Source: Valencia hispanica (Eukaryota; Chordata; Actinopteri; Cyprinodontiformes; Valenciidae). Taken from it: a stretch of DNA of 64,000 nucleotides. Location: positions 15,969,235 to 16,033,234 of the forward strand of contig OY747712.1 in the NCBI GenBank assembly GCA_963556495.2. Direction: 5' to 3'. The translations under genes and the position numbers were made by a program. Positions within the stretch are counted from its first letter, which is position 1; each line of letters starts with the position of its first letter. Below, in pieces: positions 1-64,000 of the stretch. A model generated the notes under the pieces. The model was not told the origin of the DNA, did no database searches, and saw only the letters and a list, made by a program, of their open reading frames with translations.

Positions 1-532
1 GGCCGGTAAAGGTCGGCCGAGACAAAGAGAGTCTGTAGGCTCGGACGCCTCCTGAGACGGAGAGTCTGGAGGCTCGGACGCCTCCTGAGACGGAGAGTCT
101 GGAGGCTCGGACGCCTCCTGAGACGGAGAGTCTGGAGGCTCGGACGCCTCCTCAGACGAAGGTTCTGGAGGCTCGGACGCCTCCTCAGACGAAGGTTCTG
201 GAGGCTCGGACGCCTCCTCAGACGAAGGTTCTGGAGGCTCGGACGCCTCCTCAGACGGAGAGTCTGGAGGCTCGGACGCCTCCTGAGACGGAGAGTCTGG
301 AGGCTCGGACGCCTCCTCAGACGACCGTTCTGGAGGCTCCAGTGACGGGTCCTCCCTGACCCTCCCTGGGAGCTTCAGCGACGGGGACGGGTCCTCCCTG
401 ACCCTCCCCAGGAGCTCCAGCGACGCATGGGGAAATGTCCATCGCTGGAGAGCCGCCGCTGTGACCGCCAGAAACACGGAGGCAGATGTCCTGGCGCAGG
501 GCGGCGATCTCCTGGGCGAGTGCTGGGTCCAT
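1..532 (-). pseudogene. Ty3/gypsy (sushi/Tf1-like) gag, N-terminal part, frameshifted
   Basis: Minus-strand reading starts at 532 with MDPALAQEIAALRQ, a start typical of fish sushi-like gag proteins, directly downstream of an LTR (552-865) and its primer site. The start frame runs to a stop at 317. The acidic 11-residue repeats from about 337 down to the window edge are open only in another minus-strand frame (units such as SEEASEPPEPS). The two frames are therefore offset, suggesting an indel between them. Gag would form the retrotransposon particle. The element continues left of the window, so capsid, protease and pol cannot be seen. The start is chosen because it lies 7 nt past the primer site. 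Family assignment is from memory and the LTR architecture; the frame shift is seen directly. Confidence 0.6.
21..339. repeat. 33-bp minisatellite inside gag
   Basis: Nine full 33-bp units (21-317) plus a partial tenth follow without gaps. Each has a GGCTCGGACGCCTCCT core. Two unit variants alternate in blocks: GAGACGGAGAGTCTGG and CAGACGAAGGTTCTGG. As 33 is a multiple of three, the minus strand keeps one frame throughout and encodes an acidic Glu/Pro/Ser 11-mer repeat. Confidence 0.9.
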
Positions 533-538
533 GTTTAA

Positions 539-549
539 GGCCGGATCAT
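539..549 (-). promoter_or_regulatory. Self-priming primer binding site of the LTR element
   Basis: Read on the minus strand, ATGATCCGGCC starts 2 nt after the LTR end at 552. It is the exact reverse complement of the 11 nt at 756-746 inside the LTR, where the transcript is predicted to begin. This is the Tf1/sushi self-priming arrangement, in which the RNA 5' end folds back to prime reverse transcription instead of a host tRNA. Confidence 0.65.
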
Positions 550-551
550 TC

Positions 552-865
552 TGTCACGAGGTGTGTGTGGAGAATGGACCCAAACGCACTCGCTGAAGGA
601 AGGTGCAGGATGTTTTATTAAAGTGAGGAGATCGTGATGATGGTGGTGAACGGAGACACTGGACATCGGGCTGGAACGAAGAGGCAGGAAGACGACACAC
701 CATGGGGATGAAGACAATAGAGGACTAGGAGGAAGGAGGACTAGGATGATCCGGCCGGGAGTGAAAGGAAGTGAGGGGTCTTAAAGGCAGGAGGTGAGTA
801 GGATCAGGTGTGGATGATGAGACAGACAGGTGAAGACAATGAGGCAGGAATAGGGCAGCGTGACA
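552..865 (-). mobile_element. 5' LTR of sushi/Tf1-like retrotransposon
   Basis: A 314-bp segment bounded by TGTCACG and CGTGACA (7-bp terminal inverted repeats, TG...CA ends). On the minus strand it carries a TATA-like TTTAAG at 785-780, a predicted RNA start near 756 and a polyadenylation signal AATAAA at 619-614. The primer site and gag start follow. It is the element's 5' LTR, because gag lies downstream in minus orientation. The partner LTR would lie left of the window. Confidence 0.75.
746..785 (-). promoter_or_regulatory. LTR core promoter and self-priming RNA 5' end
   Basis: TTTAAG at 785-780 lies about 29 nt upstream of GGCCGGATCAT at 756-746, standard TATA-to-start spacing. If transcription begins at 756, the first 11 nt pair perfectly with the primer site at 549-539. 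Start position is inferred. Confidence 0.5.
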
Positions 866-1564
866 AATACAATAGGACAGGGACACTTTGCATCCTCAAA
901 AGGCCCTCAAAAATCACAAACATGCTGTGAAATTTCTTTATTTTGAAAAAGATATACGCAAAAGTGTCCTGCTACACCAAATTATAAGGTTAATTTATAT
1001 ATGAAGGACTTTTTGTTTGTTATTTTCGAAGTGCAGAAATAATAAAATCCCCAAACAAAGATTACAAATGTTATTTAAGTGAAGTGTATTTTATATTCTT
1101 GGAAAGCCTGATATGTCACCTTTACTATAAAATACAACTTACAAACGTGTTTAGGGCTCCATAAAATGTGCTAAAATTCCCTGCAGTATTTTCCTATTGG
1201 TACTCAAACTTGTTTTGTGCTTTATCTGGGATGTACCAATGCACGTGTTTTTATTCTAAATTTCCATAACACTGTTTAGTGTCTCTTAGTTGAGGAATGG
1301 CATTGTCACAGCAAAATGTGTGCAGGCTGGTGACCAACATGCAAAAGAAGGCGTCAAGCCGTTGCATCCGCATAACCATCTTCCACACACTACCAAGGTC
1401 CCTGACATTGTAAAATAATAAAGTGCAAACATTTAATATATGTTTTCTTGTTTTTGTTTGGCAGAGTGCAATCGTCCAGTCCATCCAGAAACTCAAAACA
1501 AAAGTGAATAGCAACAGAATATAATAGGAGATTTCTTGACTTACTACCCACACATGTTGTTCTG
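866..1564. other. AT-rich spacer, no feature recognised
   Basis: AT-rich sequence without a convincing gene or terminal repeats. The longer open frames here and over the next MITE lack recognisable domains. Confidence 0.4.
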
Positions 1565-2282
1565 TAACCCCTAATTTCCACTGAATGCACTCTGCTCCGC
1601 CACACACTCTGTAGCCATTCGCTCCCGTCCCTGATTTCCACTGCATGAGCTCTACATCCGCTCCGGTCCGAAGCCCAGAGCTCAAAAAAGCATGCGTGGG
1701 AATTGTGAGATCTCATAATAAAAGCCAGTAATAAAAGTGGAAAAAGTAAAATCATAAAGTATTTTATGATTTTCCACTTCAAGCATTAGTTTATCTTCGT
1801 CCATGTTGTCCTGTTGCTTTTCTCTCGCATCTGAATAACATATTTGTTGACCCATGCACCTACTATATCTTGTGTGGCAGGAAATGACAAAATAGCTTTC
1901 AGAATTAAATACCTTTTGATTATATCATGTGTGTAAATTATGTATAAACACGCACGATTATATTAGACAACATGTATGTATAAATATACACGTGATTATA
2001 TCATTATAGTTATCCATACAAAAAAATATAGTCTGTCTTTATTGAATTATTTTGAAAAAATGGATGTTGTGCTTGCTCTGTATCCTGTTGGTGCTGTGTG
2101 ATTTGTGTAGATTGACTGCGAACTTGCTCCGAAATCCGGCAAAAATAGAATCGATCTTATTTCTGCAGGACAAATAGCTGCTCGACGGTAGCAGTGGAAA
2201 AGCTCTCATTGACTGCAAAGGGAGCATTTTTGCTGCGGCGTGCGTGGCGGAGCGGAGCGCATGCAGTGGAAATTAGGGGTTA
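1565..2282. mobile_element. MITE with about 40-bp terminal inverted repeats
   Basis: The left end (1565) begins TAACCCCTAATTTCCACTG and the right end (2282) is its near reverse complement. Inverted similarity continues through CTCTGCTCCGCCAC-type sequence to about 40 bp. Both ends can be read as flanked by TA. A third partial copy of the terminal motif lies internally at 1631-1670. There is no transposase ORF. The superfamily is uncertain. Confidence 0.6.
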
Positions 2283-2442
2283 ATCAGTCCATTATTCTTT
2301 TTTTTTTTTTACGTGTCCTATTTGGCAGTGTGGAGCTCAGAATTGGTGTCTGAGTACCAAGTAGAAGCCCAACAGATTTACTTTCACAACTTACAGCACT
2401 ACAACTTTTACTATAGTACTCCACTTGATATATATGTGTAAA

Positions 2443-2569
2443 AAATCTTTATTATGAATTGCTGTGGGTTTTATTTCCTGATGTTATGGACACGGAGATG
2501 GAAAATAAAAGGAAAGAAAAAAAGAAGATGAAGAGAGGTAGGAAACAAAAATTCAAGAGAGAGGGTGAG
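2443..2569 (+). repeat. Dispersed repeat, inverted copy at 28336-28464
   Basis: About 127 bp that recurs in inverted orientation near 28.4 kb with only scattered differences, including ATGAATTGCTGTGGGTTTTA and the A/G-rich stretch after it. Both copies adjoin TA-rich sequence at the same end. This suggests two copies of one retroposon-like family. Confidence 0.65.
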
Positions 2570-2779
2570 ATGAAAATACAAGGGAGGAAAGGAAATAAAG
2601 AAAACACAGGAAAACATCGAAGTCTGCCTCCACACCTACAGGACGGCAGAGGGAGGAAAACAAAAAACAAAAAAACGTAAAAGGCACATCGACAAAACAA
2701 ACATTGTGAACTAAGAACTACACAACCACATCACACAAAAATGGATATAAAAATACTACAACAATGTCACAGAAAAAGT

Positions 2780-3690
2780 CATGGTACAGATTAATCAAGA
2801 TCTGGTAATGATAACCTCAGCCCAAGAATATATCTGTAAACACCAGAGACCCCACATCTATGTGTGTGTGTTAGCATGCTGCTGCATAAAAGGTTTCTCC
2901 ATAAGAGTGTTCGATAGCTGGTGTGAGCAGGCATCAATCCGTCTCTCAGGAATCAATGCAGACATGAAGGAGATCGGAGCCAAGACGTTCAAAGGACCCC
3001 CAGAGCCCCAGGCGGACCAGGGCGGGGCCGACCGCATCCCCCAAGAGAGGAGCAGAGGAGAACCCCAGGGGAACGTCCAGCGACTACGATGCAGGGGCCT
3101 GGGGGCCCGGGGGGCCGCGGTGACGAGCCCACGGGCCCCGCGGGCAACCCGCTGCACTCGGGCGGGCCCGTCTATGGACCGGGAGAGCCGGGGCCCGAGG
3201 GCGCCCCAGCAGGGACCCGACCAGGGACCAGCCAATTCCCACCTCCAATATCCCAGCGCCCCACCCCTGCCCCACGTCGGGGCACCCCACCGATAGCCGT
3301 AGCGGGCGGACGGCATCCCCAGGCCAAGCCCAGCCAGCACCTGGACACCAAATTGTACCAGCTCCCGAGTCCTGATCCCACGCAATGCAGAGCGCAGAGA
3401 CCAGGCATAGGCCAGGGCCAGTCCCACCCGCCACTGAACTGACCGCGTACAGAACTGGTGATCGAACGAGCAAAGACGCTGGATCCGTATCCCGCCGAGC
3501 CACCGAACAGGCACCACCCAACAATCCCAAACCTGGCACCCCCGAAAAAGGGTGCCCCAACCAACAAAAGGAAGACATCAGCCCAGCGCATCGGCTAACC
3601 GGTCCACCTAGGCCCGGCCAGGCACTCACCAGCTCTGAACCGGATTCTTACAAGTTGAACCTTGTATTAAAGAACTAATAAATCTTCTCA
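2780..3690. repeat. GC-rich block with Gly/Pro-rich frames, probably a dispersed repeat
   Basis: GC content rises sharply between about 2985 and 3650, against AT-rich flanks. Several overlapping frames stay open on both strands, including a collagen-like Gly/Pro-rich stretch near 3089-3220 on the plus strand. Openness on both strands is expected from GC richness and few stop triplets, so no protein is claimed. The block resembles repetitive sequence remembered from fish genomes, possibly a retroelement 5' region. No boundaries could be fixed. Confidence 0.35.
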
Positions 3691-5163
3691 ATGATATAAA
3701 TTCGGAACTAATAAGTATTATTAACAGGGAGAAATGACTGACTGGAATGTAATTTGGAAATGTTTTATGGAGGAATTTAGCTTTGTACTTTTTCTACAAC
3801 TGCCAATTTTATTAAGTATTTTGTTAAAAAGAAACTTGGAATAAAGCAAGCAGAGTGTTAGCAGCAGAAACAGCCAAATGCTTAACAGCTGCATCTAAGT
3901 CACTAAATCCTCTCTGTTCTGTGCTCTAATTTCCTCTGTGAAATACTTTTCAGGTGATGTACTGAGCACGGCTGACTGTGGCTGAGTCCTAGTATATTTA
4001 TTAACTGTGGTTACGTTTTTATAGCAAGCAGAAATGTAGCTTCAGTTTTTCTTCAGAGTTCCTACTTATCATGTCAAGCAACACATGTTAAAATGATCCA
4101 ATGGTTTGAAAATAATTATATGACAATAGAGGTATGTTTACTTTATTAATTGGGGTATCTTTACTGTCTTTACTACTTTAGTTGTAGTAAAGTTTAGTTA
4201 GATAAATAGATAGATAAATAGATAGATAAAAATATCAGTGTTTAACAAAACCGGATTACAGAATTTCCAACAAAATAAAAAAATACAGAGAAAAATCAAG
4301 AAACTAAATTGTCAATCCAAATGGCAATACAGATCTACATAAATAGAGGATTTAAAAAGAATAAAAGCAAGTAAAAAAAAAAGAACTTTTGCTGTATGAG
4401 AAGACACAATCCTTTTGGAGAACTTCATATTTCTTTCTTCAAATGTTTAAATGTTTACATCCAGTAAAGGTTTTAGATCTTTAAAAAATTTTGGGGAAAG
4501 GCAAGACGTTGGTTGGTGCAACAGCTGTGTAAGCTTCTGATAGGTTAATGCACAACATTTGAGTTTAATGAAGGCTCACCTGTAGATGTATTTTAGAGGA
4601 ACACTTGAACCACGGTCCTTTCTTGATGACATCACGGACAAATCTAAATAAATCAGGCAAGATATTAGAAAAAACAGTGGTGGACAGCCACAGCTCCGAT
4701 TAATTTTTGGCAACAATTTCCTGATGCATTTAAGAAGTCAAGGTGATCTGTTCAGTTACATGCAAGCATTAATATAAAATGAATGTTCCAACATCATACG
4801 GCTTAGGTAGAAAACAGTTTTTGGTCCCAGACATGAGAATATTTTCCTACAAAACGTATGAATCAACTGCAGAACAAAAGCAAAAAATCTTGTGAAAATC
4901 ATGGTTGGTGCTGATAAGAGACCCTGAGTAAACTTAAAGGTCACTCAAAGAGGAAGAAGCCATTACTCAACAGACAAAGCAAAATATATATATTAAAGTC
5001 TACTAAAGACCTACATTTTTTGGAGACATTTACTGTGGTTTAATGTAACAAAAAATTCACATGTTGAATTTGAGTATTTTAGCCTTAGTAAGCAACACTG
5101 CATAAATAGACAAAGGAGGTGCAAGCCTGAAATCACCATCACTAGTATGACAGAGGCAGTCTT
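3691..5163. other. AT-rich spacer
   Basis: No gene or mobile element recognised. A short imperfect GATA/AAATAGATAG run lies at about 4197-4230. Confidence 0.4.
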
Positions 5164-6790
<1,627 letters not shown>

Positions 6791-7079
6791 TTTTTCAGAG
6801 CTAATTTTTTCATCATGGGTATGTAAATTACCTCATAAAGTGTGTCTCTGTGTGTTTGTTTGTTTGTTCATTTTCATCTCTATAGTCTGTTTAGATACAC
6901 AAATATGTTTGCATTTGTCAACCGCAGTATTTTATTTTGAACATTGACCGGATTGTCTGGTCTGTCTTGGTGTGACTTCCTGCTAGAATTAACGCGGATC
7001 GCTCAGTCCATGTCTTTTCCTTGACAATTCCAACAGTTCTTTCCTTGTGTAAATGACTTTTTCAGACGCTGTACACATT

Positions 7080-7330
7080 ATATCGAATAAAAGGCTAAAA
7101 AAATATTACTTTCAACAAAAATAGCAAGGTAAATATTTAAAAATATTTTAAAAGTTTGTAAACTACAAAAAACATTACAAACAGGAGCTACTCGGACTTG
7201 CTGCCACTTGACCGGCACATGGCAAAGAAAAAGAAAAAAATGTTGTGGGGATGTTTTGCAGCAAGAACAACTGGTGCACTTGGGATCATGAGGAAAGAAC
7301 ATAGAAGCTTCAGAATGGATACCCAAAATA
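7080..7330 (-). other. Possible LINE 5' leader fragment
   Basis: The segment around 7188-7212 (GAGCTACTCGGACTTGCTGC) resembles the LINE 5' regions at 10650-10690 and 61583-61620 (ACTCCAACATGCTGCCACC type), all in the same orientation. It may be a detached 5' end of the LINE at 5385-6790. Weak similarity. Confidence 0.3.
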
Positions 7331-7563
7331 TTTGACCCCAGTTTTACAGCCTAAAAGCCAAATATACAATATACAAAGTAAATGTGTTGGAACCTTTGGA
7401 AGTTCAGTAAAATTCTCAGAAAAAAAATATTTATCTCATTATTCTGGCATTTAGTTTAAATCAATAATTGTGTTCACTCTAACTGACCTAAGGCAGGGTT
7501 AGTCTCATTTAATGTCAGACATTGAGGAAAAAAAAGCTTTTCATAAATTGTATGTAAATATCC

Positions 7564-7746
7564 GTGTTTAGCCTTATGCATATTGTGACAACTTTGGTCT
7601 GGGGCAGGCGTCAATTGTTTGGGCCGGATGGAGTACATCTTAACAAACAAGGTACCCGCATGCTGGCAATGAGTCTGGGATGCCCACGTCCCCCCCTTGT
7701 CAACCACACCGGCCCCAGCTGCCCCTGCCCTCTTTGCCCCTTGTAA
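7564..7746 (+). pseudogene. SGNH-esterase-like ORF fragment (retroelement ORF1 type)
   Basis: A short open frame contains FGPDGVHLNKQGTRMLA. This resembles the last conserved block of SGNH/GDSL hydrolases, where Asp and His of the catalytic triad lie in a DxxH motif. Esterase domains of this type occur in ORF1 of some L2/CR1-type LINEs. The rest of the domain (the nucleophilic GDS block) is not visible upstream, so this is at best a fragment. Alternatively the match is chance. Confidence 0.35.
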
Positions 7747-7792
7747 ACAGACACTCAAAACTTACAACACCATGGAGAAACGAAGACCTTAA

Positions 7793-8096
7793 AGAGTAAC
7801 TAAACCCCAAAACAACTTTTTTTTGCTTCTAAACTATATAAATGGGTCTTTACCAATGCAGTCTTTCAGTTTCTAGGGATTTTTTTACATTTTGGTGTAA
7901 ACTTGTTTTATTCTACACTTTTTGGTCTAAAAACGTCTTAGTGCTGCCCTATTAGGGTTGAACGGTGGCTACTGCATTTGAATTTTGTGATTGGTGGAGA
8001 GCGGTACATCTTTACGTCACAGGCACCGACTGTGTCACAGCAGTCATGGTCTCCCAGACACGCCCTGTGGGTTTGGGTATAAAACTATCAGACACC
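7793..8096 (+). mobile_element. Truncated TTAA-type MITE, partial copy of 23383-24325
   Basis: Starts with AGAGTAACTAAACCCC after a TTAA at 7789-7792 and follows the copy at 23383 closely for about 300 bp (shared AAAACGTCTTAGTGCTGCCC, among others). The similarity stops near 8096. No right terminal repeat is found, so the copy is truncated. Confidence 0.7.
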
Positions 8097-8165
8097 TTGA
8101 TCGTTGCCATGGACTAACTTGGTCTCTTTTTTGCAAACAACCCGCCACCCACATCAGCTTCAATA

Positions 8166-8192
8166 CATATATATATATATATATATATATAG
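8166..8192. repeat. (TA)n microsatellite
   Basis: Uninterrupted TA dinucleotide run. Confidence 0.9.
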
Positions 8193-8211
8193 TATGTTTT
8201 GGTGGGATTTC

Positions 8212-8319
8212 TTTTGTCCCTTGTACTTTAATTTAAACGATTCTACATTTGTTATTTTACATATTTTTTGTCCCTTGTACTTTAATTTAAACGATTCTAC
8301 ATTTGTTATTTTAATCATA
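8212..8319. repeat. 54-bp tandem duplication
   Basis: TTTTGTCCCTTGTACTTTAA begins at 8212 and again at 8266. The two 54-bp units are nearly identical, indicating a recent tandem duplication. Confidence 0.9.
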
Positions 8320-9184
8320 CATAGTCTTGGCATGTTCAGGGAATAATTTAAAAAAAGATTGCAATGCTTGCATTAGCTTTGGTATGAAATTAAGTCATTT
8401 CTGATCATTTCGATTTTATTTTGACAGCCTCCCCATCACCACCCAGCCACCACTCCACTTACCAACTTATGTATCACTCCATCACTGACAGAACTGGGAA
8501 GTTCCACCAAACCTGATCACTGATCAGCAACTCATCTGAAAACAGGAAGATGGACATGAATGCAACGCAGTGTTGACTGTAATAGTTTAACAAGACTTTT
8601 TTAGTTATTCGTCAAAAGTTGTGTATTTAGGCTGACATTCTAAATAATCTTAAATTCTTGTGTGTTAAAAAAAGATTGTAATCTCTACTTAATCAAATGA
8701 TAATAAACAATAATTTCATAAAACAAGTGCAAATGAACAGTTCTGCAGTAAATATCAACTTTATAAAGGTTATGGTGTTCAAGTACTTTTCTTTAAATGT
8801 CTTGATTCAGCTCTTATTATTTTGGAGGACACAAAACAAGAAAACAACATATCTTGTTACTTTGGTGATCCTGTGTGCCATATGCTTCAGCAGTTTATTG
8901 CTGTCAGTTCTTATGTGGTTTAACTGAAAAATAAAGAAATAATTTCTCATCTTCACAATCACATTTTTCTTTACTGATATCTCCATTTATGCTTCCATCT
9001 CTGATGCATCAAAGTCAGTTAAAGACTGTTGATACAGCAACCTGCAACGTTACAACAGTCTCAAAATTCACCACACAAAATTCTCACAAATACAGAGATT
9101 CGCAAATGAGAAGTGGTTTGTAAATGCACATTTAGAGATTCGTATGATCTGTGAGTTTATATTTGAAGCTTCCCTCAAAATTAT
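8320..9184. other. AT-rich spacer
   Basis: No gene recognised. A 76-codon plus-strand frame at 8697-8927 is AT-rich and hydrophobic, without family features. Confidence 0.4.
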
Positions 9185-9260
9185 ATTTGTGAAACAGATT
9201 TTGTGCATTTGTGAAACGGATTGTGTGGATTTGTGAAACGGATCGTGTGCATTTGTGAAG
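9185..9260. repeat. 22-bp tandem repeat, 3.5 units
   Basis: Units start at 9185, 9207, 9229 and 9251, with the core ATTTGTGAAACGGATTGTGT. Looser versions of the core lie at 9060-9150 and 9285-9345, so the surrounding 280 bp may be one decayed repeat. Confidence 0.8.
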
Positions 9261-9344
9261 TTATATTACAAGTGTTTCTTCGAAATTATATTTGTGAACC
9301 AGAGTGTGTGCATTTGTGAATGAGCATTTGAATTTGTGAAAAAC

Positions 9345-9700
9345 CCTGCATGAGTTTATTCTTAATGAGACTGATCTGACGCCATACATTACACCTGTTT
9401 TAAAATCACTGCATTGGCTCCCCGTATGTTTTAGGATCGATTTAAGGTTATTTTAATGTTTTTTGAGCGTCCTAATGGACATGGGCATCTTATGTTTCAG
9501 AACTGCTTTTACCATGTGAACCTTCATGGTCCTCTAGCAGCCGTCTCCTTGTCACACGTAAAGTCAGGACACACACTCATGGTGAGGCGTCTTTCCAGGA
9601 CTATAGCGCTCACCTCTGGAACAGGCTGCCAGAGGACCTCAGGACCGCAGAGAACATTCATGTTTTTAAAAGCAGGCTCAAGATTCACCTTTTTAGCTGA
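9345..9700 (+). pseudogene. L2-like LINE, C-terminal end of ORF2
   Basis: A frame ending at TGA 9698-9700 reads LWNRLPEDLRTAENIHVFKS then RLKIHLFS and stop. This is the typical C-terminal end of fish L2-type LINE proteins. Upstream similarity (CACTGCATTGGCTCCCCGT, a conserved Ser-Leu-His-Trp-Leu-Pro coding block) reaches about 9345 but contains stops and shifts. No catalytic region remains: a 5'-truncated, dead insertion. Its 3' UTR continues to about 10165 and, beyond a later insertion, to 10817. Confidence 0.7.
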
Positions 9701-10165
9701 GCTTTTAATTGATTTATTATTTATTTATATCTGTTTAATTGCTGTGCATGTTTTACTTGATTAAATTTTATCAATGTTTTACACTAAATAATTGTAAATT
9801 TTATCCGTGTTTTACTATTTAATCTCAGAATTATCTACTCTTTATTTTAATATTTTAACCTGTTATTTTAATCTTCCTTCCAATGTTTCCTCTGTGGGAG
9901 CCCTCTGCCTCGGGAGCGGTGGTCGGCTGTGGCTGCCTGGGTGCTCTCCAGGTAGTGCTTGGGTGGAGGTGGGGGTCTCAGCCTTCCCTCCGCTGGGCAC
10001 CCTGAGTAGGTGCCATGGCTGTTGCTGTCGATCTTCTGCTGTCGATGCAGATGGCTCCCCCGATGGCATTTCCTTACCTGGCTCATCTATTCTAAGCCCA
10101 ATGTCCTTGTTTACTGTTGCTTTTAAGTGTATGCATGCCTGGGATATGGGTTGGGAGGAGAGGGG
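9701..10165 (+). mobile_element. 3' UTR of the L2-like LINE
   Basis: Noncoding sequence after the LINE stop. It includes a GC-rich stretch at 9895-10080 whose frames are open on both strands by composition only. It is split from its terminal piece (10740-10817) by the insertion at 10168-10725. Confidence 0.5.
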
Positions 10166-10167
10166 GT

Positions 10168-10725
10168 ATTCAATTCAATTCAATTCAAAATTACTTTATT
10201 AATCCCAAAGGGAAATTAAATGTTGTTGTAACTCATTATGCAAGTTCCTTCAAAGATTTGTTGTAGACGCTGACGGCTGTGGGTAGGGATGATCTCTTGT
10301 AGTGCTCTGCAGATCTGAAGAAGCCTCTGACTGAAGACGCTCTATAGTTGTCTGATGTAGAGGATGCTCTGGATCTATGGCGTCTTCTTTTCAACTCATC
10401 AGGGTTTTGTGGCTGTAGTTTAGGTATTATTTGAGCTTTTGTGATGTTAATCAGCTGCTGCCAGTTGTAAACCACCTTGTTGCCATGGTTATGCATCATA
10501 ACAAATGTCCAAAAATAAAAAGTATCAGCAAAAATCCTTCCAGCTGCACAGCATTCAAAACCAGAGAGAACAGTTGTCCACAAAAACAATGTTTCTACCA
10601 AAAATGGAAGAATTAATGTTTTAAAAAAGAAAAAAAATATGAACCAAAGTAACAGAGCTACTCCAACATGCTGCCACCTTGAACGGCGCAATTCCGGAAA
10701 TATAACTGTGATCGTGTTTTGTTCT
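10168..10725 (-). mobile_element. Internally deleted LINE (5' end joined to 3' end)
   Basis: On the minus strand this has a 5' leader like that at 61560-61625, an ORF2 start (MHNHGNKVVYNWQQLINITK) like that at 60910, then directly the C-terminal end of the ORF and a 3' end with CCCTTTGGGATTAATAAAGT followed by an (AATTG)n tail (10168-10186). Endonuclease and RT are absent. It sits inside the 3' UTR of a plus-strand L2-like LINE. Confidence 0.65.
10236..10499 (-). pseudogene. Chimeric remnant of LINE ORF2
   Basis: About 87 codons. The first 45 match the ORF2 start of the LINE fragment at 60910 (HGNKVVY, LINI.KA.IIP.L.PQ.PDE). The last 40 (ASSVRGFFRSAEHYKRSSLP, then SVYNKSLKELA) look like the C-terminal tail of the same protein class. 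The frame crosses the junction without a stop. No catalytic residue is present, so it could only make a short peptide. Non-functional is the simplest reading. Confidence 0.55.
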
Positions 10726-10739
10726 GGGGGGGGGTTATG

Positions 10740-10817
10740 TTGGGTAATTTTAATCTGTAAAGCACTTTGAGATGCTATTTTGTATGAAAAGCGCTTTATA
10801 AATAAAGTTTGATTTGA
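10740..10817 (+). mobile_element. L2-type LINE 3' tail
   Basis: CTGTAAAGCACTTTGAGATG followed by AAAAGCGCTTTATAAATAAA and GTTTGATTTGA is a typical L2 3' terminus. It completes the plus-strand LINE interrupted at 10168. Confidence 0.7.
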
Positions 10818-10890
10818 AGTGACACAGTGTATGGACAAAATAGTTTTTTCCTCCCCATGCCCTAAAGATGGGATTTAGTTTAATGTTGTA

Positions 10891-12362
10891 AACTAAAGCA
10901 AAAAAAGAAACGTCCTCTGATTTTCAACAGTTTTTACTTTCAGTAAACTTAATGTGTGTAAATATTTGTATGAACACTAAAAGAGTCAACACCATAAGAC
11001 ATAAACTAAAAATGTTTCACAGACCTGTGACTAACACAAATAGAATAATGTGTCCTTAAATGAAGGGAGGCTCAAAATCAAAAGTACCAGTCAGTATCTG
11101 GTGTGGCCACCAGCTGCTTGAAGTACTGCAGTACATCTCCTCCTCATGGACTAGACCAGATTTGTCAGTTCTTGCTGTGAGATGTTACCTCACTCTTCCA
11201 CCAAGGCACTTGCAAGTTCCTGGACATTTCTGGGGGGAATGGCCCCAGCCCTCACCCTGCGATCCAACAGGTCCCAGACGTGCTCAATGGGATTGAGATC
11301 CGGGTTCTTCGCTGGTCATGGCAGAACACTGACATTGCTGTCATGCAGAAACTCACGCACAGAACGAGCAGTATGGCTGGTGGCATTGTCCTGCTGGAGC
11401 ATCATGTCCGAATGAGCATGCATAAAGGGTACCACATGAGGGAGGAGGATGTCTTCCCTGTACCGCAAGGCATTGAGATTGCCTGCAATGACAACAAGCT
11501 CAGTCCGATGGTGATGTGATATACCGCCCCAGACCATGACGGACCCCCCACCTCCAAATCGATCCAGCTCCAGGGTACAGGCCTCGGTGTAACGCTCATT
11601 CCTTCGGCGATAAACACGAATCCGTCCATCACCCCTGGTGAGACAAAACCATGACTCATCAGTGAAGAGCACTTTTTGCCGCTCCTGTCTGGTCCAGCGA
11701 AGGTGGGTTTGTGCCCGTAGGTGGCGTTGTTGCTGGTGATGTGTGGTAAGGACCTGCCTTACAACAGGCCTACAAGCCCTCAGTCCAGCCTCTCTCAGCC
11801 TACTGCGGACAGTCTGAGCACTGATGGAGGGATTGTGTGTTCCTGGTGTGACTCGGGCAGTTGTTGTGGCCATCCTGTACCTGTCACCCAGGTGTGATAT
11901 TTGGATGTACCGATCCAGTGCAGGTGTTGTACTACGTGGTCTTCCACTGCGAGGATGATCAGCTGTCCTTCCTGTCTCCCTGTAACGCTGTCTTAGGCGT
12001 CTCACAGTGCAGACATGGCAATTTATTGCCCTAGCCACATCAGCAGTCCTCATGCCTCCCTGCAGCATGCCTAATGCACGTTCACGCAGATGAGCAGGGA
12101 CCCTGGGCATCTTTCTTTGGGTGTTTTTCACAGTCAGTAGACAAGTCTCTTTAGTGTCCTGCGTTTTTAGAACTGTGACCTTAAATGCCTACTTTCTGTA
12201 AGCTGTTATGGTCTTTACGACTTTCTTAACGACATTCCACAGGTGCATGTTAATTAAGTGATTATGGTTAATTGAACATGCATGGAAAACATTGTAAAGT
12301 TATTTGGATTATTGTTGAAATATACAGTCCTGAAAAAGGGACGATTCTTTTTTTGCTGAGTT
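10891..12362 (-). mobile_element. Full-length Tc1-like transposon
   Basis: A 1472-bp element flanked by TA duplications (10889-10890, 12363-12364). The ends are inverted: AACTAAAGCAAAAAAAGAAA at the left, and the complement of AACTCAGCAAAAAAAGAATC at the right. The transposase pseudogene lies inside in minus orientation. Length and structure fit Tc1/mariner. Confidence 0.9.
11091..12131 (-). pseudogene. Tc1 transposase with three nonsense codons
   Basis: Starts at ATG 12131 and is readable in one frame to TGA at 11093-11091 (346 codons, the usual Tc1 length). An N-terminal paired-like helix-turn-helix region is present (RERALGMLQGGMRTADVARA, TVRRLRQRYRETGRT). The catalytic DDE residues are all visible: Asp in LFTDESWF, Asp in QQDNATSH, Glu in NPIEHVW. 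Three in-frame stops break it: TGA after SVLP (Trp expected), TGA after VEE (Trp expected) and TAG before SMRRR (Gln expected). All fit single transitions. The first stop falls between the second Asp and the Glu, so the product would be inactive. Confidence 0.88.
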
Positions 12363-13146
12363 TACTTGTCTGTTCAAAATGAACTTAAAAATAGTAAGCT
12401 ATGTTTTCTAGTAAATCTTTGGATAATTTCCCCCTTATTCTAAAACAGCTTGAACTTAGAACATATCTGTTCTTTTCCTGTAATAGCTTAAGTTCAAGAA
12501 GATTTCAGAATGAGAGGTTTTGAGGAATTCTCTCCATGTTGTTGTAAGGCATAGAAAATGACAATGTGAGCTTTCCAGTGCAAAACCAAAAACATTGTCT
12601 ATGGATTTCTTTCTCAATATTTAGATATTGTAGATATTTTGATGTGTGTTTAGCAATTGGATCCAAAGCATAAAAATATAGAGCCTTGAAATTCTCTGTG
12701 TTAATTCTAAGTCATAAACCTAAAAATGAAGCCGGCTTTTAAACTCGTAATAAGGTTTTGCTCATCTTATTTAACAGTAGCCAAGTTATGATTCACCCAA
12801 AAAAAAAAGAAAAAAAGAAAAAAAACTTTGTAAGCTGCCAGAAGTCAAGTGCTGAACAGCAGGAGGCTGTCAGACTGCTGGGCTGAGGGGGTTATGGTTT
12901 CCACACACCCAGTCAAAGTGCATATTCATTCACGCTGCTCTGCTCTGCTTCAGCACTGAACTGTTCAACTGTGTCTCAGGGGTGAGCGTCAGATAGGCAT
13001 AATTTCAGGGCCACGCACTGTTACCCCCATTGCTATTCTGAGACATATTTACCTGTTTAGTTAAAGGAAGAAAGAGGGACTTGGATCAATGCAACAATAA
13101 GGACTTTTGTAATAAATAAAAAATCCCGTAGTTTATTAGCTGTGCG
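12363..13146. other. Spacer with A-rich run
   Basis: No gene recognised. An A-rich, G-interrupted run lies at about 12798-12829. Confidence 0.4.
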
Positions 13147-13546
13147 TCTTGCAGCAAAATGGTGTCTATGGACACCTCTCTGGTCTTGGCCATGATGGAG
13201 GTTGGAGTCTGACAGTTTGAATGTGTGGGCAGGTGTCTTTCATACAGATAAGTTCAAACAGGTGCCTTTAATACAGGTAATGAGTGGCGGAAAGAGGAGC
13301 CTCTAAAAGTAGCATGTCTGTGAGGGACATAATTTGAGTTTGTTAGTATGTGCTAAACACTTATTTTCTGCACCAATATACAAATACATTCTTTAAAAAT
13401 CCTACAATGTGATTTCCTAGAATTTTCTTAACGTTCTGTCTCTTACAGTTGATGTGTACCTGTGATGAAAACTTCAGACCTTTCCCATCTTTTTAAATGG
13501 GACAACTTTCACAATCAGTGGCTGCTAAATACTTTTCCCCCCACTG
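13147..13546 (-). mobile_element. Terminal fragment of a second Tc1 family
   Basis: The right end reads GGCTGCTAAATACTTTTCC...CCCCACTG followed by TA (13547-13548), as in a widespread fish Tc1 family. The sequence inward (GGCAGGTGTCTTTCATACAG) fits the region upstream of that family's transposase. The left part, including the ORF, is missing. Confidence 0.6.
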
Positions 13547-13559
13547 TAACCATCCTTAA

Positions 13560-13995
13560 GCTACATGGAAAAGAAAATAATATCCAATGAGTACCAGTGG
13601 TGTCGATGAAAATGCTTTCCAGAATTCTGAGGAGAGTGGGCAGACCAGTTCAAGATTTTCCAAAAAGCCACAGTAGCTCAATTTAACCACTTGTTACAAT
13701 CAAGGGATACAGAATACCATCCCTAAACATCAACATTAAAGCTGATGGGAGGATCACACACCTCCCAGCTAAAGAAAAGAAAAAGGGGCTACTATATGCA
13801 GTGCTACCAAAACTGCCCAAGTGTGCACATTTTGTAATGGCTACTTACAGCAGGATAATGCAGCATTTCACAAATAAATAATTTGTTACTGTTTTCTTGT
13901 CACTGTACTCCAATTAGCCTCCACAGTCACCAGATCCAGTCCAATAAAGCTCCTCGGAGATGTGCAGCCCAACATTGTGAGTTGCTACCACGTTA
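13560..13995 (+). mobile_element. Decayed Tc1-like transposase region, plus strand
   Basis: Contains a coding-like segment at 13836-13865 reading YLQQDNAA, the second-Asp block of Tc1 transposases, and later CCTCCACAGTCACCAGATC, the block before the catalytic Glu. A 23-bp stretch at 13839-13861 recurs exactly in inverted orientation at 17788-17810, so this and the copy at 17562 belong to one family. Many stops and indels; ends not found. Confidence 0.65.
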
Positions 13996-14893
13996 AAATG
14001 GAATAAATGTCAAGGTGGAAGTAGGTTGGACCAGAATGCAGATAATATTGTAGTTGGGGAAATTTACAACTGTAACTCTTTGCAACTGTATTTACCAGTT
14101 GCACAGAGATAACTTACAGAAACCGGTGAGGCATGGCTTGGGAAAAAAGACAGAGAAACCAGCGAAGTGTGACTGAACATGAACTGCTTAAATACTGAGG
14201 ATGAGGAATGACAAAGAAACTGGAGTGAAGCCTAATCAGGGTAATCAGATGTAGGTGAGTGAGTGAGCAGACAAGAGAATATCAGCTGGGGAAGAGGCAG
14301 AATGTCAGGGTGGAAATAACAGAGCAGTGAAGGAAAACAAAGGTGTAAACAGAAGAGAAGACCAGATAAAAGTAATCCTAAATGCCTATGGTAAAACTAA
14401 CAAAGAAGGATAACTAAGAATGATGAAATCTAAGTAATAAATAGAGAAGCATCAGAGAAACTCAAAGTAAAAGCAATAATGGATATAACTGGAGAGAGAG
14501 GAGGAAAACAGAACAGGACAACATAAGTATAAAAACTAGGTAAAGGGAAAGTCAAATCAGAGAACAATAATCCTAATAAAGTAAAACAAAACTAACAAAA
14601 GAAAATAAAGAGAAAATTTTTTGACTACATTTTGATAAATGGAAAAAATAGTTGTATTCTTATCTTATAAATGCATGTGTAAAATGAAATCAGAGATTAA
14701 AGATTTCAGGTTTTCTATTTTTTGTTTTATTTTTTTATTGCTTTTTTACATCTTTTTAAAGCAACTTTTTTGGTGAACAACTTTTATACAGCAGTAGATT
14801 ATGTACAGATTAGTTTGGCCAGAAGTCCATGGATTAATGTTGACATTACATTTGTGTGTGTTTAAAGTTTTGAAAAGTTTAAATATCTTGTTA
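13996..14893. other. AT-rich spacer
   Basis: A/G-rich, AT-rich sequence with no gene or terminal repeat recognised. Confidence 0.4.
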
Positions 14894-14897
14894 ACTG

Positions 14898-16792
14898 TGT
14901 TGTTACTCAGACAGGTAGGTTTTGGCTAGGAATAATTATGAATAATTGCTTAGGGCAATAATTAATAAGAATAATAAGTTTATGTCAAAATTACCAAGTT
15001 TTGGGCACCACCTGAGATCAAGGAAATATAATGATAGCCAAATAGTTCAGTCTCAGTTAATGTTTATGATTACTTGCCTGATAAGGCTGAGATAATAATA
15101 ACAATAGATGAAGGAATAAGTTATTGGTGTACTTTGAACAGCAAGTTACTACACATGCATTTGGAATAACAACAGACGACTTTCAAAATACAAGAGTTTA
15201 TTACATAAAGAATTCCACTTTCAGTTAAAATCCTTTAATCAACAAACTCACTAAGCTACTAACACACAACTAAACTACAGAGTAAAAGATGAATGAATAA
15301 TAAAATTAACTACCTAAAGTAAAATCAGTAAAATGGACACATATGCAAAGAAGTACAAACAATAACCAATTAATTGATCATGATGTCACAGTTTAGTAGG
15401 AATATGTATGCTTAAAGACCAAGGCTTATATTGGGGAATTTTGGGAGTGAAGCTAAGTTAGTTTAAACTAATTGTAATTATTTAAGACTAATTACTACCC
15501 TTTGGTTTGTGTTCAAACAACCAGTTCAATATGCAAAGCACAAGTGAAGACAAAAAAAAAACATTATTTGGAGGAAATGTTTCATTAAATCATTTGCTGA
15601 ATTTGAAATCAATAACCTTTTGGAGAATTGATTCTATTTTATAGATCGGTTACTGCAGTGATGGATCAAATTTAGTATTTTGACATACTAAGAAGGCCGT
15701 TTCAAAAACGACTTATATGATTAGTTTTTGGTGTTTAAACAGTCTATTTTAAAGCTGATCTGTATTTTGTATACCGTAGGTAGCAATCTTTATTGTTTAT
15801 GAAGCGTTGACGGGCTGCAAAAGCCGGCTGCTCTTATCAGATCCAGAGTGCGGAGCTAATTTATGTAGTGCAGTTTAGAGTCACTATCTTTTAAATTAGC
15901 ATGAAAAAACAAGGGGAAAACTCCTGTCAGACAGAGTAACTCATGTTGCATGATTTAAAATGACTCTTTCCGTCTGTTAGAAACCTTTGAAAACACTGTT
16001 TATACGCAAACAATTTAAGAATGAGTTCTTACAAATGCAGCAAAAAAATAATGAAATCAAACAGGCAAACAAATCTTAATTTGTTTATCTTGTGCTAATT
16101 TATCTCTGCCCAGACACAACCTTACGTGAACGTTTCTTAGACATCCAGGTAAGGGTATGTCTGTTGTCTGAAAAGACTGCCAATAAAGCAGAGAAACCAG
16201 CTGTTGTAGCTGGTCAGTTAGCAGTAGCTGTGTGGGGCACTAACGGTGAGGCTTCAGGTGCGGCTGCTAGCCACTGTTAGCTCGGAACGTTGTTCTCCCA
16301 CAGGATGCTCCCTCTTCGCGGGCGGCAATTAGCTCAGCAGCTCCCTGGGTCATTCAACTTTCGGCTCCCGTAGCAGGCAGTACAGCAGCTTGACAAAGAG
16401 AGGCTCCCTCTCTCTCTGTGGAATCTGTAATTCAAAAGATTATTTCTGCAGAGTTTTGAACATGTCATTCAGGACTTATTTCATCCACCGAATACAGTTC
16501 ACCTGATCAATCGGCAGAGTGTAAAAGTCTTTCGGATCCAATGAGTTTCTTCCAGAAACTTGATCACTCCCTTGCCAGTGAAGGACAGAGTTAGCGCGCT
16601 GTTCTCTCCTGATGTGAGCCGGCTGGTCTCACAGGCAAACGAGGCCTAAGTTCAGAGCGGCAGCTGTTTCGTTTGAGTTTGGCCTTTCACAACTCCTCCT
16701 CTTCCTGTTGAAACTAGTGCAATGTGTGATTTAGCACTATACCGAGAGGAGGTCTGTGTTTTGGTCCAGTAACCATGGCTGAGTTTCCAACA
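14898..16792. mobile_element. Solo LTR candidate, 1.9 kb
   Basis: Ends are TGTTGTTACTCAG (14898) and CTGAGTTTCCAACA (16792), i.e. TG...CA with short imperfect inverted repeats. The 4-bp ACTG is directly repeated on both flanks (14894-14897, 16793-16796). No ORF of note lies inside. A minus-strand AATAAA occurs near 15198, leaving about 300 nt to the left end, which fits U5 of a minus-oriented LTR. The length would be unusually large for an LTR but is known from some retroviral lineages. Class is not determined. Confidence 0.5.
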
Positions 16793-16796
16793 ACTG

Positions 16797-17561
16797 TCTA
16801 TTCCAAAATCTTGGAAATTAATTTCAACAGATTGTGAGAAAAATATTCAGGTTTTTGAACAAAATTTACTGAACAAGCACATAGATCGTATTAACATCAT
16901 ATACAGTAACAGGTAAAAGAAGTCTAACTCTCACAAAATTCTAAATAAGTTGCTTTTATGAAGTTTATCTGAAACTCCTAACTCTGCCTTTCTGGTTACT
17001 TTTTAACAGATGTAAATCCCAGGTGATAGTCTTTTATCATATACAAAAACCTCCATCCTTCTTCTCAGTGGACTTTTCCTTATAGTAAGGCATATTGTGT
17101 TTGCGCCACACAGACCATCAGGTAGATCAAGTCTTTCTCACATTTTTTCCATTAGAGAATGTGACAGAAACCTTCAGAGGATTACACAAGGTTTGACTCA
17201 GAGCACTGCACAAGAGGCTCTGGCATCTACCTCTCACATCTGCAGGTCTTCTGTTAGCCCACATGTCTTCGTATCACCTGCTCTGAAGCAGCAAATGCCA
17301 CCCACCAGTTATCCTAGTTGCCAAATTGTAGGTGGTGGAAAGTAAAATCAGTACATGAAGTAAAACAATACCTCAAACCCAGAAAGGTCTCACAGAAACA
17401 ATGTTAGCATTAAAGTTTGCAGGGATTTGTAAAATTTACAATCAGTTAAATTTACAGTTAGTGAAATTAATTTAACATGCATGTCCATGGCGTCTTGGTT
17501 TTATTTTCAAAAGCACAGAAACATGGCTTTGAAAAGTGGAAGCTAACACATTGTAATATAC
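16797..17561. other. Spacer, no feature recognised
   Basis: No convincing gene. A plus-strand open frame at 17097-17345 has no family signature. Confidence 0.4.
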
Positions 17562-18510
17562 ACTCACTGGCCACTACATTAGGAACACCTTATTAGCACT
17601 GGGTGGGACCCTGGTTTGCCTTCATGGCATAGATTCAACATGGATTTGGAAACATTCCAAAAGCATCACACAGTTGTTGCAGCTTCACTGGCTGCATAGC
17701 TTCTGATTGTGGAGGCCATTGGAGCACAGTAACTTCATTTAAATCTTTAAGGAACTAGTTTGAAATTATTGAACTCTGTAACATTTTGCATTATCCTGCT
17801 GTAAGTAGCCATCACACAATGGGTACATTGTGGTCATAAATTAAAATATGGTCTGTAATAGTCAGCTATTGTGTTTAAACTTTGCTCAGTTGGTACAAAG
17901 GGGCCCAATATATGCTAAGAAAATACCCCCCTCACCATTACACCACCAGCAGCAACCTTAACAACTGATACAAGAAAGGATGGATCAAAGCTTTGACACG
18001 GTTTACTGCAAATTCTGACCCTATCATCTGAATATTGTAGGTAAATAGACTGGTTGGTCCTTCTTACCGCTGAAAGGAGTGGGACCTCTGCTGCTGTAGC
18101 TCATTTGCTTCAAGGTTTGATGTGTTCAGGTGATGATATCCATATTTTGGTAGTAAGAAGGGTTATTTGATTACCGCTACCTTTCTCTCATATCAAACCA
18201 ATCTGCCCATTCTTCCCTGACATGAGTAAGTTAGGCATTTCTATGGGTACCACTGCTGCTCACTTCACTGAATATTTTCTGTTCTTCATTCTATTCTCTG
18301 TAAACCTGAGAGATTGTTGTTAGTGGAAAACCCTCTAGATCAGCAGTCTCAATAATACTCAGAGCAGCTTATCTAGCGCCAACAGCAATGCCATGTTCAA
18401 AGCCACATAAATCACCTTTGGTCCTCATTCTGATGCTCAGTTTGAACTCCAGCAATTCACCATGTCTAGATGCCAAAATACAATGAGTTACTGCCACGTG
18501 ATTAGCTTTT
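17562..18510 (-). mobile_element. Decayed Tc1-like transposon, minus strand
   Basis: The left end reads ACACTCACTGGCCACTACAT then TAGGAACACC, close to the known terminus of a fish Tc1 family. Inward, 17788-17810 is the exact inverted match of the QQDN block at 13839-13861. Further minus-strand blocks in transposase order run to about 18480. Heavily mutated, no long frame, right terminus not clear. Confidence 0.65.
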
Positions 18511-19339
18511 TTTCTTATTAATTGTGTTAGTAAGCATTTCTACTAGTTTTTTTTATGAAGTGGATGATGAGTGCAGTCATTTTGCTCTCTTACTTGAAAA
18601 TATTGAGTAATTTAGACTCCCATAAAGAAGTAAATAATTTATAAGATTCTGAAAAAAGCCAACTGAATTAATCATCAAAAGAAAGAAAAAATACAAAACC
18701 ATGAGAAATTTACAACTGAGCCAAGAGATTCTTGTGAAACTTACAATTTTGCTCTGGAACACATTTTCATGTGGGACCAGGTTGCATGGAAGACTTGCAG
18801 CCAAAGGGCTTATTGTGAATTAGAGAAAGATGAGAAATGCCACATATGAAAGAAAAACTCCTCTCAAAGTGTTCTGAGCATCCCTAACACACAAGGAGGG
18901 AATAGCTTATTAATATAACCCACAGGCAAGTCACTTGTCAGAGCTGGGCTCCCTGCTTTCAGTGCAACAACTCCATTCGTGATGCTGTATCCAATTACAG
19001 AAGGCAGAGAGCCTTGTTGGGGCAATAAGTTCCAGTCACCCCTGACCCCACAGTCAATCTGTCTTAGGCTACATCTTAATTTGCAGCATTTAACAGCAAG
19101 TGTTGGGACAAGTGGGGTATCCAAATATGTATGTGCAACGTTTGTTGTGTGGTGTCTTATCATTTTGCTATATTCCAACCACAAGTTTCAATGTATCTTA
19201 ATGAGATTTTCTGTAACTTATTTTTAGACCAGAAGGAAAAATATATAATATTTTTTTATTCTATTCTCTATTCTATTTTTATGAAGCTTTTTACAAGGGT
19301 GTTGTGCATTTGCAATCTGGCCACTTTACTCTGATGCCC
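18511..19339. other. AT-rich spacer
   Basis: No gene recognised; overlapping short frames on both strands without signatures. Confidence 0.35.
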
Positions 19340-19529
19340 CTTAATGAAATCCAGTGCAATCAATTGTGTTAGTTTGTCTTTGTGTAATTTAATCTCTGTG
19401 TAACTACAGCTGTTCAATGAAGACCTCAGAGGTTTGCTAGAAGACATTAATGAACAAATAACATCATGAAGACCAGGGAATATAGCAGGTCAGGAATAAA
19501 GTTATGGAGAAAGTTAAGGAGGGGTTTAG

Positions 19530-20494
19530 CAGAGATGGCGACTCAAGTTTGAGAGTCTAACTTCGAGAGTCGACTCGGATTGTGCCCTAAAAACTTTAGA
19601 CTTCACTTGGATTTCTGTTCTGAGACTCGAGTCTTGGTAACAGCTTTTATGTCATTTAATGAAGAGTCAAAGGAAACCAGAATATAAGCTACATACTGCA
19701 GCTGGTGTGCATATTTTACTGTGAAAAGGTGCACTAGATTATCAGCCATTGACACTAGTGGATTTTGGGATGTTAATGGCTCATAGCAGTCTGTTCATGT
19801 TAGCTGTAGCTTCACAACAATGACAACATGAATGTCTGTCCAAATGCACACTGGATTTAAGACCTTTGGATAATTTCAGAAAATCCTTTCCTTCAACATC
19901 CTCTCACTGTTAAACAGTTCCATTGCAAGAACATCTCCTGCTGTAAATATAAAAATAAAAGCACTTTCTATTACATTCATTCAGAAGTTCAACACTCATT
20001 TATTTACTTACTACACTTTGTCTGGTTCCTTATGGTGTAAGTTATACCTTAAATTTGAACATCTATCCGATTTAGAATAAAAAAATTCTCTAAACCATAT
20101 TTAGTGTAATATATTGTGAAGAAGTGGACAATATGAAGAGTGATGAACAGAGCAAAATGCAAAAATACCTAAGCTAGGTTGCTAAGATGGTAAGCTAGGT
20201 AAGCTAGGGTGTTAGCTAATGATGAATTAAATGTTAACAGATTAAAAGATAAATGTTAATAAATATTATAATGCTGAGAAACAATTGTATGTTCTTGTGG
20301 TGATTTATGCCTATGGACAAACAGCTTGTTGTAGGTAGGGATGTCAAACCTACACTATGGTTATTGGTGCTCTAGATGTCATGGATTTGTTGAGAAAATG
20401 TTGATTTGAATTGTTAAAGACTTGAGACTTGACTGTGACTTGGACTCAAAGACTTGACTTAGACTTTGGAAAACTTTGTTGTGAACACATTTAA
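19530..20494. mobile_element. hAT-like insertion with GACTTG-type subterminal repeats
   Basis: Begins CAGAGATGGCGACTCAAG after GGGTTTAG (19522-19529). Both ends carry degenerate repeats of GACTTGA/GACTTGG (19541-19570 and 20416-20470, in opposite senses). No ORF. The right boundary and right target duplication are not preserved; the host Tc1 resumes around 20495-20530. Confidence 0.4.
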
Positions 20495-20983
20495 AATAGT
20501 ATCTTAAACGTTGATCTTTGACATAGCACTGTTCAATCCATCATTCAAAGAGAGAAAGAGTATGCCACAACTGCAAACATACCAAGATATGGCTGGTCAC
20601 CTAAGTTAACAGGCCATGCAGGGAAAGCTTCAATCAGAAAAACCGCCAAGGAGAACATAGAAACTCTGGAGGAGCTCCACAGCTCAGGAGGGAGAAACTG
20701 TTTGCAGGATAACTATTACTTGTGCACTCAAATAATCTGGCTTTTAAGAAAAAGTAATAGGAAGAAAGCCATTGAACAAATAATGCTGGTGCCATCATGC
20801 TGTGGGAATCATTCTTTTTAGCAAAGACATTAAAGCTGATCAGATGGATAGAATTAAATACAGGGCAATCCTGGTAAAACATCTGTTTGAGGCTGAAAAA
20901 ACCTTGACTGTGGTGGAGGTTCACCATTCAACAGGATAATGACCCTAAACATACAGCCAGAGTTAATATGGAATGGTTTAGAT

Positions 20984-21528
20984 CAGAAATGTCCATGGCG
21001 CAACACATGAGCCTGTGTGAATGCTTTTAAAGAAAGGTACAAATTCATCTTGCTAGTAGAGAAAATTGAAGGACAATTTTTAACATATTTTTAGGGTGCT
21101 TTTTTACTGACTGTAGGACCACAAACTTCCAACAGTTACTTAAAAGTAGAATTAAGGATATTCATTTAATACACCGGACTGAATAAATCGAGTGTTTTCA
21201 AAGAAAGATAGAACTCTATCCTGTTCTTAAAGCTGAGAATACACTAAATATTTTTTTAGAATAAGAAAATAGAAAACAATTAGCCCTCCTAAAACTGGAC
21301 GTTTTATGACCTCCTTTTAATAAGGCAAACATGTGAGACCCTTTTATGTTTTGAATCCACTATGTTTTACAGATTCCTCTGCCATAAACCTTTACAACTT
21401 TGTATTATTTAAAATATTGGATCATAAATATTTTTTGATTTAAAAAATGTTTTTTTTAAATACACTAATATAATCTTTCCACTTTCAGTTTTTAAAACAC
21501 TAAGTATTGTGGTATTTAGACATCACTG
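20984..21528. mobile_element. hAT-like MITE with perfect 8-bp target duplication
   Basis: Starts CAGAAATGTCC and ends GACATCACTG, inverted CAG...CTG-type hAT ends. It is flanked by GTTTAGAT on both sides (20976-20983, 21529-21536). It sits inside the Tc1 transposase region. No ORF. Confidence 0.75.
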
Positions 21529-21974
21529 GTTTAGATAAAAGACTAATCTTGTTTATGTTGGCTCTGTCAAAGTTTAGACCTAAATTGAATTTAGAATCTG
21601 CAAGACTTTGGTGTTTTCCATCCAACCTGGCTAAAACATGAGTTATTTAGCAAAGATGAATTGGTCAAAGATTTTAGTCTCTAGATGTGCAAATTTGTTA
21701 GAGACATAACCTAAATGGCACTTACTGTCATTGCAGCAAAAGGTTTTTCTGCAAAGCATTGACTTAGGGGGAGCTGAATACAAATGCTTGTCATACTTTT
21801 TAGGTTGCTTTTTGTAAGAACATTGAGACCCTTTTTTTCTTCAACTTCACAGTTATACACTACTTTGCGTTCGTCTATCACATAAAATATCACAAAGATT
21901 CATTGCAATTTATGGCTGTGATGTGACAAAGAGAGAAATATTTCAAAGGGTATAAATACTTTTGCATAGTAGAA

Positions 21975-23378
21975 TTGGGCTTTTAGAGTGAAATAACAGC
22001 GGCTGCTCCTAATATCCTTCCAAAACTGGCAGCGGTTCAGCACTGTACCTTTCAGCCTCTCTGAGGTAGGTCGAATATTACATGGATCTTTTTTTAATGT
22101 TCTCTCTAAATCCTGTGGGGAAATTACCCAAGCCCAGTCACCAGCATTTGTGAAAGATGGAAAGCCTTTCCAAAGGGATTATGATGCCCTAGACTTGCTC
22201 TTGCTCTCATTTCTTTTAAAGCCCAGGTATCAGTTATCCGTCAGACGAGCTCAGGTCTGTCTTGACAGGGGTGCACATGTCTTGGCTCACCCCTCGTCAG
22301 TGAGCGGATGAAATTCTCTGTTATGACCCTTCTGACTCTGCTATTCACAGCTGTGAGGCAACAGGATGACATAAGGGTGGCATTTGAAATGCACCTTTAC
22401 AGTGCTCCGTTGGATCTTGCTACCATTATAACCCGACCTGAGAGAAGGCTTTATGGCCTATAACTATTGTGTCACATTTACAATTGGTCCTCAAAATGGG
22501 ATTAACTTTCAAGCACACATCTGATATAGACCTATTTGGAGGGTGAATTTTTGGACTCGCTAGCTAAAGGAGATATTGTTGACTTTTCTTTCAGAAAGAT
22601 ACAATACACCTAGAAAACATCCTGTTTGAATCCCATGGGTGTAAATTCAAGCTGCTGTCAATAATGTCTGTTCATCTTCTGTACAAGAGTATTCCGTCTT
22701 AGTCACACAAACCTAGGATTGCTTGGTAAATTTTTTGCTTAGAGTTGTTGCTTAAAAGCAGAAGAGTCCCAGGTTTAAGTCTCCGCTTTGCAGGATTCTC
22801 TCTTTTGGGGCCACATAATTTCCTGTAAAGTTTTCCCTAGACACTTTGACCTCTTTCCATAGTACAAAGCTATGTCTCACTGTTATACCTATGATAGACA
22901 GACAACCTGTCCAGTGGTCTGTACAACAAAGCAGTCTCTATGCTTTCACTGACTTCATCTCTCTGGTACTGAAAAAAGCTAACTTTGGGTATGCTTCCCA
23001 TAATAACAGTATCCACATTGAACAATTTGGTTTTCAGTAGTGATTGCGAGATGAAGCCTCATGATGCACTGAAGCTTTCCATCCAATAGGTCGACTCATG
23101 ACCCGACTCTTTATGGTGCTTCATTTATTCTACTGCACCATCAAGTGGACAATACAAGTAAAACAGGCCCAGTGATTATAATGATGTGCAGTCTGAACCT
23201 TTAAACTGAATAAATACATCAATGTTTGTGACAGCAATAAATTCTGAACATGGTCTAAACATTGTCTTAATCTGTCCTTAAGATACAATGTCTGCTGGTA
23301 CAAAAGAAAAAGCAGAAACTAATAAGACTTGTTTTTTTGTGTGAAGGGTCACGAGGAACAAAATGTATTTAATTGCAC
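21975..23378. other. Spacer, apparently single-copy
   Basis: No gene recognised. 22100-22460 looks non-repetitive and less AT-rich than its surroundings. 22745-22800 has a weak tRNA-like B-box (CCCAGGTTTAAGTCTCC) that may be an old SINE. Confidence 0.35.
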
Positions 23379-23382
23379 TTAA

Positions 23383-24325
23383 AGAGTAACTAAACCCCAA
23401 AACAACTTTTTTTTTGCTTCTAAACTGTATAAATGGGTCTTTACCAATGCAGTATTTCAGTTTCTGGGGATTTTTTTACATTTTGGTGTAAACTTGTTTA
23501 ATTCTACACTTTTTGGTCTAAAAACGTCTTAGTGCTGCCCTCTTAGGGTTGAACTGTGGCTACTGCATTTGAATTTTGTGATTGGTGGAGAGCGCTACAT
23601 CTCTACGTCACAGGTATCAACTGTGTCACAGTCATGTTGTCACAGACACGCCTCGTGGGTTTGTGTATAAAACTATCAGACATACCGGCCCCATAGAGAG
23701 TTTGGAGTGGGATTGCGTTTTTCAGGTTACCATTATTATCACATTAGCACTTAGTTAGCATAGCTAACATACTGTTTTGAACGTTAGAATCACCACTCAG
23801 AGAGCGGGCCCATCATGTCACTCTCTCCCTCAGCAGCAGCGCCAGTCTTGGGCAGCGCTGACTTAGCGCCCTGAGCAAGCGGCTCGAATTGATACGTCTC
23901 GCGGCCGCAGGGCTCCATAAAGCCTCCCTCTACTCCTCTATCTCCGGTGACGACGGAGGAGATCCGCTGGCTCAGGGCGCCGAGCCAGCGCCACCCGAGC
24001 TCGGTGCTGCTGAGGCAGAGGGAGACAGGATGGGTCCGGTCTCTGAGTGGTAATGCTAACATAGGCTAACATTCAAAACAGATTAATGTTGATCAGATCG
24101 ATCAGTTGCAAAACTGCCAATGTCGCTTTGGTCACTGTCCATGTTTCAGTGTCACATTAAGCGAGCTGTCACTGTCCTCCGGAACACACCCCCACGTTCC
24201 CCCCTCCGCTCATCCTCCATAGTTGGCCAAACCCCTCCGTGCTTCTTGGCACCGCCCACTTTGTAGAATTTTTAAAATGTTTTCTGGGGGCGGGGTTATG
24301 ATTTTTCACTGGGTTCGGTTACACT
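23383..24325. mobile_element. TTAA-flanked MITE (piggyBac-like), with inner palindrome
   Basis: TTAA lies on both sides (23379-23382, 24326-24329). The ends are AGAGTAACTAAACCC and the complement of AGTGTAACCGAACCC. No transposase. A second inverted pair lies inside: 23755-23800 and 24036-24090 (ACCACTCAGAGA against TCTCTGAGTGGT, plus the TGTTTTGAA and GCTAAC parts), suggesting a nested foldback element. TTAA target sites are typical of piggyBac but also of Kolobok. Confidence 0.8.
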
Positions 24326-24381
24326 TTAACAATTAAAGCCTCTCCACTGTGCTGGGCTTCAGGCAGTTCCTCCGTTTTGAG

Positions 24382-25051
24382 TAGTGGTGTGCGATACTGC
24401 ATACTTCGATCCGATACCAAGTAAATACGGGCCAGTATCGCAAATACCGACACCGATACTTTTCAATAAATAAGGTGGATGCGTCGTTGAATTGGTAAAT
24501 CTCAATTAATTTCCTGATCTTAAATGTCTTTTGTGATTTTCCTTTTTTTATTATTTGCCAGTTAAAACCCAGGACAGAATTAGGACAAAGTTTATAATTA
24601 AATAGAAAATGCTTTATTATTAAGATTTTCAAACCTGAATAAAAAAGTGCACACAAACTAGTAAACAAATTAAGACAAACAAGTACTGTTGAGAAACTAT
24701 AAAACAAAAGTTTTATTAAAATTCTCAACAAAAAAACAACTGCTGAAAATATAAATAATGTGTAAACAACAACCCCGAACGGCTTTACATAATCTGGGCA
24801 AACAAAGGTGACTCACATGACTGTGCAACATCTAAACACAAGAGGGGGGAGGGGGAGCATGTGTGTGACTGCTCTGCGCTGACACAGGAGCGGCGAGTTA
24901 GGCTACTTGGCTATTTCCTCTTTGCCAAAACCGCAGCATTGCAAACAAGACCAGAACTTAAAGTAAAGAATCGATCTCACTAGGCTAGTATCGACCCGAT
25001 ACTGAGTTGGTATCGATACTATAGATATTTGGATCGATCTGACCACCACTA
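24382..25051. mobile_element. hAT MITE, 8-bp target duplication GTTTTGAG
   Basis: TAGTGGTG starts the element and CACCACTA ends it. GTTTTGAG is perfectly repeated at 24374-24381 and 25052-25059. Subterminal GATCCGATACCAAG and GGTATCGATACTATAG-type sequences are inverted partners rich in ATCGAT/GATAC. A minus-strand frame at 24333-24731 has no transposase features. Confidence 0.85.
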
Positions 25052-25132
25052 GTTTTGAGGTGATTCTGCCTGCCATAGAAGAAATACCCTTTCACAGAAC
25101 ACAGATGAAGTGCGGGGGGGTGTAAGCATCAG

Positions 25133-25135
<3 letters not shown>

Positions 25136-25179
<44 letters not shown>
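25136..25179. repeat. (TA)n microsatellite
   Basis: 44-bp perfect TA run. Confidence 0.95.
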
Positions 25180-25183
<4 letters not shown>

Positions 25184-25466
25184 CAATCATTTTTCAGTTC
25201 TTTACTCCAGTCTTCCATTCAGAGATTAGAAGAAAGAAAAATGAAAACAGGAGCTGTGTTTTTTTGACTGTATTGTTACTGATGATTCCACTTATTTCTA
25301 TGTGGAAATTTTATCAAGGGAGCTTAAATACGCTCAAATAGATTTCAAACACACATGCAGTGCAAACCTAAGACAACAAAATGTGGGGATGAAACAGCAG
25401 CATCTTGGCTGCCTTTACAAACCGGTGTTACGTCAATATGAGTTCCCCCATCGAGATCTGTTTTGG

Positions 25467-25771
25467 CTTCACCTACCTGCGAGGTAGCTCCACCCAACCT
25501 TGAGGTGGAACCACCTACCCACAAAAAATGTATCTCAGTTTTATTATACAGCAATTCTACATTTTAATTTCTGTATGTTTTTGGAAAAATACATTATGTT
25601 TTGCATAATTATGATGCCAAGAGGAGGGCTGTCAGCCTGGGGGAACACATCCTGAGAGGAGCGTCAGATAGTGTTCCCCCTCTAATTAACAGCGTTCGCA
25701 TTTGCCAAAGTTCCATTTTGGTGCGTGCACCGCACATTAGTTGGGTGAAGCCACCTCACGGGTGGGTGGAG
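25467..25771. repeat. Inverted repeat pair, possible small MITE
   Basis: GGCTTCACCTACCTGCGAGG (25467) and the region at 25740-25771 are inverted partners over about 32 bp with a few mismatches. Each arm is also partly self-palindromic. Target duplication not found. Confidence 0.4.
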
Positions 25772-26740
25772 CCGAATCAGTCATGTGGTACTGCCGGTGT
25801 TCTGACTCTCTGTGTTACCTCATCAGATTTATCTATCATAGCGTGCCTAGATATCTATGTCTATCTGTCAGTGCTACCCTTCAAAAGCTGCTTCCGTCAT
25901 GTTTGCATGCCGAAAAACATAACGGTTAACTTAGATGTTAAATATAATCATCGGAAAATATTCTTCAAGTGAAAGGATTGAAGTGGCCGTTTAGCAGTTA
26001 TGCTAGCGTTGCAAAAATTTATATTAACGAAAACTTTTCTACAACCACCAGAACATGCTACCTGTTTAATATATGACTAAAGCTAGCACAAAATAGATGC
26101 ACTAAAAAACCTTGATCAGAATATCTTACCTGTTAAATATACATGGGTAGCATATACAGATGCACTAAAAACCTATCAAACAGGGGAAAGAACAATTTTT
26201 TATTGTAATTGAACACTTACATCAAAAAGTACAAATTAACCATGCCAACTTTTTTGCATAAATAAGTTGTGTGTCTATATTTTATATGTAGCAATGTCAA
26301 AGTAAATGTGCCCACCTAAACAGAGGTCACTATGCACCTGAAAAGATAAATTGCTTCTGAGCCAACAAACAGCTGATAACCTATAAAATTATGATCGTGA
26401 CTTAAATAATCTATGTATCAATGTTACAAAAACATTATAAACATTTCAATGGAAACCCTTCACTCAAGTACAAATTGAGATAATTTGCTTCAGAGTTTAA
26501 CTCTGTGGGTTATACTGATTATTTTACAGACTGAGGATTTGGTGTAGCTGGATTTTAAAAGTATTGTCCTTGTCTTGGATCAATCAGCTTTGATGTATGT
26601 AATCTTAGAGTTCACAAAAACCTGGGTGAATAAAGTCAATCTAGAATCAAAGTGCTCTTATTTACATACAATACAAGTATATCTTAGCTCAGGCTATTTC
26701 AATATTTAAGGCTTTAATGACTGACAGGTCAGCACATCAT
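25772..26740. other. AT-rich spacer
   Basis: No gene recognised. A near-duplicate AGATGCACTAAAAAACCT motif lies at about 26094 and 26160. Confidence 0.35.
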
Positions 26741-28067
26741 TCATTTCTCCCTGAGCAAGGTTCTGTAGCTCTCAGCATCCTAAAAGACACACATGAATAT
26801 TATGATATGAAACATAAGACAAACAATAATTTGCTCTTGCTGTTGAATTCCTTACACTATTAAAATTAAACTGACCAAATATTCCATCAGTTCTGGATTC
26901 AAGGATTTGGTTTTTAAAACCCCAAAAACATAATCAGCTTAAACAGAAGATCTTAAGGTATTTTGTGAACCACAGTCCCTGAGAAATGCTGAAGAATTCT
27001 CTGGAGTAAAAACAGGAAAACAAATTTGAGAAGAAATGCTCTAATATTGTCCAAAACATTCACTGAAATCTGAAGTGCAAATATTGCTATGCACTTAGGA
27101 GACGAAAATCAATGGATTCTTTTTTTTTTTTTTTTTTACTTTATTCTAATCAGCATTTGGCAAATAGCCCCTACCAAGATTTGACTGCGTCAAACTCAAA
27201 TTGGATATTTATCCTAGTCTGTGCTCGACTTTAGTCACGGCCCTCTGATCATAAAACATTACAAAAATAATATTTCACCACCACCACTGTATCCTGGTAC
27301 TTTTCTGAAGTTCCTACTGTAAAACAGAATGATAATATTAAATATTTCAGTAATCAACTAATTTTGAGTCACAGCGTTCATGACAGGGATAGTTTCCTTT
27401 GTTTACCTCTGGATCCATGAGAACAGTGAGCTTCTGTGGCCTGCTGACAGTCTCAAATGTTTTTCATTGTCAAAGATAAATACATATTTAATCATGCATT
27501 GATATAATTGGTTTACCAAAACCCATACTAGAAGCATCCATCCAAAAGTCCAAAGTTTAAAGGACACAACCAGACCTCCTCAGCTGATATCTTCATTGGT
27601 TGGATTGTTCAGTGATATTTATTAACGGCTTGAAATAATGAGATGCAAAATCAAAAGCTTCTTGGTCAGTTCACCATTTCTCACATCTCTGTTACTTTCC
27701 TGTAAACAGCTTACTTGTCGCCTCTGCTGAGACCAGGTACACAGGATTCTATAAAAAATGACCACATAAGTAGAAATACATGCAAAATAAAAATACTTCC
27801 AAAACACTCCACAGGAATTAATTTATTTATCTGATTTTTATAATGATGTGGAGCAGATATACATCTAAAACCAGTTTAAAAGAAAAAAGATAACAGATCA
27901 GAAAAATAGTCAGAAACCATTACATTAGATTAAGAATAAAAAAATGTTTTCCATTACCTCATCGGAGAGCCAGTTATTTCCATGCAGTGTCCTAAAGTTA
28001 AACAGCTGGCATCACACCAAAACTGCTTCCAGCCGCCGATCATCACTTAAAACCAGGAGCTTTATGA
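26741..28067 (-). pseudogene. Decayed multi-exon gene, possibly Ulp1/SENP-like protease
   Basis: Minus-strand exon-like blocks have matching splice signals. Block 28067-27958 has acceptor ...CCCACAG and donor GAG/GTAATG; it holds ATG 28043 (MIGGWKQFWCDASCL) and, after a frame shift, LHGNNWLSDE. Block 27748-27715 lies between TTTTATAG and GTAAGC. A block ends at 27407 (QKLTVLMDPE, donor GTAAAC). Block 26779-26741 has acceptor TTTTAG and reads DAESYRTLLREK stop. The last two join in phase. NWLSDE recalls the conserved WLxDE segment at the start of Ulp1 protease domains, but no catalytic His/Asp/Cys is seen. The identity is a guess; the exon structure is the stronger observation. It could be part of a large DNA transposon carrying a Ulp1 ORF, or an old gene copy. 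Confidence 0.35.
27120..27137. repeat. T18 homopolymer
   Basis: Uninterrupted T run; possibly the poly(A) end of a minus-strand retroposon. Confidence 0.8.
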
Positions 28068-28335
28068 CTGTGGGCCAACAAAGAGTAAAGATTGTTAATT
28101 ACTATGAAAACAAATATTTATAGTATTGATCTGTAGATGACTGATAAGCTCAGGAAATATGTTATTAGTTTGTAAAGCGGCTAATAAATATATACCAAGC
28201 CAGTAAATAGCAGCACATAGCAGTCATAGTTTGGACAGCCCCAGTGTGCCCACCTGTTGGAGACCTAAAAACCTCTTTTCACTTTGTTTCCAAAGCTTAA
28301 AAACAAAAAATGCGCTGCTAAATATTAATAATGAA

Positions 28336-28464
28336 CTCACCCTCTCTCTTGACTTTTTGTTTCCTACCTCTCTTCTTCATCCTCTCTTTCTTGCCCTTTA
28401 TTTTCCGTCTCCCTATCCATAACATCAGAAAATAAAACCCACAGCAATTCATAATAAAAATTTA
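28336..28464 (-). repeat. Dispersed repeat, inverted copy of 2443-2569
   Basis: Read on the minus strand it follows 2443-2569 closely, from ATGAATTGCTGTGGGTTTTA through the A/G-rich stretch to GAGAGAGGGTGAG. Confidence 0.65.
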
Positions 28465-28465
28465 C

Positions 28466-28467
<2 letters not shown>

Positions 28468-28535
<68 letters not shown>
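28468..28535. repeat. (TA)n microsatellite with one GATA interruption
   Basis: TA run with a single G insertion near 28500. It abuts the dispersed repeat. Confidence 0.95.
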
Positions 28536-28537
<2 letters not shown>

Positions 28538-28699
28538 TGTTAACTTCTTGTAATTAATACGTTTACAATTTAATGCACAGCTACAAATGCACATTCTGTA
28601 AATACTTTTTGTTTTTAAATTATCCTACTCAGTTGCAGTTCTGAGTATACTGACTTATTTTTAATAACTACACAGTACTTTGGTTTTATAGTTTTGTCT

Positions 28700-28850
28700 T
28701 TAATGTGCAAATATTAATCTTAATTCTGCTTTCATACTTTTCTTTTGTGACTCTGAATGCTTCTGTTACCTGTCACTTTGCTGTTGTTACAGATGAATTT
28801 CCCCTTTGTGGGACAAAGGATTATTCTATTCTATTCAATTACAATATCAC
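28700..28850 (+). mobile_element. LINE 3' end (L2/CR1 type)
   Basis: GATGAATTTCCCCTTTGTGG then GACAAAGGATTATTCTATTC is the typical hairpin-like 3' end with short terminal repeats (TTCTA). The coding part is absent, so this is a short 5'-truncated insertion. The overlapping plus-strand frame at 28705-29031 is spurious. Confidence 0.6.
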
Positions 28851-28881
28851 AGATGTGAAACTTAAGTCATTTACAAACATA

Positions 28882-30435
28882 CAGTGGCTTGCAAAAGTAT
28901 TCGGCCCCCTTGAACTTTTCCACATTTTGTCACATTACAGCCACAAACATGAATCAATTTTATTGGAATTCCAAGTGAAAGACCATACAAAGTGGTGTAC
29001 ACATGAGAAGTGGAACGAAAATCATACATGATTCCAAACATTTTTTACAAATAAATAACTGAAAAGTGGGGTGTGCGTAATTATTCAGCCCCCTTTGGTC
29101 TGAGTGCAGTCAGTTGCCCATAGACATTGTCTGATGAGTGCTAATGACTAAATGGAGTGCACCTGTGTGTAATCTAATGTCAGTACAAATACAGCTGCCC
29201 TGTGACGGCCTCAGAGGTTGTCTAAGAGAATGTTGGGAGCAACAACACCATGAAGTCCAAAGAACACACCAGACAGGTCAGGGATAAAGTTATTGAGAAA
29301 TTTAAAACAGGCTTAGGCTACAAAAAGATTTCCCAAGCCTTGAACATCCCACGGAGCGCTGTTCAAGCGATCATTCAGAAATGGAAGGAGTATGGCACAA
29401 CTGTAAACCTACCAAGACAAGGCCGTCCACCTGAACTCACAGGCCGAACAAGGAGAGCGCTGATCAGAAATGCAGCCAAGAGGCCCATGGTGACTCTGGA
29501 CGAGCTGCAGAGATCTACAGCTCAGGTGGGGGAATCTGTCCATAGGACAACTATTAGTCGTGCACTGCACAAAGTTGGCCTTTATGGAAGAGTGGCAAGA
29601 AGAAAGCCATTGTTAAAAGAAAACCATAAGAAGTCCCGTTTGCAGTTTTCCAAAAGCCATGTGGGGGACACAGCAAACATGTGGAAGAAGGTGCAAAACG
29701 CTATGTGTGGCGGAAAACTAACACTGCACATCACTCTGATCCCCACTGTCAAATATGGTGTTGGCAGCATCATGCTCTGGGGGTGCTTCTCTTCAGCAGG
29801 GACAGGGAAGCTGGTCAGAGTTGATGGGAAGATGGATGGAGCCAAATACAGGGCAATCTTGGAAGAAAACCTCTTGGAGTCTGCAAAAGACTTGAGACTG
29901 GGGCGAAGGTTCACCTTCCAGCAGGACAACGACCCTAAACATAAAGCCAGGGCTACAATGGAAGGGTTTAAAACAAAACATATCCATGTGTTAGAATGGC
30001 CCAGTCAAAGTCCAGATCTAAATCCAATCGAGAATCTGTGGCAAGATCTGAAAACTGCTGTTCACAAACGCTGTCCATCTAATCTGACTGAGCTGGAGCT
30101 GTTTTGCAAAGAAGAATGGGCAAGAATTTCAGTCTCTAGATGTGCAAAGCTGGTAGAGACATACCCTAAAAGACTGGCAGCTGTAATTGCAGCAAAAGGT
30201 GGTTCTACAAAGTATTGACTCATGGGGCTGAATAATTACGCACACCTCACTTTTCACTTATTTATTTGTAAAAAATGTTTGGAATCATGTATGATTTTCG
30301 TTCCACTTCTCACGTGTACACCACTTTGTATTGGTCTTCCACGTGGTATTCCAATAAAATTGATTCATGCTTGTGGCTGTAATGTGACAAAATGTGGAAA
30401 AGTTCAAGGGGGCTGAATAATTTTGCAAGCCACTG
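28882..30435 (+). mobile_element. Full-length Tc1-like transposon with 210-bp inverted repeats
   Basis: 1554 bp flanked by TA (28880-28881, 30436-30437). Terminal inverted repeats of about 211 bp (28882-29092, 30224-30435) begin CAGTGGCTTGCAAAAGTATT and stay highly similar throughout. A transposase frame lies between them. The best preserved DNA transposon in the window. Confidence 0.93.
29250..30218 (+). pseudogene. Tc1 transposase, open frame but first catalytic Asp lost
   Basis: Open for 322 codons from ATG 29250 (MKSKEHTRQVRDKVIEKF); family members are usually about 340. N-terminal helix-turn-helix blocks are intact (YKKISQALNIPRSAVQAIIQ, a GRPPELT linker, VTLDELQ). The second Asp (FQQDNDPKHKA) and the Glu (SPDLNPIENLWQDL) are present. 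After MWKKV the expected block with Trp-Ser-Asp-Glu is missing and the frame is shifted for about 20 residues (QNAMCGGKLTLHI). It returns at IPTVKYG. This fits a deletion of about 43 bp plus a second small deletion restoring the frame. Without the first Asp no strand transfer is expected, although the DNA-binding part could still bind the inverted repeats. Confidence 0.85.
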
Positions 30436-30437
30436 TA

Positions 30438-30725
30438 CTTACAAGGGCTTTCATGTACACTTGAAACAAGTAACGATATAACAGCTTAAGGAAAGCCAGT
30501 TATAAAATAGTTTGAATAAAACTATCTTTAACCCTTGACGAAATAAAACAGACAAAACAGAACTTCCACAGGTAGGAATTTTTAATTTTCAATGACAGGA
30601 TTGCTGAGTAAGCAAACTGGGACGTAACGTCAAACTGCACATGTGCAGTGCTAAATAGTAGGACAGATTTTGGGGTAGCACAGATAGTCCACATTCCGGC
30701 AAGCCGGGCCTTGATATAAGATATA
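30438..30725. other. Spacer between two Tc1 elements
   Basis: 288 bp, nothing recognised. Confidence 0.4.
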
Positions 30726-32300
30726 CAGACCCTTTCCAACAAATTCGAATATAATGGAAAAGTTTATTTCCATAATTCCATTCAAAAAGTTAAACTTTCA
30801 TAGATTATAGATTCAGGGCCCACAACTTAAACAATTTCAAATATTTAGTTGTTTATTTGTACATAATTTGGACTTCCAGCTCAATAGTTCAGAAAAACAG
30901 GAATTCAAAAAATGTGAATACTCTCAAGAAATCACCATTTACTTCTCAGTTTTTGCAGAAAAAAGAAGGAAATTAGGATCACATCAAATCAATCAAAATA
31001 TGGTACTTTCATAATGATATGTCAATCTTCAATACTTGGTAGGGAATCTGTTGGCCTTTATCACTGCTTCGATGCATTGTGGCATTGAGGCCATCAGCCT
31101 GTGGCATTGCCTGAGAGCTATGGAAGCCCAGATTTCCTTGATGCTTGCTGTCAGCTCTTCTTTGTTTTTTGGTCTGGTGCCTCTCATTTTCCTCTTGATA
31201 ATACCCCATAGATTTTCTATCGGATTACGTCCGGAGAGTTGGGTGGCCAGTCAAGCACTGTGATGGCATGGGCATCAAACCAGGTTTTGGTGCTTCTGGC
31301 GGTACGGGCAGAGGCCAGGTCCTACTGGAAGATGAAATCTGCATCTTCATACAGATCCTCAGCAGAAGGAATCATGTAGTCCTCTAAAACATTCTGGTAG
31401 ACCGATGTGGTGACTTGGATTTAGGAAAGCAGAGTTTACCAACACCTGCACCGGACATTGCACCCCAAATCATGACTGACTGTGGATATTTCACACAGGA
31501 CCTCAAGGAGCTTGGGTTCTATTCCTCACCAGTCTTCCTCCAAACCCTTGGACCTTGATTCCCGAATGAAAGGCACACTTTACTTTCATCGCAAAAGAAG
31601 ACCATGGACCACTGGCCAAAAGTCCAGTCCTTTTTCTCCTTGGCCCAGTTTAGACACTTACGTTGACTCAGGCTCAGAAGCAGTTTGACCCAAGGAACCA
31701 AACAGTTGTGGCCCATCTTCCGGATGCGTCTGAATGTGGTGAATCTTCTCTGTTTGATAATCTGCTGAAGCCCACAGTCAGCTCGTCTGCTGGTGTATCT
31801 TCTCCTGCCACATTTTGCCCTTTTACTAGACTTTCCATTGATATGCTTGGACACAGCACTCTGTGAACAGCCAGCTTCCTAAGCTATGAACGTTTGTGGC
31901 TCACCCATCCTATGGAGATTATAAATGATGGTCTTCTGGCCAGTTGTTAAGTCTGCAGTCTTCCCTATATTGAACCTAACTGAGACAATTGAACCAAAGT
32001 GAAGCAATTTAATGACACCTGGGAAACCTGTGCAGGTACTTTGAGTAGATGGGCAGATGAGTAGTGTGTGACACTAAGTTTAAAACTATCATGCCCTGTT
32101 TAAATTTGGGCTGATTTCCTATTCTAATTTTTTGAATTCCTGTTTTTGTGGGTTTTATGAGTTGGAAGCCCAAATTATGTACAAATAAACAACTAAATAC
32201 TTGAAATCGTTAAAGTTGTGAGCCCTGAATCTATAATCTATTGAAGTTTAACATTTTGAAAGGAATTATGGAAATAAATAAACTGTTCCATGATAATCTG
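30726..32300 (-). mobile_element. Full-length Tc1-like transposon, different family
   Basis: 1575 bp with TA at 30724-30725 and 32301-32302. The long inverted repeats include GTTTATTTCCATAATTCCAT, ATAGATTCAGGGCCCACAAC and TATTTAGTTGTTTATTTGTA. The transposase remnant is on the minus strand. Its terminal sequence differs from the neighbour at 28882. Confidence 0.9.
31029..31968 (-). pseudogene. Tc1-like transposase, broken
   Basis: Readable from 31968, where the expected start is ATA instead of ATG, to TGA at 31031-31029 after a Phe-Pro-Thr-Lys-Tyr end. The helix-turn-helix region is at about 31850-31700 (ADCGLQQIIKQRRFTTFRRI). The first catalytic Asp is kept (VFFCDESKVCLSFGNQGPRV). The second block reads FQ, stop, DLA: a TAG at 31325-31323 directly precedes the Asp. 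A one-base deletion shifts the frame just before the Glu block (NPIEN equivalent near 31215). The several breaks rule out activity. Confidence 0.8.
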
Positions 32301-32449
32301 TAATATAAAGCAGTGTTAGGAGGATTGTGAGGTCATTTCAAGCATAGTTTTCAGCTTCTGACTTCGCAAAGCTTCTTTTTTTAATTTATCTGACTCCATC
32401 ACCATGATAGCCTGTGCTGGAAAACTTTCAGTGGGGGATTTTTGTCATA

Positions 32450-33199
32450 AGTTTTAAATGTCCTACGTTTTTGAACTCACCATACATTTCGAAGGTTCCT
32501 TGAATGCACCACAGGTGTGAGATGCCGATGCAGTACACACAAGCTTCTGCCTTAATTCCCGTTGAAAGATCGGTCTTTATTTATTTTTTACTTTTGAATT
32601 AACATTAACTACCAAACAACTTCGTTTGTGAGTGGGTGAAATGAACCGAAAAAGGTTAATGATTGATCAGTGGACATAGTTAGATCATGCAGCATACACA
32701 TGCGCAGATCGTTCCCTTTGCGAAGGAGCAAGCTGAGTCTCTAAACTGCAGGAAATAACGGCTACAAAGTTTCACATAAAGTAGCTGAGAGTGGTTAGAA
32801 ATGTCGCTAGGCGCTTTTTGGAATAAAAAGTCGTTAAGGGGGTCTGAAAAGTCTTTAGAAATAGCGAAAAAAAGTCGCTATGTTGGCAACACTGAGTGGA
32901 ACAGCGCTTCCTTCTAGGTGCGCGCTCCCGACTCAGGGGGATACAATTTCTGACGGGGATAACTACCTTCGCACGACACCGGCATTAGCTCATAAGAAGT
33001 TTCTTTTCTGAGCTGTTCTGTATGGTTAAAAAACAAAATAACAATTCGGTATGAGTTAAAAGGAATTTTTAAATAGACTGGTTCTGAATGAGGACTTTGA
33101 GACAGGCAGCCGGTCTCCCATCTTCCTGGTACTGCCTACCACCACAGAATCTTTTAACGGTACGCAGTACCGGACCGTACCGGCTTACTTTCACCCCTG
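32450..33199. mobile_element. hAT-like element fragment (one terminus)
   Basis: The right end reads CGTACCGGCTTACTTTCACC then CCTG, the complement of a CAGGGGTGAAAG-type hAT terminus. No matching left terminus occurs within 1 kb and no transposase is seen. The left boundary is a guess. Confidence 0.45.
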
Positions 33200-34031
33200 G
33201 TGAACAGTATCTCTTTTTCTCTCCTCTTTGCTAAGTGAGAAGATTACACACCACTGTGGATTTCTTTGAAAAGGAACTCAGGTTGCAGTCACAGTACAAT
33301 ATATCAGCTTCGCAACCCTACTATATGTCGACTGTTTCTGGGGTTATATTGCACAACTTTTTACATGTTTAATATAAAAATTTTGAAAATTATAAAAAAC
33401 ATACAATATATCTAGCCTATTAGTTTTACTTTTTAACTAAATTACTGAAAAAAGTTAATTACTCAAGTAATATTTTGATAATATTTGTATTGTATAATAT
33501 TTGGGTCTTGGTTGTCTTCATTTTTTCATTGAGGACTTGATATCTAAAATGTTCTTTTTTGTTAATTTTTATAAAACTAATCTGTAAATATGTTCTTTAA
33601 AAATATATATTATTTGACACAAAAAAGGGAAAGTTAATTTATTGTAATTCTCACCATTTAATATGTAATCTTTAAGATTATGTTGCGATTCTTCCAATTA
33701 TCTGACATATCCAAATTAAGTCTTTTAACTTTGAAATTGGGGGAGTGGGATGGCAGCGGGGGAAGGGTAATCTTTGGAGACAGGGTTGTAATTTTGTAAA
33801 GCGAGTCATCAAAGATAGCCATTTAATCCCAGATCGGTCCCAGACAGGAACAGAGAACTCTTTTGATCTGGAAATGAAGCCAGCAGTGGGCCTCCAGAAA
33901 AACACCAAATCCATTTTGGGGATTGAAGTCAATTCAGGGAATGAAAAGATCAACGAGCTATCTGTCAAATGTAAAGTCCACATATTCTAATTAAGTGAAA
34001 TGTCTAGATATTAGGTGATTGCGCTAACAGA
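33200..34031. other. AT-rich spacer
   Basis: No gene recognised. The two overlapping frames at 33678-33990 on opposite strands have no family features. Confidence 0.35.
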
Positions 34032-35085
34032 CAGTGCCTTGCAAAGGTATTCATATCCTCTAAACTTTTTCACATTTTGTCACATTGTAACCACTAACAT
34101 CAATAGATTTTATTGGAACTTTATGTGATAGAGAAACACAATTTGTGCATTATTTGATAGGCCATGAAGTTCAAGAAAAAAGATTCAAGGTTTACTTTTT
34201 TATTATTTACAAAAACCTGAAAATGCTTTGCTACTCATCTAGATAGTAAATAAGATACTAGATACTAGAAGTTTGTTGATTTATAAAATAGGAGATACTA
34301 GATAATAAAGCCTCAGCACTTTATTGAAACACTATTTGCTGTGGTTCCAGCTGCATACTTTTTCATGGTCTGTTTCTATCATCTTTCCACATGGAGACAA
34401 TGAATGTGTTTTTTTGCATTTTTATCTTAGGCAAATACTGTAACTCAAGCTTTGCCAAAAGTTCTCAATTAGATTAGCTCTGTATTTTGACAGGACCATC
34501 TAAACTATTTCATTTTTACTTAGGCTGCATGTTCAGACTGTCCAGTCTGAAGGTGATCTTCTGCAGCAGTCTGGTAGTCTAGTTTTTACAAATTGTGCTT
34601 CTGGATTGCCAGCTTTGCAAGCGCCAGCCAGTAGAGTATCAAGTAGCATTGCACATATGTATTTCAGTTTCCCAAGCTGCATTTTCTTTTGAATAGTTTA
34701 GAAAAAAATATGGAAATAGATGAATTTTCTGTGTATATTTTGGAGTTACATCTCACAGACAAATCTACAAATAGGTGAATCCACAAATACTACACTGTAT
34801 ATAGGTCGGGGTCCACTCTGTGTGTTTCCAAAATCACATTTACTTTCATTGGATTTCTGATCCATGCTAAGGAGGAGCATCCCCACAACGTAGTGTTGCA
34901 TTTTCTTAATCTAAGGTACGATAGTAAAAGAGGCTGAATACAAATGAATGCAACATTTTTCACATTTCAGTATATTTTTTAATCGACGGTTGTACATTAC
35001 TTTGTGTTGGTCTTTTTCATAGAATTACCGTGAAATACATTGAACCTTGTGGTTCTGTTGTGATGAGATGTAATATATTCAGGAT
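34032..35085 (-). mobile_element. Decayed Tc1-like transposon
   Basis: The left end is CAGTGCCTTGCAAAGGTATT then CTTTTTCACATTTTGTCACA. The right side (about 34970-35085) carries the inverted counterpart (TTACTTTGTGTTGGTC, TGTGATGAGATGTAA). The interior is too mutated for a frame. Confidence 0.6.
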
Positions 35086-37079
35086 TAATATAGCAGTGGA
35101 CAGAATCTGAAGGATATTTTTAATCCTTGTTTTCAAAAGATGGAGTAGTCAACTTCTGCTGATACGGAATTAACTTTAAAATTAGCCTTAAAGTCTTTGT
35201 AAATACACACACTCTAGACATCTATGTTTTGATGTTGTAATATCAATTATTGTATTGTGATCGTCTATGTTTAACACATAGAAATATGTCAACTTCGGTG
35301 GCTGCTGTCTATTTTTAAATAGAACGAGACAGAGAGAGAAAAAGAGAGAAAACTGCAGGTGGTTGGCGTTTAATATTTAAGGAGTTGGTGGATTTCAGCA
35401 CCTGCTTGGCATACTGAAGACAAACTCAGTTTTTCTCTGCAGACCTGGCCTGTGGACCCTGTGGCCTCTACAGCACCCTTCATCCCACACCAACCTCGAT
35501 GCAGGCTCCCATCCACCCACTGCAAAGCCTGGTCTGCACCCAAACACTTCGACTTCATGCCTTATTCATCTTCCATAACATGAACATCACGAGTAAGACT
35601 CTCTACCTTGCTGCCACTCCTCGGATTCCAAGATTAATGTAAATCCGGACAAACAAAGACAAATCAGTGGTGGGTGATAATGGACAGGTACTATTTGCAT
35701 TGCAATACAAATTTATTAGATCTGTCTATATGCAGGAGCAGCCCCGCTTTTTCAACAGTGATGTGATGTCTTGTCTCTTTGGAAAATGATGCTTCCTCCA
35801 AGATGAGGGGTGGAGATAGATGTGTCTTTCTTCATCAAGGGAAATGTTTTGTCATGAGCCCCACTCGCTCCTTTCCTTTTTCTGACAAATCAGCTGCAGC
35901 GCTTTTAAAACCAACATTCGGAGGGGGAAGATATCCCGCCAAGCTCCCTTAGGACTCCAAATTCTTAAGCCTCTTATTTTTGTCCTCTCCGAGGCTCTCA
36001 GCAGGGGATGGATGCAATGTTTTATGTTCAAAATGAAAAGAGCTGTCTCGAAGCATCCCTAATAGCGCTGGGACTGTGTTTGATTGCTTCACTCTGATAT
36101 GAGGGGCTGTTCTTGTGTCTGTTTGGTGCCTATCACTTGCATCATAAATAATGCACTCTCCACCCTGCCCACCCAAGAAACACCTAAACGAAGAGAGCCT
36201 GCACAGCAGACTTTCAGAATGAGAAAGGTTACCTCAAGGAGCACAGCAAACCAGAATAGGAAAGCAACAGGAACTGTTTGACGAGAAAGACTCTGTCTAA
36301 TGGAGGTGTTAATAAATATATGTCTGGTTACTGGAATGATGTGTTTAAGTGTGTGTTGGTCTCAAGCTGCTTGTCTGCATATGCCACCGTTCAGGTTTGT
36401 GGAATAAATAAAGGTGCAAGAAATATAAGGGCTAGTATTGATGGAAAACACCAAACTGTATAGGTAGATACACAAGCCTGTAAAATACAGTAGCTCCCAT
36501 CTCCAAAAATATCATGTCTTTATGTGGGGGGAAAGACGAGACTGGCAGAGAAAGAAATGTGCAATGACATCTATCTCACACATAAAAGTGCTTTCACGCT
36601 GTGCTCCAGAAAACCTGTGACTGAGACATTCCATCAATCGAAAATCTGCCTTCCCTCAACTTTTAATCACCCAGTTTCTGATGAAATACCTTTGCTGGAG
36701 GCAAGTTGGGTCTGTTAATATTGGAAGCAAAGACAAACCAACTTCTCTCCAGACTGCCATACCAATAAAAGACCAATTTAAAAATAAATGTTAAATGTTG
36801 GTCAGACAATAACTAATATATGTGGTTTGCATGTAAAATAAATAAACCTAGCGAGTCATTTAGATAGTAATAATTGAAAAAATCTTATAATCTTTCAACA
36901 GTTAGATATGTTAATGATGTTATGAAGTTGCTGCTTAGTTTGTTAAAAGTTAAACAGACATTTAAAATTCTCAATCAATATGAAAGTAATAAAAGGATGC
37001 CGTTTAGAAGGAAAATCGACAACAGTTTAAAATAGCTTATTTATAACATAAATAAAAGATACAATGAGCACCTTACTCT
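35086..37079. other. Apparently single-copy spacer
   Basis: No gene can be called. 35800-36160 is compositionally balanced, with CCAATCA-like and TTTAAAACC motifs, and could be conserved noncoding DNA. 35430-35560 follows a pyrimidine tract ending in CAG, like an acceptor, but gives no recognisable protein. Confidence 0.3.
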
Positions 37080-38031
37080 GAGACACAACCACACTTTCAA
37101 TGAATACTGCAGTTTCAAAGGAATTCAACCCCTTTTTAAAAGGAGTTTAGTAGAGCATCATTTAGCACATATGACCTGCTGCAAATGGGATTCATAGCCA
37201 GACTCCAGTTTCTGGCAGCTTTCCTGAGGAATCTTAGCCCTCTTCTTATGGACAAAAATGTTTATATCATTAATTTTCTTGGTTTTGCATGATGCAGCTG
37301 ACTTTTTCAAACCCAACCAGAGACTGTCAATCAAAAAAGAGGAATGCTTATGATTATTGTCCTGTTTAAAGGTCCAGTGACTTCCAAGCTTTAGCGTTGT
37401 CACAGACAGGACATTTTCCACCAGGATTTATTGATACTTGATTGAATTTAACTTTCCCTTTACACACTGCTGTTTCCCAGTTCCAACTGAAGCAGAGCAG
37501 CCCCACCACATTCCCAAGCCACTGTTATGTTTCACTCTAGACATGGTGTTCTTTTCAGAGTATGCTTTGTTCATCCTACCCCAGACATAAGCTAAACGAA
37601 AGGCCCTAAACTTTCATTTTTGATCAGTTCACAAAACAGAATCGCCAAAACCAGTCTGGCTTATTTGAACAGCTGCTAGCAAATTTGGGTTGACCTTTAT
37701 TTTTAGGTCAGTAGGGGAGTCCGTGTTGGAGTTCAAAGATCAATCCTCTCAGCAATTATGTATGTGGAATTTGATACCTCAGTTACCATGGGCCTAATGT
37801 TTGCTTTACTGATTAAAGATTTCCCTTTGGCCTGTTACATACCCTTTCAATTTTCGAATGAGGGTTGGTTGAACTGGATTTTATTTTTTTTAATCAGGTT
37901 CAAAGGGGATGTGCATGTCATACTTAATAAACTATCAGCTATCTCAGTTTTGGGTTACTTTGTTTAGGTCTATCACATAAAATACCAATAAAAAACTATG
38001 AAGTTTGTGGGGGATTTTGAACACTTTTGCA
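37080..38031 (-). mobile_element. Decayed Tc1/mariner-like transposon
   Basis: The right end (GGGGATTTTGAACACTTTTG then CAAGGCAA, near 38031) and adjoining GTCTATCACATAAAATACCA are Tc1-type termini. The interior has transposase-like phrases on the minus strand. An 87-codon minus frame at 37158-37421 includes LGSHWTFKQDNNHKHSS, matching the QDN second-Asp block. Confidence 0.55.
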
Positions 38032-38908
38032 AGGCAATATCCTTGGAGCAAGAAGCTTGTTATTGCTTGAGCTTGCTGGAGTTTTTCAGATGTGAGATTG
38101 TGGATTCAGTACAAGCAGCGAGAATCCCTGTGGTTCTTAACCTCCCAGGATATTAACCTACTTTATTCTAATGCTAAACTACGGTGTCATTACACTTAAG
38201 AACACCTTAACTTTAGAAGGTGGACTTCACATCATCAAATAATATCTTCAATCAAAACTAGATTACGTAGAGGTCAGTGACAACCTTGTCTGCCTATGCT
38301 CCACTTACAAAATAGTGAACCACTCACAACAAGACCGAAACAAATTGCATAGTACATGAGACGTACAGGCAGTCTAGCCTTAATTGATAGTCGGATGATG
38401 AATAACAAGAGGACACAAGAAAACACAAATCAATTAATACCGCTCGCAAGACAGCACCCACACAGCTCTGCCAGTAAAACAGAGCGATGTTTGTTGTCTT
38501 GGAGAACAGAAAAATAATAATGAGTGACTGCTTTGGATTTAATTAGTGACAGTGGCAAGATTTCGTCTGTCCTAAGCTATGCTAACATGGGCCCAGTGCT
38601 GGCTGGTTGCACTCTGGCGAATGTCTTCAGACTTCCTCCACAAGTCAGATTTAGCACTACTGTTCACTTTAACATAATCCAATTTATAGATAATTGATTC
38701 TGGGATGCAATCCATCTTAACTTGCCTTCTGGGAAGTATACTACTGGTCACACAACTGAAAAGCTCCAAGACAAGAATGTCCAGCCAAGAAAGCATTAGT
38801 TTGGCCTGAAAGATTCTGATGATCTTCATTATATTAAATAAACTGTCAAAATGCAGCAGACAACACAATATGAAGGTCACCCTATCAAAGGACACAGTTA
38901 CATAAATG
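38032..38908. other. Spacer, no feature recognised
   Basis: No gene or repeat recognised; a minus-strand frame at 38572-38895 lacks signatures. Confidence 0.35.
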
Positions 38909-39051
38909 GAGATGTGCGTAGTAACCAGTTACATTTACTCAGTTACATTTACTTTTATTTTTTCTACACAGTACTTTCTACTTTTACTAGAGTAATATCA
39001 TAAAGTATCACGACTATTACTTGAGTATAATTTTTGGCTGCTCTACTCACC
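38909..39051. mobile_element. Short hAT-like MITE related to 59501-60215
   Basis: Both ends resemble the longer element: GTAGTAACCAGTTACATTTA at the left and TTTTTGGCTGCTCTACTCACCT at the right. No target duplication identified. Confidence 0.5.
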
Positions 39052-39213
39052 TTGAGTAATTTTGCTAAATAAGGTATTTTAACCAAGGATGTGGCAGACA
39101 CAGACCTACAGTTTATGTTAAAGTGAGACTTAACAATCTTCATTGTCCTGATGTTTTCTATTTACTAAATCTGCAGAGATAATTGGAGGTCAAGTGAAGG
39201 TACACTAAACACT

Positions 39214-39508
39214 ATCTCCAGCAATCATCAGGCGAGAGATACAGGTACACCCGACCTGTCCATCGCAGGGCAACACAGAGACACACAGCACAGACATCCA
39301 GGTACGCAAACACTCACACCTAAGGGCAATTTAGAGAGACCAATTTACTAAACAGTTATGATTTTGGACTGTGGGAGGAAGCTGGAGTACCCGGAGGGAA
39401 CCCACGCATGAACAGAGAGAACATGCAAACTCCATGCAGAAGGATCCCAGGCCGGGATTCAAAACCAGTACCTTCTTGTTGCAAGCCAGAGCTACCAACT
39501 GCGCTGTA
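39214..39508 (-). mobile_element. tRNA-derived SINE
   Basis: Minus-strand copy of the SINE at 41830. It has an A-box-like GTTGGTAGCTC and a degenerate B-box (GGTTTTGAATCCC), then the shared body (CTCTCTAAATTGCCCTTAGG, TGTTGCCCTGCGATGGACAG). Mutated pol III promoter, so probably silent. Confidence 0.8.
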
Positions 39509-41829
39509 TATGATTTTTACAATCATTATAAACCAGTATTAATCATTTTGTATCTTTGTATTGAATCTTTGTATTACATTCCAATCCTTGGACTTCATAA
39601 CAAATTCCAACAACATAAACAAGATTACTTTTTCTTTTCTCAAAGAAAAAAAACAAAACAGGGACTCTTTTATTGGTAAACACGGTGGGGAACATAAGCA
39701 TAGAACATAGACATTTTTCTCTGCAGATTTATTCCTAATCAGGCTATTGACATGAGATTCATATCTCTGTCACATACTGGAGTTGCCATGAACCCAAATG
39801 GAGAAGGAAGGACAAGAGAAGCATGTTGAAGCAAGATTTTAACAACCAAAACTCAAAAACTAGAAAACTAGGCTAACAGGAGCGAACGGGGTAACGGCAA
39901 TATATAATCTACCAAGCAGTATTTATGTTGTGGAGTTTGATTACTGAAGGCTTAACAGGTGAGTAGATGAACAGATGAGACAGCTGAGGGAGAGCATGTA
40001 GTTCAGGCACTGAGGCATAGGAACAGAAATACAAGTAAAATAAGGATAAAACACACTTCAACAGATTGTGACACTCAAAAGTGTATTTCACCCCAGGTAA
40101 AATTTCTGACTTATGTAATGTAAGAAAAAGAGAACATGATGAATATTATGTACACACAGTACAATGTTAGATGTATTCTTTCATTTTTCAACTAATCTAT
40201 AAAATATTAAGAAATGTTCAATTACCTAGTATACACACACCCTTAAATTAGCACTTTGTGAAAGAACAAATTTGATTTAAATTCAGCATTTGGTATTCAT
40301 TGGTAGGGCTCTATTGGCATCCCACATCTTGTTTCAATAATATTTGACAACAGTAATTGTCTTGTCCAAAGCCATCTTACATTAAGCCACCTTTTTACAG
40401 ATTTAGAAGCATAGCTGGGCTCACTGTAATGTTGGAAAATTAAATCCATCTTTCCCTTCAGCTTTCCATCAGACATCTGAAGGTTTTGGGTCAGAAATCA
40501 CACTTTTTCAGAACTGTCAGAGATTTAATCTACCTTGATAAAAAAAAACACACCAGGTCCATTGAAATTAAAGTAACCCTAAAGCGTGTCACTTCCGCCC
40601 CTATATGTCACTGGGGGCATAGTGTTCTTTCTCTGATGTGTGGTTTTTATGGCACCATATGTTTCTGGATTTAGGCCCAAAATTTCTAATTTAGTTTTAT
40701 AGTATGATAGCACATTTTTCCACAATGTTATGCAAGATTTAATATTTTTGCAGGCCTACTCTCAAGCCTAGACATATGGAGAAGACAGAAGGCTGTAGAA
40801 CACAAACAGCCTACCTGATCAGTTTCTATTTTGTCTGTTCAATAATTTTGGACAGTTTTTGTAACGTCACTACTAACATATTTGTATTTGTATGTATGCA
40901 CTGGAGAAGAGAAACTCTTTACCAGTGTGTCAGTCCAGAATGAATCTCGGAAGAAAAATCTCAAGTTCCCTTTGCTTCACATGAAAAGTCAAAACCTTGT
41001 TCAGACACTGCAAAAAGAACCTCCGGAAATATAAGGAATATGGGAGTTTCTGGCATGCCATTCTCAATAAATGTCAACAAAGTCACATGGGTCTGTTGAG
41101 ATGTAAATCAAAACCTAAAACAATCAAGGAAAAAAGGAATCCAAGGACTCCTTTGGTTTGTAGACTGTTATTTTTCACGTCCAAAGCTTTTATTTTTCTC
41201 TTCTTTTCAGCTTTGTTCTGTGAAACCTCCATCACTTTGATTCAGTTGTGAATAAAGATCCACTCAAGGACATTTATTATGAAATTTTAAATAAGCCCTA
41301 GAAAAAAAATGCTGTTCAAAGTGCATACAGGTGCATTTATGCTAAATTTCATCATTTAATTTCTCCTCCAGTTAGAGAGCAGAAAACACTTTGAATGTGT
41401 CAACTGACCCATCCGTCAGATGGAAACAGATATCGTCTCATTATCTGTCTTTAAAGGCTGCTTTGTCTCCTTTCACATAATAAGGTGGGTTGTTGATGAA
41501 CTGATTCATAATTACAGGTGAAAAAAATTACTGTACCATTCATCATTTTGTGAATTCTAGCACATCTCCCACAGAGTTGGGTGTGTTGCCCGCTGTTCCA
41601 AAGGAGAGAGATTCTGGGTTCCAGCTGCTAATGTGTCCTGGTTTTGGGACAGATTTTTTCTGGCATAAAGGGCCAGCTTTCCATCCACTTTGAGCTGATA
41701 TTTACCATTGTCAAACATTTCCACTTTTCCTAAAAACAGCTATGATGATAAACCTTTCCAAATGTTTCTTATCCTGATGGATCCAAATGTGCAAAACTCA
41801 TGAAAATCCAAGTATAGCTGAAATTTCAG
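39509..41829. other. AT-rich spacer, possible old Tc1 relic
   Basis: No gene called. 40240-40860 includes phrases such as GGCATCCCACATCTTG and ATATGTTTCTGGATTTAG that recall decayed Tc1/mariner sequence, without ends. Confidence 0.3.
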
Positions 41830-42105
41830 GTTATCGCAGTTGGTAGCACTGATGCCTTGCAGCAAGAAGGTCCTGGGTTCGAATCCCAGCCTGTGCATGT
41901 GTGTGCATCTCCCCGGGTACTCCGGCTTCCTCCCACAGTCCAAAAACATGACTTTTAGGTCAATTGGTCTCTCTAAATTGCCATCAGGTATGAGTGTATG
42001 GTTGTTTGTCCTGTATGTCTCTGTGTTGCCCTGCAATGGACTGACAACCTGTCCAGGGTGTACCTCGCCCCTTGACCGCTGGAGATAGGCACTAATAAAA
42101 TAAAT
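41830..42105 (+). mobile_element. tRNA-derived SINE with intact pol III boxes
   Basis: A-box region GCAGTTGGTAGCACTGATG (about 41836) and a good B-box GGGTTCGAATCCC at 41875-41887, then a body shared with 39214-39508 (CTCCCACAGTCCAAAAACAT, CTCTCTAAATTGCCATCAGG) and an AATAAATAA-type tail. No separate tRNA gene is implied. Confidence 0.85.
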
Positions 42106-42460
42106 AACAAATAATACATCTTGGAGTAATTTTAGAAGAGGTCAGAACCTGTTTATTATCTGATACTTGATGGAGGAACTCCATTTAATTTAATTTACTC
42201 TTTAATCATGCCCAAGCATGTATCAGGATATTGTCGACATTGGCCTTATTTGTATTCATTTCTGGGGAGTATAATTTAAATCATTATTAGATGACAATTA
42301 TTACCATATTAATCCATTCATAGCAGCACACACGAGGCACTTTCATCCACACGCATTCAACACAAACAGTGCACGCACTTTTCATACAGGGAATTTAATA
42401 CTTAACACATTGTTATAGCCTACACTATTATTATACACTATATATATATATATATATATA
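42106..42460. other. Spacer with short (TA)n
   Basis: A TA run at about 42439-42464; nothing else recognised. Confidence 0.4.
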
Positions 42461-43060
42461 TATACAGTCAATGTTACACACATGTAAACATATTGCAGAT
42501 TAGACTAGGCTGATAAACATCCTCCACTCGGCTTTACATACATTTTGACAGCAATCTGTCTCCAGACTTTTTTTTATCCAATTGTCTTCGATATCACGTT
42601 GTCCTAATTCAGTTTAAATTGCTGTATTTCGTTCGACTGTAATTATAGTAACACTACATCTTAATAATTATTTTAAGTTATAAGTTCTTACCTTATGAGA
42701 TTGGGGGGAAAAGAGAGCCGTTGGAGCGCACAGATGGCTGCAGGAGAATGAAGCGGGAGCGCTATATATATACAGTCAATGAGCGGATTAGCCTTTAGCT
42801 TAGCTAGCCAGGTTTAGCATCAGAGCTAAAGGCGCGGGAGCAGAATGGGCGGGACTACGACAGAAATACACGCCCCGCGAGGGCCAAGCAGGGCCGAGTC
42901 TACAGTGAAGATCCCGCCCTTTTGCCCTTTTTAGGAACATGCTGCGTCAGAACCGGGGAGGAGGAGTCTGTAAATCCGCCATGATTTCCCCCATGAACGT
43001 GGTCATTTTGGTCAACGGGGAGGAGTGCGGAAACGCTGTCCATTATTTATACAGTCAATG
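42461..43060. repeat. Segment with three TATACAGTCAATG copies
   Basis: The same 13-mer occurs in the same orientation at 42461, 42769 and 43048. Between the last two lies a GC-rich 290-bp body (GGGCGGGACTACGAC, CCCCGCGAGGGCC) that looks like a MITE. The 13-mer probably marks repeat ends. Confidence 0.45.
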
Positions 43061-43529
43061 GCCCAAGCAGACATGGGTTATCAATGTATCTGGTAGTCTA
43101 TAAACTATGAATTTTAGGATAGAGTAATTATAGCCAGATTTATCTGGTATGAAGTAAGCCTGCAAGTTGTTTACAATTTTCAGTGTTGCAAATTAGCATT
43201 ACTCTGACTTAAAGAAACATGCCAAAAAATGCACAAGCACACAGACAAAAAGGATTATTACAGAACTGCGCTACAGCACATTAACTAATTCGTTAAGAGT
43301 GATTCCCAACTGTCCCATCTCCTTCCTTGCCCTGATCACTTCCTCCTATAAACCAGCTTGCAGTGACTGGTTTACTCTCCAGAAGGCATCACATATTCCT
43401 TGCACACAGATACTTTTTATGCACTCAAATTCACTAGTTCTGGTTGTCTCTCTGGCCGATAAGCTGCCACTAGACAATGTCAAAACCCCACACTTTTTAC
43501 AGCTGCAAGTTTCCATATGTTTGATTGAA
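43061..43529. other. Spacer, no feature recognised
   Basis: Overlapping opposite-strand frames at 43299-43561 have no signature. Confidence 0.3.
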
Positions 43530-44110
43530 ACTTTATGTGATAAACATACAAAGTAATGCACAATTTAGATTGAATAAAAGATGATATATAGCCTTCAAAA
43601 CATTTTACAAAGAAAATTCTAAAATGTGCAGCTTGCATTTGTCTTTAGCCTCCTTTGCTCGTACACCGCTAAATAAAGTCAAGTACAAACTATTGCCTTA
43701 AAAATCCACCTAACATGTGTCTGCAGGACCTGCTAATATCCACTTGGGAAAATGTATAGGACACAGCGAATATTAGGAACAAGGTGCTGGAGTTAGATGG
43801 GACCAAAACCAAGCTTTTCCACAATGCAAGACACACCATCCCCACTGTGAAACGTGATAGTGACATCATCATGCTGTAGGTATTCTTCTCTTAAGCAGGG
43901 GCAGAGAGGTTAGTCAGGAATTATGAAAGAATATGGAAGATACAGTCCTGGTTTGCATCCTGTTGGTGTCTGAGCAAAAATTGAGACTGGGGTAAAACTT
44001 TAAAACTGATCACACAAGATATTCTGGAAAGCAGAATTTGTGGGTCTATCAGTTACGAAAGATCATCTGTGTCAAGAAGGCAGCCCTGGAACCTTATAAT
44101 ACCACCATAT
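43530..44110 (+). mobile_element. Decayed Tc1-like transposon fragment
   Basis: Starts with Tc1-type terminal sequence (CTTTATGTGATAAACATACA). It then shows NKVLELDGTKTKLF, the first-Asp block with changes, and GACACACCATCCCCACTGTG, the following block. Later parts fade; no clean ends. Confidence 0.55.
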
Positions 44111-45909
44111 TTCACTGTCAGTATTATATTCTATTTATCAACAAGACGTACACCTTACAAAAAGTTTTCGTGTTGCCTTGACAATTCACATAATATTTTC
44201 CCCTAAATCTAGGAGATAATTAAGATGTTTTTTATGGAAATGTGACACGGACCTTTGTATTCTTTTTTGTTGTGTTGGGTTCTATGTAAATGTGTGCAGA
44301 TTGGTGTTTCTCCTCACCTTTCCTTTCCTTACAGGGTGTGACAGGCAAGGGCTGCACCAGGCAGGTGACACGCAAGTGCGGCACCAGCTGCAGCAGATCC
44401 GCTCTAATTAGGATAGCAACATAAAAGGGGACAACCAACAGAGTGTGCAATAGCTTACTAATCGGGAGTTTTGGAGGCGGTAAAAGAAGACACTTTGGTA
44501 CAGTAGTTTGCTAAGGCTGTGTCCAAATGCTGCATCCTTGAAGGCCGGATTTTAAGGACAGTTACGTCACAGTGCTGTGAGACTGTCCAAATTCGAAAAT
44601 CCTTCAAATGCGGCCCACAAATGCATCCTTCTTTTCCCTGATTTGAAAGATGGGTCCAGTGTATCCTTCAATGCTCTCCATATCCCAAAATGCATTGCGG
44701 GCTGAACGGCAGATTTTTGTTCCAGCAACAACGAAGCGGCAGGCAAAGTGGGAGGTGGTACAATCTGGTGGTACAAAAATTACAAACTTAAAAACTTAAA
44801 GCGGTTGTGTTGTTTGGCTTTTGTTGTTGGTATAGACATGTATTTTAATATTATTTTGTTAATCAACACTCGTAAACGAGCTCATATGTTAAGCTAATGG
44901 TTCTCCATGTATTGCCCCCCTTATATACAGCTGATGTCGGTTTTTGCAATTAAAGGAAAAAGACCACTCCTTTTGGGAGAAATTATTACCTCTTTAGCGG
45001 GGCAAAATTGGGCCACGGTGGCATGGAGATAGAAGACTAAATCCAGTTACACACCTTAAAGGAGTCTTATTAAGCCTCAAAAACTACATAACCTGTGATC
45101 TTAGTATGTGATCTCTTGTGTTAATTAATGAATTAACATAGTTGCCATGTTCTGCATCTTCACTTATTTTATATTTATTTTATGAAGACAATTCTGGTGG
45201 ATCTGGAGAGGAATGTCACCCCTTTTTTTATAAAAAAGTACTGTATGTGCATGTGCAGCAGTGCGTGAAATACATAATTTATTACTGATTGTGTTAATAA
45301 ATATAGATTTTCTTAAAAGTTTTTGTGTTGCTCTTTTTGTAAATTGTTTTTTGATTTCTTGTTTAGGACATGAATCAGCAAAGGAAGGCTGAGCAGAGGA
45401 GAGGAGGGACCGGATGGATAGACTGTCAATTTATGTTTTAGTCACATTGGTTATTTAGTTGTTCAATGGTTGTTATAAATAAATTTAAAAAAAAGTAAAT
45501 ATTAAGTCATTTTATTGACAGTTACATTATTATTAAAGTTTTTTAAAGACATGAACATAAAGCTTACTTTGAACAATTTAAAATGACTATTGAAAAAGAA
45601 ACAGCAAAAATTGACATGAGGATAAATTATTGTGTAGTTATTCGTAGTTATTCATGCAGGATTAACCTGAATGACCTCTTCCTGGACCGTTCTTTAAGCT
45701 TTATTAAAATAAACAGGCAGTTTTACTGGATCAGCAGAATAAAGATCAGAGATGTGGATGGAGTGTTCCAACTGAGACTTCCAGCTGAGACGTCTTTTCT
45801 GGTTGACGAGGGGAACATCATGCAGGTTGGTCTGCAGAGAGGGCTTAGGGTAGCTTCTTCACACTGTCCACTGCGTCGTCCTGAGCTGACTCAATCAACG
45901 GCCATATCA

Positions 45910-46068
45910 TTAAGACATGTTTAGAAGACAGTTTGTCCCACCAGAAAGCATCGCTGATTTCTCCAAACCAGCCTCATCCTCTGCTACATAATCTTCAAGC
46001 TCATCCCCAGGTGCCACAATCTCACCGCCACTGAGGCAGATGTGGAGAAGAGCGCATGCTGTTATGAC
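45910..46068 (-). pseudogene. Harbinger transposase (HARBI1-like), last exon
   Basis: A splice acceptor (AACACCATTGCAG) precedes an open exon reading VITACALLHICLSGGEIVAP, then DELEDYVAEDEA and on to TAA at 45912-45910. The LLHNIC-type motif near the C-terminus is typical of PIF/Harbinger and HARBI1 transposases; here the Asn between His and Ile is missing in frame. The DDE residues would be in upstream exons, which are not found. It lies within inverted repeats with TAA duplications, which supports the call. Confidence 0.6.
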
Positions 46069-46189
46069 CTGCAATGGTGTTAAAAACATAAAAATATTAT
46101 AAGTTATTGTTGCACTGGTTGTTTAAAAAAATCAATTCAGTTTCTTATTCAGAAAGTGCAGATTTGCAAGACATCACCAGGTAAAAATA

Positions 46190-46287
46190 TATACTCAAAT
46201 TCAAAAATACCTCATTGATCCCAAAAGGAAATTTGTGTATACGTGTGTGTGTGTGTTTGCGTGTGTGCGTGCGTGTGTGTGTATGTA
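46190..46287. repeat. Short LINE 3' tail joined to imperfect (TG)n
   Basis: AAATACCTCATTGATCCCAA then AAGGAAATTTG is a minus-strand LINE 3' end motif. It is followed by a TG-rich run to 46287 within the Harbinger remnant. Confidence 0.5.
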
Positions 46288-46741
46288 TTCTGCACACAAA
46301 GATTTTTTTAAATCAACTGAATACTAGAAAGTGTTATAATGTAATATTTAGTTTTTAAATAGTATATGATAAGTGTGTACATTTGATCACAGGTCACTCA
46401 GTTGCTGAAATTATCCATAAAACTAGCTGAAATTAACTTGTGATTCTGTAGCAGTAAATAAAATATGATTACCTCTCAGCCGGAGATATAAAGCATGCCA
46501 GCGACGGTAAAACTGCTGTAGCTCCTCTAGAATAAAACAAAACAAAACATCATAAGAAAACTGGAAGATTTCTAGCTCCATTTTTACCAGCTTGTGTTTA
46601 GCGTTGTCACGGTTGCTAGGCAACAAGATATTCGCAGAGGAATTAATCTGAAGGCTAGACCGACCGGTTGAGGAAGGACCCGTCCTGTGCAAACCAGGGA
46701 GGAGGGGTCCTTAGAAGGATCCAGAATGGACATGACCCTAA

Positions 46742-47190
46742 AATGACTTTCTGTTCTATGCTTCTTACTAGTTGGTGCCAGTAACGCACCAATTCGTTGT
46801 TTGCCAGCCATGAATAATTATCAAGAAGAAGAAGTGCGCTAATCGGAGAAATACATACAAGAAAGGAATTTACAATCAGCGAGACTTAACCACAGCTGTG
46901 CGACAATGATTTCTATAAAGGAAGATGGCTCACTCACATACACAAGCAGATACACAGGGTCGTGACAGTGAATCAACTGAGGCTCCTTTTGGAGAACACA
47001 AACAAACGTTCTGACCACCGATCTAGAATAGAGCGATCGTTCGGAAATACTCCATAACCTACCTCAGCCAGTCCCTTTTTAAATTATGTATAATAGGAAT
47101 ATGTACATAGTGAGTCAGAAAGGGCTGCTTTGACCCGGAAATATTTAACACACTGCCAACAGGAGGTAAAAACGTTAAGGGGTTAAATAA
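46742..47190. other. Spacer, no feature recognised
   Basis: No gene or element recognised. Confidence 0.3.
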
Positions 47191-47202
47191 CCCCCCCCCC
47201 CC
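47191..47202. repeat. C12 homopolymer
   Basis: Perfect 12-C run. Confidence 0.95.
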
Positions 47203-47229
47203 AAATAAGCAGTCTTTAAAGAATTTAAC

Positions 47230-47780
47230 CTCACCTGTTTGTTGTTCTCCCCTGCAACTCCTGGAGAAGGTGACACTCTGTTTCTCCTGAGTCATCTCCG
47301 TTGTTGGTTGTTGGCCCTGTTGATCTCCGTGGTAGTTCCCAAGCCTCCCTCATCGCTGTACTTCTCGCTGAAAGGAGTCTGCTTCCTCCAGACCAGGTTG
47401 GTGCCGCTTCTGTGACTGCCATCCCGGAATTCAGCAAACAGAACTCTCTACCTCACCTGTCTGTCCACCCTCAAGACACTCACCCCGACAGCCTAACCTG
47501 CAGAGAAAAAGGGGTGGGCGGGGGGATCCAAGACCCACGCAGTCTGCGAGCCACATCTGCACAGGGCTTACTTAACTCTCAAGCTCCACTCATCCTGGAT
47601 CAGTGTGAACACCTCAACTCTGTCTTCCTCAGAAACTTATCCAAAATCCTGCTACCTAAGACTCACCTGAAATATTTGCCCCTCGTCCAGTGCCGCCGCT
47701 TAAATAAAGTCCCTTTTTTACGGATTTCTCCTGTGTCAAGCATGGGTTGTGTTTGGTTTAGTCTCCCTGAGAGGACATGT
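47230..47780 (+). mobile_element. LTR-like retrotransposon segment
   Basis: C-rich, relatively GC-rich stretch with AATAAA at 47703-47708 and features remembered from fish gypsy LTRs (GATCCAAGACCCACGCAG, CTCATCCTGGATCAGTGTGA). The plus-strand frame at 47301-47783 has no gag or pol motif. Ends and duplications not found, so a 3' UTR of an unrelated transcript is possible. Confidence 0.3.
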
Positions 47781-48720
47781 TGAATCATTGCTTTAGATGT
47801 TCTGGGTTTTCATTTAACCTCCTGGACGAGTCAGTGATGTGCTCTTGAAGTTATTTTGGTAGGCCAGCGACTCATGAGAAGGTTCAACAGCAGTGTTTTC
47901 TCACTGTGGTTTACTAGAATAACAAAGCCTCAAAGTACTTTCATATTTTCAGATTGGGCATGATGTGTTGTTTGTTGAGATTTTTAGCCAGCCTTTTTGT
48001 TAGTCAGATTCAAATAAAGTGATTTATTGATTCCACAGTTCAGGAAGCAATCAGAACTTAGTTTAGCTAGTGTAACTGCAATAAATGTGTTTTTATATAT
48101 AGGGTTTTCTATGTTTAATTATCTGGAACTTATCTTTTACAGTTGAATAAAAGGAAAAACTGTAAGGAAGCAAATATTCACAGTCCAATGCCTTGGTGCA
48201 AGTTATCACCTCACACTGCACTGAAAACCAGCAAAAATGAAGTCAGTGTTCAACAAAAAAGGCATTTTGCTTAAGACTGTATTGCATTTTTTTAAAGTCT
48301 TCTTGAAACCAAACTAAGACCTCTCAGAATCTTTGAGACTTTTGCACAGTACTATGAGTCAATTCTCATTTTATTATAGCCACGAGCACCTGATATCTAT
48401 AGAAATCAATGCTAGCTTAAAAATACTTGGTTGCCATTCACAGGGACTTGCAAGTGAAGTCATCTAATATTTATGTCCCATCTAATTGCATTCCATGATT
48501 ACAACCTTGGCCTTAAGAAAGCCTTTTGAATAAATTGAATTAATTTGGCAGCCGTGAGTAGTGCCTACGTGCTGATTCACAGTGGTCCACCTTTAGGTTT
48601 GAAATTAAATACACTAATGATACATTTAGACCAAATAAATTAATCATGAAGAAAGGAAATCCAAATATACACGGTATCTAAATCAGTGTTATTTCAAGCC
48701 TCCATGAGCGTATAGAGACA
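47781..48720. other. AT-rich spacer
   Basis: Nothing recognised. Confidence 0.35.
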
Positions 48721-49017
48721 TTACCTCAAAAAACTTATTCTTAACTCTGCAGGTTCGAAGTCTTTCTTCATCTCTTTATGCCTGTCTTCGCTTCCTTTTT
48801 CTTGACTGCTCACACATCCAAGAAAGACGCCGTGTGATCCCAGCCCCGCCACCGTTCGTTGGTCTTCCAACATGCAGCTGGGGTCACGGATGATTAAAGC
48901 TTTGGCAGGTGGACTCCACTTTGAAACCATCAATAGACCCCTGGGAGCGGAATGAAACAGCAAACCCTCCATCTCTGTCAGCCCCAGGGCTCTCTGTGGT
49001 GCAGAGGGAAAGGACAT
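48721..49017 (-). other. Unassigned open frame, possible exon
   Basis: A 98-codon minus-strand frame in a stretch of higher GC than its flanks. The region is preceded on the minus strand by an acceptor-like TTTTTCAG at about 49079, but the frame entering from there hits a stop early. Mixed, fairly hydrophilic composition with a charged C-terminus (EKGSEDRHKEMKKDFEPAEL). No family recognised. Confidence 0.2.
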
Positions 49018-49189
49018 GCAGATGGTGAGAGGGCAGACTCCACCTCTGGATCCTTGTCATCCACTGTTGCGTTCAGCTGAAAAACAGTGGATGAGTTATG
49101 GAGTGGAGGAAAATATGAAGGGATTCCTGGTGTGATTTAGGGCAGATTATGTTTGTCTGTCTACAGTTCTGGTCAGACTAATTAGCGTG

Positions 49190-49800
49190 CGGTCGTCATT
49201 AACAATGTATGTCATTAATTTTAGCCATTTGAAGATTATTTGACCACTCTTCTTAGCAGAAATGACTGAGGTGGAACTGGACTCGGCTTTTGGGCCTCGT
49301 CAACAAATTTCAAATTGGGCTGAGATTGGACCCGTTGTACAAGCCCAAGCCCAATACTGAACTGGAGAAAATTTTCATGGAAGATTCAAGAATTTTGCAA
49401 AATAAAACTTGATAGGCTTTGGGGTGTCATGGTAAACCTTTCAAATCTAGGAACACTGTACCAACCAGGAGGCATGGTGATGGTAGTATAATGCTAAAGG
49501 GTCTGTTTAGCTGCCAGTGGTACTTGTGTCTCCCGAATGTGGGTGGAATAGTAAAAACAGAGGATCACTTCTTCTTAAGCTTCACCATAAATCAACAGCT
49601 ACATTGGTAAGCCTGAAGACTGTTACAAGTTCAACAAGCCAATGATGCCTGACAAACAACAAAACTGGCTTTGAAATGAATAAAGTTTAAGCATCTAGAA
49701 ATGACCCTCAAATGGCTCAAATGTATTGATAATGTGTGGATAATGCTTAAACTCCAGGAAACCAGCCAGTTTTAATAAGTTGGATCAGTTCTCTGAGTAC
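49190..49800 (+). mobile_element. Possible decayed Tc1-like sequence
   Basis: Contains phrases like a Tc1 interior (GGAGGCATGGTGATGGTAGT after ACTGTACCAACC, then AATGCTAAAGGGTCTGTTTAGC). Very mutated, no ends. Confidence 0.35.
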
Positions 49801-49802
49801 AA

Positions 49803-49918
<116 letters not shown>

Positions 49919-49969
49919 CCTCTCCCTCCTTATGGAACTTAAATGATACAGTATAGGTCAATCCACCAG

Positions 49970-50200
49970 GTCATGGTTTTAACTTGTCCATGAAGGAGGT
50001 CCAGACATCCCTCTCTTCAGCCACACTCTCCAGTCATTCTGGTGGATCTCAAGGCATCCCAAGGCCAAATGATTCTGGATTTGAGTAGAGCACTCCTCCC
50101 AGAGGCATGTGCTAATCAGATGCATCCACTGCCTTCTTTCGCTTAAGAGGAGCAGCAGCTCTGGACTGGGCTCCACCTGAGCGATAGAGCTCCTAACCCC
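49970..50200 (-). mobile_element. Possible LINE 3' region fragment
   Basis: The minus strand resembles a retroposon 3' region remembered from fish (GGCCTTGGGATGCCTTGAG, GGAGAGTGTGGCTGAAGAGA, GGACCTCCTTCATGGACAAG). No frame features. Confidence 0.35.
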
Positions 50201-50939
50201 ACGACAAAGGCACAGCCCATGACCATAAGTGAGGTTTAAGTGAGGTTTTCAAAGTCAACAAGCTAGTCAGTGAAACATCAGATTCCTTGGTAAAAAAAAT
50301 GTTTTGTGCAGCACAACAGTAATAAAAAACAATCAAACGTAATAAATAATGCTTAACAAAACAATAAAGTCTGAGGTTGAATAAGAAAGAAAGCGGTGAA
50401 GTAATTCCTGAAAACACAATACAATAATAAAGTTAAGGACAAGATAAACATAAAGCAGATAGAGAAAAGATAAATACAAAAACACTTAACAAGTTAGTTA
50501 AAACTCAACTGAATTACTAAACACTTTAAGAAATCGCACTGAAACTCAAACTGCAATGATTGTGGACTAAACGAAACTGTCCATGGTGCTGAATGCAACG
50601 GAAAAGCTTCAAAAACAGTTTTTTAAGAGAACGCTTGGCGGATTTCTTAATAAACATTCTATATGGCCTGAATAAGAAGGTATCAGGTACAAAAGTACCT
50701 AAAAAGAAAAGGGTTTAATAAAATAAAAAAGAATGGCTTATCCTTCTGAAAATTCGTATAGTTTGGAACTGTGTGCAGCAGCACCAACGAGTGGGATACG
50801 GATCTTGCTCAGTGACTGTGATGACCTTCAGCTGGGCGCGGCTGCTCTTATCGTGTGGTAATCTGTAGCAGTTTGGCATTACGGCACAATTAAAATGCGT
50901 ATTCAAAGCGAGCTGTCAGCATGGCTGTTCGCCGCGCTG
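50201..50939. other. AT-rich spacer
   Basis: Nothing recognised; GC content rises after 50820. Confidence 0.35.
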
Positions 50940-51142
50940 CTCGGCACCCTGTAGTGGGAGAGGGTGACATCTGTGACTCCGCGCCAAGGGAGCCCGGCAG
51001 GCGCGCCTACTTGTTCTTTCAGTGCTGCTTCCAGAAAAAAAAACCCACCGATTAATTACTCCACAGATTCAGGACAATCTTTTTCCCTCTTGCTCTTGAT
51101 CGGGCTTTGTTCGACCTGAATCTCTACATTCTTGCATGCAAG
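50940..51142 (+). promoter_or_regulatory. Candidate noncoding first exon with splice donor
   Basis: A locally CpG-containing stretch (CCGCGCTGCTCGG, GGCAGGCGCGCC) leads to TTGCATGCAAG/GTAAGAGC, a strong donor with GT at 51143. No long frame is present, so it would be 5' UTR. The gene body would lie to the right. Inferred only from composition and the donor. Confidence 0.3.
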
Positions 51143-52169
51143 GTAAGAGCTTTTTTTTTTCTTGTTTGTTCTGGAATGCATCGAGTCTTAAGGCGTTACA
51201 TACGAAACAAGGAGTGTTTGTGATCTGAAAGGGTTATCAGCGCAGATGCAAAAGATCAGACTCCAGCCTAAATTAGACTAAATAATTTTATTGAATTCTA
51301 AACAGTCTCCGATCGTTTTATGAAACTTACATGTTGAATGCCTGGGTTAGGACACGCGTTGTATTTTGGATAGCTTTACTCCGTTTCTTTTTTTTTTTTT
51401 TTTTTTATGTTTGTAAAAAAACAAAAAACAAAACCCAAACAAACTCAGTTACAGTTTACTCACAGGTCAAATGTCCGGGAACACACGCTGATAAACACAG
51501 TGAGGCATACAACTGTTGTGGTTTAATCACCTCTCACATTCATGTAGTACTAGAATACATTCGATGACAGATGTCTGAGTTGCTATAGAGTTGGACTTAG
51601 CTGCAAAGGCATGAGCCACACTGTTATTAGTGATGGTCAAACATGCGTTTCTGCATGTCCCATATGCTCCAAATATTTAATTTGATTAAAATTATTAAAA
51701 TTTAAAAAATGAAAAAAAAAGTAAATAACATGAATTATAAATTTAATCACATATCAAAATATAAAACAATAATAATTTTATAAGATGGACTTTTTAAGTT
51801 GGAAAAATAGCAAACATAGAACTTTCGTAATAAATATAAAGAATATCGTGCGCAATTTTGCACAGAAATGAGAACTAACCACCACTTCTTCTGGAGTAGT
51901 TGAGGTTTAGATTCGTTTGCTTTTCACTATTATCTTTAGGACCCGGCGGAGCATTCACGTGAAACTGGACATTGTGGCTTCATTTGAGAGTGATGCTTAT
52001 CTCTCTCCTCTCCCCTGTTCGCAGCTCGCCTGAGCTGAGAAATCAAACAACCTACCCCCCAAGTATCGCTCTCATTCCGGATGTACGTTCATAAATCTGG
52101 AGGCTATGAAGTGAATCCCCTCAGCTGATACAGCGGCTTGGGGGGCCTGGGGGCGCATTTTTCTGTGTG
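51143..52169. other. AT-rich sequence between candidate first exons
   Basis: Includes T-runs and short frames; 51940-52100 is less AT-rich. No gene. Confidence 0.3.
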
Positions 52170-52526
52170 GCATTCCAATGAACACAGCGCCAATAAGCTG
52201 CATTGCTGTATAAAGTCTTGAGTGGTGGACAGTCGATGTTCGGAAAGGTCCTGTGTGAGCGAGAGAAAAGATGTGGTGATCGGATGAAAGTACGCGTAGT
52301 TAGTGAGACAGAAAAGTTGAAGGAAAGTTAGAGCAAACAGAAACGTCGCAGGTCTCCGTGTGAATTTACGCGTTATACGCCAGCCTTACTTTTTTGCCAC
52401 GCGATCATTTCGCTACTATTAGAGAAAAATAGACACCACAGAAAAGGCTTTAAGCTTTGAATGAGAATCTGTTTAGCTAATGCTGTAAATAACTTAAGCA
52501 GCTCGTCCTGGGAGCGCAATTAAAAT
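52170..52526 (+). promoter_or_regulatory. Candidate promoter and untranslated first exon
   Basis: CCAAT occurs at 52175 and 52190 and TATAAAG at 52209-52215. This is followed by about 310 bp without repeats, ending at AAAT/GTGAGT (donor GT at 52527). The spacing of CCAAT, TATA, a start near 52240 and the donor is what a plus-strand gene 5' end would show. No start codon leads into a long frame, so coding exons would be downstream and possibly outside the window. Gene identity unknown. Confidence 0.4.
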
Positions 52527-53606
52527 GTGAGTATTTTGGTCGCCTTTGCATTTTGTGGCTTATACAGTGCCGTCTGATGGAGATGATCTGTTTTTAATTG
52601 GCTTTCTGTTTTTATAGTGAGCTTATTAAAAGGCGTAAGTGTTATGCTGTAACTGAAACTGTAACTGAAACAATGTATTTATACAGCATCTCTCAGTAAA
52701 TATAGTTTTATTGATTTATCCTTTTAAAGACTGTTGAAATTCATAACCTGCATTAGTATGCATCAGTTCATCAATTATTTAGTAAAACAAATAATGCCTC
52801 AAAAACCTGTTGCGCAAAAGGTTTGTAAAGCAATGTCTAGGTGTACCTCTACGGAAAATTCTGATTCGGAACATTAAAAAATCCTCTGATTGCTGAGATT
52901 AAGATTTATCAAGTAGTTGATTATTGGATGTACATTTGAGTATATGACCAAACTAGAAACGCACATTTTCGTTAGTTGCGCATACTGTTTTAGAGTTACA
53001 CAAAATATGTGCCGATTTTCTTTAGCGTTGCCAGTGGCGCAACCAACAAGCCGCCACAAAGGGCAGCAATGGCCACCCCTTAAAATTGTTAATGTATTTA
53101 AAACAGAAAGGACAATTTTCTTGCAGTGCAAACCTTATTTGTTTATTTGCTTGTTTGTTTGTTGCATACTACTTTTAAATGGTCATCACAGTTTGTACAC
53201 TTATCAAAGGAAAATATAAAATTTAATGCAAGTTTTATTTATAACCCAATGTGCTATTTTTGTATGCACATGTTAATGAATATTAAAGTGCAAGTTAAAT
53301 ATCCATATCGAGGAAAGGACAGTCTTAAAACAAAAATTAATTGTAGTTATTTAGTTAGTTATAATAGTTATTTACTTAGTCACTAATGTATATATTTTTT
53401 AAACCAATTCTGAATATTAGTGTAAGATTTTGGAAAGAAAATTACAAGCTTCAATACAATATCTCCTCAGGTCCTTCTGTATTTTAAATTTTATATATTA
53501 TACTTGGTTTTACATGCATTACTATGGAAAGTCCATAACGCACCTACTATTCCAACCTCCATAAAAAACAAAACAAAAAAACCCCACAGCTTTTGGAGTT
53601 TTACGT
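52527..53606. other. AT-rich, possible intron
   Basis: No element recognised; would be intronic if the first-exon call is right. Confidence 0.3.
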
Positions 53607-53628
53607 CCCCCCCCCCCCCCCCCCCCCC
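53607..53628. repeat. C22 homopolymer
   Basis: Perfect 22-C run; a G12 run follows at 53803-53814. Confidence 0.95.
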
Positions 53629-54257
53629 TGTTGCTAATATGATGTGTGCTTCTTTGCATGTTAGATGACCAGAAGAACTTTGAATTATACATGGCGCAGA
53701 ATATTTCATAGGCTGTCTGGCTGTGGCAGCAGGACCGTCACACTGTCCCCACATCACTCACATCCCCTCAGTGAAATTGTGGTTCATGTGCAGAAAAGTG
53801 CTGGGGGGGGGGGGATTATTGCTGCAAATAACAAGTGAGCTAATGTGGCTGGTGTTGTTGGTGAAGTTAAAGGTGGAGCAGGAATAGAGTTTTTATGTGC
53901 AGGTGGTTCGAGTACACTGGCTTGCATTTGGGACACACACAGAGAAACAGTTAAGCGACTAAAACAGAAAAGGATAAGACCTTGAATGGAGGTCTTAGAG
54001 AGAAGTTAGAATCTGAAGAAGGAAAGGAAAAAACATGTTCCCACACAGACGGGCCTCTGCTTGCCAGTGGATCCCACTGTGACTCATCTTGAGGGGTTGG
54101 CTTTTGGCTCTGAGGATGTTGGGAGAATTTATCCATTTATCGTTGCTCTCATCAGCCAGAGCAAACCAAAGCTGAACATCAGTCTGCCTAAATTGGCAGC
54201 AGATCAGAAGTGATTGCTTGGAAGTCAATGCAATCAATAAACACAAAGAGAAGGCAT

Positions 54258-54282
54258 TGTGTGCGTGTGTGTGTGTGTGTGT

Positions 54283-54319
<37 letters not shown>
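54258..54319. repeat. (GT)n microsatellite
   Basis: 62 bp of GT with single interruptions. Frames of Thr-His or Cys-Val across it are artefacts. Confidence 0.95.
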
Positions 54320-54320
<1 letters not shown>

Positions 54321-55724
54321 ATGCATAAATCCTCACCAGGTGCAAAATTCTTCAAAGATAAACAACAAAATAAGCACCACACTGTTTCATCAAGATGTTT
54401 TCTTATCATTTATTTTTCTTTTTAAGCGGTTGTAGATAGTTTTACTATGGGATGTGACCCCTATATAGGAGTCACATTGAATTTAGAAAGTCACAATCGG
54501 AGACAGGGGGCAAAAGCCTTACTTAAGCAGGATTACTATAAAATGAATGAAACCCATCCAGCATGATTTTTAAGAGTCTAGCAGGGGGAGTTGATAACCA
54601 TTACGAGCCACGGGGCACGACAGGCCGTCTGCTGACTTTTAAAACACTCTGCTATGCTTGATCTGCCCAGGGGACGGGATGCAAGCAGACACAAGGGGGT
54701 GTTTCAGGGGTTTAAGAAGAAGTGAAGGGAAAGAGATGGAGGAAGGGGTGGGAGACGGATAGAGGTGATGTGGCTCTTCCTCTCCCTGTATATGAAGAGG
54801 TGCTTAAATATTTATGACTTTTAATATAGAATCTGACCTCGTATTTTTTCCCAGTGAAATTATTGCATTCCGGAGCTACTCGTCGCATTTTGAGTAGTAT
54901 AACTGAGGCAGAGATATGGGAAAAAAGGAAAACAGGAGTTGAAGATGATATTTGGTAATATCACACTCTGAACATGGGCTATAATGAGTTGTGCTGCATT
55001 TACACCCTACTTGCAGAAATTTGTGCTTTAGGATAAAGTGGTTTTGAAATTATATGCATTTTAAAAGATTGTTCTACAAGCCTGCATTACCTCATAGTAG
55101 TGTGTGAAGATTTCATTACTCAGTGTGTGAAAGATCAAATTTTAACTTCCCATGGTAAATCCACTGCTGCCTCTTATTAGCCATAAATGTTCCCTAATAA
55201 ATAAAAAGATAAGTGACCCCCCCACTACCCCCAGCTGATGCCTAATTTGATAAGGAGCATTGTGAAAGTCAACCTTAGTATCATGAAGCAGTGTGATGAG
55301 ATATTTGTGTGTTGGAAAAGAGAGGGCTTTCTTGTGACACATCCCTGATGATCAGAGACTGACATTTATATTCATTGAATTTGATACACAACTCCACCTG
55401 AAAAAAATGGCTTATTTATCACTCAATTCTAGCTGTGTTATCAAATTTCTAACCTACGCCTTCTTGGGGTCCTGTTGCTTGATATGAGCAACATTTAAAG
55501 ATTTTTTTCTTCCTGCTTTTTTTGAGCTGGTTTTCCCACCCCAGGTCTTGAGAATGAAGGCTGTCGTCTTTATATCCTGATATGACTCACTTTGAAGGGT
55601 CGGACAAGTCTAGACAGCTGTCAGTAGTTTCCTAACTAAAATAAACATATTTTATTACATTTCAACTATACCCAAACCTTTTTCGTCATGCATGAGTTCA
55701 AAATATGTTTATATTTTCTAAAAT
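54320..55724. other. Spacer, apparently single-copy
   Basis: No gene or element recognised; 54560-54900 is more balanced in composition. Confidence 0.3.
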
Positions 55725-56358
55725 TGTCAGGGTGCATACAATACCCGTTTTACCATTTTATTACATTACCACAAACTTAGATGCATTTTAGTTGGAATTT
55801 ATTTGACATACCATTACAAATTAATGCACAATTATGAAGTAGTAGGAGAATTATGAGGTTTCCAATATTTTGTACAGATTAAAATCTGTCATTTCTTCTG
55901 ACACCCCTAAATAAGATCAAGTGTGACTAATTGCCTTCAGAAGTCATCTAATTAATAAATAATTAATAGCTTTCCACATGTTTTTATATTATGCTCAGTA
56001 TAAAAACAGCAGTTTTGTTAAGAAACTGAAAATGTGGAAGAAATTGCTGTGGTCAAATGCAACCAAAATTGAACTTTGAGGCCAGGATGCAAAAACACTG
56101 TGACAAAATAGCACTGCACATCATCCTAAAGAGAACATGACAATAAATTGTAGTGGTGGCAGCATTGTGCTCTGGGAATTGTTTTCTTTAGGAGGGACAA
56201 CAAAGCCAGTCAGAGTGTATCGGAAGATAGATTGAGCTAAATACAGGGCAAATCAGAAAAGAAAAGCTGTTAAATGCTGTTAAGGACTTGAGACTGGGGC
56301 AGAAGTTAATCTTCTAGCAGGATGGAAACCCTAAACATCACAATGGAATGGTTCAGGC

Positions 56359-58555
56359 CATGCATGACTGGTGTCCTATGGAAAGCCGTTTGAGGATTTA
56401 TTATATATCTTTGATATCCAACTTTAAGTCCATGTACTAGTACACACTTTGTCCTCACTAGTAAGACAATTTGGATCACTAGTATAACGACTAGGGTGGA
56501 CCAGTATAACGACTGTCTTTTTTCTACTTCTAGAGCCACTTTTGGTCTACTAGTGTGCAACCAAACATTGCTAGCAAAATACTGTTCTGCACTAGTGACA
56601 CTACTAGACCCAACTAGTAGGCATGTGTCACGCACTAGTAGCCTCCTGGACCCTACTGATATTGCAAAAAAGGCCCACTAGTAGTATTAGTAAGGCATTT
56701 TGACCTCACTGGTGCTACTGGTAAGATACAAAATGTCCACTAGTAGTGCTAGTGGGGTTTGTTTTTTCTTACTAGTACTACTAGTAACAGCGAAGATGCT
56801 CACTAGTATTACTAGTGAAAGCCAAAATGTCCACTAGTAGTTCTAGTGAGGATGTGTTTTACCTTACTAATACAACTAGTAACAGCCAAACAGTCTACTA
56901 GTAGCACTAGTGAGACTATTATCATATTAATAGTACTACAAGAAAAAGGCCAACGTGTCAACTAGTTTTACTAGTGAGGCATGTTTTACTTTACTAGTAA
57001 TACTAGTAAGGGCCAAAATGTGCAATAGTAGCACTAGTAAGTGGCAAAATATCCACTAGTAGCACAAGTAGGGGGCTTTTACACCTTACTAGTAGTACTA
57101 GTGACATCAAAAATGCTCACTAGTGTTAATAGTGGCACGGTTTTGTTTTTACTAGTGTAACTAGTAGAAGGAAATTTGTCTCAATAGTGAGCTTCTGAAC
57201 GTCACATGTAAAGGCTTTGGCTGTACTAGTGTGCATCTGCGTATCACTAGTTCGCAACTAGCACGCCAGTAGTATGCAGCTACACACTACAAGTGCAACA
57301 TTTCTGTAACATGTGGGACATTTCTGCACACTAGTAGGACAACTTTGGCATACTAGTAGGACAGCTACATCTTACTAGTGAGGCAAAACGTGCACTACTG
57401 GACAATTCTTAACCACTAGTCCTACTAGTGACATCATAAATTTCTATTAGTTAACATCTAGTGCTTCATTAGTAGTACTAATAGCACACAGATGTCAACT
57501 AGTGCGCAGGATATGTAAAAAGGTAAGACTACCAGTTACAATTTCATTTTTTTCTTTTCCAATCAGTACTAGCTGTTATTTGCTGTAGCAGCTTAAACTT
57601 AAAGAGCCAATAGGAATAAGCTTTAGTGCATGCTGTCCACACCTCCTCACTAGCATTTTGTTGAATTAATTCGACTAGTGCTACTAGTGGATAGTTGGAT
57701 CCTTACTTGTACTACTAGTGGACACTTTTGCCTTCACTAGTAGCACTTGTAAGATCCTAAATACCCCAACTAGTGCTCCTAATGGTTGCTCTGGCCCTTA
57801 CAAGTAGCACTAGTGATATCAAAAAAGTCCACTTGTAGTACTAGTGGGGTGTGTTTAAGCTTACTAGTACAACTAGTACGGCCCAAAATGTCCACTAGTA
57901 CTACTAGTGGACATTTTGGCTTTCACTAGTACTACTTGTGAGCATCCTCGTTGTTACTAGTAGTACTAGTAAGGGAAAACACACCACACTACTACTACTA
58001 CTGCACATTTTGTCTTTTGCTAGTAGCACTAGTGAGGTCAAAAATGCCTTACTAGTGCTACTAGTGGGCATTTTGGCTATACTAGTAGGGTCCAGGAGGC
58101 TACTAGTGCATGACACATGCCTATTAGTTAGGTTCAGTAGTGTCACTAGTGCAGCTCAGCAGTTTACTTGTAAGGTTTGATTGCATACTAGTAGGCCAAA
58201 AGGGGCTCTAGTTGTAGAAAAAAGACAGTCGTTATACTGGTCCACCCTAGTCGTTATACTAGTGATCCAAATTGTCTTACTAGTGAGGACAAAGTGTGTA
58301 CTAGTACATGGACTTAAATTTGGATATCACATATATCTAATAACTGTTCAAATGGCTTTCCATAGTGTCCTACCAGCTTTAGATGTGTCTCTGCTCCAAC
58401 ACAGCTGAGTCAAATGGTCTAACTACCTTCTCAGCATGTCAAACTACTGCATACGCCTGATAATGAACCCTCATTTGATTCGAATGTGTTGAAGCAGGGA
58501 ATTACTTAATACATGCAGGATACCGACCCTTGTGGACTGACTTTGGACACCACTG
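56359..58555. mobile_element. hAT-like MITE hosting the foldback element
   Basis: Flanked by GTTCAGGC (56351-56358) and GTTTAGGC (58556-58563), a 7/8 target duplication. It ends CTTTGGACACCACTG, a hAT-type terminus. Without the nested element it is about 200 bp (56359-56376 plus 58371-58555) and contains CTTTAGATGTGTCTCTGCTC, part of a MITE remembered as common in fish. Confidence 0.6.
56377..58364. mobile_element. ACTAGT-rich foldback element, about 2 kb
   Basis: TATGGAAAGCC at the left and GGCTTTCCATA at the right are inverted ends, with GTGTCC repeated on both flanks (56371-56376, 58365-58370). The arms are inverted copies: about 100 bp (56426-56527 against 58316-58214) are identical, with good similarity for several hundred bp more. 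I count about 60 ACTAGT hexamers, often paired as ACTAGTAGTACTAGT. A centre of about 130 bp (57541-57672) has none. Spacer words such as AAAATGTCC recur. No credible ORF: open frames within the arms are mirror images of each other. Superfamily unknown. Confidence 0.85.
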
Positions 58556-59030
58556 GTTTAGGCCAAAGTTTATTCTTTTTCTTTTTTTAATGGCCCAGTC
58601 AGAGTCTAAACCTATTTCCAATTGAGAATCTTTGGCAATACTTGAAAATGAATGCCCTGAGACGATCTCCTGCCAAAAAGAGTGAATGTGAGCTGTTTTG
58701 CAAATAACAGCTAAATTTTCGCCCTCTAAATGTGCAAAGCTGTTGGAGACATACAGTACCTCAAAATACTTCTAATTGTAACTACAGTGAAAGGTAATCA
58801 TTCAAAGTACTGAGTCAGGTTGGCTGAATACAAATGGATAACAGTTTTCTGATTTTTAGTATGATTGATATATAAAGTTTGCATACTAGGTATCATTTTC
58901 CTCCCAATTCACTATTATGCACTAGCTTGCCATTGTCTAGCATTCTAAATAAACACTAAAGTGTGTCGCTGTGATGTTACCAAATGTATAAGTACCATGG
59001 TTTCAATTCTTTTGTAAGGTACTGTACTTA

Positions 59031-59500
59031 TGCCCTTACATTTAACTACATGACTGAGAAAGTGTGAGGCTTAATTGACAAATGACAGAAACCTTTAATT
59101 GTAGAAAGTAAATCTGGCTACCCCTATAGTTAGTGGATCTGCTATCAACTTTATGATGTATAAATAATCCAGTGAGGATCTACTTTGTTGTTGTACACTT
59201 GGGGTGTCCTTCCCTGAACCATATCATCTCTAACAGCTTAAATTTTATACTATGTTTTACAATAGTGATTGTCTGTCTTCAAGAAGGAGAAGAAACAATA
59301 GGTCAGACTTTTCAGATAACTATGTACCCATGGTAACATTGTAATCTTTGTAGATGTTGAATTGAAAAAATTTTTTTTTTTGCTTAGTGCTTACCACGTT
59401 TGTTGGCACCCCTGCAAAGATGTGTAATTAGCCTTAAAATAAAATGATCTTTTATTAGTTACAAAACCTCAGAGATTTTGTCCCCAACCCAACATTGAAT
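59031..59500. other. AT-rich spacer
   Basis: Nothing recognised. Confidence 0.35.
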
Positions 59501-60215
59501 CCGAGGTGAGTAGTAACTAGTTACATTTACTTGAGACATTTTTTGGGGGGAAAAAACTACTTCTAGGAGTAATTTTATTTCACATGTTTTACTTTTATGG
59601 AGTAATATTTTTATGAAGTACCGCTACTCTTACTTTAGCAAAATTTCTGACTACCCACTGCTAGTAACTTTACTGAACAAAGAACAAGCAAAAATGCATG
59701 AGAAACACACCTACTGTTTATCTTGAAGTAAGACCTCTTGTTTGTACACACACTTCACCATTTAAATGTTATTTTCTATCTGCTGAGCCTGTTGTGCCAT
59801 ACGAAGTTCAAGTGGGGGCACCTTATCCTGATCTTACCCTGTATACATTTCCTACTGTAGGTATTGGTTTCATTAGTTTTACCTTAAAAACAATTTGAAT
59901 TTTTTATTTTTTATTAACTCTAATCTGTTTGTTTTTTATGATATCATTTATTTTGATTTTTTTTGTCTTTAGAATTTGCACATAACTTACTATTTTTGTC
60001 TAATTACATTATTCTAAATATAAAATCCTATGTTATGATCTCAAAAAGGCTACGCAAGTACTGAGTACTTAAGCACTCAGTACCTGAGTAATCTTTTTAC
60101 AAAACACTTTTTATTCTCACTTGAGTAATGTTTTGAAGTATTACTTGAGCAAAAATATATTGAAGTAGTGCTACTTTTACTCGAATACAATTTTTGGCTA
60201 CACTACCCACCTCTG
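59501..60215. mobile_element. hAT-like MITE
   Basis: Left CCGAGGTGAGTAGTAACTAG and right CTACCCACCTCTG are inverted (consensus CAGAGGTGGGTAG). Flanks CATTGAAT (59493-59500) and CATGTAAT (60216-60223) match at 6 of 8. Internal TACTTGAG/CTCAAGTA-type repeats near both ends. No transposase. Confidence 0.65.
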
Positions 60216-60418
60216 CATGTAATCAGATTGCATTTATCCAGGGGGCTAACAATTTCATGTTAAGAAATTGTTTTATTTGTTTTTACAAAATCCTTGGTGC
60301 CATGATTATTTAGCTCTTAGTCTTTTCCGAAGACATATTACAAGGCTGGAACATACAGAGAGAGGACTATTTTTCTTTGCACAATATCTCTAGATTGTCC
60401 AGAGTTCTGTGTCCTCTC
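60216..60418. other. Spacer
   Basis: Nothing recognised. Confidence 0.3.
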
Positions 60419-60910
60419 TTATGCTCTGTCCGATCCTCTCACTACACATTTTTCTTCAGGATGTGGGTCTGCAAGACTGAGATGACAATGGAAGAAGGCT
60501 GATTTTGTGTCTAGAGAACTATATCCTTTTCTTTTCCTGTTCATCTTCAGAACTCTGTCTGCTCGTGCAATCAGGAAGCCTGGCAGAGAGACGTTGGAAT
60601 TGGGCATATGATCCTCCAGCCACGTCTTAGTGAAACACATAACACTGTATTCCCGATGCTCTGGCTGTGTCCTTGTAAGGGTTTGGAGTTCATTCATCTT
60701 GTTAGCCAGTGATTTCAGGTTGCCCATTATGATCGATGAAAGAGATGGTTTGAACTTCCTCCTTCTCTGTCGCCTGTTTGCTCCTGCTCTGCATCCACGC
60801 CTCCTAAACTCATCAGGGATTTGTGGCTTCAGCTGAGGTATTATTTCAGCTTTGGCAATGTTAATCAGCTGTTCCCGGCTGTAAACCACCTTGTTGCCAT
60901 GGTTACGCAT
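60419..60910 (-). pseudogene. LINE ORF2 start, endonuclease fragment
   Basis: Starts at ATG 60910 (MRNHGNKVVYSREQLINIAK), the same start as the deleted LINE at 10499. A basic linker follows, then the APE-type endonuclease start (GNLKSLANKMNELQTLTRTQ). Next is the segment that should read ETW; here it is TKTWLEDHMPNSNV, so the metal-binding Glu appears replaced by Lys. Similarity ends after ARADRVLK at about 60545, and the last 40 codons look unrelated. RT is absent. The 5' part is kept and the 3' part lost, the reverse of normal LINE truncation. Confidence 0.65.
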
Positions 60911-61011
60911 AATAACAAGTTATCAAAAAGTAAAAATTAACAGCAAAAATACTTCCAGCTTCCCAGCACCAAAACCTAGAAAGTACATAGGTCCAAAAAG
61001 TGCAATATTCC

Positions 61012-61560
61012 TTGAAGGGGCTATATGCAATTTTCTGAAATTTAAACTCGCGACTGACCCTATGTGGCCAAAAACGAAACTGCTCTTCCTTTCTGCTCGC
61101 TCTCGCAGTGTGCTCTCGCAGCGTGCGCTCGTGTGCCGGTCGCTCGTGCGCCGGTCGCTCGTGCGCCGGTCGCTCTCAGTCTTCTATCTTTTTCGGGCAC
61201 TTGTCAGGGGTTTAACTTTCTTAGTCTTATGTGGAGTTACTGTTGGTGTCAGAGTTGTCCTTGGTCTCTTCTGTGTATTCGCACAATCCATTTAACTGCT
61301 TGCGAGTGCTGACTACCGGTAGTGGCAGAGTGATCTGAAACATTTAACATGAACGCGCTTGACGTCACATCCGCAGACAGCGCGGGAAAATCGTACTCGA
61401 CAGAAAATAGAAAAAATTGGATACAGGCTTATAGCTGCACCCACTGTGAGCTGACAAGGTGTCAGTATGCTCATCAGGAGATGTTTGAGTCATATGTGGT
61501 CAAATAAAAAGGCTATTATTACGTTTATTTTGGGGAAAAAGTTGCATATAGCCTCTTCAA
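61012..61560. mobile_element. MITE inserted in the LINE leader
   Basis: Inverted ends TTGAAGGGGCTATATGCAAT and the complement of TTGAAGAGGCTATATGCAAC. 549 bp, no transposase; contains a CpG-rich 15-bp tandem repeat. Target duplication not obvious. Confidence 0.65.
61126..61170. repeat. 15-bp tandem repeat, three units
   Basis: CGCTCGTGYGCCGGT three times, CpG-rich, preceded by degenerate GCTCTCGCAG repeats. Confidence 0.9.
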
Positions 61561-61660
61561 GTAAACAGAGGAAACAACAGATTCACTCCAACATGCAGCC
61601 ACCCAGAGCAGCGCAATTCTTGAATTATGTGCTATAACAAAGTCGCCGTTCTGAAAAAAA

Positions 61661-62360
61661 ACAAAAAAAACACAACCTGATATATTCCCTACTATGCTTA
61701 ACAGTGGGGATAAGCATTCTGGGGTTCCCCCCAATTGGGAGGACCCCGGGAATAACTTTTTTGAACAGGCTTGAGACAACACATCACATGACAGAAAAAA
61801 TTCTAATAATGCACATCAAATTAAACCGCACACCAAGCGCTACAAGGCTATCTAAGCTATTTTTACCGACCACAAACACAACTCAGATGCCACATATATA
61901 AATATTTGCGAACAAACTTCATAGTTTTGTCAATCCAGCTGCCACATTTCTGGTTCTACTAGCAATCCTTTGTGGTAAAGAGACAATCAACCCCTCAAAT
62001 GAAAGCAGAGAACCTGCCGACTGCAAAGATGCATCCGCCAAGATGCTACACCAAAGCACCGCAGAGATTTAAGCCAAAGTATAACACATCAATTAATCGC
62101 TTTTCAGAATCACTGAAGTAAAATTTGCCTTACATTTGCTGTTTTGCCATGTAAAGATGATTTCTTTGGCAAATAAACGCTATTTTCTGATACTGCCATC
62201 TCTTCTGCACCATTCAAAGCATTTCTATTATGATTTTTGGTTCATAGGGAGTATTTATATTCTATTTGCCGAAAAGCCTGGCATTCCCCCGAGGCTCTGT
62301 TCTCGGCTCCCTGGTTGGCTGACTGTGTTGTCAATCTTGTTTGGCAAGTTTTGGCATTAT
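61661..62360. other. Spacer, no feature recognised
   Basis: Balanced to AT-rich sequence; no gene. Confidence 0.3.
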
Positions 62361-62445
62361 TCTATTGGCTTCGCTCATGCAAATGTGTCACTCATGCAAA
62401 TTGACCAATCCTCTGCGGGGGTAGGTCTTTGCGTAAAATAAAACT
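62361..62445. promoter_or_regulatory. Paired octamers with CCAAT boxes
   Basis: ATGCAAAT at 62377-62384 and again at 62394-62401 (17-bp spacing), inverted CCAAT at 62364-62368 and CCAAT at 62405-62409, followed by an AAATAAAA stretch at about 62436. This composition recalls octamer/CCAAT promoters such as histone genes, but no histone or other frame follows. Confidence 0.35.
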
Positions 62446-62985
62446 ACCAGCCGGAAAGACAGGTGCATTACGCAAGAGGGCACACGACGCACAATACAAA
62501 AATATACATATATATATTATTGCATTACAATCAGATTTTTTTTTCAAAAATGCCCAAAAGCTTTTATTTTAGGTCTACTGAACACTATGTGACATTAAAA
62601 TGAAAAATAGAACTTTTACTTGACAAAAATAGAAATGGCGCTATTTGTGCCAAACGGTGCCGAACTGGACACCTCGCCTGCGTTGCCTGTACTAAAACCT
62701 CTCTAGTTTTGTCCTGCTTCACATAATCAGTATCGAATTTTGCAGAGATAATTGTCCACATGTTGTATTTAAATTTTTTTGAGTAACCACTGCCATTCAA
62801 GCAATATCCATAGAGTTTTTCAATATAAAACATGTTGGTTCTTTTAGGCAGAGCAAAAAGAAAATACATTTCTGCTGTGTTCCATCTTCAGTTTCTCCTA
62901 ACCAATAACAAATAACATGCATAATGACACATCTATCAATTCTACTCAATGTTACCTTTACGATGACACCAAAATGGTTAAAATA
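62446..62985. other. AT-rich spacer
   Basis: Nothing recognised. Confidence 0.35.
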
Positions 62986-63231
62986 CTCCTTTGTGGCTCA
63001 GTGGTAGAGTAGAGTTGGCTTGCAATCGGAGGGTCGTAGGTTCGATTCCAGCTTCCTCCAGTCACATGTTGATGTGCCCCTGGGCAAGGCACTTAACCCC
63101 AAAAAACATCGTCCTACCGAGCCGTGTCGGTGTATGAGTGTGAGTGGGTGAATGTGGCTTCAATGTAAAGCGCTTTGAGTGGTCAGTATGACTAGAAAAG
63201 CGCTATATAAGTTCAGCCCATTTACCATTTT
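62986..63231 (+). mobile_element. tRNA-derived SINE with L2-like tail
   Basis: A-box-like TGGCTCAGTGGTAGAG and B-box GGTTCGATTCC at 63040-63050. A body with GCCCCTGGGCAAGGCACTTA follows, then a tail TGTAAAGCGCTTTGAGTGGT and AAAAGCGCTATATAA shared with L2-type LINEs. Suggests mobilisation by an L2-type partner. Different family from 41830. Confidence 0.85.
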
Positions 63232-64000
63232 AGTTGCTGAAATATAAAAAACTTTCATGGGTAAGCATTTTTCGAGAAACAGGCTTCAAAATAGGCCTAG
63301 GTTATAAGAGAAGCTGCATTTCTTCCTGTGTTTTCCATGCTGATGGTGTGTGCATGAAAACTACTGGTAATGTCTTCTTCAGCACATATTTTGACCCCAC
63401 GTCTGTCTTACTTTTGAGCTTCCTGCGATAGTGCCACCTGGAGCCCGCTGGCCAGTAAAAAAATCTATAAATTAGAAGCATTGTTCTATAGGACGCAGGG
63501 TCCAAAGCGTGTGAAAAATGTAGCGGCTTAAAGTCCGAAAACTATGATAATGTTATTCTCACCTGACAAAAGCACAGAGGGTGGGACCGAAAAGTTTTTT
63601 TTTGTTTTTTTTCTGGAATGCGTCCTATACAACTACATGGAATGCAGATTGCATCTATTTTTTGCTATGACCCTATGTGACCCTAAGGTGTTCCCCTTGC
63701 AACCTCTCAACATCATCCTTACTGTGCATCATAGCAGGAACACCAGTTTTTCATCAAGCATTGTTTTAATTTAAATTTTTGTTCTAACTTTAGGATATCA
63801 CTATTTAGTCAAATTTAGCTTTGTAACATGATTTTAGGGGTGCCAACAGTTTTGGGGTGCTTTTGTTGAAAACTATTATTTCCTAACATTTAATATGAAT
63901 AACCGTACACAAAGTAAAGTTTGGATTTGGATTGAGTTTAGATTCTGGTGTGAGAATATGCTACTGCAATTAGAAATGTTTCTGGCACTAAATATACAAA
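63232..64000. other. Spacer to window end
   Basis: No gene recognised. GGGGTGCCAACAGTTTTGG at about 63838 resembles a Tc1/mariner terminus and may be a fragment. Confidence 0.3.

Follow-up and report, generated by a model that had tools for sequence, protein, structure and literature searches.

Transposons of the IS3EU type are described with TA..TA termini and usually with 6-bp target duplications (PMC10045372), and for the fungal IS3EU families the published account gives TAYGG..CCRTA ends, a 6-bp duplication and inverted repeats of more than 30 bp (PMC12730594). One IS3EU entry (17838/2815133/0.21) stands in the portion of a teleost repeat table available to us. Two satellites in an oyster satellite table, likewise available in part, are labelled IS3EU.

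A foldback structure has been suggested to arise independently in several lineages, and most foldback elements are placed in Mutator (PMC4079207). Galileo of Drosophila is a foldback of the P superfamily with long repetitive arms carrying several sites for its THAP transposase, which binds ~70 bp inside the element end and again in internal direct repeats (PMC3688188). Tetris, also from Drosophila, is a gene-less element in which long inverted arms with internal tandem repeats (units of ~220 bp) accompany a middle domain; its duplications measure 8-10 bp, and it has been assigned to Mutator (PMC4079207). Palindromic subterminal sites are known in piggyBac, where each monomer of the transposase dimer contributes one of the two C-terminal domains that bind them (PMC11707139). 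What the internal repeats of foldback elements do is, in the words available on Galileo, largely untested (PMC3688188).

Extent, insertion site and arms of the element

The window, meaning the whole 64,000-bp stretch of DNA that was analysed, contains a foldback element of 1988 bp, of which one copy was seen. The element starts TATGGAAAGCC and finishes GGCTTTCCATA, and inverted arms of ~690 bp each surround its middle domain. The coordinates, ends and GTGTCC flanks given in the initial annotation were found to be exact. The features are listed below in order along the window, with the basis of each call in brackets.

56350..58564, no strand: host of the insertion, a small inverted-repeat element itself within a Tc1 remnant (bounded by imperfect repeats)
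56371..56376, plus strand: left copy of the target duplication GTGTCC (read directly)
56377..58364, no strand: the whole element, a probable non-autonomous foldback DNA transposon with IS3EU-like ends (ends, flanking duplication, IS3EU signature)
56377..57069, plus strand: left arm, with 23 exact ACTAGT (arm alignment, motif count)
56423..56527, plus strand: left copy of a 105-bp identical tract, with the first three ACTAGT, 21 bp apart (longest-run test)
56677..57165, plus strand: inner left lattice, made of near-ACTAGT pairs with a 9-bp offset, repeated every 31-33 bp (motif positions, tandem periods)
57070..57673, no strand: middle domain of 604 bp, whose 13 exact ACTAGT all lie in the first 434 bp, leaving the last 170 bp with none (motif count)
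57674..58364, minus strand: right arm, inverted, with 24 exact ACTAGT (arm alignment, motif count)
57674..58065, plus strand: inner right lattice of paired near-ACTAGT, repeating every 31-32 bp except for a single 64-bp step (motif positions)
57797-57847 / 57892-57942: smaller inverted repeat nested in the right arm, with 51-bp arms at 86% (self-comparison)
58214..58318, minus strand: right copy of the 105-bp identical tract (arm alignment)
58365..58370, plus strand: right copy of the target duplication GTGTCC (the partner arm of the host MITE has a single GTATCC at the matching place)

The outer flanks match the other Tc1 element of the window (frame 29250-30218), and a small inverted-repeat element lies in between. 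This small element is bounded by the imperfect repeats GGTTCAGGCC (56350-56359) and GGTTTAGGCC (58555-58564); we take it to resemble a teleost hAT MITE. Across the point of insertion, one arm of this small element can be aligned with the other, GGTGTCC-then-TACCAG facing GGTATCC-then-TGCATG, with 47 of 71 columns identical, a score that none of 2000 shuffles reached. The partner arm of the MITE has the corresponding six bases only once, so the simplest account of the two GTGTCC copies is duplication of the target. As GTGTCC starts with G and ends with C, the boundaries could formally also be drawn as CTATGG..CCATAG ends flanked by TGTC, a duplication of 4 bp. On the simplest account the order of insertion is Tc1, then the MITE, then the foldback element. 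The fish origin assumed in the initial annotation agrees with this Tc1 and MITE content. The initial proposal, a foldback DNA transposon that duplicated 6 bp of target, is supported by our results and strengthened by the nested insertion site. The frame at 29250-30218 is itself a Tc1-like transposase frame of 322 codons, with Pfam matches to Tc3-type, Sleeping Beauty-type and DDE_3 domains.

Alignment of the two arms (56376-57069 with 58365-57674) gave 81.6% identity over 697 columns. Identity amounts to 84% in the first 50 columns, varies between 80 and 92% up to column 450 and falls to 63-81% beyond. The perfect identity of about 100 bp reported earlier corresponds to a run of 105 identical columns, the longest from arm to arm, beginning at column 47. 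The first 450 columns contain 53 differences; when these were placed at random 20,000 times, a run of at least 105 arose at a rate of 5e-05; as so long a run is rarely random, the two arms have probably exchanged sequence with each other. Base changes in the outer arms (first 450 columns, counted from 56377 and 58364 inward) comprise 26 transitions and 25 transversions, a ratio that would be unusual if vertebrate DNA had simply decayed neutrally. Folded as a single DNA strand, the element holds 428 arm-to-arm pairs together with 371 others.

We detected no ORF of at least 110 aa (ATG, GTG or TTG start) within the element, in agreement with the absence of an ORF from the initial annotation. Pfam gave no match at E 0.01 in 13/58 stop-to-stop frames overlapping the element, the 13 scanned frames including the longest one (123 aa), which runs past the left element end; a coding remnant was rejected on this result. 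A second copy of the element was absent from the window (blastn, E 1), and a distant-similarity search of plasmid DNA returned no match to it.

Relation to IS3EU transposons and to described foldback elements

The termini TATGG..CCATA fit both TA..TA and TAYGG..CCRTA, GTGTCC is present on both sides of the element with one counterpart in the opposite arm of the host MITE, and the inverted repeats, described as longer than 30 bp in the fungal families, extend over 697 columns at 81.6% identity. Since the ends and the 6-bp duplication fit the IS3EU signature, the element is most likely of a non-autonomous IS3EU type, a class assigned from ends and duplication alone. Among the TAYGG..CCRTA pairs lying 40-6000 bp apart in the window, it is the sole case with identical 6-bp flanks. 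The long inverted arms, the internal repeats and the lack of recognised coding place it structurally among the foldback elements.

The element thus shares its TATGG..CCATA ends, its 6-bp duplication and inverted repeats of more than 30 bp with IS3EU and GingerRoot. Unlike the element, these transposons are described, in the portions of the accounts available, with mention of neither foldback arms nor a dense palindrome array, and the element in turn is without a transposase gene. The initial annotation knew of no family described in this way; the kind is nevertheless a known one, as the ends and the duplication fit IS3EU, and long repetitive arms are known, from the accounts at hand, in foldback elements and in Galileo. 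Among the literature matches listed, neither a fish foldback nor an IS3EU foldback appears in titles or abstract openings, and Repbase or Dfam may contain a family consensus. If the assignment is true, an IS3EU foldback would add a further lineage with foldback architecture.

Counted inward from either end of the element, the first ACTAGT begins at a distance of 60 bp, near the position of the first site in Galileo (63-80) and of the sites in the P element (41-63) (PMC3688188). The repeats of Galileo contain two further sites, as against the 60 ACTAGT found here (PMC3688188). The element is similar to Tetris in being gene-less and in having a middle domain between long, internally repetitive inverted arms, and differs from it in unit length, duplication length and probably superfamily (PMC4079207). 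The palindromic subterminal sites of piggyBac and piggyBat are few, unlike those of the element (PMC11707139).

Two candidate classes were tried and rejected: a Mutator-type foldback such as Tetris, given a duplication of 6 bp rather than 8-10 bp (PMC4079207), and Dada, which is described in the text available as having no terminal inverted repeats and as targeting small RNA genes, whereas the element has inverted ends and sits in a MITE.

Number, spacing and conservation of the ACTAGT sites

Exact ACTAGT occurs 60 times inside the element and 10 times in the remaining 62,012 bp of the window, which bears out the initial count of about 60 copies of a motif rare elsewhere. The excess over chance is also real, although the expectation of fewer than one copy was too low: 1000 dinucleotide-preserving shuffles of the element contained on average 3.8 ACTAGT, with a maximum of 12. 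The site can be extended to YACTAGTR, the preceding base being T or C in 87% and the following base A or G in 95% of cases. With up to one mismatch allowed in each half, 32 pairs of ACTAGT lie 9 bp apart, and both halves are exact in 13 of these. The spacer AAAATGTCC occurs three times on the plus strand and once on the minus strand, in 4 of 23 listed spacers; paired copies with recurring spacers, as first described, are present.

The 249 pairs of ACTAGT with a separation of at most 140 bp group without exception at discrete distances (9, 21-23, 30-33, 40-44, 50-55, 62-65, 71-74, 83-87, 92-96, 102-106, 113-118, 124-128 and 134-137 bp), with nothing between. Among periods of 8-14 bp, the best was 10.4-10.5 bp in each of five parts of the element, which are not independent, the two right-hand parts having 2 sites in common and the right arm mirroring the left. 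The mean cosine for the left arm plus the middle domain was 0.73. No value above 0.36 came out of 2000 random placements, for which periods were scanned more coarsely; this control ignores tandem duplication. In a duplication-aware control of 5000 trials, the step order was kept, while the pair offset and the lengths of two founding units were random; a value of 0.73 was reached in 3.4% of trials, or in 4.4% with the offset fixed at 9. Since phasing is reached in 3-4% of these trials, the evidence for a phased binding array is moderate and not decisive. The array of protein-binding sites suggested in the initial annotation would agree with the 10.5-bp phasing, a support tempered by this same control.

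Repeat units of ~21, 31-32 and 95 bp lie near whole helical turns, and whole-turn unit lengths are favoured only moderately. Tandem periods of 22, 31, 64 and 95 were detected in the element; FB of Drosophila has arm units of 10, 20 and 31 bp. The inner left lattice includes one irregular stretch (56906-56961) and a higher-order period of 95 bp, in two copies, within 56729-56913, and the steps of the outer left arm are 21, 21, 71, 42, 22, 21 and 43 bp. The 23 listed spacers differ in sequence; 15 of them measure 16 bp, six 17 bp and two 18 bp, a uniformity of length that is partly selected because the list comprises only steps of 28-36 bp (23 of 31).

Comparing the arms over all 696 columns, we found differences at 17 of 186 motif columns and at 103 of 502 others. 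A ratio this low was obtained in 2.9% of simulations (1.5% with one mismatch allowed), and no circular shift of the motif mask yielded as few differences. The contrast stems mainly from the inner columns 450-696, where 10 of 90 motif columns (11%) and 59 of 150 others (39%) differ, a contrast seen in 1% of simulated runs and in none with one mismatch allowed; this inner conservation is suggestive only, as the motif may itself have drawn the alignment together there. In the outer columns 0-450 the motif was not clearly better kept (differences at 7 of 96 motif columns and at 44 of 352 others; fraction 0.22 in the simulation), and with one mismatch allowed the contrast was gone (19 of 153 against 32 of 295, fraction 0.67).

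ACTAGT arrays were also encountered in microbial DNA. Viral contigs gave 12 loci (8 + 4), with none from further viral scans, and bacterial or archaeal contigs 115 reported stretches, 80 of them listed, for a total of 127 retrieved loci; blastn of the element against the retrieved bacterial, archaeal and viral loci found nothing at 1e-4. The arrays in L009-L012, L060, L064 and L074 are short simple repeats, the bacterial ones with a 9-bp period. Short ACTAGT minisatellites, often of 9-bp period, occur in the bacterial contigs of L060 (1862-2750), L061, L078, L080, L101 and L114, many of these contigs being from Prevotellaceae or other Bacteroidales, and L060 has up to 22 ACTAGT sites within 2 kb. 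These minisatellites show no blastn similarity to the element of the window.

Possible roles and origin of the array

The reading that we prefer, and to which we give about an even chance, is that of an IS3EU-type non-autonomous cut-and-paste transposon with foldback arms, in which the ACTAGT array would provide putative recruitment sites for the transposase. A transposase encoded elsewhere in the genome would cut at TATGG..CCATA, and ACTAGT would be the internal recognition site of this partner, recruited by the YACTAGTR palindromes that start 60 bp inside each end. The sites recur every ~2 or 3 helical turns and would lie on roughly one DNA face, which would allow several dimers to sit side by side, and adjacent dimers may hold both element ends together. 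Such an array may have been built by repeated duplication of units of ~21, 31 and 95 bp and refreshed by sequence copying between the arms. An extra internal site is reported to restrict piggyBat (PMC11707139), and so regulation rather than help is possible for the array. The occurrence of one palindrome ~60 times at near-helical spacing makes the idea of a binding array directly testable, with one motif, one candidate transposase class and definite expectations for altered spacing. More tentatively, the IS3EU-type foldback arms might act as a one-faced lattice, in which a multimer or filament of transposase, nucleated on the ~60 palindromes at whole turns, would bring the arms together along their full length before cutting.

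We consider it possible, at clearly less than even chances, that the array of the same IS3EU-type foldback has no binding role and is a by-product of unequal exchange within the arms, of template switching or of slippage that enlarged a minisatellite, the 10.5-bp rhythm being inherited from one or two founding unit lengths. Slippage as the source of the amplified motif was the alternative put forward in the initial annotation. The tandem periods of 22, 31, 64 and 95 are as expected from such growth, random founding units reproduce the phasing in 3-4% of trials, the motif is not clearly better kept than the spacers over the outer 450 columns, and the 105-bp identical tract suggests exchange between the arms. 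Less easily explained are the outer left steps, mainly of 21-22 bp and not 31, which nevertheless peak at 10.4 bp, the spacers that vary in sequence while keeping a length of 16 bp (15 of 23), and the inner columns, where 39% of non-motif and 11% of motif positions differ.

It is rather unlikely that the element is a foldback of some other superfamily (Mutator, P/Galileo or one undescribed) with IS3EU-like ends by chance, a reading that overlaps the others. In its favour, the classification used the ends and the duplication alone. Galileo's superfamily has ends and a duplication that differ from the element's, and P-type duplications of 7-8 bp do not match its 6 bp. Most foldbacks have been placed in Mutator (PMC4079207) and Galileo in P (PMC3688188), which fits another superfamily, whereas a 6-bp duplication with TATGG ends matches the available IS3EU description (PMC12730594), and Tetris, Mutator according to its authors, duplicates 8-10 bp (PMC4079207).

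A role of the array towards something other than a transposase appears slightly more doubtful still: a host DNA-binding protein might use it to silence or activate the element, or its phased motifs might serve to bend the DNA or position nucleosomes. Phasing at 10.5 bp also suits bent or nucleosomal DNA, and 13 of the 60 sites lie in the middle domain, far from the ends; against this, the sites begin symmetrically 60 bp from both ends, as end recognition predicts, and we know of no host factor for ACTAGT. Finally, that there is no transposon at all and the locus is a palindromic satellite or a misassembly is very improbable, for despite the strong internal repetition the duplication flanking the element is exact, the ends are symmetrical, the host element is recognisable, the arms are 18% diverged and the insertion site largely contradicts it. 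A simple satellite was rejected in view of the arm alignment and the insertion into the host MITE.

Perfect tetranucleotide arrays are also present in the window, with 55.5 copies of TAGA at 5164-5385 and 27.8 copies of TGTC at 49805-49915.
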